A stretch of 64,000 nucleotides of DNA from Cytophagaceae bacterium (GTDB lineage Bacteria; Bacteroidota; Bacteroidia; Cytophagales; UBA9547): positions 1 to 64,000 of the forward strand of contig JAIYAU010000054.1 in the NCBI GenBank assembly GCA_027488865.1, in the 5' to 3' direction. Below are positions 1 through 64,000 of this stretch, piece after piece; positions within the stretch are counted from its first letter, which is position 1, and each line of letters opens with the position of its first letter. The translations under genes were made by a program, and so were the position numbers. Below the pieces are notes generated by a model. It saw nothing but the letters and a program-made list of their open reading frames with translations, had not been told where the DNA came from and made no database searches.

Positions 1-1
1 C

Positions 2-964
2 CTACCAAAACTGCGCAGGAGCAGGTTTTTTGTCAAGATGTGCGATACGATAACCGATTACAATCTCATGTGAACCACTGGAGTAGTTGGCCAGTTGAGA
101 AGTGGTGTAGTCGTAAGAATAGCCAATATCATATTTTTGTTGTAATGTCATACCAATGATGCCCACAATAGCGTCCATGTTTCTCCAGCTTACTCCACCC
201 CAAAACTTATCTTGCCATCTTATTTTACAGTTAAGGTCTAACGATGCGGGTGCAGGGGCAATGCCTTTGATCATGATACTCGGCACCAATGTCCAGTTGC
301 TATCCAGTTTAATTCTATACCCTGCAGTAGCAAAGTAGTGACGGTTGAGTCGTGTGCTGGCGCTGGTACCATCGCTTGATACGTTTACCTTGTTATTAAA
401 GATTTGAAGGGTGCTGGTACCCACATAAAAACGTTTGCCATACACCCAAAGTCCTAGGCTACCATCTGGCGAAATGGCCGATGATGCTTGATTAATGGTA
501 GGGTCGTTATCTGCCGCAGGGAATAGTTCAGACCGCTTGGCTCTATATTGTTGTCCTCCTAAAAATGCTCCCAAGGATACGTTTATTTTGCTGCTCAAGG
601 GCAAATGATACGCATAGCTTACGTAAAAATTGGTTTTATTAAGAGGGCCTGTGTTTTCTCCAGTGAGCATACCTCCCACACTGTGCCAAGCCAAGGGTTT
701 TACGTCTTGATGGTCGGTGTGTCCCATGTGTTTACCGATAGGCGCGTGCCCTGTTAGGTAGTAACTTTTTGGGGCATCGTCCAAGCCTACCCATTGTGCC
801 CTAAACCCAGCTTTGAGGTCTATATAATCTTCGGTGCCAGTTACAGCGGGGTTCAATACATATTGGTTTACCATGTACATACTGTATTGCCCTTGTTGCT
901 GCGCCATGGCTGGAATGCCACTTATAAGCAAAATTAATGACCCTATTAATTGTATTCTTTTCAT
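2..964 (-). CDS. PorP/SprF-family T9SS-associated outer-membrane protein
   Basis: The 320-residue protein has a signal peptide (residues 1-21, ending AMAQ). The mature N-terminus QQGQYSMYMVNQYVLNPA is the hallmark of the PorP/SprF family, whose members are outer-membrane beta-barrels linked to type IX secretion and gliding. The rest is Gly/aromatic-rich beta-strand sequence with barrel-like turns, and the length is normal for the family. It lies 60 bp downstream of a giant adhesin bearing a type B T9SS signal and is very likely in its operon. Known family behaviour is that SprF-like proteins are needed for secretion or surface retention of the adjacent type B cargo, so I infer it is the dedicated partner of that adhesin rather than the core PorP. 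The stop codon is at the extreme window edge, so the gene is complete. Confidence 0.9.
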   Translation of the reverse strand: MKRIQLIGSLILLISGIPAMAQQQGQYSMYMVNQYVLNPAVTGTEDYIDLKAGFRAQWVGLDDAPKSYYLTGHAPIGKHMGHTDHQDVKPLAWHSVGGMLTGENTGPLNKTNFYVSYAYHLPLSSKINVSLGAFLGGQQYRAKRSELFPAADNDPTINQASSAISPDGSLGLWVYGKRFYVGTSTLQIFNNKVNVSSDGTSASTRLNRHYFATAGYRIKLDSNWTLVPSIMIKGIAPAPASLDLNCKIRWQDKFWGGVSWRNMDAIVGIIGMTLQQKYDIGYSYDYTTSQLANYSSGSHEIVIGYRIAHLDKKPAPAQFW

Positions 965-1024
965 TCTTATTTAGTTTGTAGTTGAGTTAAACGATCAACT
1001 TTCAAAATATTACTTTATAATTTT

Positions 1025-4000
1025 TTATCTCAACAGCGTAACTGAGCCAGTATGCACGATGCCATTTTTAAGATCTAAGATGAAGTAGTAAGTAGCCACT
1101 GGCATATCTTGGCCATTGCGCGTACCATCCCATCCAATGCTGTAGTCGCCACCACGGAATTCGCGCAGCAAAGCACCCCATTTGTTGTAGATCTGAAGCG
1201 TGGCATTGGGGTAAAAGGACGAAAGATTCTGAATATTCCAAGCTTCTGTATCTAAAGGTCCTTCATTGTTTGGCGTAAATACGTTTGGAATAACAATTCC
1301 CAAATCAATGATCACCTTGGCGGTGTCTGAGGCGGCACAATAAGGCAAAGCTTTATGGTAGACCTGCAACTGCACAATATTAGTTAAGGTGCGTGGTTTG
1401 AAACTTGCATTATCACGGTCATCACTTTTATCTACGACCGAGCCACGTAATTCGGTCCATTGGTAAGCCAAGGTGTCGTTAGGCGCAGGTCCATTTTCGC
1501 TAGTGCTAATACCTGGTTCCAGATCAATAGAGCGGATATCTTTATTAAGCATCGGAACAATACCATAGGTACCTGCATCTACCGTTGGTGGCCCTAAAAT
1601 TCTAATGACTTTGGTGATTACCAATGGCTGAACCAAACAAGGGCTATACAATTTGAGGGTAATGGTATCAAAGCCTGTACTCATGTATTTGATCACAATC
1701 TTATCATAGGTCAAAGGAGACTTAATGGTTTCGATGGTTTGTATACTATCTGTCCAACTCCATTCGTATCCACTCACGTTCACTACATCACCAAATTCTA
1801 AAGTGTCTGTATCAAAGAGACAAACGGTTTCTCGGAGGAGGATGGTGGCGGAACCATCAAGCGGTGGATAAACTATCACCTGAATGCTATCTTCCAAGTT
1901 AGTACAAGCACCCAAATCACCGATAGGTGATACCTTAACAAACAAGGTGTCTTTTGTACCGTACTGCACAGTGATGCTATCATTCACATCTTTTTTGTTT
2001 GCTATATAGGTGGTATTTGTATCAAAAACTTGTGACAATGACCATTTATAATCAACTGCTCCAAGAAGGGGAGTAACGGTATATATTTCCTTAGAACCTT
2101 CACATACTACTGAAGAACCATTTATTCCACCTACTTTATTTAGTTGATAAACTAATGTGGTATCATTTAATAATTGATTACCACATCCTTCTACAAAAAC
2201 TGAGACTTTAATCGTAGAAACATCTCCTGTTAATTTATCATTTGGAATCTCAAATTTAACATCTCCTCCATTGGATAATACCTCTGTACCAGCATTTATG
2301 AGCGAATCTAATTTATTTGGTCTCCTATAAATCGTTACATAAGGGAAATAAGTAGCGTTTGTATCTGTGTCTACAACTGTTACCTCTCCATTTTGTCCCA
2401 GACAAACAGATGAACCTAAAGGGTTTAAATTAAGATTTGGAGCTTTATTTATTTTAAAAATCGCTTCTTCTGTGATTTTAACAGTTTTACAACCTGGAAT
2501 AGAAGCAAATACTGATAGCGTATCCTTACCAACATTAAGATTGCCTCCATTTAATGAAATACTTCCTGCTGCTCCATTCACTAAACCAGCATTTAATAAA
2601 ATGGTGTTATTGTACAAAGAATAGGTGGTTTTACTTTTTGCAGGTGCTACAGAAACAACGGCATCTTCATTAGAACAAATAATTGGATCATAGCTAACAT
2701 TGGCCAATGTATCAGGTAAATCATTCACTTGAACACCAGCAGTATCCAGACCTCTTACAGCAGTACATCCCTTGGAGGTCGCCAACACAAAGTATTCATG
2801 AAAACCCTCTGTAGTAGGAGTAAGTGGTTCAAAAGTAATTGGCAAAGTGTTGGTGCTTCTGATACTATCTACCAGTGTTCCGTTATCGAACAATTCATAC
2901 TTTACCTTGTCTTGTACAGGAAATAGATCAATTGAAATTGCATTTCCTAAACAGATCGTGTTATTCGAGGCCTCTAAATTTATAGCATCATTCGCCAATG
3001 GATTTACCACTACAGCTACTGATTTATTAAGTGTATCCGAAGAACAGCCAGCTATTTGCACCTGAACTTTATAGGTATAAAGTCCAGCTTTGTTGAGAAT
3101 TTTGGTAAAAGAAACATCTCCTCCTGTACCCGCTGAGCTTGGTGATAACAGGGTGTCATTTTGTATAAAGGAATACGTATAACCAAGTTTGGTATCTTTA
3201 ATGGTTAATTCCACTTGGCCTTTTTGGCAAATTTCGTTGCTTGCTGCCACCAAATCTAAGGTTACGTCTGGCGATTCGTTTATTACAAAAGCAACTTTAT
3301 TTTTTAAACTATCTATCCCACAACCAGCCACTTGTGTTCTTACGGTAAGTGAGTAAGTGCCAGCTGTAGATAAAGTCAGTTTAATTGGCAAATCAGTTCC
3401 TGTACCTTTTTCCTCAAAACTTGCTGCAGTATTTCCGTTAAATACTGTGTAATTTACACCTAATCCACTGTTTTTAATAGTGACAATACCCAGTGTATTG
3501 CTATCCAAGGTACATATAGGGCCATTTTGAATTACCTCTAAATCTACATTCGGTTTTGGAGAAACGTAAATGGTAGCCGTGTCATCTAATAAAACTGCTT
3601 CACAACCAGCAATATTTGCGTTGACCTTGATAATATTTATTTGGGCCAAAGCTAAATTTGAACTTGGGATAATTAGATTTGGATTACCTGCACTTCCAAT
3701 CGGGCTGGTATTTATTACAGCCTGATAGCTAACACCTGATTCGGCATTTACCACAGTTACTGAACCGTCAATTCCTTCACAAATTGGGCTGATGGCATTT
3801 ATCTCCAACGCATTGTTTGGTAATTTATTAATAACAATGCTCGGTTTTGTATTTAATTCCCCTTTTGTACAACCAGCAATTTCGGTGGTAACTTTAAAAT
3901 TAGTAGTGCCAACTGATAATCCGCTTAAGGTAAACACCAAATCAGAACCTGTTAATACTGGTGAATCCCCACCAGCCACAGGGGTGTCATCTGATTTAAC

Positions 4001-7000
4001 AACGGTATAGTTAACATTTGATTGCGCATTTTTAACAGTTATTACAGGAGTGGAATTAGGCCCTACCGAACACAAAGGTCCATTTGCCGTTACCTCAAGT
4101 CCCACATCTGGGCCTTGATTCACTTTTAAGATGGTATTTGGCAAATCTAAGCTAGCACATCCACTTATACTTGCTTTTACCGTGAGAGTATAATCACCTG
4201 CTAAGCCTGGTGCTGTAATGTTAATGTTGAGATCGGCGTTTTTCCCAAGATCACTGCCTAATGAAGTCGTGCCATTAAATACTTCATAAAGTACACCCGT
4301 TTCTGCATTTGGGATGGTCACGGTAACGATAGAACCTGTACAAGCGGGACCGTTATTTATGGGAACCAAGGTGCCGTTAGGTGCTTTGTTCACTAGCACA
4401 ACCAGAGAATTAACCATATCTAGCACACCGCAACCGCCTATACTGGCCTTGAAAGTATAGGTATGGGTGCCCACCGTAGGCGTACCCAAGTTGACGGTAG
4501 GATTTCCTGTGCCAATTTGTGATAAACCTTCAAATGCTGTATAAACTACCCCTGCTTCGGGGTTAGTTATAGTAGCAGTGCTCGCTGTGTTTTCGCAGAT
4601 AGGGCTTGGTGCGGTAGGGAGCAATGTCAAATCGGGACTTTTATTGACCTCAATTGACAATGTTTTGCTCATATCCAACACGCCACAACCTGCTATATTC
4701 GCCGTGAACGTGTAGATATGTGACCCTACCGTAGGAGTACCTAGACCAATGGTAGGATTGCCAGTTCCTATTTGTGTACTTCCTTCAAATGCGCTGTAAG
4801 TCACACCTGGTTCTGCACCTGTAATTGTCGCGGTGCTTGTGGAATTTTCACATATAGGGCTTGGGGCCGATGGCGTCAATGTCAGGTCTGGCCTTTTATT
4901 TACAACTACAACAAGTGACTTAGTCATATCTTGAATACCACAACCACCAATGCTTGCCTTGAAAGTATAAGTATGGGTGCCTACAGCTGGTGTACCTAAG
5001 CTGATCGTTGGATTTCCAATGCCAATTTGTGTCGCACCTTCAAATACCGTATAAACTACCCCTACTTCGGCGTTGGTTATAGTAGCCGTGCTCGCAGTAT
5101 TTTCGCAAATGGGGCTTGGTGCAGTTGGGGTAAGTGTAAGGTCGGGGCTTTTATTGATTATCACCCTTGCTGTATCCGTAATGGTTACCGTTGTACAAGT
5201 GCCGTTAGTGGCACTAACCTCCACGTTATAAGTACCAGTAGGCAAACCAGCATTCAGTGGTATAGTTAATGCTCCACCAGTACCTGGTACCAATGCGCTA
5301 ATGGAAGTTGTGTTAGCGCTATTTATCACCTGATAATTAACACCAGTTTGGCTATTACTCACCTGAACACTTGCAGTAGAGGGCGAATTACAAAAAGTAC
5401 CGCCAGTTGCTGTAAACGTGATCGTCGGAGGAGCTATCACCTTAATCAAAGCTGTATCACTTAAAGTTACCGTGGTACAAGCGTTAGCGGTTGTGGCTTT
5501 TACACCAATAATATTATTCCCAATTGTCAAACTTGCGCTTGGTATTGGTATTGGGAGTGCACCACCAGTTCCTATTATTGGCAAACCGACGTTCGTAGAG
5601 CCAATAAATGCTTGATAAGATATTCCACTTTGGGTATTAGCAATATTAATAGCAACCGACCCATTTTCGCAAATTAATTTTGGACTAGCTGTAACTGTTG
5701 GTGTTATAAGAGGCGTGGTGCAATTAGTAGCATAACAACCTGAAAATTCAGAGGTATTTAAGAAGGTATTGGTTGCGCCCTCATGTGCCAAGGCTGTATA
5801 ATATTTTCCTGCCGTACCACCTGTCCAAGTGGCTTGTCCCGCAGTGGTGGTGAGTGAGGTGTCTAATACTGCACCTTGTAGTCTTGTGCCATTGGTTGGG
5901 CAACTGGCGCATGTTTCATCCACTTCATAAATATCGATAATGGTACCAGCGGGATAATTACCAGTGGTAGCCGTAATTACCAAATTGGTGGAAGTACCTG
6001 TTAATAAAGGAGTAGCAAAAGCGTTATTCCCGCCATTTAATACCACACCTCTTGAAGCATTACAAAGGAAAACGTTTTTACGAATTAAGTTCTTGGTCGA
6101 AGTTGCATCCATTATTTGGACACCATTGCCCGTATTGCTTCCAATGGTGTTAGCCTCGCCAGTATTTACCCCACCAATGATGTTATTGTCTGAATCCGTC
6201 CTTAAGTTAATTCCGTCACCTGTGTTGGGTTTGGCAGCTCTATTAATATCTACGCCAATAAAATTACCTTGAAAGGTATTAGAATCGGCGTTAACCATGT
6301 GGATTCCATCTGCTAAGTTACCAGAGATGTAATTCCCATCAGAAGCACCAGAACCTCCAATAATATTTCTGCTAGCACCTGCTGTGAAGGCAATACCATA
6401 AGATAAGTTGGGCAAAACCGAAACGACATCAGCTTGAAGTCCAATAATGTTATTTTTTATTTGAGTCACCTGAGTTCTTGTTCTGGAAACAGAACTAACA
6501 TCCCCTATGAGCTCAATACCCATATTATTTCCAGAGATTAAATTTCCTTGGCCACTTAAACTACCACCTAAAAGCAAGTTATTTGGAGAATCTCTTATCC
6601 CAATTCCTGCACCTTCGTTTATGATATCACTTCTTACACCATTCCCAATTGCCACAGTACCAGTAGCATCCGTACCTAAATAATTACCATATATAAATGT
6701 ATTGGTTGCCTTAGATCCATTATAATTAGAAGAAACATATATTCCGTAGGTGTTATTGGAACTTATATTTCTATCAGCAACGGTACTACCACCAATGGTA
6801 GTATTTGAGGCACCTTGAACAGAAATACCATCTTGTTTATTTCCTATTTTTGATGATCCATCCATACCTACCCCAACCCTATTTCCCACAACCAAGTTGG
6901 TAGATGAAGACCCATCTTTAATTAAGATACCGTGGCCTTTTAAAAATCCAATAGTTCCATAGTGATTAACTTGAGTAACAGCCGATCTAAAGCCATTTCC

Positions 7001-8830
7001 ACCAACTACGTTATTTCTTATGGTATTATTCGAAGAACTATTTTCAATTTTAATCCCTCCATTCCAGTTACCAAGATCATTTGCGGTACTGAAAGTGGTG
7101 GTATTTCCAGAAATAGCAGTTCCTATGTAATTGTTTTCGATGGTTGAAGAGCGAACATTACTCCAAAAGATCCCTGCCATGTTTGTCCAATCGTAAGTGG
7201 TAGGCCCACTGGAGTTTGAAACATGGGTAATGTTGGTACCATTTGCGGAAATAATGTTTCTATCAGTAGCAGCACTGCCGCCAATAGTTACTCCTGTTGC
7301 ATTTGAAATTTTAATACCTAGAGTTACGTTGGATAAAGGTTTAAAACCAGTAGAATCAAGACCTATTATATTTCCTTTAATGGAAAGACCATTATTACCA
7401 CCAGCAGCAAAAATACCAACCCCGTAGTTTCCTGAAATTAAGTTTTGATTGATAGCAATATTAGTACCTGTTTGAATATTAATACCTCCATCCGTTTCAA
7501 GGTTAGTTGAGCCGTTGGGTCTGGCCAATGAGCCAGTAATATCTGTACCTATAAAGTTGTTTACTACAGAAAATCCGGTACCAACGTTTAATATTTTAAT
7601 ACCATTTTCGAGGGAATTAGATATAATATTGCGATTTGCCAATCCTGTACCACCGATGGTGAAATTGTTAATTGTGCCGTTGTTTATTAAGATGGCAGAT
7701 TTATTGATCACATTGCCAGTAGCGGTAATGCCGTCATCAGCCAACCCAAACAAGACACCGCTGATCCTACCTGAACTTGCGGCATTAAGCTGAATACCAT
7801 TCCCGCCTCTAATATTCCTTATTCTAGACAAAGTAATGTTTATTGCACTTCCCGCATCCACATAAATACCGTTTTTATCATTACCACTAATATTTTCAAT
7901 GGTGGTTAAGGAGGTAGTTAAGGTACCCGTACCACGTTTTTCAATTCCATGCCCATTTGAAACAGCACTAATATTAACATTGTTAATTACGTTCGGTGTA
8001 CCAGAACCAATATAAATACCATTAAAATTTGAACCATTTATTCTAGTAATTGTGGTATTTGAAATGTTAGAACTTCCGGCACCATCTTTTGCAATACCAT
8101 GACCACCTGTTACATTTCTTATGATGGAATTATTACTAACCGTGAGATTTCCACCTCCTGCAATGTTGATACCGCTGTTTCCTGTGGTATCAATTACAGT
8201 GTTGGATACGTTTACATTCCCTGCGCCATTGGCGTTAATCCCATTTCCAGAAATGCGGGCTATGGTACTATTTGATAGTGTTAATGAAGGGCCACTTACA
8301 GAAATACCACTTCCATTGGTAATACTGCGAATGGTTAGATTGGATCCTGTTACACTTGCTCCACTATAAATGCTAATCCCTGTACCATTACAATTTAACA
8401 CACGAATATTGTTAAAAGTAAAGGCAGTACCTGCACCTCCCATATTAAAAGCACTACCACCAATATTGGAGAAAGTTAAGTTTTGAAATATTAAGGTATT
8501 ATTATTGCCAGATGCTTGGGCTGTTTGGTTAATAACAATAGCATTTGGAAAAGCTGCCCCATCTATGGTAATGTTGTTATTACCTTGCCAAAAATTCAGG
8601 CCATAATTAAATGTCCCTGCTACGGCAAATGTAATGACATGTGGCCCGATACCATCTGTATTCGCATTAGCTCTTTCAGTACAGTATTGCAAGGTTCCAG
8701 ATGTACCAACACCTGTATTGCCGGCAGCTGCTGAGGTTACAGTATAATTAACTGCATTAATGGTGGTTAAAGTAATAAGAGAAACTATTAGAAATAATAA
8801 TCTCTTAAAAGCTAATTGCTTTGTGTACAT
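1025..8830 (-). CDS. Giant T9SS type B cell-surface adhesin: beta-helix plus tandem Ig-like modules
   Basis: This 2601-residue secreted protein has a signal peptide at residues 1-26. Residues about 60-950 are Asn/Gly/Ile-rich with recurring NGI, NNT and IGG motifs every 20-25 residues, typical of a right-handed parallel beta-helix (pectate-lyase/NosD-like). Residues about 1090-2240 are roughly thirteen tandem modules of about 85 residues, each with a conserved Cys near its start (PICEN-like) and another at an AGC/GGC motif, resembling SprB/CHU Ig-like repeats. A PKD-like segment follows. The last 90 residues (VFTPNNEG, YNKWG, GWDGT, ATYYFILDL, TLLR end) form a gliding-associated type B T9SS sorting domain. 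The likely role is a surface adhesin or filament; the ligand is unknown. It heads an operon with the PorP/SprF-like gene. The beta-helix could alternatively be a polysaccharide-degrading domain, but I see no catalytic motif. Confidence 0.88.
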   Translation of the reverse strand: MYTKQLAFKRLLFLIVSLITLTTINAVNYTVTSAAAGNTGVGTSGTLQYCTERANANTDGIGPHVITFAVAGTFNYGLNFWQGNNNITIDGAAFPNAIVINQTAQASGNNNTLIFQNLTFSNIGGSAFNMGGAGTAFTFNNIRVLNCNGTGISIYSGASVTGSNLTIRSITNGSGISVSGPSLTLSNSTIARISGNGINANGAGNVNVSNTVIDTTGNSGINIAGGGNLTVSNNSIIRNVTGGHGIAKDGAGSSNISNTTITRINGSNFNGIYIGSGTPNVINNVNISAVSNGHGIEKRGTGTLTTSLTTIENISGNDKNGIYVDAGSAINITLSRIRNIRGGNGIQLNAASSGRISGVLFGLADDGITATGNVINKSAILINNGTINNFTIGGTGLANRNIISNSLENGIKILNVGTGFSVVNNFIGTDITGSLARPNGSTNLETDGGINIQTGTNIAINQNLISGNYGVGIFAAGGNNGLSIKGNIIGLDSTGFKPLSNVTLGIKISNATGVTIGGSAATDRNIISANGTNITHVSNSSGPTTYDWTNMAGIFWSNVRSSTIENNYIGTAISGNTTTFSTANDLGNWNGGIKIENSSSNNTIRNNVVGGNGFRSAVTQVNHYGTIGFLKGHGILIKDGSSSTNLVVGNRVGVGMDGSSKIGNKQDGISVQGASNTTIGGSTVADRNISSNNTYGIYVSSNYNGSKATNTFIYGNYLGTDATGTVAIGNGVRSDIINEGAGIGIRDSPNNLLLGGSLSGQGNLISGNNMGIELIGDVSSVSRTRTQVTQIKNNIIGLQADVVSVLPNLSYGIAFTAGASRNIIGGSGASDGNYISGNLADGIHMVNADSNTFQGNFIGVDINRAAKPNTGDGINLRTDSDNNIIGGVNTGEANTIGSNTGNGVQIMDATSTKNLIRKNVFLCNASRGVVLNGGNNAFATPLLTGTSTNLVITATTGNYPAGTIIDIYEVDETCASCPTNGTRLQGAVLDTSLTTTAGQATWTGGTAGKYYTALAHEGATNTFLNTSEFSGCYATNCTTPLITPTVTASPKLICENGSVAINIANTQSGISYQAFIGSTNVGLPIIGTGGALPIPIPSASLTIGNNIIGVKATTANACTTVTLSDTALIKVIAPPTITFTATGGTFCNSPSTASVQVSNSQTGVNYQVINSANTTSISALVPGTGGALTIPLNAGLPTGTYNVEVSATNGTCTTVTITDTARVIINKSPDLTLTPTAPSPICENTASTATITNAEVGVVYTVFEGATQIGIGNPTISLGTPAVGTHTYTFKASIGGCGIQDMTKSLVVVVNKRPDLTLTPSAPSPICENSTSTATITGAEPGVTYSAFEGSTQIGTGNPTIGLGTPTVGSHIYTFTANIAGCGVLDMSKTLSIEVNKSPDLTLLPTAPSPICENTASTATITNPEAGVVYTAFEGLSQIGTGNPTVNLGTPTVGTHTYTFKASIGGCGVLDMVNSLVVLVNKAPNGTLVPINNGPACTGSIVTVTIPNAETGVLYEVFNGTTSLGSDLGKNADLNINITAPGLAGDYTLTVKASISGCASLDLPNTILKVNQGPDVGLEVTANGPLCSVGPNSTPVITVKNAQSNVNYTVVKSDDTPVAGGDSPVLTGSDLVFTLSGLSVGTTNFKVTTEIAGCTKGELNTKPSIVINKLPNNALEINAISPICEGIDGSVTVVNAESGVSYQAVINTSPIGSAGNPNLIIPSSNLALAQINIIKVNANIAGCEAVLLDDTATIYVSPKPNVDLEVIQNGPICTLDSNTLGIVTIKNSGLGVNYTVFNGNTAASFEEKGTGTDLPIKLTLSTAGTYSLTVRTQVAGCGIDSLKNKVAFVINESPDVTLDLVAASNEICQKGQVELTIKDTKLGYTYSFIQNDTLLSPSSAGTGGDVSFTKILNKAGLYTYKVQVQIAGCSSDTLNKSVAVVVNPLANDAINLEASNNTICLGNAISIDLFPVQDKVKYELFDNGTLVDSIRSTNTLPITFEPLTPTTEGFHEYFVLATSKGCTAVRGLDTAGVQVNDLPDTLANVSYDPIICSNEDAVVSVAPAKSKTTYSLYNNTILLNAGLVNGAAGSISLNGGNLNVGKDTLSVFASIPGCKTVKITEEAIFKINKAPNLNLNPLGSSVCLGQNGEVTVVDTDTNATYFPYVTIYRRPNKLDSLINAGTEVLSNGGDVKFEIPNDKLTGDVSTIKVSVFVEGCGNQLLNDTTLVYQLNKVGGINGSSVVCEGSKEIYTVTPLLGAVDYKWSLSQVFDTNTTYIANKKDVNDSITVQYGTKDTLFVKVSPIGDLGACTNLEDSIQVIVYPPLDGSATILLRETVCLFDTDTLEFGDVVNVSGYEWSWTDSIQTIETIKSPLTYDKIVIKYMSTGFDTITLKLYSPCLVQPLVITKVIRILGPPTVDAGTYGIVPMLNKDIRSIDLEPGISTSENGPAPNDTLAYQWTELRGSVVDKSDDRDNASFKPRTLTNIVQLQVYHKALPYCAASDTAKVIIDLGIVIPNVFTPNNEGPLDTEAWNIQNLSSFYPNATLQIYNKWGALLREFRGGDYSIGWDGTRNGQDMPVATYYFILDLKNGIVHTGSVTLLR
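4390..5150 (-). repeat. Three near-identical tandem Ig-like module repeats inside the adhesin gene
   Basis: Three consecutive units of about 252-255 bp, each opening with PDLTL and continuing APSPICEN..STATIT, then FEG..QIG.GNP and ending IGGCG/IAGCG...VNK, are far more alike than the flanking modules of the same array. They suggest recent duplication or ongoing homogenisation. The boundaries are approximate. Confidence 0.8.
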
Positions 8831-8932
8831 AATAGAGCAGTTGTTTGTATTTGAAGTAGTATTTTTAGCTTTTGGGTATAGTTTCTTTAAATCTTACATA
8901 GCTAGATAAAACTTTACACCTAAGCAACAATA

Positions 8933-8961
8933 CAAAATTATACAATTATTTCCATATACAA
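8933..8961 (-). promoter_or_regulatory. Predicted Bacteroidota promoter of the adhesin-PorP/SprF operon
   Basis: On the minus strand a TTG (8961-8959) is followed after 18 bp by TAATTTTG (8940-8933), matching the Bacteroidota -33/-7 consensus TTG...TAnnTTTG. It implies a 5' untranslated region of about 95 nt before the ATG at 8830. Confidence 0.55.
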
Positions 8962-9380
8962 TACAAATTGCATGAAAAAACTAAACATTTTCAATAAATA
9001 ATATAATTTAAACTGCAAATGTTTGGGGTCGTTAAGCTGGTACAAATGGATGTTTAGGTTTTAAATTACATTTGATCCGTCCTGTTTTAAACTTTCTATG
9101 ATACAATAGTGCCGATGCTATTATTATTTTAGTTTACATTGTTCCACTTTTTTCCAAAGCTATATTAATATTTTTTAGACTTAGATTTTTTGTGATTAAA
9201 GTTTTTTTATTTGAACAAAAAATATTTTTCAACTACCGCTACCTATTAACTTCAATTTTCATCTTATGATTAATAATTACTCAACTTATTAACTTTTACA
9301 CCTTCCCCAGAAAACATTCTCTTTAATCATGTGGCTTGTATCGGCCTTTGGTATGCTAATTTTGTTTTCTTTACAATACA

Positions 9381-9530
9381 ATGGGTGTAGAGGTGCTTCA
9401 ATACGTACGGTCTGAAAGTTTTGAGCTAACCATACCTACCCAAACATGGGCTTCAGGCATCTATTTGGTACAAACCTTGCTTGCAGATGGCAGTACGAAA
9501 AAACAGAAGGTGATAAAGATAAACAGATAA
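9381..9530 (+). pseudogene. Remnant of a T9SS type A sorting domain
   Basis: The 49-codon reading frame encodes GVEVLQYVRSES..., then TQTWASGIYLVQTL, ADGSTKKQKVIKINR and a stop. That is the last two-thirds of a T9SS type A C-terminal domain: the G(I/V)Y.V hairpin strand, then the Lys-rich final strand. No signal peptide or cargo domain can be found upstream in any frame, so the cargo has been deleted and only the secretion tail remains. It is too short to be a secreted protein by itself. It could be the scar of a rearrangement involving a neighbouring adhesin gene. Confidence 0.75.
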
Positions 9531-9698
9531 TGGATGTACATCTGTTAATATAAAGCATAAAAATGCTGGTCTCAAATCCGTCATTTTTGTTATTCTTGTC
9601 GCTAAGTCTGCTCTATTTCTTTCTTAATTTAATTAGTAAAAAAACTTCAAATTGAATCAAGTTAACATTGGATAGTACAATTTATAAAAAGAAATGTG

Positions 9699-9706
9699 TA
9701 CTTTTG
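9699..9706 (+). promoter_or_regulatory. Predicted -7 element for the coiled-coil/zapA operon
   Basis: TACTTTTG matches TAnnTTTG exactly. It lies just after an upstream in-frame ATG (9694), so a transcript from here would exclude that codon and leave a short leader before the ATG at 9727. A TTG at 9668 is too far away (28 bp) to be a standard -33 element. Confidence 0.4.
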
Positions 9707-9726
9707 TAGGCATATTCTACTTTAAT

Positions 9727-10029
9727 ATGGCTCAAATTGCTAGAACTGAGGCTGTGATTGATACACTTGAAGGCAGCATAAAGAAAATGCTGGATGCTTA
9801 CAATGTGTTAAAATTAAAATATAAAAGCCTGGAAAATGAAAATGAGCAGCTAAAGTTAGCTTTGATGGACAGAAATGAAGAATTTAAAAATTTCCAAAAT
9901 CAACAAAAAATAAGTAAAATTGTGACTTCTTTGGCAGAAGATACTCAAAAAACTTCAGAATTAAAATTGAAGATAAATGAGTATATCAGAGAAATTGACA
10001 AGTGCATCGCTTATTTAAGCGAAGCATGA
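9727..10029 (+). CDS. Small coiled-coil protein, ZapB/FtsB-like, upstream of zapA
   Basis: From the chosen start (MAQIARTEAV) the protein has 100 residues. Almost all is charged heptad-repeat sequence (KLKYKSLENENEQLKLALMD), predicting one continuous coiled coil with no membrane segment or signal. The longer in-frame start at 9694 is disfavoured because a -7 promoter element overlaps it and the extra residues do not fit the coil. The gene stops 10 bp before zapA. Placement of a small coiled-coil gene directly before zapA is common in Bacteroidota, and I infer a division-associated (ZapB-like) role. Sequence similarity in such short coils is not diagnostic, so function stays tentative. Confidence 0.7.
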   Translation: MAQIARTEAVIDTLEGSIKKMLDAYNVLKLKYKSLENENEQLKLALMDRNEEFKNFQNQQKISKIVTSLAEDTQKTSELKLKINEYIREIDKCIAYLSEA

Positions 10030-10039
10030 CGGGAAATGA

Positions 10040-10330
10040 ATGGATGAATTAGCCATAAAAATAAAGATAGGTGATAGAGATTATCCTATGCGCATTAAAG
10101 CAGAGGAAGAGGAAATCATCAGGGCGGCGGGAAGAATGGTGAATGAACAAATGAAGGCTTATAAAGATTCATTTGGCATTAACGACAAACAGGATCTCTT
10201 GGCTATGGTTGCTTTTGATTGCCTTATTGAGAAAATACGTTCTGACGAAGAAACCAACAAAAAACAATTGGCCTTAACAGAACGAATTGAAGGAATAACA
10301 AAAAAAATCATCTCTTCTCTCGCATCTTAA
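10040..10330 (+). CDS. zapA: Cell division protein ZapA
   Basis: The 96-residue protein begins MDELAIKIKIGDRDYPMRIKAE, followed by the EE..IR.AA..VNEQM helix, and closes with a coiled-coil helix. This is the usual ZapA layout: a small N-terminal beta domain then a dimerising/tetramerising coil. ZapA binds and bundles FtsZ at the division ring in the cytoplasm. Its length is typical. It follows the coiled-coil gene by 10 bp and precedes rny, a gene order widely kept in Bacteroidota. Confidence 0.85.
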   Translation: MDELAIKIKIGDRDYPMRIKAEEEEIIRAAGRMVNEQMKAYKDSFGINDKQDLLAMVAFDCLIEKIRSDEETNKKQLALTERIEGITKKIISSLAS

Positions 10331-10374
10331 TTTTATAGTTTATCGAGTTTCCCACATTATTTTATTCTCTTCTG

Positions 10375-10407
10375 CCGTTTTTAAAAATATAGATAATTAA
10401 AAAACGG
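10375..10407 (+). other. Hairpin directly before the rny start codon
   Basis: CCGTTTTT (10375-10382) can pair with AAAAACGG (10400-10407) around a 17-nt AT-rich loop. The right arm ends one base before the rny ATG, so the fold would occlude the translation start region. The gap between zapA and rny is only 78 bp. Confidence 0.4.
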
Positions 10408-10408
10408 A

Positions 10409-11974
10409 ATGGAAATTATTCTTTTATTAGTAATTGTAGCCACCGCATGTATAGGTGTAGGCATCGTAATTGGCAGGTATCTTTTGATACAAGTGTTTAA
10501 GAAATTAGAAACTGATGCACAAGACAAATCTCGATTGATTATAAAAGAAGCCGAACTAAAGGCTGAAAGTATTAGCAACGAGAAGTTTATGGAGTCTAAA
10601 GAACGGTACTTAAAAATGAAGTCCGAATTTGACGAAGACATGAACAGACGCAAAAATATTGTAATCACCAACGAGCAAAAAATAAAACAAAGAGAACAAC
10701 AAATTGCCAAACAACTAGAACAAAATTCTAGAAGAGAGGCAGAACTAGATAGTTTAAAGGAGCAAACCCAAGCTCAAATAGAAATAATAAGCAAAAGAAA
10801 GGAAGATATTGAAAAAATTCATCAACAACAAGTGATGAAGTTAGAGAAAATAGCCAACCTTACTGCTAATGAGGCTCGCGAACAAATTATTGAAACGCTT
10901 AAAAGAGAGGCTCAGTCAAAAGCGTCTTCTTATGTAAAGGAGATAGTGGAAGAAGCCAAATTAACCGCAACAAAAGAGGCTAGAAAGGTAGTAATTCAAA
11001 CCATACAAAGAACTGCCACCGAAACAGCTATTGAAAATTGTGTTTCGGTATTCAACCTTGAAAGTGACGATATTAAAGGAAAAATAATAGGTAGAGAAGG
11101 TCGTAACATTAGAGCTTTAGAAGCAGCCACGGGAGTTGAACTCATAGTAGATGACACTCCAGAAGCAATTATTATTTCTGGGTTTGATCCTGTAAGAAGG
11201 GAAATCGCTAGGTTATCTCTACATAGATTGGTTTCAGACGGAAGAATTCATCCTGCTAGAATCGAGGAAATAGTACAGAAAACCACAAAAAATATTGAAG
11301 AAGAGATTATTGAAATAGGAGAAAAAACTGCCATTGAATTAGGTGTGCACGGACTGCATCCTGAACTCATAAGAATGGTAGGTAGAATGCGTTTTAGATC
11401 ATCTTATGCTCAAAATTTGCTGCATCACTCTAAAGAGGTTGCACGTATGTGTGGAGTAATGGCAGGTGAACTTGGCCTCAATGCCAAAGTAGCAAAAAGA
11501 GCAGGTTTACTTCACGATATTGGCAAGGTTAGCCCTGAAGAATCGGAACTTCCACATGCGCTATTAGGAATGGAACTTGCCAAAAAATACAAAGAAAATC
11601 CAGAAGTATGTAACGCCATTGGCGCGCATCACGATGAAATTGAGATGACTTCCGTTATTTCGCCAATTATACAAGTTTGTGATGCCATATCAGGTTCAAG
11701 GCCTGGTGCAAGAAGAGAAGTGATGGAGTCTTATATTAAAAGACTTAAAGATTTAGAAACGCTTGCCTTGTCCTTTGACGGGGTAAACAAATGTTACGCC
11801 ATTCAAGCAGGTCGTGAGCTTAGGGTAGTAGTTGACTCTGAAAACGTAGGAGACGAAAAAGCTAGTATGTTATCTTTTGAAATTGCCCAAAAAATTGAAA
11901 AAGAAATGCAATACCCTGGTCAAATAAAAATAACAGTAATAAGAGAAATGAGGTCTGTAAACTTCGCTAAATAA
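10409..11974 (+). CDS. rny: Ribonuclease Y
   Basis: This 521-residue membrane-anchored endoribonuclease starts mRNA decay. Residues 1-24 form a transmembrane anchor, 25-200 a long charged coiled coil, about 205-290 a KH RNA-binding domain ([10 protein letters not shown] near residue 222), and about 330-430 an HD metal-dependent phosphodiesterase domain (LLHDIGKV, His-Asp near residue 368; then GAHHDE). The C-terminus ([10 protein letters not shown]) is the usual RNase Y end. Length and order match the family. It is in the same direction as zapA and probably co-transcribed, with a small hairpin just before its start. Confidence 0.96.
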
Positions 11975-11999
11975 TAAGTAATTATTATAAAATAAGTAG

Positions 12000-12026
12000 T
12001 TGAAAATAGAAAAAATTGTAACTTTG
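12000..12026 (+). promoter_or_regulatory. Predicted promoter of the THX gene
   Basis: TTG (12000-12002), a 16-bp spacer, then TAACTTTG (12019-12026) fit the Bacteroidota vegetative promoter. The leader to the ATG at 12071 would be about 35-40 nt. Confidence 0.55.
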
Positions 12027-12070
12027 TAAACTCAACCAAAAACAAATAAATTAATAATAGTTAAAATACA

Positions 12071-12214
12071 ATGGGCAAAGGAGATATTAAATCAAAAAAA
12101 GGCAAAATTTGGAAAGGTTCTTTTGGCAACTCTCGTAGAAAAAGAGCTTTAAAAGTGGTAGTTGAAGCGGCAGCATCAGAGCAAAAAGTTTCTAAAGAAG
12201 CTAAAACTGCTTAA
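12071..12214 (+). CDS. 30S ribosomal protein THX
   Basis: The 47-residue basic protein begins MGKGDIKSKKGKIWKGSFGNSRRKR, which is the THX/bTHX signature (MGKGDxxSKxGKIxxGSxG). The family member stabilises the head of the small ribosomal subunit. It then has a short Ala/Lys/Glu tail absent from the shortest homologues. It stands as a one-gene unit with its own strong-looking promoter and a terminator, as expected for a highly expressed ribosomal gene. Confidence 0.88.
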   Translation: MGKGDIKSKKGKIWKGSFGNSRRKRALKVVVEAAASEQKVSKEAKTA

Positions 12215-12247
12215 TAAACAATATTCCCAAAGAACACCTTTGGTTTA

Positions 12248-12313
12248 AACTTTCAAAAATTTTATCAGATTTACAAGATTCGTATATTTGATTAAATTTT
12301 TGAAAGTTTTTTT
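12248..12313 (+). terminator. Long AT-rich hairpin terminator after THX
   Basis: A 15-bp perfect stem (12248-12262 with 12294-12308) closes a 31-nt loop and runs into seven T residues (12307-12313). The stem is nearly all A/T. Position just after THX fits termination of that gene. Confidence 0.65.
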
Positions 12314-12415
12314 ATATACCTATTTCTAGGTTCTATTGGAAGGCGTCATTTGCCAAAAGCGCATTTAAGTATTACAAATAAACATTCAAAGTTTCAAACA
12401 TAATACTTTAGTATT

Positions 12416-13720
12416 TTAATGCATTAATTTGGTTAATTTTTTAGATATAAAAAACATCACACCTCCAGCGATCATAGAGCTATAAACAAAAATCAGAAAA
12501 AAGTTTGATATCTCGCTATGCTTCGCGACTTCCTCCATATAACCAGAAATTGCACCTCCAATATAATTTGCAAGCGCCGAGGCCATAAACCAAATTCCCA
12601 TCATAATTGAAACAAACTTGGTAGGTGAAAGCTTAGAAACAGCTGAAAGTCCAATTGGTGATAGGCATAATTCACCAATAGTATGCCAAAAATAAGCGCC
12701 TATAAGCCATAACACACTTATTTCGCCTTTTGATTGTAACTTACTTCCAACTACCAACATCACAAATCCAAGTGCTAATAGGAACAGTGCTAATGAAAAC
12801 TTCAAAGGATTGCTAATATCCTTTTGGTGTGAACTCAATTTTTTCCATATTTCTGCCATTAGGGGTGCAAGAATTATGATTAAAAGGGCATTCACCGATT
12901 GAAAAACCGATGCTGGAATGACACCCCAAGGTGTTTCTCGATTTATATACTCGTAGGTAAATATGTTTAATGAAGAACCAGCTTGCTCAAAAGCAACCCA
13001 AAAGAAAATAGAAAAAAATGATAAAACAAAAATCACTGAAATTCTATCTTTATCCACTGAAGTAAGCAATAATTCCGCTCTTTCTGTTTTTTGTGAAGCA
13101 CTTGGCTTGTGTCCGATATCACCAAGTAGATATCTGAAGGCGATAAAAGTGATTAACCCTAAACTCATACCAATACCCGCAGCACCAAAGCCATAGTGCC
13201 AACCCATTTTTTCACCAAGAAAACCACAAATTAATGAACCGAGAAATGCACCTAGGTTAATACCCATATAAAAAATTGTATATGCTGAGTCTTTAAGCTG
13301 GGCTTTCGGAGTGCCTTCAGGATATAATTTACCGACCATTGATGATATGTTTGGTTTAAAAAAACCATTTCCAATTATGAGCAAAACCAATCCTAAATAA
13401 AAAGTTGGTAAAGGTTCAAAAGCCAAAGCCAAATGCCCAAGTGCCATTAACAAGCCTCCAAGAATAACCGAAAACTGAGAACCAAAATAGCGATCTGCCA
13501 AGTACCCTCCTATTAATGGAGTCACATAAACTAGCCCTGTGTATATTCCATATAGTTGACCAGCATCCTGTTTACTCCAACCTAGGCCGCCTTCGTTACT
13601 AACTATATATAAAATGAGAAGGGCTCTCATGCCATAATAGCTAAAACGTTCCCACATTTCAGTAAAAAACAGAAGATATAGTACTTTAGGATGCTTTAGA
13701 TTGAGTTCTAATTCATTCAT
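12416..13720 (-). CDS. POT/PTR2-family proton-coupled oligopeptide transporter
   Basis: The 434-residue inner-membrane protein has about 12-14 hydrophobic segments of the major facilitator fold. The N-terminal FFTEMWERFSYYGMRALL is the PTR2 signature with the ExxER proton-coupling motif. GNGFFKPNISSMVG and the FYMGINLGA segment are further POT motifs. It would import di- and tripeptides with protons. It is somewhat shorter than the common 450-500 residues. It lies 28 bp downstream of the PurF-type gene on the same strand and may be the last gene of that operon. Precise substrate range cannot be told. Confidence 0.9.
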   Translation of the reverse strand: MNELELNLKHPKVLYLLFFTEMWERFSYYGMRALLILYIVSNEGGLGWSKQDAGQLYGIYTGLVYVTPLIGGYLADRYFGSQFSVILGGLLMALGHLALAFEPLPTFYLGLVLLIIGNGFFKPNISSMVGKLYPEGTPKAQLKDSAYTIFYMGINLGAFLGSLICGFLGEKMGWHYGFGAAGIGMSLGLITFIAFRYLLGDIGHKPSASQKTERAELLLTSVDKDRISVIFVLSFFSIFFWVAFEQAGSSLNIFTYEYINRETPWGVIPASVFQSVNALLIIILAPLMAEIWKKLSSHQKDISNPLKFSLALFLLALGFVMLVVGSKLQSKGEISVLWLIGAYFWHTIGELCLSPIGLSAVSKLSPTKFVSIMMGIWFMASALANYIGGAISGYMEEVAKHSEISNFFLIFVYSSMIAGGVMFFISKKLTKLMH

Positions 13721-13748
13721 AATTTATAAGTAGTATGTTATTTAAGGT

Positions 13749-15641
13749 TTAATACGCTCTTACACCTTTCCCCTCCATAAAAAATACAAAAGCTTTATTA
13801 ACTACTTTAAATCCACCAGGAGTAGGATAGTTACCTGTAAAGTACCAATCACCGATATGATCTTGGCAGGTTTTATTAAGATTTTCAACTGTTTGGAAAA
13901 CTACTTTAACCTCAGCTTTTATCCCTTTAGGCGTTATAATTTGTGCAATTTTATCCGATATTTGTTCGTCTGTAAATTGATCGTATAAAATCTTCACATA
14001 ATTTTTTTCATGAGCTGTATCGGCTTCTAGACTTCTTTTACACTGTTCATATATTTCATCAAGAAGATTTTCCTTGCCAGTTTCTTTTAAAAGTGCAAGC
14101 ATAGCCCTAAACGCCACAAACTCCTTCATTTTCGACATGTCAATCCCATAACAATCAGGATACCTGATTTGAGGAGCTGAAGACACAATTACTATCTTTT
14201 TGGGTTGATTTTTATCTAATATTTGTAAAATACTTTTCTCTAAGGTAGTACCTCGCACAATGGAATCATCCATCACAACCAAAGTATCTTCATTTTTCTT
14301 TATTACGTCACAGGTAGTATCATATACCATCGATACCATATCGTCTCGTTGGTTGTCATTGGTAATAAAGGTTCTAAGTTTGGCGTCCTTAATAACCATT
14401 TTTTCCATTCTTGGTTTGAGTGACAGCAATTTTTCCAAGGCTGGTTTAGAAAGTTTGCCCTCAGTTATTTGTTTTTTACGATAATCCATTAAATGCCCTT
14501 CGATACCATCCATCATGCCCATAAAGGCAATTTCTGCGGTGTTAGGAATATATGAAAAAACAGTATTTTCAAGGTCATAATCCACTGCGTCCAAAATTTG
14601 TTTTGTCAACATGGTACCTAGCATTTTTCTTTCTCTATAGATAGCTGGATCAGAGCCTCTTGAAAAATAAATACGTTCAAAGCTGCATGATTTCTTTTCT
14701 TGTTGTTCAATAAAAGGATATTCATCATAATCCCCATCTTTATTGATAATGAGGGCATGGCCAGGCTTTATCTCCTTAATATCCTCAAAATCAACACCAA
14801 ACGCAATTTTGATAGCAGGACGCTCAGAGGCAACTACCACCACCTCGTCATCTGCATAATAATAGGCTGGTCTAATACCGTTGGGATCCCTCGCCACAAA
14901 TGATGCTCCATACCCAGTCATCCCAGCCATGGCATAACCTCCATCAAAGTCTTTACAAGATCTTCTTAAAACACGTTGAAGGTCTAAAGTTTCCTCAATA
15001 AGATTGGATATTTCGTGGTTGGTATATTTTTCTTTAAATCTATTAAACAGGATTTGGTTTTCTTCATCCAAGAAATGGCCGATTTTCTCCATAACAGTCA
15101 CTGTATCTGTCATTTCTTTTGGGGACTGACCAAGTTCTACTAGCCTTTCAAACAATTCATCATTATTGGTCATATTAAAATTACCCGCCAATACTAGATT
15201 TCTGCTCTTCCAGTTGTTTTGTCTTAAAAAAGGATGACAATTTTCGATTGAGTTGAGGCCATGTGTTCCATATCTTAGATGTCCCAAAAGCACCTCTCCC
15301 ATAAACGCAATGTTTTGTTTGAGCCAATCAGCATCCTTAGCACTTTCTTTGTGTCCCTTTACACTTTTTTTGTATTTTTTATTGATTTTTTCAAAAATCT
15401 GATGAATAGCACTTGGTTCAATGGAACGATATCGGCTAATGTATCTATAGCCTGGTGGTGTGTCCATTTTAATAACAGCTACTCCAGCACCATCCTGCCC
15501 ACGGTTTTGCTGTTTCTCCATCATCACATACAACTTTCCAAGACCGTAAAAAGGCGTGCCATACTTTTTGATATAATAGTTGAAATTTTTTCTCAACCTA
15601 ATCATGGCAATACCACACTCATGCTTAATTACATCGCTCAT
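13749..15641 (-). CDS. PurF-type amidophosphoribosyltransferase (long Bacteroidota form)
   Basis: The 630-residue protein has an N-terminal class II glutamine amidotransferase domain. MSDVIKHECGIAMIR places the nucleophile Cys at residue 9, to be exposed after propeptide removal, and QNRGQDGAG and GHLRYGTHG are further motifs. The C-terminal phosphoribosyltransferase domain has the PRPP loop VVMDDSIVRGTT. The reaction would be PRPP plus glutamine to 5-phosphoribosylamine, the first step of purine synthesis. It is about 130 residues longer than classical PurF. Such long forms are common in Bacteroidota and may be a paralogue, so I leave the symbol open. It starts 4 bp after the nuoN stop, suggesting translational coupling. 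Confidence 0.85.
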   Translation of the reverse strand: MSDVIKHECGIAMIRLRKNFNYYIKKYGTPFYGLGKLYVMMEKQQNRGQDGAGVAVIKMDTPPGYRYISRYRSIEPSAIHQIFEKINKKYKKSVKGHKESAKDADWLKQNIAFMGEVLLGHLRYGTHGLNSIENCHPFLRQNNWKSRNLVLAGNFNMTNNDELFERLVELGQSPKEMTDTVTVMEKIGHFLDEENQILFNRFKEKYTNHEISNLIEETLDLQRVLRRSCKDFDGGYAMAGMTGYGASFVARDPNGIRPAYYYADDEVVVVASERPAIKIAFGVDFEDIKEIKPGHALIINKDGDYDEYPFIEQQEKKSCSFERIYFSRGSDPAIYRERKMLGTMLTKQILDAVDYDLENTVFSYIPNTAEIAFMGMMDGIEGHLMDYRKKQITEGKLSKPALEKLLSLKPRMEKMVIKDAKLRTFITNDNQRDDMVSMVYDTTCDVIKKNEDTLVVMDDSIVRGTTLEKSILQILDKNQPKKIVIVSSAPQIRYPDCYGIDMSKMKEFVAFRAMLALLKETGKENLLDEIYEQCKRSLEADTAHEKNYVKILYDQFTDEQISDKIAQIITPKGIKAEVKVVFQTVENLNKTCQDHIGDWYFTGNYPTPGGFKVVNKAFVFFMEGKGVRAY

Positions 15642-15645
15642 ACTA

Positions 15646-17115
15646 TCAAAACCCGTTTAACTGTTGGATGAGGTGAACAAACTTGTCAAAAGAAAAGAAA
15701 CCGATAATCAAAGGTAACACTATTATTATACAAAATAATTTGCCTTTTAATTCAAATATTACAAGCGTTTGGTTTTCAGTTGGTTTTAAAAATAAAAAAT
15801 AAAGAGGCTTTAAATAAAAAAATAAAGAAATTACAGTATTAACAACAGCAACTAAAAAAAGTGCTAGAATGAGGTGATTGTTAGTATTTTGTGAGAATTC
15901 ATAAAGCGATGTAAATAATAAAAATTTAGCAGAAAATCCTGATGTTGGTGGTAGTCCGACCAAAGATACCATAATGATTAATAACATTATACCTAATAGT
16001 GGCTGGCGTCTACCTAAGCCACTTAATTGTTTTAAATGAAACTCATCCTGCTTGCCAAACAATAATTCGCCCATAAAAAAAGCACCAAAATTCATGAAAA
16101 AATAAATCGATAAATAAAACAAAAAGGAGGTTGAAGAATAACTATTATGAGGCAGAATAGCTGCTAAAATAAAACCAGCTTGTGCAATGGATGAATAGGC
16201 CATCATTCTTTTAAAATTGTTTTGCCAAAGAGCTGAAAGATTGCCAACTAAAATAGATGCAATGGCTACAGCACTTAAAACGAATATCATAATAGATTGT
16301 AATACTGGGTTTATAACAAATACCTCGTAGATATTACATAATACAGCCAAGCCAGCAATTTTTGGTAATACTGAAAAATAGGCCACAATAGCCGTGGGAG
16401 CGCCTTCATAAACATCAGGTGCCCATATGTGAAATGGAAAAAGGGCTACCTTAAAAAACAAACCACCTAAAAACAAAGTAATAGAAAATACCAAGAAAAA
16501 TGCTGGAGCTTGTGCAAGTTTATTTGCAAAATCTGTTTCATAAAAGTAAAAAGAACCTCCAAAACCATACATAAACGATATGCCATAAATCATTAGGCCT
16601 GTTGAAAACGCACCAAAAAGAAAATATTTTAAAGATGACTCGGCACCTTTTTTATTAAAACTAAAATGTGCTAAAATGTATGAACTAATTGAAACAATCT
16701 CCAGCCCTAAGATCAAACTCATAAAATGACTTGCCTCTACCATGATACAAGCACCTAAATAAGAGGCGATTATAAAACCTTGTACCTCTGGAATTGCTAG
16801 CTTAATAGAACGTTTGCTAATATTTATCCATACGAGGGTAAACAATGATACTAACCCCAATATTATTTTAATAAATATATAGCTGCGATTGATGTACAAC
16901 ATTTTATAAAAAAATGGTTGTAATGGAAGTGTTAAATGATATTGATTAATAACAAGCACAATGGCCGTAATAATACCAATAATTCCAAAGGCCAAAGGGA
17001 TGGTTTTATTAATTTTTCCAAAAATCAAATCAACCAAAACATTCCCAATAAATATCCCAAATAGAAATATTTCAGGAATAATTAAGGCGATATTTTGAAA
17101 TGGGTTTTCTAACAT
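15646..17115 (-). CDS. nuoN: NADH-quinone oxidoreductase subunit N
   Basis: The 489-residue, about 14-helix inner-membrane protein is of the antiporter-like (proton_antipo_M) family. Recognisable parts are LGLEIVSISSYILA (conserved membrane Glu), the FFKVALFPFHIWAPDVYEGAPT helix-loop with the channel Lys, and MVSLVGLPPTSGFSAKF. NuoN forms one of the proton channels of respiratory complex I. It follows nuoM by 38 bp. No other complex I gene is in the window, which is unusual because nuoA-N are normally contiguous. Confidence 0.93.
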   Translation of the reverse strand: MLENPFQNIALIIPEIFLFGIFIGNVLVDLIFGKINKTIPLAFGIIGIITAIVLVINQYHLTLPLQPFFYKMLYINRSYIFIKIILGLVSLFTLVWINISKRSIKLAIPEVQGFIIASYLGACIMVEASHFMSLILGLEIVSISSYILAHFSFNKKGAESSLKYFLFGAFSTGLMIYGISFMYGFGGSFYFYETDFANKLAQAPAFFLVFSITLFLGGLFFKVALFPFHIWAPDVYEGAPTAIVAYFSVLPKIAGLAVLCNIYEVFVINPVLQSIMIFVLSAVAIASILVGNLSALWQNNFKRMMAYSSIAQAGFILAAILPHNSYSSTSFLFYLSIYFFMNFGAFFMGELLFGKQDEFHLKQLSGLGRRQPLLGIMLLIIMVSLVGLPPTSGFSAKFLLFTSLYEFSQNTNNHLILALFLVAVVNTVISLFFYLKPLYFLFLKPTENQTLVIFELKGKLFCIIIVLPLIIGFFSFDKFVHLIQQLNGF

Positions 17116-17153
17116 TTTTTAGGGTTACTCACTAATAAATACGATTGGGTTAA

Positions 17154-18830
17154 CTATCGATTGATAATAAAATCAGCTAATAAGGCACAAGTTGGACTTA
17201 CAATATTAAGAATCAAATGTGGGAATAAGCCAAACAAAATCATTAGGAAAACTAGTGGGAATAAAATAATTCTTTCTTGAAATGTTAAATCAGTTAATTT
17301 TTTGGACCATAAGCTGCCATTTTTCACCCAAAATTTCCCAAAAAACATTCTTTGTAGTGTCCAAAGGTAATAAGCAGCACTTAACAAAATACCAAATGTA
17401 GCACCCACCGCAAACCAACTAGATATAATTCCGTTATGAGAATGGGCTGCAAAAGCACCTAATAAAATTAATACCTCTCCAATGAACCCAGAAAACCCAG
17501 GAAGACCTAATGATGCAAAAAATGTAATTACCGTTAAGGTGGTATATATTGGCATTTTAGATGCTAGTCCCCTATAAGAATCAATATTTCTGTTATGCGT
17601 ACGGTCATACACTACCCCTACCAATAGAAACAATGCCGCAGAAATAATACCATGGCTCACCATTTGAAAAACAGCTCCACTTATAGATTCTGCTGTGGCA
17701 GCAGCAATACCCAAAACTACAAATCCCATGTGGGAGATGGAAGAATACGCAATCATCTTCTTTAGGTCGTTCATTGCCAAGGCATTGTATGCTGCATAAA
17801 TAATACTTATTACACCTAGTGTTGCTACCAACCAACCAAATTCAATGGCTTGATCAGGTAATATGGTATAAGCTACCCTTAACAATCCATAAGATCCTGT
17901 TTTTAACAGTAATGAGGCAAGAATAACCGATATAGGCGTAGAAGCTTCCACATGTGCATCGGGCAACCACGTATGTACAGGAAAGGAAGGCACCTTGACC
18001 AAAAAGCCAATGAGTAACAACAAAAACACGATTGCCCTGGCAGACAAACCCCATAAAACCGTTTCATTATCCCATGACAACCAAGTACCTTTTATGTAAT
18101 TGCTTTTGTCAGATAATTGCAATATATCTAGTGTATGCACCAAAGCCTTTTTTGGAATTTTTTGTAATTGTAATTGATTTTGAACGTTTGCTATTAAGTC
18201 TGCACTTGTTTCGCCTGTTAAATTCATTTGTTCAGCTGTCTCTAATGGTTCTATTGCTGAAATTGATAGTCCAATCATTGCAATAAGAATAAAAATAGAA
18301 CCTGCTAACGTGTAAAGAAAAAACTTAATCGCAGCGTATTCCCGTCTTGGACCACCCCACATCCCAATTAAAAAATACATGGGCAACAACATAAACTCAA
18401 AAAATAGAAAAAATAAAAACAAATCAAGCGCTAGAAAACAACCAATCACAGAGGCAGTTAATAATAGGTACAAACAAAAATATGCCTTCGCATTCTCTTT
18501 CACATTCCAACTGGCAACAACACCTATCATAAATATGAAAGTGCTCAATACTACTAAGGCCAAGTTAAGTCCATCTACACCTAAATAGTAGTCAATGGAT
18601 AAATAACCTAGGGATTGCATGTTAATAGTAATCCAATCAAATTTTTCTACCAATTGAATTTTTGGATATGAAAAATCAAATCTGTTTATAACAATTAAAG
18701 AAAGTAAAAATTGTATGGAGGTGGAAACAAGGGTAATATTTTTATAAAAATTGCTTTGGTTATGTGGGAGGATTAAAATAAAGAAAATTGCCAAAAGTGG
18801 GGCAAAAACCAGCAAAGAAAGTATATCCAT
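17154..18830 (-). CDS. nuoM: NADH-quinone oxidoreductase subunit M
   Basis: The 558-residue, about 14-helix antiporter-like subunit of complex I shows FFEFMLLPMYFLIGMWGG with the key membrane Glu, the VKVPSFPVHTWLPDAHVEAS motif with the channel Lys, and AYSSISHMGFV. I start it at the ATG at 18830; the codon just before is TTG. An insertion between helices around residues 195-245 (AEQMNLTGETSADL...) enlarges a loop relative to the E. coli subunit. It is the first gene of the nuoM-nuoN-purF-like-POT run. nuoL and nuoK are not upstream. Confidence 0.93.
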   Translation of the reverse strand: MDILSLLVFAPLLAIFFILILPHNQSNFYKNITLVSTSIQFLLSLIVINRFDFSYPKIQLVEKFDWITINMQSLGYLSIDYYLGVDGLNLALVVLSTFIFMIGVVASWNVKENAKAYFCLYLLLTASVIGCFLALDLFLFFLFFEFMLLPMYFLIGMWGGPRREYAAIKFFLYTLAGSIFILIAMIGLSISAIEPLETAEQMNLTGETSADLIANVQNQLQLQKIPKKALVHTLDILQLSDKSNYIKGTWLSWDNETVLWGLSARAIVFLLLLIGFLVKVPSFPVHTWLPDAHVEASTPISVILASLLLKTGSYGLLRVAYTILPDQAIEFGWLVATLGVISIIYAAYNALAMNDLKKMIAYSSISHMGFVVLGIAAATAESISGAVFQMVSHGIISAALFLLVGVVYDRTHNRNIDSYRGLASKMPIYTTLTVITFFASLGLPGFSGFIGEVLILLGAFAAHSHNGIISSWFAVGATFGILLSAAYYLWTLQRMFFGKFWVKNGSLWSKKLTDLTFQERIILFPLVFLMILFGLFPHLILNIVSPTCALLADFIINR

Positions 18831-18861
18831 CAAACACCTTGAAATAAAAAAATCAAGCGTA

Positions 18862-18869
18862 CAAATTTA
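18862..18869 (-). promoter_or_regulatory. Possible -7 element for nuoM
   Basis: On the minus strand this reads TAAATTTG, matching TAnnTTTG, about 30 bp before the nuoM ATG. I see no convincing -33 TTG at standard spacing. Confidence 0.35.
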
Positions 18870-18984
18870 TTAATTAGTTTTAATAAAAATTGAATAAAAT
18901 CAAATTTGTAAAAATTATCTCTTTAAGTTTTTAAACATTAAACGTGAGTAAATAATTACTACCGAATTTTTAGTATTAAAAGTG

Positions 18985-19043
18985 AAAATTACTATCATCG
19001 AAATTGGAATCAAATAAAAAAACTCGCAACTCGATGATAGTAA
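18985..19043 (-). terminator. Terminator after the outer-membrane barrel gene
   Basis: A 13-bp perfect inverted repeat (18989-19001 with 19031-19043, core ACTATCATCGA) has a 29-nt loop. Read on the minus strand it is followed by TTTTC. It lies 20 bp downstream of the barrel gene stop, as expected for its terminator. Confidence 0.6.
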
Positions 19044-19063
19044 AGTATTTGTTAATCAATAAT

Positions 19064-19690
19064 TTAAAAAATATAATACCTAAATCCTAAATTAAATAGT
19101 TGAGTTGCAGAGCTTGCGCCTAAATTAAAGGTAGAATTAGAGCTAGTTTTATTGCCATCTTTATCTTTATTGGTAGTGTTAACTAATCCCAACAAACCTA
19201 TAGAACTTTCAATCCCAAATTTAGAATTGGGGAAAAACACCATCCCTGGCTTTAATTCAAGTCCAGCACCTATACTACTACCTTGCTTGTCTCCTTCAAA
19301 TTTATTTTGAGACGAAGAAATAGGAATTGCTAATTGGCCAAAGAACCCAAACTTATCATCCAACATATAATAATATCTGGCAAAAGGGCTTATTCCAAAT
19401 GTAGTTGAGGTTGTTTTCTCTAGGTCAGGATTTGCATCTTGATTGCTGGAATTACTTGAAGACCCAAAATTCAAGTCTATACCAAGTGCCAATTTATCAT
19501 CTAAAAAATACCCACCTCCTACAAATAGGTTGCTTGTGCTAGACTTCGAAGTAAAATCACCATCCTTGTTTTTGTTGTTAGAGGAGTTAAATCCAATACC
19601 TGCACCTACTAAAATGCTTCCTTGTGACGTTTGAGCTTGGCTATTGATATACATTAACAATGCCACAGTTACTAAAAATACCTTTTTCAT
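19064..19690 (-). CDS. Outer-membrane beta-barrel protein
   Basis: The 208-residue protein has a signal peptide (residues 1-19, NSQAQ end). Next come alternating Gly/aromatic beta strands (SILVGAGIGF, NLFVGGGYFLDDKLALGIDLNFG, FGISPFARYYYML) and a C-terminal FRYYIF ending in Phe, the usual barrel-assembly signal. The long loops are rich in Ser, Asn, Lys and Asp. It fits the general outer-membrane beta-barrel (OmpW/PF13505-like) superfamily of eight-strand proteins. No specific function can be assigned. It stands alone with its own terminator. Confidence 0.8.
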   Translation of the reverse strand: MKKVFLVTVALLMYINSQAQTSQGSILVGAGIGFNSSNNKNKDGDFTSKSSTSNLFVGGGYFLDDKLALGIDLNFGSSSNSSNQDANPDLEKTTSTTFGISPFARYYYMLDDKFGFFGQLAIPISSSQNKFEGDKQGSSIGAGLELKPGMVFFPNSKFGIESSIGLLGLVNTTNKDKDGNKTSSNSTFNLGASSATQLFNLGFRYYIF

Positions 19691-19911
19691 GATTAAAATT
19701 AATTATTTGGTTTAAAAACATAAAATTACAATCTACCATGTTAAATTACCTTATACATTTAACAATTAATTTAACATAATAACGGTTATACTATGTGTAT
19801 TTAAACCGATGGTTAAAGGGCTTTACAATTTCATACCACAAAACATACTTTAATTCAAAAGGAATCACGACCTTTGTGGGCTTAATTGGCTTTGCCAGTA
19901 CACATTTAATA

Positions 19912-21225
19912 ATGAAGACAAAAGGACTTATAACCAATAAGGTAAATATAGTAACGTTAGGTTGTTCTAAAAATCTAGTCGATTCAGAAAATCTACTCAC
20001 TCAACTGAAAGGAAATAACATAGATGCTACACATGAATCTGCTAGTGATGAGGCAAATATTGTAGTTATTAACACCTGTGGTTTTATTGATAACGCAAAG
20101 CAAGAATCCATAGACACGATTCTTAGATATGTAGATGCTAAAGTACAAGGCAATATCGATAAAGTTTATGTAACTGGATGTTTATCAGAAAGATACAGGA
20201 ACGATCTTGAAAAGGAAATCCCAGAGGTAGATGCTTGGTTTGGAACAAGAGAGCTGCCTGCAATGTTAAAAAAAATGAAGGCTGATTATAAACATGAGCT
20301 TATTGGTGAACGACTTATCACTACACCTAATCATACTGCATACCTAAAAATTGCAGAAGGATGTGATAGACCTTGTTCATTTTGTGCTATACCCATCATG
20401 CGTGGCCATCATGTATCAAGACCTATTGAAGAGTTAGTAAAAGAGGCTAACTCATTAGCAAAGAGAGGAACAAAAGAGTTAGTACTTATTGCTCAAGATC
20501 TTACCTATTTTGGCATAGACCATGGCGGCAAAAGAACTTTGTCTGATTTGCTTAAAAATTTGTCTGACGTGGAGGGAATCGATTGGATTAGATTACAGTA
20601 TGCTTATCCCGCGGGTTTCCCTATGGATATTCTTGACGTAATGGCTGAAAGGAATAATATTTGTAAATATTTGGATATGCCACTTCAACATGGATCCACT
20701 GAAATGCTCAAGAAAATGCGAAGAGGTATTACTCGTGAAAAAACCGAGGAGCTAATTCAAACTATTCGTGCAAAAGTGCCTAATATAGCTTTAAGAACTA
20801 CGCTCATTGCTGGACATCCAGGTGAGCAGGAGGATGATTTCGAACAAATGGTCGATTTTGTGGAAAAAATGAGATTTGACAGATTAGGCGTGTTTACGTA
20901 TTCACATGAAGATCAAACACATTCCTTCACCTTTGAAGACAATGTACCTGCTGAAATTAAACAAGAAAGAGCAGATACCATCATGGAAATTCAACAAGGG
21001 ATAGCCATGGAACTAAACCAACAAAAAGTGGGCAATACTTATAAGGTTTTATTCGATCGAAAAGAAGGTGGATATTTTGTGGGCAGAACTGAATATGATT
21101 CACCAGAAGTGGATAACGAGGTGTTAGTACCTGCTGAAAACAACTATGTGAGACTAGGTGATTTTGCCGAAGTTAAAATATACAATGCCGAGGAATTTGA
21201 CTTATACGGACATGTGTTAAACTAA
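19912..21225 (+). CDS. rimO: Ribosomal protein S12 methylthiotransferase RimO
   Basis: From the chosen ATG (MKTKGLITNKVNIVTLGCSKN) the protein has 437 residues, the usual RimO length. A reading frame opening at 19795 would add 39 unrelated residues. Domains in order are the N-terminal MTTase domain with three cluster Cys (LGCSKNLVDSE, NTCGFID, VTGCLSERY), the radical SAM domain (EGCDRPCSFCAIP, CxxxCxxC), and a C-terminal TRAM domain from about residue 370. It adds a methylthio group to a conserved Asp of S12. MDMPLQHGS-type sequence (LDMPLQHGSTEML) also fits RimO/MiaB. Confidence 0.95.
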   Translation: MKTKGLITNKVNIVTLGCSKNLVDSENLLTQLKGNNIDATHESASDEANIVVINTCGFIDNAKQESIDTILRYVDAKVQGNIDKVYVTGCLSERYRNDLEKEIPEVDAWFGTRELPAMLKKMKADYKHELIGERLITTPNHTAYLKIAEGCDRPCSFCAIPIMRGHHVSRPIEELVKEANSLAKRGTKELVLIAQDLTYFGIDHGGKRTLSDLLKNLSDVEGIDWIRLQYAYPAGFPMDILDVMAERNNICKYLDMPLQHGSTEMLKKMRRGITREKTEELIQTIRAKVPNIALRTTLIAGHPGEQEDDFEQMVDFVEKMRFDRLGVFTYSHEDQTHSFTFEDNVPAEIKQERADTIMEIQQGIAMELNQQKVGNTYKVLFDRKEGGYFVGRTEYDSPEVDNEVLVPAENNYVRLGDFAEVKIYNAEEFDLYGHVLN

Positions 21226-21286
21226 TCCTAAATTGAGAAAATTCACCAAATTATTCGCACTAGCAGTTTAAAACTTAACTAGCCAA

Positions 21287-22021
21287 ATGATGAACAAAAA
21301 CCTATTAAGCTATTTATTATTGTTTATTGCCTTTGTAAGTAGTTATGGACAAACTGACACTTCTATTTCCCGTTACATTTACTTGGGTGGAAGTATGTTG
21401 TCTTACAAAGGCGATTTATCATCAAGCTATGCTAAGTTTACCTCCGGTGTACAGCTTGGAATTAAATTTAACAAAAAACGTAGGCTAAATGGTAGTTTCC
21501 AGATTGGTATTGGGAAAGTGGTTGGGCAAAACTATAATTATCAAATTCCAGAAAATGCCACGGGTACACCAAGTAGCTACTTTGAATCAAGTATATTTTC
21601 CTTTAGCTATGATTTAATATTTAATTTGATTAGAAAGGAAAATATTAATGTATATGTATCTCAAGGAGTGGGTATAATGAGATTTAATACCAAGGATGAG
21701 TTTGGATCAAAATTGATCGACAAACTAAATACCCGAAGTAGAAATGAAACTTATAATAGCGTTACATTGATTTTACCAACTACCCTAGGCTTTATTTATC
21801 ATTTTCCAAGAAACATCCATCTTGGACTAGGCTTGTCATGGTTAAGACCTAACACTGACTATGTAGACAATATTTCAAAATTAAGTATCAGCAGTACTAA
21901 AGATAATATTCTTGCCTTAAGAATGTCTATTTATATACCATTTAATCATTTTCCTGTTCAATTAAAACATCACCCAAAACAGCCAATAAAAAATGAAAGA
22001 ACTATCATCATTAGTGAATAA
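21287..22021 (+). CDS. Predicted outer-membrane barrel protein
   Basis: The 244-residue protein has a signal peptide (residues 1-21, SSYGQ). The next 20 residues (YIYLGGSMLSYKGDLSSSY) and later strands (GSFQIGIGKVVGQNY, IHLGLGLSWLRPN, ILALRMSIYIPF) look like a porin-fold or acyloxyacyl-type small barrel. I do not recognise a named family. It begins 61 bp after rimO. Its final 29 bp overlap the next gene in another frame, implying co-translation of the pair. Confidence 0.65.
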   Translation: MMNKNLLSYLLLFIAFVSSYGQTDTSISRYIYLGGSMLSYKGDLSSSYAKFTSGVQLGIKFNKKRRLNGSFQIGIGKVVGQNYNYQIPENATGTPSSYFESSIFSFSYDLIFNLIRKENINVYVSQGVGIMRFNTKDEFGSKLIDKLNTRSRNETYNSVTLILPTTLGFIYHFPRNIHLGLGLSWLRPNTDYVDNISKLSISSTKDNILALRMSIYIPFNHFPVQLKHHPKQPIKNERTIIISE

Positions 22022-22271
22022 TAAATGGTTGATTGAAACTATAGGCTGGATAGCCGCAGCAGAAATTGTTTTGGCATATGCGTTAGTTTCATCTAACAAG
22101 GTATCTTCAACTTCACTTTTTTACCAATTGTTAAATTTTACGGGTGGCATACTTTTTGTAATTTATACAATCATCAATAAAGCCTATGCCTCGGCGTTTG
22201 TCAATGTGGTTTGGGTGTTAATTGCTATCATTTCTCTAATAACAATGTATTTTAAAAATAAAAACCGTTGA
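21993..22271 (+). CDS. Small three-helix membrane protein (CBU_0592-like)
   Basis: The 92-residue protein has three hydrophobic segments. The motif IETIGWIAAAEIVLAYAL, then SSTSLFYQLLNFTGGILFVIYT, then a conserved NVVWVLIAI segment, matches the small CBU_0592-type membrane proteins seen in many bacteria. The biological role of that family is not known. It overlaps the preceding barrel gene by 29 bp, so the two are probably expressed together. Confidence 0.7.
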   Translation: MKELSSLVNNKWLIETIGWIAAAEIVLAYALVSSNKVSSTSLFYQLLNFTGGILFVIYTIINKAYASAFVNVVWVLIAIISLITMYFKNKNR

Positions 22272-22341
22272 TTTTTAAACCAAAATTTTGGAATAATTTC
22301 ATATTTATCTAATTTCAAGATTATTAACAAAAACAAACAAC

Positions 22342-24285
22342 ATGATAAACCCATATAAGTTTTTAACATTCATTTTCTTAATAACTTTATTCACAGGTAA
22401 CGCTCAGAATAATCCTCAAAAAGCAAAAAAACTTTTAAAAGAAGCCTTGGCTTACATCAAATCGGATGAGATTGATGGCGCGTTGCCCATATTAGAAGAG
22501 GCTTATGAAAACGAACAAAATAACCCTGAGTTAAACTATCAATTTGGTGTTGTTTTAGTAATGTTAAAACATGAAATAAGAGCTATTAAGCCGTTGGAAT
22601 CAGCAAAAGCTGCTAACTATTCCAATCCTGATCTTGAATATTATTTAGGAGTTGCTTATCACGTCAATCATAAATTTGATAAAGCTGAAGCTTCACTTAA
22701 CAAGTTTAAAGCCAACGCAGGAGAACCATCGGAGGAAACTAGCTTTAAAATTCAAGATGCTAATCGAAGAATAGAAATGTGTAAAAATGGCAAGGAACTA
22801 ATTAAAACGCCAGAAAAGGTGATTATCAAAAACTTAGGGCCTAAAATTAACACTAAATATCCAGAGTATACGCCTGTAATCTCTGCAGATGAATACACCC
22901 TTTTGTTTATATCAAGACATGAAAACACCACCGGAGGACAAAAAGACAAAGACAATAACAACCACTTTATGGAAGATATTTACATATCTACCAAAGAGAC
23001 GGATACCACTTGGTCGGCACCAAAGCATGTAAGTACTGCAATAAATACTGAAGATCATGAAGGTGTAGCGGGATTGTCACCCGATGGTCAAAAAATGTTT
23101 ATTTATAAATCAGTTAAGAGTACACACAAATCAGGTGACCTGTATTACAGTTTACTAAAAGGTAATGAATGGTCAAAGCCCATAAGTATGGGCCCCAATG
23201 TTAACTCACCTGATTTTGAACCAAGTATTAGTGTTACCTCCGATGAAAAAATGATCTTCTTTACTAGTAACAGAAAAGGTGGATTTGGTGGTACTGACAT
23301 TTATGTATCTAAACTGCTTCCAACTGGGGTATATGGTCCAGCCAGGAACTTGGGTTCTAAAATTAATACAAAATACGACGAGGATGCTCCCTTTATTCAT
23401 GCCGATGGCAAAACATTATATTTTAGTTCACAAGGACACAATTCTATGGGAGGCTATGATATTTTTTATTGCACCATCAATCCAGAAACCGGAGATATTA
23501 TTACCGAACCCTCCAATATTGGTTATCCAATAAACACTGCGGACGACGATATTTTCTTCGTTTGGTCAGCTGATGGAAAAAGAGCATATTTTTCTTCGGA
23601 GCGTGAAGGTGGCTATGGAGACAAAGACATTTATGTACTAGAAAGAGATCAATCAGATGCAAAATTAGTTGTTTTAAAAGGAGTTATATTAAGTAAAGAA
23701 TCGGAAGAACCAATTGCTGGTAGTATTACTGTTGTGGATATTGCCACACAGCAAATTGTAGGTATTTACAATTCTAACTCTAGTTCGGGCAAATATACTG
23801 TTATATTACCTGCAGGTAAAAACTATGCGGTATCAGTTGAAGCTCCACATTATCTATTTTATTCTAAGAACATTGATATCCCACAGCTAAACGAATATCG
23901 TGAATTTAAGGACACAATTAAGTTAGAACCAATTAAAGTGGGTAGCTCAATTGTATTACGAAACGTATTTTTCGATTATAACAAGGCCTCGTTAAGGCCT
24001 GAGTCGGAGTCAGAGTTAGCACGAGTGGTGAAAATTATGAAACTTAATCCTACACTTAAAATTCAAATTGCTGGACACACCGACAGCGATGGTAACGACG
24101 ATTACAATTTGAAATTATCTGAAAATAGATCTAAATCAGTAGTTGATTATTTAGTTACAAAAGGTGTCGCAATTACAAGATTAACAAATAAGGGTTTTGG
24201 TGAAACGGTACCAATTGCACCTAATGATACTCCTGAAAACAAGCAATTAAATAGAAGAACCGAATTTAAAATTATTAACGAATAA
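22342..24285 (+). CDS. PorE-like envelope protein: TPR, beta-propeller, CRD, OmpA domain (copy 1)
   Basis: The 647-residue protein has a signal peptide ending GNAQ (residue 21). Domains are TPR repeats (about 22-145), a PD40/WD40-like propeller with repeated SPDG, SxxGG/DIY and DEDAPFxHADGKTLYFSS motifs (about 165-430), a carboxypeptidase-regulatory-like beta domain (about 440-520), and a C-terminal OmpA peptidoglycan-binding domain (FDYNKASLRPES, GHTDSDG, LSENRSKSV). This four-part order is that of P. gingivalis PorE, a T9SS component thought to anchor the apparatus to peptidoglycan. A second gene of the same layout lies at 36351-38393, so which copy serves T9SS is uncertain. Confidence 0.88.
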   Translation: MINPYKFLTFIFLITLFTGNAQNNPQKAKKLLKEALAYIKSDEIDGALPILEEAYENEQNNPELNYQFGVVLVMLKHEIRAIKPLESAKAANYSNPDLEYYLGVAYHVNHKFDKAEASLNKFKANAGEPSEETSFKIQDANRRIEMCKNGKELIKTPEKVIIKNLGPKINTKYPEYTPVISADEYTLLFISRHENTTGGQKDKDNNNHFMEDIYISTKETDTTWSAPKHVSTAINTEDHEGVAGLSPDGQKMFIYKSVKSTHKSGDLYYSLLKGNEWSKPISMGPNVNSPDFEPSISVTSDEKMIFFTSNRKGGFGGTDIYVSKLLPTGVYGPARNLGSKINTKYDEDAPFIHADGKTLYFSSQGHNSMGGYDIFYCTINPETGDIITEPSNIGYPINTADDDIFFVWSADGKRAYFSSEREGGYGDKDIYVLERDQSDAKLVVLKGVILSKESEEPIAGSITVVDIATQQIVGIYNSNSSSGKYTVILPAGKNYAVSVEAPHYLFYSKNIDIPQLNEYREFKDTIKLEPIKVGSSIVLRNVFFDYNKASLRPESESELARVVKIMKLNPTLKIQIAGHTDSDGNDDYNLKLSENRSKSVVDYLVTKGVAITRLTNKGFGETVPIAPNDTPENKQLNRRTEFKIINE

Positions 24286-24321
24286 TTTAGCTGCATTAAT
24301 AGAAAAATTGGAATATTTGTG

Positions 24322-24329
24322 TACATTTG
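24322..24329 (+). promoter_or_regulatory. -7 element of the tRNA gene
   Basis: TACATTTG is an exact TAnnTTTG match 14 bp before the tRNA 5' end. No TTG at the standard -33 distance is evident. Confidence 0.45.
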
Positions 24330-24343
24330 CACTCCAATTTGAA

Positions 24344-24417
24344 GGCGGGGTAGCTCAGATGGTTAGAGCACAGGATTCATAACCCTGAGGTCGGCAGTTC
24401 GATCCTGCTCCCCGCTA
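24344..24417 (+). tRNA. tRNA-Met (anticodon CAT)
   Basis: The sequence folds as a standard cloverleaf: acceptor GGCGGGG/CCCCGCT (G1-U72 wobble), D-arm GCTC...GAGC, anticodon loop TTCATAA with CAT at 24378-24380, T-arm with TTCGATC, discriminator A at 24417. It lacks the three G-C pairs of initiator tRNA in the anticodon stem, so I read it as elongator Met. The A-C opposition at the base of the anticodon loop is as I recall it for this tRNA in other Bacteroidota. A lysidine-type Ile tRNA also carries CAT and cannot be fully excluded. Confidence 0.93.
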
Positions 24418-24419
24418 CT

Positions 24420-24448
24420 AAAGCACCGCAACTATGTGGTGCTTTTTT
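24420..24448 (+). terminator. Intrinsic terminator after tRNA-Met
   Basis: AAAGCACC pairs with GGTGCTTT around a short loop, followed by six T residues (24443-24448). Confidence 0.8.
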
Positions 24449-24474
24449 GTTTCATTGGTACAAAATATAAATTA

Positions 24475-24506
24475 TTTGGGTTTCAGTGAGGTCTTTACTA
24501 CTTTTG
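24475..24506 (+). promoter_or_regulatory. Predicted promoter of the pheA operon
   Basis: TTTG (24475-24478), a 20-bp spacer and TACTTTTG (24499-24506) closely match the Bacteroidota consensus. Transcription would start about 15 bp before the pheA ATG. Confidence 0.6.
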
Positions 24507-24528
24507 AGACCTTATTTTTAAATAAAAT

Positions 24529-25356
24529 ATGACAGTAGCCATACAAGGAGGGGATGCTTCTTTTCATGATCTAGCCGCGAGAACTTATTTTCCACAGCTT
24601 ACCAGTACTATAAAATGTGCCACATTTAAAGAAGTATTTGAGTCTTTGAGTAATGGCACTTCACAATATGCACTACTGGCCATCGAAAACACCATAGCTG
24701 GCAGTATACTAGGCAATTACACCTTATTACAAAACTATGGCTTTCCAATCATTGGCGAAATTAGGCTTAGGATAATTTTATGTTTAATGACCCTTCCTAA
24801 ACAATCGCTGCAAGACCTTCATCTTGTAAAATCTCACTATATGGCATTGCTACAATGCAATGATTTTCTTGCCCAATACCCTCATATTAAGGTAGAAGAA
24901 TATCACGATACGGCCGATAGTGCAAAGGATATTGCTGAAAATAAATTATTTGGTGAAGCAGCAATTGCAAGCAAATTCGCTGCCGAACTTTATAAATTGG
25001 ATATTCTAGCAGAAAGTATAGAAACATTTAAAATGAATTTTACACGCTTTTTGGTTATTTCTAGCAATAAAAATCAACTAATAGAAAATCCTAACAAAGC
25101 GTCTCTTTCATTCGTTTTAAATAACCAACCAGGAAGTTTGAGCAAGGTGTTAAGTTTATTTGAGAAATATGGCATTAATCTTACAAAAATTCAATCCATC
25201 CCCCTTTTGGGTAGTTTGGACGATTACACTTTCTATATAGATTGTGATTGGATTGATTACGAAGCTTATAAAAGTAGTATTTTAAAAATAACCGAATTGG
25301 TTTCAACCATTCAAATTTTAGGAGAATATAAAAAAGGAGAGGTATTTTATAATTAA
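24529..25356 (+). CDS. pheA: Prephenate dehydratase with ACT domain
   Basis: This 275-residue monofunctional enzyme converts prephenate to phenylpyruvate for phenylalanine synthesis. Residues 1-180 are the dehydratase (IQGGDASFHDLAA start; AIENTIAGSI; catalytic TRF in NFTRFLVI near residue 170). About 190-270 is an ACT regulatory domain with NQPGSLSKVLSLFEKYGINLTKI. The usual ESRP feedback motif after LTKI is QSIP here, so phenylalanine inhibition may be altered. No chorismate mutase domain is attached. It heads an operon with an aminotransferase and a TerB-like gene. Confidence 0.92.
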   Translation: MTVAIQGGDASFHDLAARTYFPQLTSTIKCATFKEVFESLSNGTSQYALLAIENTIAGSILGNYTLLQNYGFPIIGEIRLRIILCLMTLPKQSLQDLHLVKSHYMALLQCNDFLAQYPHIKVEEYHDTADSAKDIAENKLFGEAAIASKFAAELYKLDILAESIETFKMNFTRFLVISSNKNQLIENPNKASLSFVLNNQPGSLSKVLSLFEKYGINLTKIQSIPLLGSLDDYTFYIDCDWIDYEAYKSSILKITELVSTIQILGEYKKGEVFYN

Positions 25357-25387
25357 GGCTTAATAAATTCTCCATAAAAATAACAAT

Positions 25388-26560
25388 ATGATTATTTCTG
25401 TAGCTGAAAGACTTAAAAACGTAGAAGACTATTACTTTGTTAAAAAACTTGAAGAGATAGCAAAGCTGAATGCGGATGGAAAGCAGGTAATTAATTTTGG
25501 AATTGGAAGTCCTGACCTTGCACCCTCAGAAGAGACAATTGAAGAACTAGTTAGAGTTTCATCTCAAGCTACCTCACACGGTTATCAACCCTATAGAGGA
25601 ATTCCCGAATTTAGAAATAAAGTAAGTGATTGGTATAAAACCACTTACAATGTTGATCTGAATCCGCAAAACGAAATCCTCCCTTTGATGGGTTCAAAAG
25701 AGGGAATACTTCATCTTTCCATGGCCTTTCTTAACCCTGGTGATAAAGTTTTGATACCAAATCCTGGTTATCCCACATATACTTCCAATTCAAAGTTAAT
25801 TGGTGCTCAAATTTTATTTTATGACCTTAAAGAAGAAAATGGGTGGTTTCCATCTATTGAAGATTTGAAAAAAATGCCTTTGGAAGGTGTTAAATTAATG
25901 TGGCTTAATTATCCACATATGCCCACCGGCACGAGAGTTAATATTGATAAATTGAAGGAATTAGTTGATTTTGCCACAAAATTTCAAATTCTAATTTGTC
26001 ATGATAACCCGTACAGTTTGGTTCTGAATGAAGAAAAACCTACTAGCATATTGTCCATACCTGGTGCCAAGGAAGTTGCTGTAGAGCTCAACTCTTTTAG
26101 CAAATCTTTTAATATGGCTGGTTGGAGAATTGGAATGATGGTTGGAAATGCCGATTATTTGGCCGCGGCCTTACGTGTTAAAAGTAATGTAGATTCTGGA
26201 ATGTTTTTGGCACTACAAAAAGCAGCCATCAAAGCGTTGGACAATTCTGACCAATGGCATACCAAGCGTAACACTATCTACAAAAATAGACGAACGGTAG
26301 TTTATCAAATTTTAGATTATTTAGGATTTCAATACGACCGGCATCAAACTGGGCTTTTCGTATGGGCTAAGGCACCTGAAACTCTAAAGGATATTCCGGC
26401 GTATGTTGATAAAATACTTAATCAAGCCTATGTCTTTATAACACCAGGCGAAATTTTTGGTAGTAATGGAGCTAGATTTATACGTCTATCGCTTTGTGTT
26501 CCTGAAGAAAAAATGAAAGAAGCATTCGAAAGGCTTAAGAAATTCGGTGATTTTAATTAG
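25388..26560 (+). CDS. Class I/II PLP aminotransferase linked to aromatic amino acid synthesis
   Basis: The 390-residue fold type I aminotransferase has NYPHMPTGT, HDNPYS, and SFSKSFNMAGWRIG with the PLP Lys at about residue 239. C-terminal RLSLCVPEEK carries the substrate-carboxylate Arg. The placement 31 bp after pheA suggests it aminates phenylpyruvate, 4-hydroxyphenylpyruvate or prephenate. A similar gene follows pheA in many Bacteroidota, usually with tyrA and a DAHP synthase/chorismate mutase after it, which are missing here. LL-diaminopimelate aminotransferase is related and remains an alternative. Confidence 0.85.
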   Translation: MIISVAERLKNVEDYYFVKKLEEIAKLNADGKQVINFGIGSPDLAPSEETIEELVRVSSQATSHGYQPYRGIPEFRNKVSDWYKTTYNVDLNPQNEILPLMGSKEGILHLSMAFLNPGDKVLIPNPGYPTYTSNSKLIGAQILFYDLKEENGWFPSIEDLKKMPLEGVKLMWLNYPHMPTGTRVNIDKLKELVDFATKFQILICHDNPYSLVLNEEKPTSILSIPGAKEVAVELNSFSKSFNMAGWRIGMMVGNADYLAAALRVKSNVDSGMFLALQKAAIKALDNSDQWHTKRNTIYKNRRTVVYQILDYLGFQYDRHQTGLFVWAKAPETLKDIPAYVDKILNQAYVFITPGEIFGSNGARFIRLSLCVPEEKMKEAFERLKKFGDFN

Positions 26561-26590
26561 TTTTAAGTTAAAACAACCTAGATACAATTA

Positions 26591-26935
26591 ATGATTAATA
26601 CCGACAAATTATATCACGCCTTTGGAGAATTATTGTATGCTATCAGCATGGCTGATGGTGACATTCAAAAGTCGGAAAAGGAAGCCATTATAAGAGCCTT
26701 AAAAGGTCATGACATGGTAAATGTTATTTTAAATTCTATCAATGACCAAGAAACAAGAAAAATTGGAGTTGATGAAGCATTTAGAAGCGCCTTAAACACC
26801 TTAAAATCGCATGGGCCTTTTGAGGAATACAATGACTTTTATGTCATTTTAAAAGAGGTGGCCAAATCATTTGAAGGGATAGAGTCTGGCGAATCAAGAT
26901 TGCTAGAAATTTTTAACCACGAATTTTTGCATTAG
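26591..26935 (+). CDS. TerB-like helical protein
   Basis: The 114-residue protein has no signal or membrane segment. LYAISMADGDIQKSEKEAIIRAL near its start is the helix-turn with acidic residues that defines TerB/tellurite-resistance-like domains. The rest is helical. TerB-like domains are often linked to stress responses and metal sensing, but their molecular role is unclear. It follows the aminotransferase by 30 bp, so it is probably the third gene of the pheA operon. I do not see other ter genes nearby. Confidence 0.65.
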   Translation: MINTDKLYHAFGELLYAISMADGDIQKSEKEAIIRALKGHDMVNVILNSINDQETRKIGVDEAFRSALNTLKSHGPFEEYNDFYVILKEVAKSFEGIESGESRLLEIFNHEFLH

Positions 26936-27048
26936 TTTATTATAATTCAAAATATGATTTGTTGGTAATTATTGTAAAATTCATTGTTTTTTTGTAATAT
27001 TATAAATAAGAATTTTTAAATTGCCGTGTATTTTTAATTAAATCTTAA

Positions 27049-28179
27049 ATGAAACAAATAGCATCCTGTTTTGTATTTTTCATTTTATTGCCTTTGATGT
27101 GTATTGCACAAGAATCAACAGTAGTGAATGCATTTTTGTATCAACGAGAAGGAGAATTAGATAAAGCTAAAGTAGAAATTGACAAATCAAGTGTTAATGA
27201 AAAGACTATATCCTCTGCAAAGAATTTTTATTATCGTGGATTGATTTATGAAGAAATTTTAACTTCTCCAAAACAAGAGTATAGTTCTTTAAGTGATAGT
27301 GCGGGTATTGTAGCGTATAATTCATATAAAAAAGCCTTAGCCCTAGATAAACCAAATGGCCAGTGGGTAAAGTTAGCAACTCCAAGATTAAACAATCTTT
27401 GGAGTACGTTTATTAATGAAGGGATAAAACAATATACCGCCAGAAATTATAAAAATGCCAACAGTTTTTATGTATTAGCCCAAAATATCAAGCCTAGCGA
27501 TACCTTAGCTTATGTTTATTCAAACTATGTTTCAGAAGCTATACAAGATAGTTTAATGATTTATTACAATTATACCAAGTTAAAAGGCAATGGCTACAAA
27601 AGCGTGAATATGTACTATTACCTATCATCCTATGCACGTTATCATGATAAGGATTTAGAAAAAGCCGCTTCCATTCTAGCGGAAGGACGCAAGGAATTCC
27701 CTTCCAACAAAGATTTATTGTTGGATGAAATGAATTTGTTTTTACAACAAGGCAAATTTGATCAAGCGAAGTTAAATATGGAAGCTGCGATAGAAAGAGA
27801 ACCTACTAACTCGACATATTATTTTAATTTAGGTGCGCTTTACGACCAAAAAGGAGATTCTGAAAATGCGAAATCAAATTACAAGAAAGCCCTTGAAATT
27901 AATCCTAATGAATATGATGCATTGTACAATTTAGGAGCGATATCTTATAAAAAAGGTGGAGAATTGATAAAAATTAAAAACAATATGGATCAAAAACAAT
28001 ACGCTGCTGAAGGAAAAAAATATGAAGCAGATATTAAAGCTTTGTTTGAAGAGGCCATGAATTGTTTTGAAAAAATTTGGATCAAAAATAAAAGTGATGA
28101 ATCCTTAAAACGTGTTTTAAAGGATATTTATACGCGATTAAACAATACTGAAAAGCTCAAGGCTATAGATATATACTAG
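27049..28179 (+). CDS. Exported TPR-repeat protein
   Basis: The 376-residue protein has a signal peptide (residues 1-20, MCIAQ). Degenerate helical repeats run through residues 25-230, with clear TPR motifs at about 225-300 (TYYFNLGALYDQKGDSENAKSNYKKALEINPNEYDALYNLGAISY). The rest is charged helix. TPRs mediate protein-protein contacts and the protein should be periplasmic. No catalytic motif is visible and no partner is evident from neighbours. Confidence 0.75.
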   Translation: MKQIASCFVFFILLPLMCIAQESTVVNAFLYQREGELDKAKVEIDKSSVNEKTISSAKNFYYRGLIYEEILTSPKQEYSSLSDSAGIVAYNSYKKALALDKPNGQWVKLATPRLNNLWSTFINEGIKQYTARNYKNANSFYVLAQNIKPSDTLAYVYSNYVSEAIQDSLMIYYNYTKLKGNGYKSVNMYYYLSSYARYHDKDLEKAASILAEGRKEFPSNKDLLLDEMNLFLQQGKFDQAKLNMEAAIEREPTNSTYYFNLGALYDQKGDSENAKSNYKKALEINPNEYDALYNLGAISYKKGGELIKIKNNMDQKQYAAEGKKYEADIKALFEEAMNCFEKIWIKNKSDESLKRVLKDIYTRLNNTEKLKAIDIY

Positions 28180-28258
28180 TTTAATGATTTGTATTATTGA
28201 AAACTTGATTGAGCTACCTAAGAACTAGCTCAAATTACAGTGGGTGGATATACTATAA

Positions 28259-28531
28259 ATGGAAGATAAAAATATAGATGCATTATTTCTCGTAGCAGTA
28301 GAAAAAGGTAATAAAATGCCTACACAAACTGCCGATAATATGCTAAGAGCTTATGCCTATTACAAACAAGCAACAGTAGGTGATTGTAACGATCCTATGC
28401 CTGATAGCATGAATATGGTAGCCACTTTTAAGTATAATTCTTGGCGCTCATTGTATGGTACTGACATGACTGAGGCAAAATTAAGGTATATTGAATTTAT
28501 AAATTGGCTTGAAAAAGATGGAGAAAAATAA
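28259..28531 (+). CDS. Acyl-CoA-binding protein (ACBP family)
   Basis: The 90-residue protein matches ACBP along its length: AYAYYKQATVGDCN corresponds to the YxxYKQATxGD motif, and KYNSWRSLYGTDMTEAKLRYI to the KxxAWxxxxGxxxxxAxxxYI motif with the CoA-contacting Lys and Tyr. ACBPs are four-helix cytosolic carriers of long-chain acyl-CoA and are common in eukaryotes but patchy in bacteria. It is 13 bp upstream of menE, so the two are probably one transcript. Whether it delivers an acyl-CoA to the neighbour or is just co-regulated cannot be read from sequence. Confidence 0.85.
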   Translation: MEDKNIDALFLVAVEKGNKMPTQTADNMLRAYAYYKQATVGDCNDPMPDSMNMVATFKYNSWRSLYGTDMTEAKLRYIEFINWLEKDGEK

Positions 28532-28544
28532 ACTCCTCTAAAAA

Positions 28545-29615
28545 TTGGCGCAATTATACCTCAGAAATAAAGCAATTCCCTTTGATTCATCATTGATTAA
28601 TGTTGATTTGCCAGAGCTTTCTCCAATTGAATTGGCAGCAGTAGATTTTTGCAAACAATGGATGATGGGTCAACCATCTTTTGTGATATCAACCTCAGGA
28701 TCCACAGGTGTGCCGAAATCAATTACCCTTGATAGGGAATGGATGCGACTTAGTGCACAAGAAACATGCAAATTTTTAAAACTTAAGAAAGGACAAACCA
28801 CGGTGGTATGCTTGAACACAAGCTACATTGCGGGCAAAATGATGTTAGTTCGTGCTATGGAATGTGGGCTTAATGCCGTAATAGTAGAACCAAGTTCCAA
28901 TCCTTTAACTACAAAAATTAATCAAGCTATAGACTTTTTGGCTGTGGTGCCCTTACAACTTCTACATATCCTGAACGATGAGGACACAACTTACAAACTT
29001 AATAAAATGAAGGCTGTGATCGTGGGAGGAGCACCAATTAATCAAGGACTTAGAGAAAAATGCAAATCTTTACGTGTGCCAGTTTATTTGACATTTGGTA
29101 TGACGGAGACTGTGTCCCATATTGCATTACAACGAATAGATGGTAGTTATGCCGAAAATCATTTTACTGTATTACCTCATTTTACCATTCGCCAAGACCC
29201 CAGAGGGTGCCTAGAGATAAAATCCAAAATTACCTCTGACAAATGGCTTACAACCAATGACTTAATTGAAATGGTAAATGATAATCAATTTATTTGGATT
29301 GGTAGAATAGATCAGGTAATTAATTCTGGAGGAATCAAAATCCAAATAGAAAAAGTGGAAAGTCTGGCTGAGGCCATTTTATTAAAAAAAGGTTTAAACA
29401 ATAGATTTATAATATCGTCAGTACCTGATGAGTTACTTGGTGAAAAAATAGTATTAGTAGTAGAAGGAGAAGGAGAAGAAACTGGCCTTAATAATGTAGA
29501 TTTTGAGAATATGGACAAATTCGAACGTCCAAAATTGATAATTTACCTCAATAAATTTCCAGAAACATACACCTCAAAAATAGATAGACTTTCAATTAAA
29601 AATATTATTAGCTAA
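28545..29615 (+). CDS. menE: Short o-succinylbenzoate-CoA ligase-like AMP-binding enzyme
   Basis: The 356-residue acyl-adenylate enzyme has the phosphate-binding loop STSGSTGVPKSI, the YLTFGMTET motif and a small C-terminal domain with GRIDQVINSGGIKI and the late TSKIDR Lys. Bacteroidota MenE proteins are short like this. MenE activates o-succinylbenzoate to its CoA ester in menaquinone synthesis. No ATG is available: an in-frame stop (28539-28541) lies just upstream, so I use TTG at 28545. Other men genes are not in the window, so the assignment rests on size and motif. Confidence 0.75.
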   Translation: MAQLYLRNKAIPFDSSLINVDLPELSPIELAAVDFCKQWMMGQPSFVISTSGSTGVPKSITLDREWMRLSAQETCKFLKLKKGQTTVVCLNTSYIAGKMMLVRAMECGLNAVIVEPSSNPLTTKINQAIDFLAVVPLQLLHILNDEDTTYKLNKMKAVIVGGAPINQGLREKCKSLRVPVYLTFGMTETVSHIALQRIDGSYAENHFTVLPHFTIRQDPRGCLEIKSKITSDKWLTTNDLIEMVNDNQFIWIGRIDQVINSGGIKIQIEKVESLAEAILLKKGLNNRFIISSVPDELLGEKIVLVVEGEGEETGLNNVDFENMDKFERPKLIIYLNKFPETYTSKIDRLSIKNIIS

Positions 29616-29645
29616 TTTCACTTTTAATAAATAAAAAAATAACCC

Positions 29646-30254
29646 ATGTATAAATCTATTCTTGCATTTTGTATTGTTTTTATGGTTATGATAGTTTCTT
29701 GCAACAAAACCACAAATGAACAGGATAACAATTCGAGCCAAGCCATTGATAGCTTAAAAATGAAGCTAACGGCCTTAAATGATAGCGTAGACCTAGCTTG
29801 GAAAGTAATTTCGGTGGCTGATAGTCAAAAATTTGCTGATTTAGATCGATTGTTAGACGAAGTGTCGTACACTAAAAAACCAGATGAAGCCAAACTCAAT
29901 ATATTAAGAGAAAAATTAAAATCACTGCAAGCCAATCAATTAACCCAAGAGACAATGTTAGTATCTGCGAATATAGATAATAACGATATTCTAGTAGATT
30001 CAATAGTAAGAGAAATTATATTGTTCGCTTCTACAACACCACGAGCAGAGGACTATCCACTTATAGCTGAACTAATAGATGATATAAATACTGCCAATAG
30101 TGCCGATGCAATGGTGGTAAATAGGGTTAAATATGATAAAATGGCGTTTATATTTAATGAATTTATAGAAAAAAATAAACAAGCATTAAACAGTTTGGCT
30201 GAAAAATTAAGAAAAACTAAGCCAACCTTTGCTGTAAATCCCCCACAAATGTAG
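29646..30254 (+). CDS. Putative lipoprotein, helical
   Basis: The 202-residue protein has an N-terminal hydrophobic stretch ending MIVSC, a lipobox with Cys at residue 20, followed by NKTTNEQDNNSSQ. The mature part is charged alpha-helix/coiled coil without Cys or known motif. I do not recognise a family. It follows menE by 30 bp and may belong to that operon. It probably sits in the outer or inner membrane facing the periplasm. Confidence 0.6.
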   Translation: MYKSILAFCIVFMVMIVSCNKTTNEQDNNSSQAIDSLKMKLTALNDSVDLAWKVISVADSQKFADLDRLLDEVSYTKKPDEAKLNILREKLKSLQANQLTQETMLVSANIDNNDILVDSIVREIILFASTTPRAEDYPLIAELIDDINTANSADAMVVNRVKYDKMAFIFNEFIEKNKQALNSLAEKLRKTKPTFAVNPPQM

Positions 30255-30351
30255 CTGCTATTGCTGTTTTGAACCAAGAATTTTAAGAATAGGGCCTGGA
30301 AAGAGCCTATATTAATTATGTTAATTCCTTCTTAAATCTCTTTCCAATCAC

Positions 30352-30359
30352 TAACTTTG
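30352..30359 (+). promoter_or_regulatory. Possible -7 element for the LysM gene
   Basis: TAACTTTG matches TAnnTTTG about 88 bp before the ATG. No good -33 TTG accompanies it. Confidence 0.35.
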
Positions 30360-30446
30360 ACTTGATACTAAGAGTAAGATCAACGAATTGTGTAAAGTGT
30401 CGATTTTGGTATTACTTCTTCAAAAAGCAGAATAAAATCTAAGTTT

Positions 30447-31751
30447 ATGAAAAATTTATTATTGGCAATTCTTTTTATTTCCTGTGTTAATAGTATATCA
30501 TGTAAGGAGTTAGAAATAAAAGATTCTGTTGGAATAGTAAACATCAATGGCAAGCCTTTTCTTAGACACATGGTAACCCCAGGGGAAACTATCTATGGGA
30601 TTTCGTCCAAATATAAGGTGGCCGTAACAGATTTGTTAGAAATTAATCCGCAATTAGAAAATGGCCTAAAGGTTGGCCAAGAAATAAGTATTCCTTATGA
30701 CCCAAGACTAAACGTAACACAAATTAACAAACAAGAAGATGATGGTCGAACTTACCATTTAGTAGAAAATGGAGAAACGTTTTATAGTCTTGCCAAAAAA
30801 TATAATATTTCGGTAGGTGAACTTTTAAAGCTAAATGATATTGAGCTAAAAGTAGGACAAAGGATAGTGATAAGTAACAAAAAAAATCTTAATGATTCAG
30901 AACAACCCAAAAACACGAGTCTTCCTACCAAAACCTCACAAGTAATTACAGAAATAGTTGACAATAAGATAGTTGTAAATAACGAGCCAGATGTAAAACC
31001 AGTAATTAAGTCACCTGATACGCTGAAAACACAACCTTATTTTAATACAACCAAACGAATTTTGGTAATACCCTTTGACCCATATTTGTACTTTTCCGAT
31101 GCTGACGAAGAAATTGCTGTAATGTCGAAAATGGAACGTACCAAAGTTAGACAAGCATTTAGAAAAAGATTAAATGCCTTATTAGAACCTAGCGGCTACG
31201 AAACTATACATCTACTTGGAGGAAGAATAAAAGATTCGTTAACAGACCTAAACAAAGTATATAGCTCTGTATCTTATAGTTACCAAGATCTATTGTATAA
31301 TCCCAATGCTCAAACTATGAGAACATCAAACGAAAGTGGACAGCTAAAGGAGGCCAATAAAGATAATACAACGCGTGTTGCAAATACCGACCCAATGAAC
31401 ACCTCAAGAGCAAGCTTAGCAAAAGATCAGAATAAGTATTTTGGAGTTAAAATAAAGGATCCCAACTTCTTTACCTATTTTAATACCAAATACAAAATAG
31501 ATTACTACATTTTTGTAAATCAATTTGAGGTGAAAACAAATTATGAAACATGTTTAGATAGGGCTAGACAAAATTATGAGAGAAATTTTGTTACCCACTT
31601 CTCCATTTTTGAATCAAACGGTAATCAAATAGCTGGAAACAGGATTAAAATTAATTATGAATCTAATGAAAACAGAATTCAAAAAATACTTACGGACAAC
31701 ATGCAAAAAGTAGCCGATAAAATTATAGGAGAATTACCTTCACCTAAATAG
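30447..31751 (+). CDS. Exported protein with two LysM domains and an unknown C-terminal domain
   Basis: The 434-residue protein has a signal sequence (1-19, ending SISC, possibly a lipoprotein Cys). The first LysM is at about 32-77 (TPGETIYGISSKYKV, LEINPQL) and the second at about 95-140 (VENGETFYSLAKKYNI, ELLKLNDI); LysM binds peptidoglycan glycan. Residues about 195-430 form a separate domain with KRILVIPFDPYLYFSDADEEI and FGVKIKDPNFFTYFNTKYKIDYYIFVNQFE, which I do not recognise. No peptidase or amidase motif is visible. It probably stays at the cell wall. Confidence 0.75.
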   Translation: MKNLLLAILFISCVNSISCKELEIKDSVGIVNINGKPFLRHMVTPGETIYGISSKYKVAVTDLLEINPQLENGLKVGQEISIPYDPRLNVTQINKQEDDGRTYHLVENGETFYSLAKKYNISVGELLKLNDIELKVGQRIVISNKKNLNDSEQPKNTSLPTKTSQVITEIVDNKIVVNNEPDVKPVIKSPDTLKTQPYFNTTKRILVIPFDPYLYFSDADEEIAVMSKMERTKVRQAFRKRLNALLEPSGYETIHLLGGRIKDSLTDLNKVYSSVSYSYQDLLYNPNAQTMRTSNESGQLKEANKDNTTRVANTDPMNTSRASLAKDQNKYFGVKIKDPNFFTYFNTKYKIDYYIFVNQFEVKTNYETCLDRARQNYERNFVTHFSIFESNGNQIAGNRIKINYESNENRIQKILTDNMQKVADKIIGELPSPK

Positions 31752-31891
31752 TAACTAAAGGTGTATTTACAAGAATGAAATGATCGTCTTTTATGACAAT
31801 TTGACACCAATAAGTTAAAGTTAATATTGGTTCAGGTAATAAATTAAACCAGACAATTTTAAGATAGATTAAAATCTATTCTCTATTAATT

Positions 31892-34800
31892 TTAATCGCC
31901 GTATATAGCAATTGACTCACTCCATTTATCTTGTTCTCCAGACAACCCAAAAATCTCAATAACCGCTACATAATATCCTATCGTGGCCTTTTCTCCATTA
32001 GAATTGGTACCGTCCCAAATATACACTCCCTCTTTACCTAGGAGTTCATTTTTAGCAATGTTCTTAATTTCACGACCTTTATAATCATAAATTATAATAG
32101 TTGCGGCGTATCCGCTTTTATCAAATTTATATTGGATTGTTGCAAAATCCTTCCTTCCGTCACCATTGGGAGTTATTATTTTGGGCTCAATTTCAATATT
32201 CTCTCTCATACCACTTATGTTGGTGGATTGAGAATTTAAATATCCTGGTGTGGCATAACCTACTATAGATGCAGCAGAATGCCAGCTATTTTTATCATTA
32301 CTTGGTAAATTAAAATTTATTTTTTCTAATGAAACCCCTTCTACATCATCTAGCAAAGGATGGTGATAGTCTTGATCATAATAAAATGAATCTATAACTT
32401 GGGATTGATTATTTATTAACAAAACAGAATCTTTGTCATCAGTATACCCTGGAAGACTGGTCATTTCCACAAACGCAGAATCTACACTTTTAGGATAATT
32501 TTGTTTTATGTTTACAATATTATCAGTTAAAATTTTATAAGTTTTGGGCTTAATGATGTTGTTTTGTGTCGAAATCACTTTAAGAGATTCTAAGGTACCA
32601 TCCTTTTTAAGTTTAGCTAAACTCCAATCTTTAATATTAATGTATCTATCTGATTGGTTATATATTTCTACAAAATCGTTTCCTCCTACTCTAGGATTGA
32701 ACAAAATTTCATTAATAATAATATCTCCATTTAATCCCTTTTCGGGTAATACAAAAGTGCTCAACGCCAAGTCTGCAATGTTACCTATACAATCACGTTG
32801 ATTGCTCGTAGTAACTGTGTAAATCACCTTTGGTACTAACGATTCATTTAAGGTCAATTTAATTGTATTAAATCTCGGCCCTTCACATTGTTTTAATATT
32901 ATGTCAATTGAAGGGTTAAGGGTATAAGCTGCAGAAATTAAACTTAAACTATCTAGAATCTCCGAAAAAGTAACTTCTAGGGTAATGGAATCAATCGCAA
33001 CTACATTATTAATGGTTGGTTTAATTAGATCAGGATTAAGTGCTTCAATTGAATTTTTTTGACCAGGTGTTCCTCCTTTTGGATTTATAGAAGCACTCCA
33101 GTTTGTTTCTTGTCCACAAATATTACTTTTATCCACTATTTCCAGTGACCATCCTCCATCCTTCTTGTTTTCATCGCCATACCATGAATCAAGATAATTT
33201 ATGAAATGAATAATTGTTTTATTTGAATTTTTAATATAAACCAAATCACCTGTACTATTTAAACTAGGAAAACTTGGGATAGCAAACACCTTTCCAAAAG
33301 GAGTGAATAATTCCCCCTTGGTTGATGAACACACGATGGCATATTCTTGAGGTAAAAGAAAGGCACTACCTGAAAACTTGGCGGAGGTATTGCTTCCGTC
33401 TCCTATACTGCATCCATTGAGATCTATTACATGGTTGGTAGTGTTAAATATTTCAATATACTCCGCTTCTGGTAAACCTACTACAGGGTTTTCGTCTGCA
33501 AATATTTCTGTGATTATGATATCATATTTGTCAGGAAATTTACCATTACCAAAATTAGTGGTGGTATTAGATTTTATTAAGTTACCACTACAATCCCTTA
33601 AACTATCCAAAGTGACGGTATATAGAACTCCTGATTTTACTGAATCTATAACCAGCCCTATGCTAGAATTATATAATTTGTCAGTAATAAAAACAGATTT
33701 CACTTTTAGATTTTGGCTTAAACTATAATGGGTCAATGCCTCAATACTTATGCGATCCATAGGTTCATCAAAAACCACAAACAATGTATCTTTTTTGAGT
33801 GTGGTGGATAATATTCGCGGCGATGTAAGGTCAGGCAAGTTGCTATTTACTGAGTTTTGCGACCCCGGTGTACCACCTTCCGGATGAACACAGGCTTTCC
33901 AGTTGAGGCCACCTTGGCAATACAACGCCAAGTTAATCATTTCTAAGGCGTAACCACCGTCATTTTTATTAGGATCAGCGTACCAATCATCTAAATAAGA
34001 TACTTGATGAACCACCCTGTTTTCTGAATTTTTTAATACAAGATTGTCCCCAGTAGAATTAAGGGAAGGAAATGAACTTAAAGCAAAAACTTTCCCAAAT
34101 GATTTAAATAAACTAAGCTTAGTACTACTGCAAACTACAGCATATTCATTAGGCAATAACACTGCACCTGCTGGAAAACTAGCTACTGAAGATGTGCCAT
34201 CAGTAAATGTGCACCCTTTGAGGTCAATAATTTGATTTGTACTATTATATATTTCAATGTATTCCGCCTCTGGTAAACCAATTACAGGATTTTCATCTGC
34301 AAATATTTCTGTAATTAACACGTCATGCAACTGTGGCTTTTTGCCGATTCCAATTGAAAAAGCTTTATCTCCATTTTGGATATTTCCACTACAATCTTGA
34401 TGTCCTTTTACTGTTATTTCATACGTAATGCCATCTACCAATTGAGAAACTATCAACTTATACGACTGATTGGTAATTTTCAAAATTTCTGCAATGGAAA
34501 TGGATTGGTTAAGTTGATAGTTAGATGGATTTTTTGCAATCAAGGAATCAACAGGTTCGTCAAAATTAACAATCAAAGTAGTGTTATTTTCCACCTGCAC
34601 CTCCACTGGGGTAGGGCCAGTTACATCACCAACACTTGAAAAAACTGAATTCTTTTTGCTAGGCGTACCTCCCCTATTATTTTCTGATGCTTTCCAATTT
34701 AATTTCCCCCTACAAATTTGCGATGGACTTATTAATTCTAAACTAAAACCACCGTCTTTCTTGTCAACATCTTGGTACCAGTCGTCGGTATAATTGACTT

Positions 34801-36067
34801 GATTAATAATCTTGCCATTCTCATTTTTCAATATAATTTGATCTCCAGTATTGGTTAAACTTGGAAAAGAAACCACGCCAATGGCTGCTCCCAAAGTTGT
34901 AAATGAGGACACCGCCGTAGTGGTGGTTAATATTAAAAAACTGTCAGCAAGTAGGTTATAACTAGGTAGTGCGATATCACTGGTACCTTTACTTAACTTC
35001 CATCCAGTCAGATTTATTGGAAATTTACTAATATTGTACAATTCAATATATTCAAACTCAGGTAAGCCCACTCTAGGTGTAGGATCGGCCATTATCTCGT
35101 TTATTATGACACTGTTATCCCCAGGCACAAAATATGAAATCTTGATATTTTCTGTTAAGATTATATTTCCTGCAAGATCTGATATGCCCGACACCTTAAA
35201 TTCATATTCATTACCACTTTCTAAAGGTGTACCAAAATCAAGAATCAGAGAGGTTGAGTCTGCTCCATATGACACTTTTGTTGGATTTCCTATACTTAGT
35301 CTCAATTCATAATTCAAGAGGTTAAGTGCATCATTTTTATTAACTTTTTCTGAAAATTTCAAACTCAATTGATTATTTTTAACCACAGTCAAATTGGAAA
35401 CTGTGGGTTTTACTGTATCTTTTTCTATTTGAATGATTTTGAAGTCATCAAAATTATATAAATTAAATCTTGATGCAGTGGCATATTCACAATACAAACC
35501 AGCAAAAGCAGTAACAGCATGAGTTACGTCTTTTACAGACCCTTCTAAATTGTAAGTACCTGTGGCATTGGCATCAATATAAAAAGTCCAAACACCTGAA
35601 GAACTTCTATTTACCTTTATTTTGGCTTTAATATTACTTGCAAAATTAGTTTTACTTGTAAATAGTTTAGTAGAGGTGGTACCTGTTTGTTTATAAAAAT
35701 CCATCGAATCAGCGTTGGTTTCACCAAATTGAATATAATATCCATTAAGTGGAGATTTTAAATCTTGTTGACTGGAGACAAGATAAACCCTTGCTAGGTT
35801 AGTACTTGTGGGATTAAATTTTAAATCAATTAAAAAAGTCCATTCTGTGCTATCTATAAATTCATTAGCAGTACTTAGAGCCAACTTTTGATTTGTAGCA
35901 TTATTTCCTGCGCTTTGTAGTTGGCCAGCAACAACAGTAAAATTTGACAAATCTCCATTCCATGCTGGATTGGAGTTAAGATCGGCATCAGAAAAATCAT
36001 CCAAAACTTGCGCGAAGCTTAAGTTAATCGCGATTAAAAAAATTAGAATGGATAGGGCCTTTTTCAT
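31892..36067 (-). CDS. Secreted lamin-tail-domain protein with CHU/FlgD-like C-terminus
   Basis: From the ATG at 36067 the protein has 1391 residues (the longer frame opens with TTG). A signal peptide spans 1-20 (LSFAQ). Residues about 20-220 look like a concanavalin-type jelly roll. Then Big_5-like Ig domains (KFSEKVNK, NFDEPVDS, FDEPMDRI motifs) alternate with four lamin-tail domains (IIINEIMADPTP, ITEIFADENPVIGLPEAEYIE twice, IINEILFNPRVGG). The last 90 residues (ITPNGDGRKDFA, IYDYKGREI, GVYIWDGTNSNGE, GYYVAVIEI) form a FlgD/CHU-like T9SS-associated end. It should be surface-exposed or secreted. Lamin-tail domains occur in bacterial surface proteins with nucleases, but no nuclease motif is seen here. 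Confidence 0.85.
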   Translation of the reverse strand: MKKALSILIFLIAINLSFAQVLDDFSDADLNSNPAWNGDLSNFTVVAGQLQSAGNNATNQKLALSTANEFIDSTEWTFLIDLKFNPTSTNLARVYLVSSQQDLKSPLNGYYIQFGETNADSMDFYKQTGTTSTKLFTSKTNFASNIKAKIKVNRSSSGVWTFYIDANATGTYNLEGSVKDVTHAVTAFAGLYCEYATASRFNLYNFDDFKIIQIEKDTVKPTVSNLTVVKNNQLSLKFSEKVNKNDALNLLNYELRLSIGNPTKVSYGADSTSLILDFGTPLESGNEYEFKVSGISDLAGNIILTENIKISYFVPGDNSVIINEIMADPTPRVGLPEFEYIELYNISKFPINLTGWKLSKGTSDIALPSYNLLADSFLILTTTTAVSSFTTLGAAIGVVSFPSLTNTGDQIILKNENGKIINQVNYTDDWYQDVDKKDGGFSLELISPSQICRGKLNWKASENNRGGTPSKKNSVFSSVGDVTGPTPVEVQVENNTTLIVNFDEPVDSLIAKNPSNYQLNQSISIAEILKITNQSYKLIVSQLVDGITYEITVKGHQDCSGNIQNGDKAFSIGIGKKPQLHDVLITEIFADENPVIGLPEAEYIEIYNSTNQIIDLKGCTFTDGTSSVASFPAGAVLLPNEYAVVCSSTKLSLFKSFGKVFALSSFPSLNSTGDNLVLKNSENRVVHQVSYLDDWYADPNKNDGGYALEMINLALYCQGGLNWKACVHPEGGTPGSQNSVNSNLPDLTSPRILSTTLKKDTLFVVFDEPMDRISIEALTHYSLSQNLKVKSVFITDKLYNSSIGLVIDSVKSGVLYTVTLDSLRDCSGNLIKSNTTTNFGNGKFPDKYDIIITEIFADENPVVGLPEAEYIEIFNTTNHVIDLNGCSIGDGSNTSAKFSGSAFLLPQEYAIVCSSTKGELFTPFGKVFAIPSFPSLNSTGDLVYIKNSNKTIIHFINYLDSWYGDENKKDGGWSLEIVDKSNICGQETNWSASINPKGGTPGQKNSIEALNPDLIKPTINNVVAIDSITLEVTFSEILDSLSLISAAYTLNPSIDIILKQCEGPRFNTIKLTLNESLVPKVIYTVTTSNQRDCIGNIADLALSTFVLPEKGLNGDIIINEILFNPRVGGNDFVEIYNQSDRYINIKDWSLAKLKKDGTLESLKVISTQNNIIKPKTYKILTDNIVNIKQNYPKSVDSAFVEMTSLPGYTDDKDSVLLINNQSQVIDSFYYDQDYHHPLLDDVEGVSLEKINFNLPSNDKNSWHSAASIVGYATPGYLNSQSTNISGMRENIEIEPKIITPNGDGRKDFATIQYKFDKSGYAATIIIYDYKGREIKNIAKNELLGKEGVYIWDGTNSNGEKATIGYYVAVIEIFGLSGEQDKWSESIAIYGD
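33050..34340 (-). repeat. Two near-identical Ig/LTD double units inside the lamin-tail gene
   Basis: Two successive units share ITEIFADENPV(I/V)GLPEAEYIEI, EYA(V/I)VCSSTK, FPSLNSTGD and GGTPG motifs with little divergence, unlike the first and fourth lamin-tail units. The boundaries are approximate. They indicate tandem duplication within the gene. Confidence 0.7.
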
Positions 36068-36350
36068 GCCTTCAAATATAAGCTTGCCAATCAAAAAAAA
36101 AGTTGATTACAAAAATCTTAACAAAATGTTAATATTGGTGTAGCAATTAAAACCTACAATCTGATCAATCCAAGAAATCTTATTTTAAGTCCTTCGATTG
36201 AACAATAACAATAGACCAAAATCCTCTAAATAAAGGTTATAAGACGCTAAAAGTAAATTTTTGACAAGCTTACTGAGAAATAGTGAAGTAGTCCGTACTA
36301 CTTAAAAATAGGATAAGAATTTTTAAACCCTAAAAACCAGTTTTAATAAT

Positions 36351-38393
36351 TTATTTTCCTACCACCCTAAATTCTGTTCTTCGATTGAGTTGTCGCCCTT
36401 CTTCTGTAGCGTTAGAAGCCACCGGTTTTGTCAATCCAAGTCCTTTATAACTTAGTCGTGTTTGATTTATCCCCTTTCCTAACAGATAGTCCACCACAGC
36501 ATGTGCCCTATTTTCCGATAACTTTTGATTATGCTCTGCTCCACCCCTGTTATCGGTATGGCCGTCGATTTCGATTTTTAAACTTGGATTTTCAGATAAT
36601 AACTTAAATAAATTTTCAAGTTCCGATTCCGATTCTTTTCGGAGGGTAAATTTGTCATTATCAAAGAAAATATTATTCAGGACAATCACCATTCCAATTG
36701 ATACTTTATTCATCACAATGTCTTTTTCAATAACTTGATAATCGCCACCTTGTGGAATATCAAAATTTACAGATTGAAACAAATACCCTTCAGCTTTGAC
36801 AGTAATATTGTAATTATTACCAGATGGTAAGGTCACAAGAAATTTCCCAGTGGACTTATCTGAAACAAAACGCCCAATTTCTTGATTTAACTTATTGTCA
36901 ATCATTATGATATCTGCATAAACAGGACCTCGTGTGAGTGAATCAATAATATGTCCTTTAAATAAAGTTAACTGATTGGTAGATAAAGGAATTTTTGGCT
37001 CTAGTACGATGGAGTTGGTAGGTTGTGTGCTGTTTGATAACCAAATTTCATCAGTGTTAAGAATCATCGGTTTCTCTGGGCCAAGCATAGTTACTACGTA
37101 AATATCTTCTTGGCCAAAACCACCATCTTGCGTCGAGGCGTAATAAGCCCTTCTCCCATTGGCATTTACTACAAAAAAAACATCATCATCTGGATGATTT
37201 ATTGGATAACCCAAATTTTGTGGTTCTGACCATCGACCGTTTTCATAAACAGATTTAAAAACATCAAATCCTCCCATCGTGCTGTGGCCTCGAGAACTGA
37301 AGTAAATTGTTTTGCCGTCGGGATGGGCAAAAATACCTTCTTCATCAAAAGGTGTATTGATGGTAGCACCAAGGTTGGTTGGTACTCCCCATTTACCTTT
37401 TGGATCCTTTTTACTCATAAATATATCTAATCCGCCAAGTGAAAGGTCGCCCCTATCGCTAACAAAGTATAGTGTTTTTCCATCATAAGATAAACTTGCT
37501 GAAGTCTCTCGATAGTTGGTGCTTACATTTTTGTTTAACATATCTGGCTTGGTCCAAGCGCCATTTACAAAATCTGCCTCATATAAATCTCCTTGGTTTG
37601 TACCTCGGTAAATAAATATTGTTTTACCATCAGGACTGAGGCCACAAGTGGCATCGTGATTATCTGTATTAATGGGTGCACCCAAGTTTTTAGCAGTTTG
37701 CCATTTTCCGTTTTGGCGTGTGCTCATGTAGATATCTTCCAAAAAATGATTGTCAGTTTCATCCTTCGCACTTCCAAAGGAGTCGCTCCTCCTAGAAGTA
37801 AAAAAAATCATCGATTCGTCTGTGGTGATAGATGCACCATATTCAGGATAGGCCGTATTAACCAGCGGTCCTAAATTATCTACAAAAACCCTCAATGGAT
37901 TTTTTTGAAATTCAATTCCATAATTGCACTCCTTTATTTTTTTGTCCAAAACAGGAGCTTCCTTAGGATATTCAGCTTTTGTAAGAAGTGCCTTCTCCTT
38001 TTGGTATTCTTCAATGGCTTTTATCCACTCTGCATTAAAATGATAAGCTTGTCCAAGAAAAAGATGTATTTTTTGACCAATGACGGGATTAAGCTCAAAT
38101 GCTTTTTGTAAATAAGGCAGAGATTTCTTTTTATCCAATGTTCTACTAGCCAAATAACTTTTACCTATCAAAAAGTTAAGCTCAGCATTGTTAGGATTAA
38201 AACGATTTGCTATTTCAAATTTTTTAATCGCTTGTTCAAACTGACCATTTTTATAAAAATCTGTCCCATCGCTAAATGCTTCTTTTGCATCTTTAAATTC
38301 ATCTTTTTTATCTTTGAAAAGGGACTTTTCAAAAGGAACATTTTGTGCAAATAATGAAATCGATAAATAAATGATTGGCAGTATAAGTTTCAT
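36351..38393 (-). CDS. PorE-like envelope protein: TPR, beta-propeller, CRD, OmpA domain (copy 2)
   Basis: The 680-residue protein has a signal peptide (1-16, SLFAQ). TPR helices follow (about 35-160; NNAELNFLIGKSYLASRTL), then a PD40 propeller (about 185-430: SFGSAKDETDNHFLEDIYMS, GLSPDGKTIFIY, DEEGIFAHPDGKTIYFSSRG), a carboxypeptidase-regulatory-like domain (about 480-560), and a C-terminal OmpA domain (NDKFTLRKESESELENLF, GHTDNRGG, LSENRAHAV). It is colinear with the gene at 22342-24285 and with PorE of the T9SS. It lies 9 bp after a TPR protein gene, in contrast to copy 1, which stands alone. That coupling might mark the functional T9SS copy or a specialised role. Confidence 0.88.
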   Translation of the reverse strand: MKLILPIIYLSISLFAQNVPFEKSLFKDKKDEFKDAKEAFSDGTDFYKNGQFEQAIKKFEIANRFNPNNAELNFLIGKSYLASRTLDKKKSLPYLQKAFELNPVIGQKIHLFLGQAYHFNAEWIKAIEEYQKEKALLTKAEYPKEAPVLDKKIKECNYGIEFQKNPLRVFVDNLGPLVNTAYPEYGASITTDESMIFFTSRRSDSFGSAKDETDNHFLEDIYMSTRQNGKWQTAKNLGAPINTDNHDATCGLSPDGKTIFIYRGTNQGDLYEADFVNGAWTKPDMLNKNVSTNYRETSASLSYDGKTLYFVSDRGDLSLGGLDIFMSKKDPKGKWGVPTNLGATINTPFDEEGIFAHPDGKTIYFSSRGHSTMGGFDVFKSVYENGRWSEPQNLGYPINHPDDDVFFVVNANGRRAYYASTQDGGFGQEDIYVVTMLGPEKPMILNTDEIWLSNSTQPTNSIVLEPKIPLSTNQLTLFKGHIIDSLTRGPVYADIIMIDNKLNQEIGRFVSDKSTGKFLVTLPSGNNYNITVKAEGYLFQSVNFDIPQGGDYQVIEKDIVMNKVSIGMVIVLNNIFFDNDKFTLRKESESELENLFKLLSENPSLKIEIDGHTDNRGGAEHNQKLSENRAHAVVDYLLGKGINQTRLSYKGLGLTKPVASNATEEGRQLNRRTEFRVVGK

Positions 38394-38402
38394 AAAACGA
38401 GT

Positions 38403-39542
38403 TTATTCACAATCTTGGTTAATATAAATTTCAGCACTCTTAATACCTAACTCTCTTGCTTGACGCCAATCCTCACAAGCACCACTTTGGTCTCTAATCA
38501 TCTGTTTGGCAATTCCTCGATTTAAAAACGCATAACCATAAGCTTTGTCAAGCTGAATGGCCAAGTTACAATCATCTACTGCCCCTTTGTAATCTTTTAA
38601 CTTATATTTAGCTGCTGCACGATTGTTGTAAGCAAAACTGTAATTTGATTTAATCAATATGGTTTTGTCAAAATCTTTAATAGCCCCTATATAATCGCCA
38701 TTATCAAATTTGGCACTACCCCTACCGTTGTAAATCAAATAATTATCAGGCTCCAAACTAGATGCTTGCGTATAGTCATCAATGGATTTATCATACTGCT
38801 TTAAATTAAAAAATACTGTCGCTCGATTTATAAAGGCCGAAACAAACGTGGCATCTAATTCAATGGCTTTAGAATAATCAGCCACAGCGCCTACTAAATC
38901 TCCTAACTTACGTTTTGTACTAGCCTTGTCGTGAAAGGCAACCATAAATTTAGGATCGGATATAGTAGCATTATTAAAATAATTAAGCGATTCGTTATAA
39001 TCACCATTTTCGAAAGCAAACACTCCTAAATAATAATTGGCTTTTGCATTATTTGCATTAAAATTTAATACCTTTTTATAAGCAGCCTGGGCCTCAGTTT
39101 TATTATTTAAAACATATTTTAGATTGGCATACAATAAGGCGACTTGTTCATTTGATTCTTCATGTAAAAGAAATGAATCTAGGTCTAATACAGCATTGGT
39201 ATAGTCTTTAAGTTCATAAAAAGCGGATGCCTTACTGTAAAGGAGTTTATAAAACTGAGGATTTAGTTTATAGGCTCTTTTAAATGCATCAATAGCGGTA
39301 GCATATTTTTTATCTGCCAAATTAGAAATTCCTGTATTGTATTCATTTTCAAAGGCTTGTTGCCTTTTAAAGATTACAATCTTTTTAGTTATTGAGTCAA
39401 GCTGGTCAAGAGTGGTTATAATACCATTCAACTGTAAGGAATCTTTTGAAATAAAAACTGGTGCAATTTCAGTTGATTGTATGGCTTGAGCATTCAGCCC
39501 AATTGACACCAACATTCCAATTATTAATAAGAATTTATTCAT
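38403..39542 (-). CDS. Exported TPR-repeat protein coupled to PorE-like copy 2
   Basis: The 379-residue protein has a signal peptide (1-19, LNAQA). Residues about 60-360 are roughly nine consecutive 34-residue TPR units with AF.NRA/AY.NRG and A..DY..AIELD motifs (e.g. GDLVGAVADYSKAIELDATF). It ends with SGACEDWRQARELG and a Cys near the end (NQDCE), typical for Bacteroidota TPR proteins. It should be periplasmic and act as a scaffold. Its stop lies 9 bp before the PorE-like gene, indicating one operon. Confidence 0.82.
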   Translation of the reverse strand: MNKFLLIIGMLVSIGLNAQAIQSTEIAPVFISKDSLQLNGIITTLDQLDSITKKIVIFKRQQAFENEYNTGISNLADKKYATAIDAFKRAYKLNPQFYKLLYSKASAFYELKDYTNAVLDLDSFLLHEESNEQVALLYANLKYVLNNKTEAQAAYKKVLNFNANNAKANYYLGVFAFENGDYNESLNYFNNATISDPKFMVAFHDKASTKRKLGDLVGAVADYSKAIELDATFVSAFINRATVFFNLKQYDKSIDDYTQASSLEPDNYLIYNGRGSAKFDNGDYIGAIKDFDKTILIKSNYSFAYNNRAAAKYKLKDYKGAVDDCNLAIQLDKAYGYAFLNRGIAKQMIRDQSGACEDWRQARELGIKSAEIYINQDCE

Positions 39543-39645
39543 AAGAACCGTATAAATGGAGGTTTCAAGTTAAAGGATTATTTCAGCACATCAAAATGTT
39601 GGCATACTTTTTTAAACCAAGTTACTTTAATTATGATAAACTTCT

Positions 39646-39681
39646 AAAAACAAAAAGGCCTTAAATTGTCTTAAGGCCTTT
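39646..39681 (-). terminator. Intrinsic terminator after the T9SS cargo gene
   Basis: An 11-bp perfect stem AAAGGCCTTAA/TTAAGGCCTTT with a 6-nt loop (39654-39681) reads into TTGTTTTT on the minus strand. It sits about 30 bp after the stop of the gene at 39710. Confidence 0.85.
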
Positions 39682-39709
39682 AGAATTTAAGTAAATAATA
39701 GTCTTACTC

Positions 39710-42700
39710 CTACCGCTTTATAATCTTTTCAAACAAGTTATGTTCTTGATCAGATATTTGTAGTATATAGACTCCTTGAGAAAATTCTTTTCCTAAGGTC
39801 AAAGTATTAGATGACAGAACGGTACTTTCTTGAATCAACATCCCTTGAATATTAAATATTTTAACTACCAATTCTTTTTCTATTGGCGATAAAATCTTTA
39901 AAACGGACTCTCCTTCAAAAGGATTTGGCTGCACAACCACAGACAATTCAATTTCAGTTCTTACTCTTTCAACTTGACTATAACTATAGGAACCATCGTT
40001 GTTAACCAGTTTTAGTCGGTAATAATTATCATTAGATAATTGATTATCAATAAACTTGTATTGCCTTACCGTATTACCTTCTTGTCCAAGGGTAGTATAA
40101 AGCGGATAAAAGTCATTCCCATTCCTCGACTTTTCTATAACAAAATGGCTAAAATTCTCTTGACTGGAGGTTCCCCATATTAATTCCACTTCCTTGGCTT
40201 GTAAGGAAGCATTAAAATAAAGCAAATCGACTGGCAAAACGAGACAATTTTTTGGCACAAACACGGTATCTGTCAATTTGCAATTCGTATTGACGGGATG
40301 TGTTGCTGTAGCTGTGTATAAAATCCCAGCGTTTACGTTGTGGCTTGAAATAGGATTTTTTATACCAGCATTGGTTAACCCCGTACCAGGCGACCAACTA
40401 AAAATATATGCAGGAGGACTCACCACAGGGCAATTTACTCTAAAGGAGTTATTTAAGGTACGTGTACCTAATGAACTAGTAGTTGGTGGCTTATAACGAA
40501 ATAATCCAAAGGTATCAGAAGCTAAAGTAGCCATATTTGTAAATGTCGCTTTCGGATTAGATGTTGATCCCAACCTTACACCTCCATCAAAGAAATCATT
40601 AAACGCAGTTCCTAATGGCACCGTTACCGTACCAGTAACGGTAATAACATCTCCGTCATTGATGTCAATAAAGGCAGTATTGGGGGCATTGCTAGAGGGC
40701 CATGAAAATGGCGAAAAATCCCAAGGATTATCCCTATCAGTGAGACTAGTATATGCTTCATACATATATAGCAAGCTCTGTGAATTTGCTTGTAACTCCA
40801 TAGAAAAAGCTTTGTCCCAACTATTGAGAGCTAAAGAACCATAATTAACTTTTACTCGGCAAGCTGTTGGTCTTTGACTCACAATGTTGGCATTAAGCTG
40901 TGTGCCACAGTTACCAATTACTTTGGTAGCATCTAAACTTTCCTTAATTACTGTTATCGGAATAACCAAGGCATCTTTGGCATTTCTACAATTGGCATCT
41001 GCTTTTCTCCTTATCTCAATGGCATATTTACCATCACGTCTATTTGGAATGGTATATGATCCATTGTTAAATGCCACCTCTGTACTTCCAGAAAAACCCG
41101 GCCAAGGACTACTCCATGTAATAATAAAAGGCCCAACTTCTGTTGTATTGAAGTCTACTTTGATGTTGCCATCAGGCTGGCCAGTACAATTGTTTGAGGT
41201 GGGTATTAAGGCCATATTGATTACACAATTTCCACAAGGAGAATTTTGAGTAACTGTTATTTCACATTCGGGTTTTGAACAACATTTTACCGTCGCGTTA
41301 TTTAATTCATTGGTGGCATTCCAACAAACCACAATAGAATAAACTCCTGTAGTTGTTGCGTCATAAGTGACATTCGTGGCACCTGGTATGGAAACACCAT
41401 CTTTAAACCATTGGTAAGAAGTAGATGCTGTTGCGCCGTCTACCGATGCTAACAAAGTCACGGACTGCCCTGGGCAGATTTTGGTACTTCCTTGTGGTTT
41501 AATCACCGCGTAAGGTGCCCGACAATTAAGTTTGCAACCTGTACCGTTTATGGCGTACGTAACACTAAAACCTGGATCTTCTTTAGGAATATTAAGGGTG
41601 ATTGCATCAATAACAGCACCCATTTCATACCTGTAAGAAATTGTACCATTTCCATCTGGATCCATTTTATCAAAAGCTGGTTTTACCGCGGCCTTAAAAT
41701 TGGCCACATTTACCTCAGGATACATTCTTAAAAGCTGGTTGATGTAGCCAGAAACTGTATCCCATGAGATTTGAGAATCATAAAAAGAATAAAAATCCCA
41801 ATCAGCAACATTTGGGCATTGGGTAGCACTGCATCTTGTTTTGGCGTAATTTTCGTTATTATCTAGAACAGCAGTGATAGAAGAAACGCGTTCTGCGTAA
41901 TTTGAATTAGGACCTTGAAAATAAGCACCTGCCCAAAAAGAATTAGTTGACGAGCCAGCAGCTAAAGAATATGTTGGTAGGCCAACACTATTTGACGCAT
42001 TTGGTCCTAAGTTATAAGCGATAGCCAATGCAGCTTCTACTCCATAAGGATCAGGTGAAGCGGCTTCCGCGGCAGCCAAATCTATATTATTTATTAATTG
42101 AGCTCTACGATAAATAGACATATCATAAAATGTCTTAGCCATAGTTGCAGTTGCGATATTTGAATTAAAGTAAGGATGATAAAACGATTCTGGCGTTTTA
42201 AATCTTTGAGGAAAATATGGTGCAGCTGTTTGGTAGCCAGCCAAGGTATTATGATAGGCTCCATCGTTTCCATTTTGTCCAACATGCCAACAATAACCAG
42301 CACCTCCACAGGTATTACTATTACAACCACGAGGATAAGTACAAGGTACTGGTACCGTACCACCTACTTCTACATCATAAATATTACTCGGAAGCTGTAC
42401 GCCAGGATAAGCCGCAAAACCATTTTCCTGCACCATGGTGGCCGACCATTGGTTGATGCTCATAGCATCAGTACCAATTACATTTCTGAAATAATTCCAA
42501 CCTACGGCTATCGCCAAAGCGTAAGAAGGTCTATTTTGTGGAATTATAAAATAAACAGGATCTGAAGTACCATAATGTGTAAAAAAACCTTGGCCAAGTT
42601 TTAATTCACTAGCACGTTTAAAACATGTGGTATCAAAATCTCCTTTAGTTGGAATGGAAGGACAACCCCATTGGCCTCCAGACGGAAGGGTTTGGCTTTG

Positions 42701-42754
42701 TAAATATTGTGATTGAACAATGCACAATATCGATATAAATATAAGATTTTTCAT
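39710..42754 (-). CDS. T9SS type A cargo with possible lysozyme-like, EF-hand-like and Ig-like domains
   Basis: From the ATG at 42754 (the longer frame opens with TTG inside the -7 promoter element) the protein has 1014 residues. A signal peptide covers about 1-21. Residues about 60-330 hold SINQWSATMVQENGFAAYPG and EAALAIAYNLGPN, helix-rich with a candidate catalytic Glu near residue 110, which suggests a lysozyme/chitosanase-like fold, at low certainty. DPDGNGTISYRYE near residue 363 resembles an EF-hand loop but with Glu one place late. An Ig-like/PKD domain is at about 420-490 (YQWFKDGVSIPGA). The last 75 residues (VVQPNPFEGE, KIFNIQGMLI, GVYILQI, EKIIKR) are a T9SS type A signal. It is a single-gene unit. 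Confidence 0.8.
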   Translation of the reverse strand: MKNLIFISILCIVQSQYLQSQTLPSGGQWGCPSIPTKGDFDTTCFKRASELKLGQGFFTHYGTSDPVYFIIPQNRPSYALAIAVGWNYFRNVIGTDAMSINQWSATMVQENGFAAYPGVQLPSNIYDVEVGGTVPVPCTYPRGCNSNTCGGAGYCWHVGQNGNDGAYHNTLAGYQTAAPYFPQRFKTPESFYHPYFNSNIATATMAKTFYDMSIYRRAQLINNIDLAAAEAASPDPYGVEAALAIAYNLGPNASNSVGLPTYSLAAGSSTNSFWAGAYFQGPNSNYAERVSSITAVLDNNENYAKTRCSATQCPNVADWDFYSFYDSQISWDTVSGYINQLLRMYPEVNVANFKAAVKPAFDKMDPDGNGTISYRYEMGAVIDAITLNIPKEDPGFSVTYAINGTGCKLNCRAPYAVIKPQGSTKICPGQSVTLLASVDGATASTSYQWFKDGVSIPGATNVTYDATTTGVYSIVVCWNATNELNNATVKCCSKPECEITVTQNSPCGNCVINMALIPTSNNCTGQPDGNIKVDFNTTEVGPFIITWSSPWPGFSGSTEVAFNNGSYTIPNRRDGKYAIEIRRKADANCRNAKDALVIPITVIKESLDATKVIGNCGTQLNANIVSQRPTACRVKVNYGSLALNSWDKAFSMELQANSQSLLYMYEAYTSLTDRDNPWDFSPFSWPSSNAPNTAFIDINDGDVITVTGTVTVPLGTAFNDFFDGGVRLGSTSNPKATFTNMATLASDTFGLFRYKPPTTSSLGTRTLNNSFRVNCPVVSPPAYIFSWSPGTGLTNAGIKNPISSHNVNAGILYTATATHPVNTNCKLTDTVFVPKNCLVLPVDLLYFNASLQAKEVELIWGTSSQENFSHFVIEKSRNGNDFYPLYTTLGQEGNTVRQYKFIDNQLSNDNYYRLKLVNNDGSYSYSQVERVRTEIELSVVVQPNPFEGESVLKILSPIEKELVVKIFNIQGMLIQESTVLSSNTLTLGKEFSQGVYILQISDQEHNLFEKIIKR

Positions 42755-42778
42755 AAATTTATTAAACCAGTTTAATAA

Positions 42779-42806
42779 CAAATCTAAATTAGGTATAATA
42801 AGACAA
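42779..42806 (-). promoter_or_regulatory. Predicted promoter of the T9SS cargo gene
   Basis: On the minus strand TTG (42806-42804), a 17-bp spacer and TAGATTTG (42786-42779) match the Bacteroidota consensus. It overlaps the upstream TTG start, supporting the ATG at 42754. Confidence 0.6.
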
Positions 42807-42959
42807 TAATGTCAGATAACTGTAATATTTTAATGAAAAAATAGGATTTAATATAGACCAATTTCTTGAACTAAATTGCACAATATTATAAGAATTGAAT
42901 ACCCTTAAATAGTTTAAAAAGAATAATTGACTCTAATGGATAGCACAATAATACCAATT

Positions 42960-42975
42960 ATAACAAAAGTGTTAT
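42960..42975. promoter_or_regulatory. Inverted repeat upstream of the Cys-rich gene pair
   Basis: ATAACA-AAAG-TGTTAT is a perfect 6-bp inverted repeat with a 4-bp spacer, 78 bp before the first Cys-rich gene. It could be an operator; the surrounding DNA is AT-rich, so chance is possible. Confidence 0.3.
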
Positions 42976-43053
42976 TTAATTGTACTTTAATGTAATTACA
43001 AAATCAACAATAATTAGTTTGAACTAATAAATTGAAAAAGAAGTTAGTATAAC

Positions 43054-43407
43054 ATGAAGTTTATATCTCTGATATTGATTTTGAGTTTATTCTTTTGGTT
43101 TGTTAAACCAACTAAGACGTTTGCTATGATGGATGTTTGCAAAAAGTCTTGTTGCAAATCTTCAAAACCAAATAGTTCAGAGAAATCAGATAAAAATACT
43201 TGCTGCAACAAATTAACGTGCCATTGCTTTCAAATATATAGTGTTCACTTACAAGGCAATGAACTTCCTCTCACTAAATTCTTTTATCTTAATAGAGATA
43301 ACCATTATTCCCTATATGATGAAGGTAAAATAATATCTTACTCATCAGATTGCTTTCAACCGCCAGAAGTAACAGATTATCAAATAGAATTTTATAAAAA
43401 TATTTAA
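43054..43407 (+). CDS. Exported Cys-rich small protein
   Basis: The 117-residue protein has a signal peptide (about 1-23, KTFA). It is followed by MMDVCKKSCCKSSKPN, KNTCCNKLTCHCFQIY, with nine Cys within about 40 residues and one more later. The C-terminal half has no Cys cluster. The Cys spacing suggests metal binding or disulfide-rich structure; I do not recognise the family. It is 23 bp upstream of a second, smaller Cys-rich gene and shares a terminator with it, so they form a two-gene operon. Confidence 0.6.
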   Translation: MKFISLILILSLFFWFVKPTKTFAMMDVCKKSCCKSSKPNSSEKSDKNTCCNKLTCHCFQIYSVHLQGNELPLTKFFYLNRDNHYSLYDEGKIISYSSDCFQPPEVTDYQIEFYKNI

Positions 43408-43430
43408 TTTAAAAATTAAAAAATACTAAA

Positions 43431-43577
43431 ATGAAAAAGATAATTTTAATCGGTTCTTCAATCATATTATTGACTGGTGTATTGTTGTTTGCAAACGCTC
43501 GTTCTAATCAAAAGCAAAATTGTTGCCAAAAAGGTGAGGCTTGCTGCGAGATAAAGAGCGGTTGTTGCACTAAATAG
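43431..43577 (+). CDS. 48-residue exported peptide with three regularly spaced Cys-Cys pairs
   Basis: The frame encodes a hydrophobic signal-like N-terminus (MKKIILIGSSIILLTGVLLFANA) and the mature tail QKQNCCQKGEACCEIKSGCCTK. Three CC pairs are separated by exactly five residues each, a metallothionein-like pattern. A strong terminator follows 7 bp after the stop, and the gene lies 23 bp after another Cys-rich exported protein, which supports it as real. It could bind Cu, Zn or other soft metals in the periplasm; no function is known to me. Confidence 0.7.
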   Translation: MKKIILIGSSIILLTGVLLFANARSNQKQNCCQKGEACCEIKSGCCTK

Positions 43578-43583
43578 TTAATA

Positions 43584-43618
43584 AAAAGGCTGTCTAAATA
43601 GGCAGCCTTTTCTTTTTT
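43584..43618 (+). terminator. Strong, probably bidirectional terminator
   Basis: AAAAGGCTGTC (43584-43594) pairs with GGCAGCCTTTT (43601-43611), one G-U pair, 6-nt loop, followed by a T-rich tract. A-residues on the left make it work on the minus strand too, for nirD. Confidence 0.85.
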
Positions 43619-43654
43619 ACGTTAACTGTTGATACGAAAATTGTATCCAGTTTT

Positions 43655-43984
43655 TTATATTGCGATGTAAATTGTACCTGCCTCAACCTTAATTTCATAG
43701 GTACTAATGTGATAATCTTCACCACTTAAACATTGGCCTGTTTCTAAGGAAAATGTTTTTTTATGAAAAGGGCAAGCAACTTTTGGTTCACCAGCTTTAT
43801 CGCCAATCATTCCCCTTGAGAGAATCATTTGTTGTTTATGTGGGCACATATTGTCTGTAGCATACCATTTGCCAGTTCTGGTAAAATTAAAAACAGCAAT
43901 TTGTTTATCATCCACTTTCACACAAGTACCGCCATTTTCTGGCACGTCATTGATGGAACACACTTCTATCCAAGTATTTGTCAT
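43655..43984 (-). CDS. nirD: Nitrite reductase small subunit (Rieske type)
   Basis: The 109-residue Rieske-fold protein retains all four [2Fe-2S] ligands (CPHKQQM and CPFHKKTF). E. coli NirD lacks these, so this is the cluster-bearing form. It is the accessory subunit of NADH-dependent assimilatory nitrite reductase. It starts 43 bp after the nirB stop and is co-transcribed with it. Confidence 0.9.
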   Translation of the reverse strand: MTNTWIEVCSINDVPENGGTCVKVDDKQIAVFNFTRTGKWYATDNMCPHKQQMILSRGMIGDKAGEPKVACPFHKKTFSLETGQCLSGEDYHISTYEIKVEAGTIYIAI

Positions 43985-44027
43985 AATAATATTTTCTTAT
44001 TTTTGCGAGTTTAGATTTAAAAACTGA

Positions 44028-46541
44028 CTAACTGACCCAGTTAACCGGGAATTTCTGACCTCTTTCTACCTTAAACTCTATTGTAGGATCGGTTTCTTTA
44101 GAATTGGCAAAATGGGTAAATCTTTTCCTTAACTCTGGATTTTCCACTACTTCTTTCCACTCACACTTATAGGTGTTTATCATAAAATTCATCTCCTCTT
44201 CAAGTTGTTGAGCGATTCCAAGCGAGTCATTTACAACTACTTGTTTGAGGTAGTCTATTCCTCCTTCTAGTTTATTGAGCCATGTAGCAGTTCTTGTAAG
44301 TGGCTCCGCCGTTTTTATGTAAAACATTAAAAATCTATCCAAATATTGTATGCACGTTTCTTTGTCTATGTCGGTCGCAAGCAGCACGGCATGTTGAGGT
44401 TTAGAACCGCCATTGCCACATACAAATAAGTTCCAACCCTTCTCTGTAGCAATTATTCCAAAGTCCTTAGACTGAGCTTCAGCACATTCTCTTATACAAC
44501 CTGACACCCCAGACTTAAATTTGTGAGGAGCTCTCAGACCTCTATACCTGTTTTCCAATTCAATAGCAAATCCCACTGAATCATGCAGACCATACCTGCA
44601 CCAAGTGGAACCAACACAACTCTTTACGGTTCTTAAAGACTTACCGTAAGCATGCCCACTTTCAAAACCAGCCTTAACCAACTCTTCCCATATGTCGGGC
44701 AATTGGCTCACATGTGCCCCAAACATGTCTATCCGTTGACCACCAGTGATTTTGGTATATAAATTATATTTTTTAGCAACCTCCCCAATAACAATTAGTT
44801 TGTCTGGGGTAATTTCTCCACCTGGAATTCTTGGCACTACAGAATAACTACCACCTTTTTGCAAATTGGCCAAATACCTATCATTAGAATCTTGAATGGT
44901 ATCTTGCTTGAGAATAAACTCGTTGTATATACTGGCAAGTATTGACGCAAGTGCAGGTTTGCAAATTTCACATCCATTTCCTTTGCCGTGTTTATCTAAA
45001 ATTTGATTATAATTGGTTAAATTATTAACCTTGATTAAACTAAATAATTCTTGTCGTGTATAATCAAAATGTTCACAAATGGTGTTTCTAACCATTATTC
45101 CCATAGATTTTTTTGTTGCGGCAATAATATCCTTAACCATTGGTACACAACCACCACATCCCGATCCAGCTTTGCAACTAGCTTTTACTCCAACAAAGTC
45201 AATATCACTTGCATCTTTTACTATATCCACTATCAACCCTTTGCTTACAGCTTCGCAAGAACAAATAAGTGCATCGTCTGGCAAAGACTCAACACCAGAA
45301 CCTTCTGCCGCTCCCTTACCACCTCTTGCGCCAAGCATGAGGTCTTCAGGATTAGGCGGTAAAACGATTTTGTTTTTGGTAGTTTGCAACAGCATGTTAT
45401 AATTTTCAGCTTCACCAACCAAAATGCCACCAAAAAGGGTTTTTCCGTCCAACGAAATATTCATTCGTTTGTAAACGCCTTTTTGTTTGTCTTCGTAAAT
45501 AATAGTTTGACATTCATTTTCAGTTCCAAAACAATCGCCAAAACTAGCCACATCTACCCCTAAGAGCTTAAGTTTGGTACTCATATCGTACGGAGCAAAT
45601 TGCTTTTCTGCTCCAATAAGTTGATTTACAACCACATCGGCCATTTCGTAACCTGGTGCCACAAGTCCGTAAATCATATTTTTGTATAAGGCACATTCAC
45701 CTATTGCGTAAATGTTGGAATCGGTAGTTTGCAACATATCATTTACCATAATTCCTCCTCTTGGTCCAACCGCTAAGCCAATTTTGGTTGCTAGTTCGTC
45801 CCTTGGTTTTATACCAGCAGAAATCACTAATAAATCAGCTTTTAACTCCGTACCATCTTTAAATAATAACCCTGTAACCGTTTCTTCTCCTTCGATTGAA
45901 GCAGTATTTTTATTTAAATGCACCTTTATCCCTAAATCCTCTATCTTATTCTTTAAAATCAAACCACCCGCTTCATCCAGTTGTCTTGGCATCAATCTAG
46001 GTGCAAATTCTACCACATGCGTCTCTAGACCCATGTCACTTACGGCTTTGGCAGCTTCAAGACCTAGAAGCCCCCCTCCTATCACTACACCAATTTTAGC
46101 TTTTTTACCATGAGCAATGGTCATATCCAAGTCTTCAATGGTTCTATAAACAAAAACACCATCCTTTTCAACCCCTGGTATTGGAGGAACAAACGCAGCT
46201 GAACCGGTGGCAAAAATCAAGACATCATAATTTGCTACAACTCCTTTTAAACTGGTAACAACTTTATGGTCGCGGTCAATGGAAATAATAGGATCTCCCA
46301 AAACCAATTTAATTCCATTTTCTGTATACCACGACAAAGGAGCCATCAATAGGTCCTCTGCTGAGGTTCCTGTGAAATAAGAACTTAAATGCACCCTATC
46401 ATAGGCAGGTCTAATTTCTTCACCAAACACCAAAATCTCAAATTGCTTATCGGAATTTTTGGCTACCAATTTTTCACAAAACTTATATCCAACCATTCCG
46501 TTGCCAATCACAACTACCCTTCTTTTAAGTATATTTTTCAT
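44028..46541 (-). CDS. nirB: NAD(P)H nitrite reductase large subunit
   Basis: This 837-residue cytoplasmic enzyme reduces nitrite to ammonium with six electrons. Domains are an FAD/NAD oxidoreductase (about 1-380; VVVIGNGMVG and GVVIGGGLLGLEAA), a BFD-like [2Fe-2S] domain (about 425-480; LICSCEAV, GSGCGGC), a second BFD-like Cys site (HGKGNGCEICKPAL), a ferredoxin-like SIR half-domain, and the siroheme/[4Fe-4S] domain with CVGSTWC near residue 640 and GCIREC near 684. Length and order are canonical. It is divergent from cobA, which makes its siroheme precursor, and forms an operon with nirD. Confidence 0.96.
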   Translation of the reverse strand: MKNILKRRVVVIGNGMVGYKFCEKLVAKNSDKQFEILVFGEEIRPAYDRVHLSSYFTGTSAEDLLMAPLSWYTENGIKLVLGDPIISIDRDHKVVTSLKGVVANYDVLIFATGSAAFVPPIPGVEKDGVFVYRTIEDLDMTIAHGKKAKIGVVIGGGLLGLEAAKAVSDMGLETHVVEFAPRLMPRQLDEAGGLILKNKIEDLGIKVHLNKNTASIEGEETVTGLLFKDGTELKADLLVISAGIKPRDELATKIGLAVGPRGGIMVNDMLQTTDSNIYAIGECALYKNMIYGLVAPGYEMADVVVNQLIGAEKQFAPYDMSTKLKLLGVDVASFGDCFGTENECQTIIYEDKQKGVYKRMNISLDGKTLFGGILVGEAENYNMLLQTTKNKIVLPPNPEDLMLGARGGKGAAEGSGVESLPDDALICSCEAVSKGLIVDIVKDASDIDFVGVKASCKAGSGCGGCVPMVKDIIAATKKSMGIMVRNTICEHFDYTRQELFSLIKVNNLTNYNQILDKHGKGNGCEICKPALASILASIYNEFILKQDTIQDSNDRYLANLQKGGSYSVVPRIPGGEITPDKLIVIGEVAKKYNLYTKITGGQRIDMFGAHVSQLPDIWEELVKAGFESGHAYGKSLRTVKSCVGSTWCRYGLHDSVGFAIELENRYRGLRAPHKFKSGVSGCIRECAEAQSKDFGIIATEKGWNLFVCGNGGSKPQHAVLLATDIDKETCIQYLDRFLMFYIKTAEPLTRTATWLNKLEGGIDYLKQVVVNDSLGIAQQLEEEMNFMINTYKCEWKEVVENPELRKRFTHFANSKETDPTIEFKVERGQKFPVNWVS

Positions 46542-46644
46542 ATTAGTTAATATTTATGCCATATTACTCAATTATACCACGCTTAAACCAATAATAATAT
46601 ATCAATTAACACCGATAAAGCGATATTATATAATTTTTTATAAA

Positions 46645-46706
46645 ATTAAGTATTATATTTTATTTAAACAATAATATTAAGTATTTTTACGACAATAATT
46701 AAGTAT
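46645..46706. promoter_or_regulatory. Triple ATTAAGTAT motif between nirB and cobA
   Basis: ATTAAGTAT occurs three times in the same orientation, at 46645, 46676 and 46698. The spacings of 31 and 22 bp are near integral helical turns, so all copies face the same side of the helix. It lies about 100 bp from nirB and about 130 bp from cobA, which suits a shared operator. The same core (TAAGTATA) recurs before the channel gene of the nitrate operon. The regulator is unidentified. Confidence 0.5.
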
Positions 46707-46834
46707 ATTTAACTATTATTAAATAATAGGGTATAAATCGAACCTACTATATTCTCTGCTATATATATAAGGTGTATTACTCATTATAATATGACCTAAT
46801 TTGTATTAATTATTAATTTAAATTATCTACAAGC

Positions 46835-47650
46835 ATGAAAACTATAACTACACCTTCAGTTACATTAGTTGGCGCTGGACCTGGCGATCCAGACTTAATT
46901 ACCTTAAAAGGTTTAAAGGCCATTAAAAATGCTAACATAATTTTATATGACGCACTTTCCTCTATAGAACTACTCAATTATGCAAAAAGTGATTGTAAAA
47001 AACTATATGTAGGTAAAAGAAGGGGATGCAAATCAAACAAACAAGAAGTAATAAATGAACTATTAGTTTATTGCGCTTTTAAATATGGCAATGTTGTAAG
47101 ACTTAAAGGAGGTGATCCTTTTGTGTTTGGCAGAGGCTATGAAGAACTCGCACATTTAGACAGACATGGAATAATTACTAACGTCATTCCTGGCATATCT
47201 AGCTGTATTTCAGTACCAGCGTCAATCGGAATACCATTAACATGCCGCAATGTAAATGAGAGCTTTTGGGTAACCACCGGCACACTATCAAATGGCGAAA
47301 TCTCTAAAGACATAGCCTTGGCAGCCCAATCCAATGCTACTGTGGTAATATTAATGGGGTTAAATAAACTAAATGAAATTGTGGAAATATTTAGACAATA
47401 CGGAAAATCCAATTTACCAGCTGCAGTTATTCAAAATGGCACCATGTCAAACCAAAAGCATGTAATTGGAACCGTAACAAATATTCTAACAAAATCAAAA
47501 GAAGCAAATTTATCTACTCCTGCAGTGATAATTATTGGCGAAGTTGTGAACTTAAAACCAAAGGAAATAGATCAAATTCTGAACTATCAAGCGCAACTAT
47601 CTAGACAAACTGAAAACTTCAAAGAAACAAGTCAGATAAGTATAAATTAA
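46835..47650 (+). CDS. cobA: Uroporphyrinogen-III C-methyltransferase
   Basis: The 271-residue SUMT enzyme has VTLVGAGPGDPDLITLKGLKAI, the YVGKRRGCKS motif and VRLKGGDPFVFGRG, the three signatures of S-adenosylmethionine-dependent tetrapyrrole methyltransferases. It converts uroporphyrinogen III to precorrin-2, the precursor of siroheme. Siroheme is the cofactor of NirB, encoded divergently 293 bp away. It lacks the CysG-type dehydrogenase/ferrochelatase half, which must come from elsewhere. Confidence 0.93.
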   Translation: MKTITTPSVTLVGAGPGDPDLITLKGLKAIKNANIILYDALSSIELLNYAKSDCKKLYVGKRRGCKSNKQEVINELLVYCAFKYGNVVRLKGGDPFVFGRGYEELAHLDRHGIITNVIPGISSCISVPASIGIPLTCRNVNESFWVTTGTLSNGEISKDIALAAQSNATVVILMGLNKLNEIVEIFRQYGKSNLPAAVIQNGTMSNQKHVIGTVTNILTKSKEANLSTPAVIIIGEVVNLKPKEIDQILNYQAQLSRQTENFKETSQISIN

Positions 47651-48106
47651 AACACTATTGAAACAATATCTTATATTTTTTAATAATATAAGTATAAACA
47701 AAAGGTACTTTTTATAAAATAATTAATTAAAATAGAATTTTACCTTAAAATTTAACCTGTAAATATAACTATAAGTAAATTTTATTATAATATTCTAATA
47801 AAATGAAAAATATACTCATAAATATTTTGAGTATATATACTTATACAACTATATTGCATCATAATTTAATATAAAGTGATTACATTATTAAATTTTAGTC
47901 AAATTATAGTTTATTATTTAACACTCAATTATTATAAAATGTAATAAATATGAATAAAGGCTTTATAAATTATACTAATATAAAAAAGAAAGGAGGATAG
48001 ATTAAAAACTTATTACACAAAAAATCCCGTCAAAGTTGGCGCTTTGAACGGGACGAAATGATTAGCAAACTTAAAAACTCATTATTCACTAATCTCTACA
48101 AAAGTC
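47651..48106. promoter_or_regulatory. Leader region before the nitrate import/reduction operon
   Basis: This AT-rich 456-bp gap has TAAGTATA at 47689 and inverted at 47836; a further copy at 47637 ends inside cobA. TATACTCA/TGAGTATA (47811-47818 and 47828-47835) form an 8-bp inverted repeat. A GC-rich hairpin lies at 48025-48053, and a possible 19-codon leader reading frame at 48058-48117 overlaps the start of the channel gene. I found no clean TTG/TAnnTTTG promoter, which would suit activator-dependent transcription. Confidence 0.45.
48019..48053 (-). terminator. GC-rich hairpin, reads as an intrinsic terminator on the minus strand
   Basis: TCCCGT-CAAAG (48025-48035) pairs with CTTTG-A-ACGGGA (48042-48053) with one bulged A and a TTGGCG loop. 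On the minus strand it runs into six T residues (48024-48019), a textbook terminator, yet no minus-strand gene lies upstream. On the plus strand no T tract follows, so there it would act as a leader stem. It may end an antisense RNA or be a regulatory leader of the nitrate operon. Confidence 0.55.
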
Positions 48107-49786
48107 ATGAAATTTAAACAGAAAGTAAAATTTGCCTTAATAATTGTAGTCGTTTCCTTTACTTGTATAAATGAAGCTTCTGCTCAGTTTGTTCCTGCAC
48201 AACCCATGGTGCAGTTGCCTGGATTACCCTTATGGACTATTAACGCACAAGTCCGAACTCGTACAGAATTAAGACACGGATTAGCTAACCCTTATCCTAA
48301 AGTAACTGGTACTGAAGGCCCTCCAGCGTTTTTTACCTCACAAAGAACGAATATCAACTTTGGTTTTCGTTGGGATAAAATGAATTTTAACGCTGATGTG
48401 CGTGATGTTCGTGTTTGGGGTCAAGATGCATCAACTATTAGTAATGCTGATGGCGCCAAACTATTCTTACATCAAGCATGGGGCGAATTTGTATTAGGTA
48501 CTACTGCTGATACAAATGCGCGATTTAAGTTCTTTGATAACTTTTCATTAAAAGTAGGTCGGCAAGAGCTGGTATATGATGACGTAAGACTGCTTGGCAA
48601 CCTTGATTGGCTACAACAAGGCAGAAGACACGATGCTGCCATTTTTAAATTTCTTAAAAAAGGATATAATCTGGACTTGGGCCTTGCAATGAATCAAAAT
48701 ACCGATGCATTTAACACCAATGGCAATGCTTATACTTCGGGTAATGTGCCGAGTACTGTAAGGAGCTCGACAGGAACTTGGGTAATATTACCAAATGCGA
48801 ATTTTATGCCACTTACTACAGCAAATGGATCCTCGATAAATGGCGCATTGTCGCCAAATAACCCTCCAAGTACCAACGGCATGAACCAAAATTACAAATT
48901 CATGCAATACTTTTATTTGACAAGAAAGTTTAACCAAACTAAAATATCTATTCTTGGCTTAAAAGATGATTTTTCCAAATCAAGGCTAGATTCAATAGAT
49001 TATGGAACTTCTGGCAAAGTGTATGGAAGGAGATTTGATCAAGCAAATAGGGTCTACTCTAGATATACTATTGGCGGTCAAATATCTACTCAAGGTGGTA
49101 ACGTAAGTTCCTTAAAATGGACCTTAAATGCAGGTGGTTATTTGCAATCCGGTAAAAGTAAAACTTTTGTTAGTGCAAAAAGTACCGAACAAAGAGACCT
49201 GAGTGCAAACCACCTCTTTATTTATGGTTTAGTTTCTAAAGGAAGATTTTCTGCAGGTCCTGGTTATGAAAGACTATCTGGAAATACCAACAACATAACC
49301 GTAAGCGCAACAGGCACGGCCGTATCCAGCACATTCAGCGGAACCGATCAAGCATTTGATCCATTGTACGGTACGCCACATAGATGGTGGGGATATATGG
49401 ATTATTTTTACGTCGGTACAGGCGCACCTAGAGCAGGATTACAAGATCTTTATGTTCGATTGAAATATGACGCTAGGGATTTGTTTATTACCCTTGATGC
49501 ACATCGTTTTTCTGCAGCAGATCAAATTAATCTTACCACACAAGGTGGAAATACCGAAAAAATGAATTCTTTATATGGTTATGAGGTGGATTTAGTTGCT
49601 AATTATCAGTTCAATAGATTTTGTAATCTAGAGGCAGGGGCTTCTGTTTTCTCTTCAACTAAAACCTTGGAAGCTTCTAAGCTTGGTACTGTCGGCAAGA
49701 CAAATAGCCTAAATTATTGGTCCTATTTACAGCTTAACATCCGACCAGATTTCTTATTTCAAAAACCAATTCCTATTGCTAACTAA
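48107..49786 (+). CDS. Alginate-export-family outer-membrane channel of the nitrate operon
   Basis: The 559-residue protein has a signal peptide (1-26, EASAQ). The mature part begins LPGLPLWTINAQVRTRTELRHG, then RTNINFGFRWDK, FSLKVGRQELVYDDVRLLG and LDWLQQGRRHDAAIFKF, which are recurrent motifs of the alginate_exp family of outer-membrane beta-barrels. It lies 33 bp upstream of nrtA, so I infer it passes nitrate or nitrite across the outer membrane rather than alginate. Predicted strands run to the C-terminus (LQLNIRPDFLF). Confidence 0.85.
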   Translation: MKFKQKVKFALIIVVVSFTCINEASAQFVPAQPMVQLPGLPLWTINAQVRTRTELRHGLANPYPKVTGTEGPPAFFTSQRTNINFGFRWDKMNFNADVRDVRVWGQDASTISNADGAKLFLHQAWGEFVLGTTADTNARFKFFDNFSLKVGRQELVYDDVRLLGNLDWLQQGRRHDAAIFKFLKKGYNLDLGLAMNQNTDAFNTNGNAYTSGNVPSTVRSSTGTWVILPNANFMPLTTANGSSINGALSPNNPPSTNGMNQNYKFMQYFYLTRKFNQTKISILGLKDDFSKSRLDSIDYGTSGKVYGRRFDQANRVYSRYTIGGQISTQGGNVSSLKWTLNAGGYLQSGKSKTFVSAKSTEQRDLSANHLFIYGLVSKGRFSAGPGYERLSGNTNNITVSATGTAVSSTFSGTDQAFDPLYGTPHRWWGYMDYFYVGTGAPRAGLQDLYVRLKYDARDLFITLDAHRFSAADQINLTTQGGNTEKMNSLYGYEVDLVANYQFNRFCNLEAGASVFSSTKTLEASKLGTVGKTNSLNYWSYLQLNIRPDFLFQKPIPIAN

Positions 49787-49819
49787 TTGATTATTAACTA
49801 AAACTTAAATTCTAATTTT

Positions 49820-51040
49820 ATGAAAAAGATTTTATCAATATTAACTAGTCATTGTCTAGGCGTAATAAGTTTAATCTTGGGTATATGCAGTGCTTCGGCC
49901 CAAGAACCAATTAAATTAGGTTTTATTCCTCTTACAGACTGTGCTCCTTTAGTAATTGCCAAAGAAATGGGCTTTTTTAAAAAATACGGTGTAAATGTAG
50001 TATTGAGCAAAGAAGCATCATGGGCCAATATTCGTGACAAAGTTTTAACAGGGGAACTTGACGGAGCTCATTGCCTCTTTAGTATGCCATTTTCGGTTAA
50101 TACAGGTGTGGGAGGTAAAGAAGGTCAAGAAATGCGTATTGCCATGGTGCTTAACAACAACGGACAAGGCATAACACTTTCCAAAGAAGTTTGCGGTTCT
50201 ATTGCCTACAAGCAATATAATAAGGTACCTGATGCAGTAAAGGCGATTCAAGCAAGAAAAGGTAAAATGACCTTTGCCATGACTTTCCCAGGTGGTACGC
50301 ATGATATGTGGCTAAGGATATTTCTTGCAAACTCTAACATAGACCAAAAGAAAGTTAACATCATAACAATACCTCCTCCACAAATGGTGGCTAACATGAG
50401 AGCAGATAATATGGAAGGTTATTGTGTTGGTGAGCCTTGGAATGGTGTAGCTGCTGCTCAAAACGTGGGTTTTACCATGTGTGCAACCCAAGACATTTGG
50501 AAACACCACCCAGAAAAAGCATTAGTTGTTAACAAAGATTTTGCAGATACCAAAAAGGAAGACTTAAAAAAGGTAATGAAAGCCATTTTGGAAGCATGTC
50601 AATGGCTCGACAATATGGGAAATCGCACCAAAGCAGCCAATATGATTTCTGATGCTCGCTATGTAAATGCACGCGCACAATTACCAGCATTAGAAGCTAG
50701 GTTAAAAGGCAAGTCAGATCTTGGCTGTGACTTGGGTGTGGTCACTTATAAAGACGATTATATGACATTTTTTAAAAATGGTTTTGTAAACATGCCTCGT
50801 AAGTCACACGGAATATGGTTTATGACTCAATATGTTAGATTTGGATATTTGGATAAACTTCCGGCTAACATGGAAGCCATTGCTGATAAACTAATCTTGG
50901 ATGAGTTATATGCTGAGGTCGCAAAGGAAATGAATATCCCATTACAAGATGACGATATGAAACCATTTACTTTGACCCTCGATAAAACACCATTTGATCC
51001 TAAAAATCCTGCAGAATTCTTAAAAACTTGTAAAAAATAG
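49820..51040 (+). CDS. nrtA: Nitrate ABC transporter substrate-binding protein
   Basis: The 406-residue protein has a signal peptide (1-27, CSASAQ). The mature part is of the NrtA/CmpA/SsuA-like family: IKLGFIPLTDCAPLVIAKEMGFFKKYGV, GAHCLFSMPFS, MTFPGGTHDMWLR, GYCVGEPWNG. These correspond to the NrtA substrate pocket. It would bind nitrate (perhaps nitrite) in the periplasm and feed NrtB-NrtC. A strong terminator separates it from nrtB, which would give more binding protein than permease. Confidence 0.9.
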   Translation: MKKILSILTSHCLGVISLILGICSASAQEPIKLGFIPLTDCAPLVIAKEMGFFKKYGVNVVLSKEASWANIRDKVLTGELDGAHCLFSMPFSVNTGVGGKEGQEMRIAMVLNNNGQGITLSKEVCGSIAYKQYNKVPDAVKAIQARKGKMTFAMTFPGGTHDMWLRIFLANSNIDQKKVNIITIPPPQMVANMRADNMEGYCVGEPWNGVAAAQNVGFTMCATQDIWKHHPEKALVVNKDFADTKKEDLKKVMKAILEACQWLDNMGNRTKAANMISDARYVNARAQLPALEARLKGKSDLGCDLGVVTYKDDYMTFFKNGFVNMPRKSHGIWFMTQYVRFGYLDKLPANMEAIADKLILDELYAEVAKEMNIPLQDDDMKPFTLTLDKTPFDPKNPAEFLKTCKK

Positions 51041-51058
51041 ATTGATTGTTGCGTGTTG

Positions 51059-51095
51059 CTGAGCGAGTTGCAGATAGCTACTCGTTCAGTTTTTT
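51059..51095 (+). terminator. Intrinsic terminator/attenuator between nrtA and nrtB
   Basis: CTGAGCGAGT (51059-51068) pairs with ACTCGTTCAG (51080-51089), with one G-U pair and an 11-nt loop, then six T residues. Since nrtB-nrtC follow in the same direction with no obvious new promoter, it likely causes partial termination. Confidence 0.75.
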
Positions 51096-51139
51096 GAGAA
51101 AATTATTAGAATTTTATTAATAGCGAAACCATAATTCAC

Positions 51140-51949
51140 ATGAAAACAACTGTAAAATCTCTTAAATGGATGTTATTAAAAATAAGTCCAATATTATATT
51201 TCCTAGGAAGTTTCTTCCTGTTGTGCCTAATATGGCAGGTTATTCATCTTCAAACAAAAGGTGATATTCCTGGACCTATTTCAACCTTTAAAATTTTTGA
51301 AGAATTATTTGTGCTAGAAGATCCCATGTACGATAATCCTGAAGATCCAGGGTATAAAGGTATTCTTATACAATTGATCAGCTCATTAGGGCGTGTCTTT
51401 TTAGGATTTGGCCTAGGTAGCTTGGTCGCTATCCCATTAGGTTTATTAATGGGTTCTAGTAAAGTAGGTCTTAATTTGATTAACCCAATTGTTCAAATAC
51501 TTCGTCCAGTTTCGCCTTTGGCATGGTTTCCTTTGGGCATGATAGCAATGAAGTCTGCGGGTGGTGCCACGATTTTCATGATTTTTATTACTTGTTTATG
51601 GCCTACTTTAATTAACACGGCGTTTGGTGTATCATCAATTCCTCAAGATCATAAAAATGTAGGTAAAGCATTTGGTTTCTCACTATGGAAATATGTAACT
51701 AAAATAATGCTTCCATATACTCTACCACACATCTTCACAGGCCTTCGACTTAGCATTGGTGTAGCTTGGTTGGTAATTGTGGCAGGAGAAATGTTATCTG
51801 GTGGCTTAGGAATTGGCTTTTTTGTATGGGACAGTTATAATGCTGGTAGCCTTGAACGCGTTTTAACCGCCATCATTATCATTGGTTTGGTTGGATTATT
51901 CTTAGACAAGGCTTTTAACTATGTACAGAAAAAAGTTACCTTTTCTTAA
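51140..51949 (+). CDS. nrtB: Nitrate ABC transporter permease
   Basis: The 269-residue inner-membrane protein of the BPD transporter family has about six helices. The cytoplasmic EAA-type loop is GKAFGFSLWKYVTKIMLPYTLP followed by ...GLRLSIGVAWLVIVAGEML, characteristic of the NrtB/SsuC/TauC group. The P-S-P-type segment ILRPVSPLAWFPLGMIAM is also diagnostic. It forms the transmembrane channel for the NrtA-bound anion. It precedes nrtC by 51 bp. Confidence 0.92.
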   Translation: MKTTVKSLKWMLLKISPILYFLGSFFLLCLIWQVIHLQTKGDIPGPISTFKIFEELFVLEDPMYDNPEDPGYKGILIQLISSLGRVFLGFGLGSLVAIPLGLLMGSSKVGLNLINPIVQILRPVSPLAWFPLGMIAMKSAGGATIFMIFITCLWPTLINTAFGVSSIPQDHKNVGKAFGFSLWKYVTKIMLPYTLPHIFTGLRLSIGVAWLVIVAGEMLSGGLGIGFFVWDSYNAGSLERVLTAIIIIGLVGLFLDKAFNYVQKKVTFS

Positions 51950-52000
51950 TTGAAATAGCACTTAACAACAAAGAATGTTAAAAAAATAAATAAATACACA

Positions 52001-52852
52001 ATGGAAACAAAATCATATTTGGTAGATTCTGCAACCGAGTTTCACAAACTACCAGCAAGTACTAGTATAAACATAAATAACGTTACTGTATCTTTCGATA
52101 CCCCAAAAGGCGAATTTATTGCTGTTAAGGACATAAATCTTACTATACAAAAAGGAGAGATTGTTTCATTAATTGGGCACTCTGGTTGTGGAAAATCTAC
52201 ACTCATGAATACCATCAGCGGCATGGTTTCTCCTTCCAAAGGTCAGGTTATTGCTAATAATAAAATTGTAACAGGCCCAGGACCGGACCGGGGAATTGTT
52301 TTTCAAAACTATTCGCTACTCCCTTGGCTATCAGTATATAAAAATATCTATGAAGCAGTTGATTCTGTACTTTCGGATAAAACACAATCAGAAAAAAGAA
52401 CGATAGTTGAAGAACATTTAAAAATGGTGAATCTGTTTGAACACAAAGACAAGCTTCCGGGTCAATTGTCGGGTGGAATGAAACAACGCGTGGCTATCGC
52501 ACGTGCATTTGCAATTAACCCTAGCATCTTACTACTTGATGAGCCATTTGGAGCACTTGATGCATTAACCAAGGCATCACTTCATATAGAATTACTCAAA
52601 CTTTGGAATCTAGATAACAGAAATAAAACCATCGTTATGGTTACCCATGATATTGAAGAAGCAATTTTCTTATCAGACAAGGTAGTTGTTATGAATAACG
52701 GTCCTGCTGCTACCATTCGTGAAATTGTAGATGTTAATATTGAAAGACCAAGAAACAAAAAAGACATTGTACATGTGCCCGAATACATGAAAACACACGA
52801 CAAATTGTTGGGATTATTGATGGATAAGTTTTCAATAGAAGACACTCATTAA
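52001..52852 (+). CDS. nrtC: Nitrate ABC transporter ATP-binding protein
   Basis: The 283-residue ATPase has Walker A GHSGCGKST, Q-loop QNYSLLPW, signature LSGGMKQRVAIARA, Walker B ILLLDEPFGALDA and the VTHDIEEA His switch. The sequence PGPDRGIVFQNY and NNGPAATIREIVDV tail are typical of the nitrate/taurine group. It lacks the C-terminal NrtA-like regulatory domain of cyanobacterial NrtC, so it resembles NrtD in architecture. It energises import with NrtA and NrtB. Confidence 0.88.
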   Translation: METKSYLVDSATEFHKLPASTSININNVTVSFDTPKGEFIAVKDINLTIQKGEIVSLIGHSGCGKSTLMNTISGMVSPSKGQVIANNKIVTGPGPDRGIVFQNYSLLPWLSVYKNIYEAVDSVLSDKTQSEKRTIVEEHLKMVNLFEHKDKLPGQLSGGMKQRVAIARAFAINPSILLLDEPFGALDALTKASLHIELLKLWNLDNRNKTIVMVTHDIEEAIFLSDKVVVMNNGPAATIREIVDVNIERPRNKKDIVHVPEYMKTHDKLLGLLMDKFSIEDTH

Positions 52853-52921
52853 ATCCATTTAGTGGTTGTCTGGTAGGTAATCTTTCATAGTTCTTCGAAT
52901 TTCTTAATCTAACTATAATTT

Positions 52922-55900
52922 GTGAAAGAAACTTTTAAATCCACCTGTTCCTATTGTGGTGTAGGCTGTGGTATTGTAGTACAAAAAGACCGTGACGGAA
53001 AACTAAAATTAGAGGGAGATAAGGACCACCCTGGGAGCAAAGGAATGCTTTGTTCAAAGGGTATGAACTTGCACTACACAGTACAAGACAAATCAGATAG
53101 GTTATTATTTCCTGAAATGCGTTGGGCAAAAAACATGCCTCTACAACGAGTTTCGTGGGATACGGCTTTGGATCGTGCAGCAGCCGTATTTAAAACGTTT
53201 ATTGAAAAGTTTGGACCAGATTCTGTAGGATTTTATGTTTCTGGGCAATGCCTTACAGAAGAATATTATATTATTAACAAGCTTATTAAAGGATTCATTG
53301 GAAGCAATAACATTGATACCAACTCAAGATTATGCATGAGTTCGGCAGTGGTGGGATATAAAATGACTCTAGGCGAAGATGCTGTTCCTTTGAGTTATGA
53401 CGACATCGAACTGGCTGATACCTTTTTTATTACTGGTGCTAACCCTGCATGGTGTCATCCAATTTTATTTAGAAGGATAGAAGCACATAAAGCGGCAAAT
53501 CCTGAGGTTAAAATTATAGTGGTAGATCCCAGAAAAACACAAACAGCTGCAATGGCTGACTTGCATCTACAAATTAATCCAGGAACGGACGTAGAACTTT
53601 ATAATGCCATTGGAAGAATCTTGATCGAAAGGGATATGGTGGATCAATCATTTGTAGACAATCATGCGGATGGATTTGAACAATACAAAATACAAGTACT
53701 AAAACATACCCTTAAGGAATCTGCAAAGATATGTGGTGTTAAAGCAGATGACATACGATGGGCAGCAGAATATATTGGTAGAGCTGAGGGATTTATAAGT
53801 ATGTGGACGATGGGGCTTAACCAAAGTGTTATTGGGGTTAATAAAAATTTAGCTTTAATTAACCTTTCGTTAATAACAGGCAAAATAGGTAAACCTGGCA
53901 ATGGACCTTTTTCACTAACAGGACAGCCAAATGCCATGGGTGGTAGAGAGGTAGGCGGATTGGCTAATTTATTACCAGCTCACCGAGATTTACTCAATCC
54001 CTTGCATCGTGAAGAAATTCAAGCATTTTGGGGCGGTACGACCATCGCCCCTAAGCCAGGTCTGACAGCAGTAGAAATGTTTGATGCATTAGCCGATGGT
54101 CGTATGAAAGCAATATGGGTGGTATGCACTAATCCCCTAGTGAGCCTACCTGATTCTCGAAAAGTGGAAGAAGCCTTAAAAAAGGCTAAATTTGTCGTCG
54201 TTCAAGATGTTTCCAATAAGTCTGATACACTTTTGTACGCCGATTTAGTATTACCCGCCGCCGCTTGGGCTGAAAAAGAAGGCACCATGACCAATTCAGA
54301 CCGAAGAATTAGCCATTTGAGCAAAATTGTTGATGCCCCAGGTGAAGCTTTGCCAGATACTGTAATTATTCAAAAATTTGCTCAAAAAATGGGTTTTGGC
54401 AAGTATTTTGACTATCCAACCATTCAATCGGTATATGAAGAATATTGTAGGATAACCAAAGGTACTAACATCGATATCAGTGGATTGACCTATGATTATT
54501 TAAAACAAAAAGGCACCACACAATGGCCTTTCCCAGCAGGTGCTAACGAAGGCACCAAAAGATTGTTTACAGACCACCAATTTTATACTTCGAATAAAAA
54601 AGCGCAGATTCATCCAGTACCGCCTGACAACCAATCTGAAGACTTAGATGACAAATTTCCATTAATTTTAACTACTGGGCGCATTAGGGATCAATGGCAT
54701 ACCATGACCAAAACTGGCAAGGTCAACAAACTAAATCAACATATACCTCAGCCATTTCTTGAAATAAACCCTTTGGATGCGGAAGCAAGAGGTATAATAG
54801 AAGGCACCCCGTTATTGGTGACAGGCAGACGAGGTGAGGTACGAGTAAATGCAAAGGTAACAGCTGATATCAAACAAGGGGTGGTCTTTTTACCAATGCA
54901 CTGGGGCAAAACGTTACAAAAAGATTTTAGTAGAGCTAACAACCTCACAAACAGTTTATTCGACCCAAAATCAAAGGAACCTGACTTTAAATTTGCAGCT
55001 GTTCAAGTAGAAAAATTCATTAAACCTGTCCAAAAAATTGTTATAATTGGTGCAGGTGCTGCCGCAGTTGGTTTTGTGAAAAGTTACCGTGAACTCAATC
55101 AAACCGACGAAATTCATATCTTTAGTAAAGAAATTTATCCATTTTATAATAGAGTAATGTTACCAGATTACTTAAGTGGGGAGCAATCATGGGAACAATT
55201 GATTAAGATAAAAAGTGAAGAATTTGTATCCCTTAAAATAGTAACCCATGCTGGGGTGAGCATTGAAAAAATTGACAAAAGTAAAAAGGAGGTAACAGAC
55301 AGCACTGGACATATTGAAAAATATGATATTTTGCTACTGGGCATGGGAAGCAGAGCCAATAATCTCAAAGATATCCCAAAGGGGTTACCGGGTATTTTTA
55401 ACATGAGAAGTCGCCAAGATGCGGATGCACTTAAAAATGTTGCCATACCAAATAGTCATGTTGTTATTGTCGGTGGTGGCCTTTTGGGTCTTGAACTAGC
55501 GGCGTCTTTAAGAGAAATAAATGTCGAAGTAACGGTTATTCAACGTATATCTCGACTTATGGATCGCCAGCTGGACGAAGTTGGAGCTGGCCTTCTGCAT
55601 GAAGAGATGATCGACAGAGGTATAGAAATTTTATATAATGATGAAGTACAAGGATATACAGGCAAGGAACATCTAACTGGGCTTAAACTTAAGTCAGGCA
55701 GGTTGTTATCTTGTGTTGCAGTGGTATTTGCTATAGGCACCCAACCCAATGTAGAACTGGCACAAGCAAGTGGGTTAATCTGTAAACGTGGTGTGGTGGT
55801 AAACGATTATCTACAAACGTCTGATCCTGATATATTTGCAATGGGTGAACTAGCAGAGCATAAAGGCATCTTGTACGGTATTACCGCAGCTGCAGAACAA

Positions 55901-56452
55901 CAAGCCCACACCATTGCACATTTTCTTAACGGAGACCTTTATAGTTTTTATAAAGGTTCGTTGTTTATGAATATCCTTAAAATGCCGGGGCTAAACTTAT
56001 GCTCACTTGGCATGGTGGAAACTCCTCCTAATCCTGACTATGAGGAAGTTGTGTTCATTGATAAATCGAAACGCTTTTATAAAAAATGTATCATTCACCA
56101 AGACAAATTGGTTGGAGCCATTTTGATTGGTGACAAGTCGGAGTTTCAAGAATATAAAGAATTAATTCAAAATAAAATTGAACTAAGTGATAAACGTCTT
56201 GAACTATTAAGATCTGGGAAAAAGGCAGAAACAGTTTTAGGCAAATTGGTGTGTTCTTGTAATGGAGTGGGTAAAGGAAATATTGTTCAAAAAATAGAAT
56301 CGGGTTGTGTCACTTTAAACGAATTGTGTAATAGTACTGGGGCGGGTATGGGCTGTGGCAGTTGCAAACCAGAAGTAAAAGAAATTTTAAACGGTTTTTT
56401 AGAAGCGACTAGGGTATCAGTTCCGAGCAAACTGACCCTAAAATTAATGTAA
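52922..56452 (+). CDS. Single-chain assimilatory nitrate reductase: molybdopterin domain fused to FAD/NAD and BFD [2Fe-2S] modules
   Basis: The 1176-residue protein starts at GTG: a stop at 52916 lies just upstream and the Cys motif begins at residue 9. Residues 1-700 are a NasA/NapA-type Mo-bisMGD reductase with a [4Fe-4S] site (C9, C12, C16, C44), and LCMSSAV with the likely Mo-ligand Cys138, GANPAWCHP and a C-terminal molydopterin dinucleotide-binding domain (GRIRDQWHTMT). About 705-1040 is an FAD/NAD oxidoreductase like NirB's (IVIIGAGAAAVGF, VVIVGGGLLGLELA). About 1105-1160 is a BFD [2Fe-2S] domain (LVCSCNGV, GMGCGSCKPEV). Electrons would flow NAD(P)H-FAD-[2Fe-2S]-[4Fe-4S]-Mo to reduce nitrate to nitrite. 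The separate NasB/NasC partner is thus built in. It is 69 bp after nrtC. Confidence 0.92.
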   Translation: MKETFKSTCSYCGVGCGIVVQKDRDGKLKLEGDKDHPGSKGMLCSKGMNLHYTVQDKSDRLLFPEMRWAKNMPLQRVSWDTALDRAAAVFKTFIEKFGPDSVGFYVSGQCLTEEYYIINKLIKGFIGSNNIDTNSRLCMSSAVVGYKMTLGEDAVPLSYDDIELADTFFITGANPAWCHPILFRRIEAHKAANPEVKIIVVDPRKTQTAAMADLHLQINPGTDVELYNAIGRILIERDMVDQSFVDNHADGFEQYKIQVLKHTLKESAKICGVKADDIRWAAEYIGRAEGFISMWTMGLNQSVIGVNKNLALINLSLITGKIGKPGNGPFSLTGQPNAMGGREVGGLANLLPAHRDLLNPLHREEIQAFWGGTTIAPKPGLTAVEMFDALADGRMKAIWVVCTNPLVSLPDSRKVEEALKKAKFVVVQDVSNKSDTLLYADLVLPAAAWAEKEGTMTNSDRRISHLSKIVDAPGEALPDTVIIQKFAQKMGFGKYFDYPTIQSVYEEYCRITKGTNIDISGLTYDYLKQKGTTQWPFPAGANEGTKRLFTDHQFYTSNKKAQIHPVPPDNQSEDLDDKFPLILTTGRIRDQWHTMTKTGKVNKLNQHIPQPFLEINPLDAEARGIIEGTPLLVTGRRGEVRVNAKVTADIKQGVVFLPMHWGKTLQKDFSRANNLTNSLFDPKSKEPDFKFAAVQVEKFIKPVQKIVIIGAGAAAVGFVKSYRELNQTDEIHIFSKEIYPFYNRVMLPDYLSGEQSWEQLIKIKSEEFVSLKIVTHAGVSIEKIDKSKKEVTDSTGHIEKYDILLLGMGSRANNLKDIPKGLPGIFNMRSRQDADALKNVAIPNSHVVIVGGGLLGLELAASLREINVEVTVIQRISRLMDRQLDEVGAGLLHEEMIDRGIEILYNDEVQGYTGKEHLTGLKLKSGRLLSCVAVVFAIGTQPNVELAQASGLICKRGVVVNDYLQTSDPDIFAMGELAEHKGILYGITAAAEQQAHTIAHFLNGDLYSFYKGSLFMNILKMPGLNLCSLGMVETPPNPDYEEVVFIDKSKRFYKKCIIHQDKLVGAILIGDKSEFQEYKELIQNKIELSDKRLELLRSGKKAETVLGKLVCSCNGVGKGNIVQKIESGCVTLNELCNSTGAGMGCGSCKPEVKEILNGFLEATRVSVPSKLTLKLM

Positions 56453-56461
56453 TTATTAAGC

Positions 56462-57925
56462 ATGAAATTTATTCCCATTAAAATCAACATACCTGGCGGA
56501 ATATTATCTCCGGGATATTTTGCCCAAATTGCCTCTTTGGCTCAGAAACATAATATACAAAATGTTTATGTAGGTGAACGCCAAAACCTTATACTACAAA
56601 CAGAGGAACTTACGGTTGAAAAGGTTTATAACGACCTTAAGTTAAATCAAATAGAATACACAACCCAACTACAAAATAATCCCAACATTGTAAGTTCCTA
56701 TGCCGCTGCTACCATTTTTACCGCGGCCAATACCTGGCTTAAAGAAGGTGTTTATAAGGATATTTTGGAAGGATTTGACCATAAGCCAATTTTAAAAGTA
56801 AACATAGTTGATATCACCCAACCATTAATTCCTCTTTTTACGGGTAACCTAAACTTTCTAGCATCGGAAACTCCAAATTTTTGGTATTTATTCTTGGAAC
56901 TACCACAATTTAAATCATTGCAGAAGTGGCCAACCTTGATCTTTTCGAATCATATTGACGAGCTGGTAAAAGAAATTGAACATGAATTTTTTGATAACTC
57001 TTTTAGTACTATAAATCAACTTTATGAAAGAGTAAGTCAAAAATATAAATTCATTACAAAAGACATTGAAAAAGAGGTAGTTCTGCCAAGATTACGATTT
57101 CCTATCTACGAAGGCATGAACAAAATGGGTGAAAAAAATTGGCTTGGTATTTATAGACGAAGTGCGTCCTTCAGCCCGTCTTTAATCATTGCCATTTGCC
57201 AACTTTGTGCTGATACAAAAGTGGGATTATTGTGCTTAACAACTTGGAAAAGCCTTTTAATAAAAGGTATCGAAGAAGAAGACCGCATCAAGTGGGAAAT
57301 GCTTTTAGGCCAATTTGGAGTAAATATTAGGCATGCTGCCGTTGACCTTAATTGGCAATTACCTGATTTAGATGATAAAGCTGCAGAATTAAAATCAACT
57401 TTATCACTCGACTTTGACAAAAAGGACATAAGAACATATGGCCTGAGTTTTGCCCTCAAAACAAGTGATTTAGAAGTATCAGCCTCAGTACTTATTGAGG
57501 AAAAACCACTTCATTCAATATTTGGAAAAAGTCTTATAAATACTTATCGAATAAGTCACACACCTAATTTTCAGCCTAATAATCCTAACTTTGTTGTTTT
57601 TGAAGAGGATGTGGCCAAAAGTGACCTTGCCAAATATATACAACGCTTATGCCGAAAATATTACCAACAACTTCCAGAAAGCAGTTTGATAACTACCGAA
57701 AATTTACAAATTAATCAACTATCTACTAGCGAATTATCTTTGATTTCGAATAAAATTTATCAATGTAAACATTGCCTTACCATTTATGACTCGGCCCTAG
57801 GCGACGAAAGCCAACAAATTGAGCCAGAATCCAATTTTGATTCACTTGATAAATACAATTGTCCCACCTGTGATGCGGCTAAAGAAGAATTTGTATTAGT
57901 AGAAAAACCTATGATTGAATTTTAA
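56462..57925 (+). CDS. Degenerate sulfite/nitrite-reductase-like protein with a C-terminal rubredoxin domain
   Basis: The 487-residue protein starts 9 bp after the nitrate reductase. Residues 1-80 (NIPGGILSPGYFAQIASLAQKH, GERQNLILQ, PNIVSSYAA) and about 210-310 (NWLGIYRRSASFSPSLIIAICQL, LLCLTTWKSLL) match the two ferredoxin-like half domains of nitrite/sulfite reductases. The core between lacks the CxxxxxC and CxxxC siroheme/[4Fe-4S] motifs: only isolated Cys remain. Residues about 433-475 are a full rubredoxin: YQCKHCLTIYDSALGDES and YNCPTCDAAKEEF, with Cys pairs at about 435/438 and 467/470. It thus cannot bind siroheme by the known site but can bind one iron. It probably passes electrons to, or assembles, the nitrate reductase. 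It is soluble with no signal peptide. Confidence 0.8.
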   Translation: MKFIPIKINIPGGILSPGYFAQIASLAQKHNIQNVYVGERQNLILQTEELTVEKVYNDLKLNQIEYTTQLQNNPNIVSSYAAATIFTAANTWLKEGVYKDILEGFDHKPILKVNIVDITQPLIPLFTGNLNFLASETPNFWYLFLELPQFKSLQKWPTLIFSNHIDELVKEIEHEFFDNSFSTINQLYERVSQKYKFITKDIEKEVVLPRLRFPIYEGMNKMGEKNWLGIYRRSASFSPSLIIAICQLCADTKVGLLCLTTWKSLLIKGIEEEDRIKWEMLLGQFGVNIRHAAVDLNWQLPDLDDKAAELKSTLSLDFDKKDIRTYGLSFALKTSDLEVSASVLIEEKPLHSIFGKSLINTYRISHTPNFQPNNPNFVVFEEDVAKSDLAKYIQRLCRKYYQQLPESSLITTENLQINQLSTSELSLISNKIYQCKHCLTIYDSALGDESQQIEPESNFDSLDKYNCPTCDAAKEEFVLVEKPMIEF

Positions 57926-57946
57926 CATCTATTACGATGGTGAGTA

Positions 57947-60900
57947 TTATTCAATTATAAATTTAAATGCATAATATCTACCGTTAGCTGAAACGTTTAA
58001 AATATAAACTCCTTTAGCATAGTCTTTTAAATCCATCTGGTATTTAAAGTTGCCCTCTACAATTGGTAATGTCAATTTATTTAATTGAGAACCTAACACA
58101 CTTACAATTGAAAGGTCAATAATTCCATCGCCAATTGAAAATGCCTGTAATGTGCCCATATTGGCGGAATTAACCGTAAATTGTATATTATCCAGCGTAT
58201 TAATCATCAATGACTTAGCAAGTGAAAAATCAGCTTCTCCTGAAAAATCCACTTGTTTTATTTTGTAATAAACAAATCCTGAAGTCTGTATATCATCTTG
58301 AAAGGAATAGTTTGATAAAGAACTTGTAGTTCCACGGCCATCTACTTGACCAATTACGAAAAAATGAATCCCGTCTGTACTTTTTAAGATTTCAAAATAA
58401 TCATTATTTGTTTCGCTTATTGTTGACCAATTAATAACGGTTTTACCATGGTTGTCATAAAGGCTAAAGTTCATCAGCTCAATAGGTAATATTTCTGGTA
58501 AACAAACCTTCATAATAGTGGGTTGATCGGGTATAACTGAATTGACCCTTAATGTTTGAAATGCCCCAGCAGTAACTGGAAATGGCAATGAATGTACGCC
58601 ACCACCAAACACTACGCAACCCGAACTTTGTAGTATATTAATTCCAGCAGTAGGATAATCATTGTCGGTGCCTCCAAAATAAGAACCAAAAAGTACATTT
58701 TGAGCCGTAGAATCAAATACAGTTAATAAAAAATCATCATTTCCACGGTAGGCATTTCCGTTATACATGTAGGCACTACCGGCTTGATTTACAGCAGAAA
58801 AGCTTACTGGATCCACCAAAAAGCTAGCCATGGAAGCAGTGCCTGAAGCCATACCAAAAACCATAAAAGGTTGGAGATTAGCAGATAATTTAACACCTCC
58901 ATTTTTATGTATGGTGGTATAATCATTTCCTTTGCTATTATCGCTTCCATCTCCTCCTACAAAGGTGGAATATTTCACCGCACTTCCACTTGCATTAAAC
59001 CTTACCAAAAAGCCTTCTCCTGCTACGTTTATGTTGTCCAATGCGTTTAAAAGTGGAAAATCAGTGGAGTTGGTTGTTCCCACAATTACAGACTCACTAC
59101 TGCTTTGGATCAAGTCGATATCAGATCCACAGTCTCTAGCGCTACCACCAAAGTAGGTAAAGAATCCTAACGTTCCTAAGGATGTTAATTTAATTAAATA
59201 AGCATCATCTCCACCAGTAAGATTTGGCCTAAATGAACCCACCGTTCCTTGACCAGCAGAAGAAGTCATTCCTGTCACAAATACCTCACCAGCACCATTT
59301 ACATCTATTCCTTTAGCAATATCATCACCAGTGCCCCCAATGTAAGAGCAATAGCCAAGTGTACCATTATTGTTAATTTTCAATACAAAACCATCATACC
59401 CTCCTTGTGCGGCACTTTTATAAGCTCCTCCCGTACCAAAACCGCTGGACGTTTGCGTCCTTCCTACGATATAGGCATTATCATTTTTATCCAAAGCTAA
59501 ATCAATTGCCCAATCCATTTGTGATGCAGTACCTCCATATAACGTACTGTATAACATGTTATTACCAGCTCCATTTAGTTTTGCATAAAAAATATCATCG
59601 TTGCCATCATTACCTGTTTTTAAAGGTTGTATAGCCGTGGCTGTGGTAGGAAATGGTATAAGATCAACCCTTGATAGTGCCCAAGTATTAAAAGTACCAG
59701 AACCAACTACCGAGGTTATGTTTACCTCCAAGGTGGTGGCATTAACAAATTGAGTTATGGTCCCTGTTAAGGCATTTAACCCATTGTTTAACAATATAGT
59801 AGCACCAAATCCATAAGAAGCTATTGATGCAACATTTACATTCACGGTACCAGTGGCTACTGTTAAATTTGTTATGCTAGTTTCAAGAAAAGTATAAGCA
59901 CCATAAGAAGCTGTGTGACCACTAACACAAATTTCTCCTGCGCTATTAATTAAGATTCCAGTACCCACCTCATTATTGCTGCCACCTAAATAAGAAATAT
60001 AATCAATTGCCGTACCCGCACTATTTAATCTAAAAACATAAGCATCTGTACCACCATTGGCAGTTTTGTCATAACCGTTTGGAGAAGCGTTAATCGGAAA
60101 TGAGTTGTTTGTCCAGCCTGTACCGTACACCCTACCGCTGTTATCAATGCAGGTTGCTTCCAAATAGCCATCATCAGAAGTAGCTGTTCCAATATAAGTT
60201 GACCAAGAAACAGTAAAAGGATCAATTACAAGTTCCTTTGATGGATCATATTTCCCTTGTATTTTAAATCCAATAGTTTTGGCCTCAATTTGATGATAAG
60301 TTACATTTACTGTTTTTTTAACACCATTAATTATTTGATAAGAATAAGGTGCTTTATCAATGAGAGTTCCCCATTTCACATCAATCTCCAGTTCTCCTTT
60401 TGAATTAATGTGTAGTTTATCCACTTGATCATATTCCATTTTGATATTAGAAACTTGCGCATGAGGCTTAAGAATATAATCATATTTTAGTTCACCACCC
60501 TTGTTGTAATATCTTAGATCGATTTTATTGTAGAGCTCTTGATACTCAATTTGTTCAAAACTAGCTACGTCGGTAATAAAATTTTCTGGATTATTTCCTT
60601 TTAAGAAATTAGTAACTGTTGTTTGTTTTGAAATACCAGAAATGTTTACATTGTTCCGACATTCTTTAAATGATATCGAAAAGCCTAAAGTTTCTCTTCG
60701 TTGCTGAGGAGATAAAAATTCGCGTACTCCATCATTATGCACAGCCTGAGCTTCTCTAAAAGCTAAGCGCTGAAACCCAAAACCAATACCCCTGGTACCA
60801 AAATAGGCGTTTCCACAAAAAGCCTTTGAATAAAATTTAACATCCCCTAGTTCGGGATAATTAAAATGTTGAAATCTCTCTAACTGACCTTTGTTTTCAG

Positions 60901-61183
60901 TAAATTTTATATTAGCTTTTAATAAATCTTTAAACCAAAGCTTTTTACCATGGCCGGCAGGTATTGTACTTTTTTCAGTTCTAACACCTATAGTTTTAGA
61001 CTGATTAAAGGTAGAAAGGTTGGACAGGAAAGATTGTTGATATGGAAGATTAGCCTCCATTTGATTCACTTTCAGAATATTATCCTTAAATGAATTATTC
61101 TGCAAACTTGCCCTATCTATTTGTAAAGAAAAAGCAGAAATTAATAATAGAAATAGTAAACTTTGGCGTATAGCTGTTCTCAT
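57947..61183 (-). CDS. SBBP-repeat T9SS type A cargo
   Basis: I start at the ATG at 61183 (a TTG lies 18 bp upstream), giving 1078 residues. A signal peptide is at about 1-20. Residues about 90-300 match the N-terminal domain that begins FTENKGQL and is common ahead of SBBP repeats. Residues about 310-930 are beta-propeller SBBP repeats (FLSYLGGSNNEVGTGILINSAGE, CSYIGGTGDDIAKGIDVNGAGEVFVTGMT, FTYFGGSARDCG). A fibronectin-like segment with SKSTDGIHF follows. The last 75 residues are a T9SS type A signal (GVYILNVSANGRYYAFKFIIE). A non-SBBP insert (ATGTVNVNVASIASYGFG) interrupts the repeats at about residues 430-510. Ligand and role are unknown. Confidence 0.82.
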   Translation of the reverse strand: MRTAIRQSLLFLLLISAFSLQIDRASLQNNSFKDNILKVNQMEANLPYQQSFLSNLSTFNQSKTIGVRTEKSTIPAGHGKKLWFKDLLKANIKFTENKGQLERFQHFNYPELGDVKFYSKAFCGNAYFGTRGIGFGFQRLAFREAQAVHNDGVREFLSPQQRRETLGFSISFKECRNNVNISGISKQTTVTNFLKGNNPENFITDVASFEQIEYQELYNKIDLRYYNKGGELKYDYILKPHAQVSNIKMEYDQVDKLHINSKGELEIDVKWGTLIDKAPYSYQIINGVKKTVNVTYHQIEAKTIGFKIQGKYDPSKELVIDPFTVSWSTYIGTATSDDGYLEATCIDNSGRVYGTGWTNNSFPINASPNGYDKTANGGTDAYVFRLNSAGTAIDYISYLGGSNNEVGTGILINSAGEICVSGHTASYGAYTFLETSITNLTVATGTVNVNVASIASYGFGATILLNNGLNALTGTITQFVNATTLEVNITSVVGSGTFNTWALSRVDLIPFPTTATAIQPLKTGNDGNDDIFYAKLNGAGNNMLYSTLYGGTASQMDWAIDLALDKNDNAYIVGRTQTSSGFGTGGAYKSAAQGGYDGFVLKINNNGTLGYCSYIGGTGDDIAKGIDVNGAGEVFVTGMTSSAGQGTVGSFRPNLTGGDDAYLIKLTSLGTLGFFTYFGGSARDCGSDIDLIQSSSESVIVGTTNSTDFPLLNALDNINVAGEGFLVRFNASGSAVKYSTFVGGDGSDNSKGNDYTTIHKNGGVKLSANLQPFMVFGMASGTASMASFLVDPVSFSAVNQAGSAYMYNGNAYRGNDDFLLTVFDSTAQNVLFGSYFGGTDNDYPTAGINILQSSGCVVFGGGVHSLPFPVTAGAFQTLRVNSVIPDQPTIMKVCLPEILPIELMNFSLYDNHGKTVINWSTISETNNDYFEILKSTDGIHFFVIGQVDGRGTTSSLSNYSFQDDIQTSGFVYYKIKQVDFSGEADFSLAKSLMINTLDNIQFTVNSANMGTLQAFSIGDGIIDLSIVSVLGSQLNKLTLPIVEGNFKYQMDLKDYAKGVYILNVSANGRYYAFKFIIE

Positions 61184-61201
61184 ATTGTTGGTTTTACGCA
61201 A

Positions 61202-61654
61202 AATAAATGAAATTGTTTTGTAAAATCAATTTTGAAAATTTTTCATATATATATGATTTTGAATTAATTACAGTCAATCAAAAATTTTACAATCTCATTA
61301 AAAACGTATTAAATCTTAGTAAAATACAATATAAAAAATTAGACTACTTAATGCATACAGACAGATCAAATCGTTTTTCAAGTGTCATTTAGATGTAAGA
61401 TATTGCATTCAAATTACAAGATTAAGCAGTTTAAACAAATGACTAGTTACCACTAAGCGAAAATCATAACCAAAGGTAAATCACTTATAAAAAATAAAAC
61501 CCTAAAGTTAAAAACATAAGTTTGCTAAAAAATAAACATGATAGTGCAACAGGTTAAGTTTTAATAGATAAACAAAAAATTGTATTTTTTTTATAAAAAA
61601 TAAAATAAAAAATTTAAGAAAGCCCTAAAATTAGAGCTTTCTTACAGTACACTC
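61202..61654. other. 453-bp intergenic stretch
   Basis: Very AT-rich. It holds only the terminator of the downstream stress gene (61605-61644). A 61-codon plus-strand frame at 61207-61392 has atypical composition and no homology I recognise, and is not counted. No RNA structure or other signal was seen. Confidence 0.5.
61605..61644 (-). terminator. Terminator after the general-stress-like gene
   Basis: TAAGAAAGC (61615-61623) pairs with GCTTTCTTA (61636-61644). On the minus strand the stem is followed by a T-rich run (61614-61605). Confidence 0.7.
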
Positions 61655-62140
61655 TTAAATATGTTCTTCTACCATAGCACCATGTCCTTTAAAAAAGCTT
61701 TGCGCTCTTTCTATTTCACTCACATCCCCTTCTACAAATACTAAAAATTTACCTTCCTTGATGTGCTCATGATAAAGCACAGCCACTTCTTTTTTCATTC
61801 CTTTTTCAATCAAAATAGCAACAAGACCGCCACCAATAATCCCAGCGTCAAGACCAGCAAATGCACCAATAAGGGCACCAGCACCAAATAAAAATCCAAG
61901 ACCTGGTATGGCTATGATACTAGCACCTGTTAGTACCCCTAAGGCTGTACCTAATACGGCCCCAACACTAGCACCAGTTTCTTTTACACCCATTTTAGCT
62001 ACTGTGTGCAAATGATCATCTACTATTTCAGCTTGACCTAAAATGGATATCTTTTTAACATCAAAACCCGTTTCTCCGAGTTTTTCAATAGCTTCTACCG
62101 CGTGTTGATGTGTATCGTAAATTCCTACAGTTGCTTTCAT
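61655..62140 (-). CDS. General-stress-protein-17M/YflT-like protein with Gly-rich membrane segment
   Basis: The 161-residue protein starts KATVGIYDTHQHAVEAIEKLGETGFDVKKISILG, the YflT/GsiB-neighbour-type stress domain with a flavodoxin-like beta-alpha unit. Residues about 60-115 are Gly/Ala/Ile-rich and hydrophobic (GASVGAVLGTALGVLTG, GLGFLFGAGALIGAFAG), a paired membrane segment. The C-terminus returns to soluble beta-alpha structure. It is often induced by osmotic or heat stress in relatives; the mechanism is unknown. It stands as a single gene. Confidence 0.75.
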   Translation of the reverse strand: MKATVGIYDTHQHAVEAIEKLGETGFDVKKISILGQAEIVDDHLHTVAKMGVKETGASVGAVLGTALGVLTGASIIAIPGLGFLFGAGALIGAFAGLDAGIIGGGLVAILIEKGMKKEVAVLYHEHIKEGKFLVFVEGDVSEIERAQSFFKGHGAMVEEHI

Positions 62141-62276
62141 TGTTCAATTAAGTTTTGTTTTAGTGTAATATACCCTTTATTATTTCATGATGCTAAGTTC
62201 ATGAAAATAAATAGTTTGTATAATGACAGCCATCATTTCAAATCATGATAATAATCATTTTATGAAACTTCTTTAA

Positions 62277-63158
62277 CTACTCAAATCTTATGTCACATTG
62301 TGGCAATGCAGCTTTAATTCGTGCCTTTTCATCCGCACCTAACTGTGTATTTAAGGCAATAATTGTCTTTATTGACTTTAATTTACTAAGGTTCTTTGGT
62401 AAAGTCTTTAAGGGATTATCAGTTATTAAAAGTAATTCAAGTTTTGGTAACAAACATATTTCTTCTGGCAGCGTCGTGAGCTCATTCTTGGTCAAGATTA
62501 GGGATTTAAGATTTTTTAAATTTTTAATACTTGAAGGCAATGAGCTTAATTTATTATTTTCAAGGTTGATACTATTTAGCTTTGATAACTTACCTAGCGC
62601 AACTCCTAACTTTTCTATTTTATTATCACTAGCATTAAGTATCTCAAGCGATTGTAAGGTATAAAAACTAGGAGGAAGTTCAGTTAGGCCATTTTTATTC
62701 AGTTCAAAAGTCTTTAAATTTTTTAGTTTACCTATCTCCGATGGTAAGGCTACTAACTTATTGTATCCACAATTTAGATAGGTTAGTTTTGATAAATTAC
62801 TAAGCGCATCTGGCAAACTTGTTAATTGATTTTTTTGTGTTTCTAGCCATTCTAAGGTAGAAACATTTTGAATAGCATTACTTAGGGTGGTAAGATTATT
62901 CTGACGCAGATACAGATACTTCAGCTTCTTAAATGAATATATTTCATCAGGTACATTTTTTAGTTTATTATCCCAAAGACTTAGGCGCTCCATATTAACC
63001 ATTTCTTTAATACTAGGCGGAATAGAATCTAGACCTTTACCCCGAAGGTTAAGATAAACTACTTTGTCTTTATTGGCCAAGGCAGACTCCAAAGAATTAA
63101 ACTCTTGAGCATAAATGGCGGATGTGATTAGTGAAACTAATAAAATTAACTTTTTCAT
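62277..63158 (-). CDS. Exported leucine-rich-repeat protein
   Basis: The 293-residue protein has a signal peptide (1-17, IYAQ). About ten LRR units follow, 22-24 residues long, with LxxLxxNxLxxLP spacing (LSLWDNKLKNVPDEI, LYLRQNNLTTL, LNASDNKIEKLG, LNLENNKLSSLP). The repeat consensus resembles the plant-type/SDS22-like bacterial LRR. Repeats occupy most of the protein. LRRs form a curved solenoid for protein binding; no partner is evident. There is no T9SS signal, so it should be periplasmic or exported otherwise. Confidence 0.8.
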   Translation of the reverse strand: MKKLILLVSLITSAIYAQEFNSLESALANKDKVVYLNLRGKGLDSIPPSIKEMVNMERLSLWDNKLKNVPDEIYSFKKLKYLYLRQNNLTTLSNAIQNVSTLEWLETQKNQLTSLPDALSNLSKLTYLNCGYNKLVALPSEIGKLKNLKTFELNKNGLTELPPSFYTLQSLEILNASDNKIEKLGVALGKLSKLNSINLENNKLSSLPSSIKNLKNLKSLILTKNELTTLPEEICLLPKLELLLITDNPLKTLPKNLSKLKSIKTIIALNTQLGADEKARIKAALPQCDIRFE

Positions 63159-63188
63159 AATGATTATTAAAATTTACAGCAATTTATT

Positions 63189-63221
63189 AAAAAAAACGGA
63201 CGACAATAATGCCGTCCGTTT
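63189..63221 (-). terminator. Terminator of the PhoX-like gene
   Basis: AAACGGACG (63194-63202) pairs with CGTCCGTTT (63213-63221) around a 10-nt loop. On the minus strand eight T residues follow. It lies 46 bp after the PhoX-like stop and before the LRR gene. Confidence 0.85.
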
Positions 63222-63266
63222 AAATTCAGTTTAATTCTTAAGCCCCTTCCAAGGGTTGGGACTGTA

Positions 63267-64000
63267 TTATTTAACCAAAACCTTCTGGGTAGAAATACCA
63301 GCCGGGGTAGTTAATCTCACAATGTATAAACCAGAAGTATTTAAGCTAAATGTAGCTGTATTATCTCCTGCCAACAGTTCTTGTGCATTTGAAGCGTATA
63401 CTACTTTACCAGCAGCATCTAACACTTCTACTTTAACAACACCAGCTGCTAAAAGATTAAATTTAATGTTTACCTGACCTTCAGTAGGGTTAGGATATAT
63501 TACAAATTGACCAGCTGCTTCAATTGCCTCAGGCGCTATGCTTGTAACACCACCCAAGTTTTCTTTACGAGCAATTACCAAAGTAGTACTTTTGTTAAAT
63601 ACTATATCTTTGCTTGCAGCGTCTTTTAACACAGCGGTATTAGTACCAGCAGGCTCTTGCATAGAGATAAACATGAATTTGAAATCTGGAGAGAAAGTCA
63701 TCCCAGTTGGCTCTGATCCTTCTGGTGTAGTTGCAAACAACTCAACTTTAGGATTATTTTGCGTATGATCAGGACGTACCATCCAAATGTGATCTTGGCT
63801 ACCATCTTGTAAAACATACATGTTACCACGATCATCAAAAGTAAGGTTATCATTACCAGAACCCCAAGCTTCAGTAGTAGCAGCAGTTTTTGTAACAAAA
63901 GAATAGCTATCGCCACCTACAAAAGTTTCAAATTCCGATACACCATTAGCACCGTTGTCTTTAAATCTATATACACGGTTATTACCTTTTGCAGTGAAGT
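63267..64000 (-). CDS. 3' part of a PhoX-like (DUF839) phosphatase with T9SS type A signal
   Basis: The reading frame is open through the right window end; only about 244 residues are seen. FTAKGNNRVYRFKD, GSGNDNLTFDDRGNMYVLQDG, PEGSEPTGMTFSPDFKFMFISMQEPAG are the Ca/Fe-coordinating PhoX C-terminal motifs. The last 75 residues (FVIYPNPTEGQVNIKFNL, VEVLDAAGKVVYA, GLYIVRLTTPAGISTQKVLVK) form a T9SS type A domain. PhoX hydrolyses phosphate esters outside the cell. The N-terminus with other metal ligands and signal peptide lies beyond the window. An internal ATG at 63821 is not the start. Confidence 0.85.
   Translation of the reverse strand, partial: FTAKGNNRVYRFKDNGANGVSEFETFVGGDSYSFVTKTAATTEAWGSGNDNLTFDDRGNMYVLQDGSQDHIWMVRPDHTQNNPKVELFATTPEGSEPTGMTFSPDFKFMFISMQEPAGTNTAVLKDAASKDIVFNKSTTLVIARKENLGGVTSIAPEAIEAAGQFVIYPNPTEGQVNIKFNLLAAGVVKVEVLDAAGKVVYASNAQELLAGDNTATFSLNTSGLYIVRLTTPAGISTQKVLVK

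Follow-up and report, generated by a model that had tools for sequence, protein, structure and literature searches.

Nitrate assimilation in the Bacteroidota is usually accounted for by two enzymes, the nitrate reductase NasA and the nitrite reductase NirBD. In Clostridium perfringens a rubredoxin has been proposed as the electron carrier to nitrate reductase. A rubredoxin is also named in the nitrate operon in descriptions of Aquirufa species (PMC11861422, PMC12528234), and PGAP gave the name "rubredoxin" to a gene of Spirosoma oryzicola (WP_232563077.1) that lies in the same gene order as the gene described here, with a tblastn match over 98% of its protein. The Aquirufa proteins very probably belong to the same family. 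As far as the accessible text of those descriptions goes, and likewise in Spirosoma, the protein is reported by annotation only, with no mention of a reductase scaffold or a lost cofactor, and our search of the literature found annotation-level mentions but no functional study or description of the scaffold. We call this protein P, as shorthand for the 487-amino-acid product of 56462-57925 (+) in the window, by which we mean the whole 64,000-nucleotide stretch of DNA that was analysed. P adds to the usual account a third, co-inherited protein that has been hidden under the name of rubredoxin.

The nitrate-assimilation locus

P lies in a cluster with the order siroheme methyltransferase, porin, NrtABC, NasA-FAD-BFD and P; NirBD is encoded divergently, on the opposite strand.

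43655-43984 (-): NirD, Rieske-type small subunit
44028-46541 (-): NirB, large subunit of the working nitrite reductase, siroheme/[4Fe-4S] motif intact
46835-47650 (+): uroporphyrinogen-III C-methyltransferase (siroheme synthesis), annotated cobA at the same position in Spirosoma oryzicola
48107-49786 (+): alginate-export-family outer-membrane porin, probably for nitrate (Pfam)
49820-52852 (+): NrtA/NrtB/NrtC-type nitrate ABC transporter, three genes (ORF, Pfam)
52922-56452 (+): assimilatory nitrate reductase of 1176 amino acids, NasA Mo domain, NirB-type FAD/NADH domain and BFD [2Fe-2S] (ORF, Pfam)
56462-57925 (+): P, a sulfite/nitrite-reductase scaffold predicted to be without siroheme/[4Fe-4S], plus C-terminal rubredoxin (ORF, Pfam, model, family alignment)
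56462-57721 (+): scaffold of P, two-half NIR/SIR, residues 1-420, with R40-Q41, K112 and CxxC 246/249 (structure and profile alignment)
57758-57892 (+): rubredoxin domain of P, cysteines 435, 438, 467 and 470 (Pfam, cysteine motif)

The start of P lies nine bases 3′ of the stop codon of the nitrate reductase ORF, the spacing given in the preliminary description of this DNA. That description also ascribed to the nitrate reductase an NAD(P)H-to-Mo path of its own, and the Pfam domains bear out an NADH-to-Mo path (Molybdopterin and Fe4S4, Pyr_redox_2 and Rubredoxin_C, and BFD). A 705-amino-acid, two-half protein of the siroheme sulfite/nitrite-reductase type is encoded on a separate contig of the same genome. 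Given this protein and the intact siroheme domain of NirB, P is neither the sole siroheme-type protein of the organism nor its nitrite reductase.

Two other components of such clusters were observed. The alginate-export-family porin recurs in 66 of 109 related loci, and is probably an outer-membrane channel for nitrate. Homologues of the nitrate reductase-associated family PF09655 occur in Bacteroidota nas clusters at 24 loci (including L036:10487-10990 (-) and L146:9468-9941 (+)), once between NasA and P, and the family also matched Synechococcus elongatus among the controls. There is no such homologue in the genome of the window, and a general third partner of this kind is ruled out by its occurrence in 1 of 30 genomes.

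Structure of P

P has been modelled with AlphaFold2 from a 43-sequence alignment (pLDDT 89.7, pTM 0.79). Residues 1-420 superimpose on E. coli SiRHP (4g39) with a Z score of 27.8 over 385 residues at 3.4 Å, on spinach NiR with Z = 24.5 and on M. tuberculosis NirA with Z = 23.8 (Foldseek, VIA-align), while the P profile aligns with siroheme reductases of the CysI/NirA kind over 389-405 columns at probabilities of 97-98.5 (hhalign). Both pseudo-symmetric halves, each ferredoxin-like plus NIR_SIR, are present in these alignments. In Pfam the NIR_SIR_ferr domain is matched in two stretches (40.5 bits; cut-off 24) and Rubredoxin at residues 433-477 (46.6 bits; cut-off 23); PF01077, the siroheme/[4Fe-4S] domain, gave no match. 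The NIR/SIR scaffold with both halves that had been proposed from the sequence is therefore found in the model over the complete SiR/NiR fold, and the rubredoxin at the C-terminus, with all four cysteines present, is as intact as was claimed. Residues 430-482 align with D. gigas rubredoxin at 1.1 Å (Z = 9.5, VIA-align), and the four rubredoxin cysteines are invariant in all 107 aligned members of the family.

The absence of the siroheme/[4Fe-4S] ligands also holds. The cluster cysteines 434, 440, 479 and 483 of CysI align with W298, D304, S335 and a gap, and the CX5C...CX3C motif is found in none of the 107 aligned members. Other elements of the pocket persist. The RQ motif of CysI (R117-Q118) is kept as R40-Q41 in the family alignment. 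CysI R83, R153, K215 and K217, which we take to be the anion-site residues, have fared differently: the first position (K/R7 of P) is K or R in 99 of 107 members, the K215 position is K or R in 61, and the K217 position (K112) is K in 103, while at R153 the arginine has given way to P, Q, N or A. Judged by these alignments, the catalytic centre of P is gone and the pocket is partly conserved; the scaffold should then be free of siroheme. A near-invariant CxxC lies in the second half at residues 246 and 249 (window ~57197-57208; C in 97 and 105 of 107 members), absent from E. coli CysI and outside the rubredoxin site.

The pocket that once held siroheme might still bind a ligand, either an anion such as nitrite or a tetrapyrrole without [4Fe-4S], with the electron of the rubredoxin used or gated there. 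We think this quite unlikely; if true, P would act between the nitrate and the nitrite reductase as an electron switch that channels nitrite or is gated by it. Alternatively P might sense redox state or nitrite and so regulate the pathway or the activity of an enzyme. Pseudoenzyme scaffolds often turn into sensors, and basic residues remain at anion-site positions (K/R7, K112), but the domain search found no DNA-binding or signalling domain in P and the position of the gene is typical of a structural subunit, so that we regard a sensor as very unlikely.

Distribution and genomic linkage

How general is P? A single-sequence scan of genome contigs returned no relatives and an alignment was needed as query, with which at least 564 loci were found in GTDB genomes. 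The best 80 of these are all in the Bacteroidota, including Spirosoma, Dyadobacter, Hymenobacter, Mucilaginibacter and Pedobacter. Four relatives are on plasmids, all of Bacteroidota, and none was found in viral contigs. Full-length relatives are present in 23 of 296 genomes sampled from the phylum and in 51 of 148 from the order. The genes are under strong purifying selection, with dN/dS of 0.02-0.09, like that of NasA (15 close pairs).

These data bear on whether P is simply a functionless nitrite reductase copy in decay, as the loss of the cluster ligands alone might suggest. The preliminary description had noted that homologues with intact cluster cysteines would point that way, and none was found within the family. 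Family-wide loss of the cluster (107/107) together with purifying selection excludes recent decay, as does a family dispersed at 31-45% identity under strict linkage, and we find this explanation scarcely credible. Descent of P from the NirA of clusters that lack P finds no support in the profile comparison, where P scores those NirA proteins below several proteins of the sulfite-reductase type.

The survey of gene neighbourhoods found the proposed co-occurrence with the fused nitrate reductase: P is downstream of NasA on the same strand in all 105 loci showing both. The gap is below 400 bp in 87 of these, and in many the genes overlap by 4 bp. In two genomes (G373:C1 and G424:C1) NasA is split, with its Mo portion separate from the FAD-BFD portion, and P is still there. 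In the phylum sample full-length fused NasA occurs in 27 of 296 genomes, 22 with P and five without. NirB above cut-off, together with NirD, is found in exactly the 22 that have P; P, fused NasA and NirB thus occur together in 22 of 296 genomes, and NirB by itself in none. In the five genomes without P the cluster contains a NirA-type protein and NirBD is absent; NasA carries FAD and BFD domains there as it does in the others. In the order sample NasA, fused or split, is present in all 51 genomes with P and NirB in 50, the exception being a genome that is 84% complete. A role for P as a substitute for NirD is ruled out, as NirD accompanies NirB in 22 of 22 phylum genomes.

This distribution could mean that P serves nitrite reduction, linking NasA to NirBD through hand-over of nitrite or of electrons and not feeding the Mo enzyme. 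P is missing where fused NasA is used with NirA, it lies behind NirB(D) instead of NasA in one genome (G393) and beside NirB in another (G420), and its scaffold descends from enzymes handling nitrite or sulfite. Yet the translational coupling seen in many loci is to NasA and not NirB, and the contrast between NirA and NirBD tracks a deep split in the phylum that may be one event, so that it cannot alone tell which enzyme P serves. NirBD of other phyla works without P. On balance we consider service to NirBD doubtful.

P might instead be an assembly or maturation factor, either a chaperone for the Mo enzyme or a carrier of siroheme for NirB. It is a separate, adjacent gene retained with one molybdoenzyme, residues of the RQ motif of the siroheme pocket are still present, and MobA-like, MoaA, MoaE and similar genes are found in the nas clusters of its relatives. 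Against this, a rubredoxin would be superfluous for a chaperone, and genomes with fused NasA and no P must mature NasA anyway. The Mo-enzyme chaperones known to us (NarJ/TorD, NapD) have other folds. Such a factor is in our view unlikely.

Two kinds of natural exception connect the rubredoxin with its neighbours. In one genus (G388 C22 and G426 C1) a second copy of NasA has lost the BFD [2Fe-2S] domain, and P is still adjacent; the four rubredoxin cysteines can be read in the sequence of the P beside the BFD-less NasA of G388. Conversely, a genome with neither NasA nor NirB (G126) has a P, at a contig edge, that stops after the scaffold, the only loss of the rubredoxin among 108 sequences examined. 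Both are compatible with a rubredoxin acting together with NasA/NirBD, and each is a single case or lineage. One locus (L201:5597-10458 (+)) encodes a second, divergent NasA without BFD, followed by a P of its own and a MoaA-like gene; the substrate of this enzyme may be other than nitrate.

The role of P

The SiR fold, the invariant rubredoxin cysteines, the linkage to NasA, the strict co-occurrence and the low dN/dS lead us to prefer, tentatively and with a probability of about 0.45, the view that P serves Bacteroidota nitrate assimilation as an accessory redox subunit dedicated to this system, composed of a docking scaffold and an electron-relaying rubredoxin. The preliminary description had offered electron donor, sensor and Mo-enzyme assembly as roles; the findings favour an accessory subunit that carries electrons and belongs with NasA/NirBD, sensing and assembly being less likely.

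An ancestral two-half siroheme sulfite/nitrite reductase would have lost its [4Fe-4S]-siroheme centre and thereby catalysis, keeping the fold and part of the pocket surface and gaining a C-terminal rubredoxin. The scaffold would dock on the co-translated NasA-FAD-BFD, and may also touch NirBD. Electrons could then travel one at a time through the rubredoxin, either between the FAD domain of NirB type and the Mo/[4Fe-4S] part or on to an acceptor nearby. That the flavin domain of NasA is of the rubredoxin-reductase type (Pyr_redox_2 and Rubredoxin_C) favours such a relay, in which electrons would come from this domain, although the name Rubredoxin_C is common to NirB and many other reductases. 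P is not chemically required for the NADH-to-Mo path, since NasA has FAD and BFD of its own and five genomes use fused NasA without P. In many Bacteroidota its probable part is to assist, as a dedicated subunit, in the use of nitrate as nitrogen source.

Comparison with known systems

NasG of Paracoccus, one of the flavoprotein or Rieske partners of assimilatory nitrate reductases, is encoded by a separate gene of the nas operon and is a partner in the electron supply of nitrate reductase, with a fold unrelated to P. The rubredoxin of Clostridium perfringens is stand-alone, without a SiR-like scaffold, while in P the scaffold is fused to it. In the flavorubredoxin NorV and the class III hybrid cluster protein a canonical CxxC...CxxC rubredoxin is likewise the terminal domain, but there it is joined to a catalytic module and in P to a reductase scaffold predicted to lack its cofactor. 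Flp of Bradyrhizobium (PMC4724949), another such partner, is also the product of a separate nas-operon gene tied to nitrate reductase electron supply, yet its fold is unrelated, and in the present cluster NasA already carries the NADH/FAD module as a fusion. With CysI and NirA, P shares the complete two-half fold, the RQ motif and profile homology over ~390 columns; it differs from them in lacking the [4Fe-4S]/siroheme cysteines, the PF01077 match and a conserved R153 position, and in its rubredoxin tail. P is thus a SiR/NiR-fold pseudoenzyme with a rubredoxin, outside the siroheme enzymes, and looks like a redox pseudoenzyme in which the catalytic centre has been swapped for an electron carrier.
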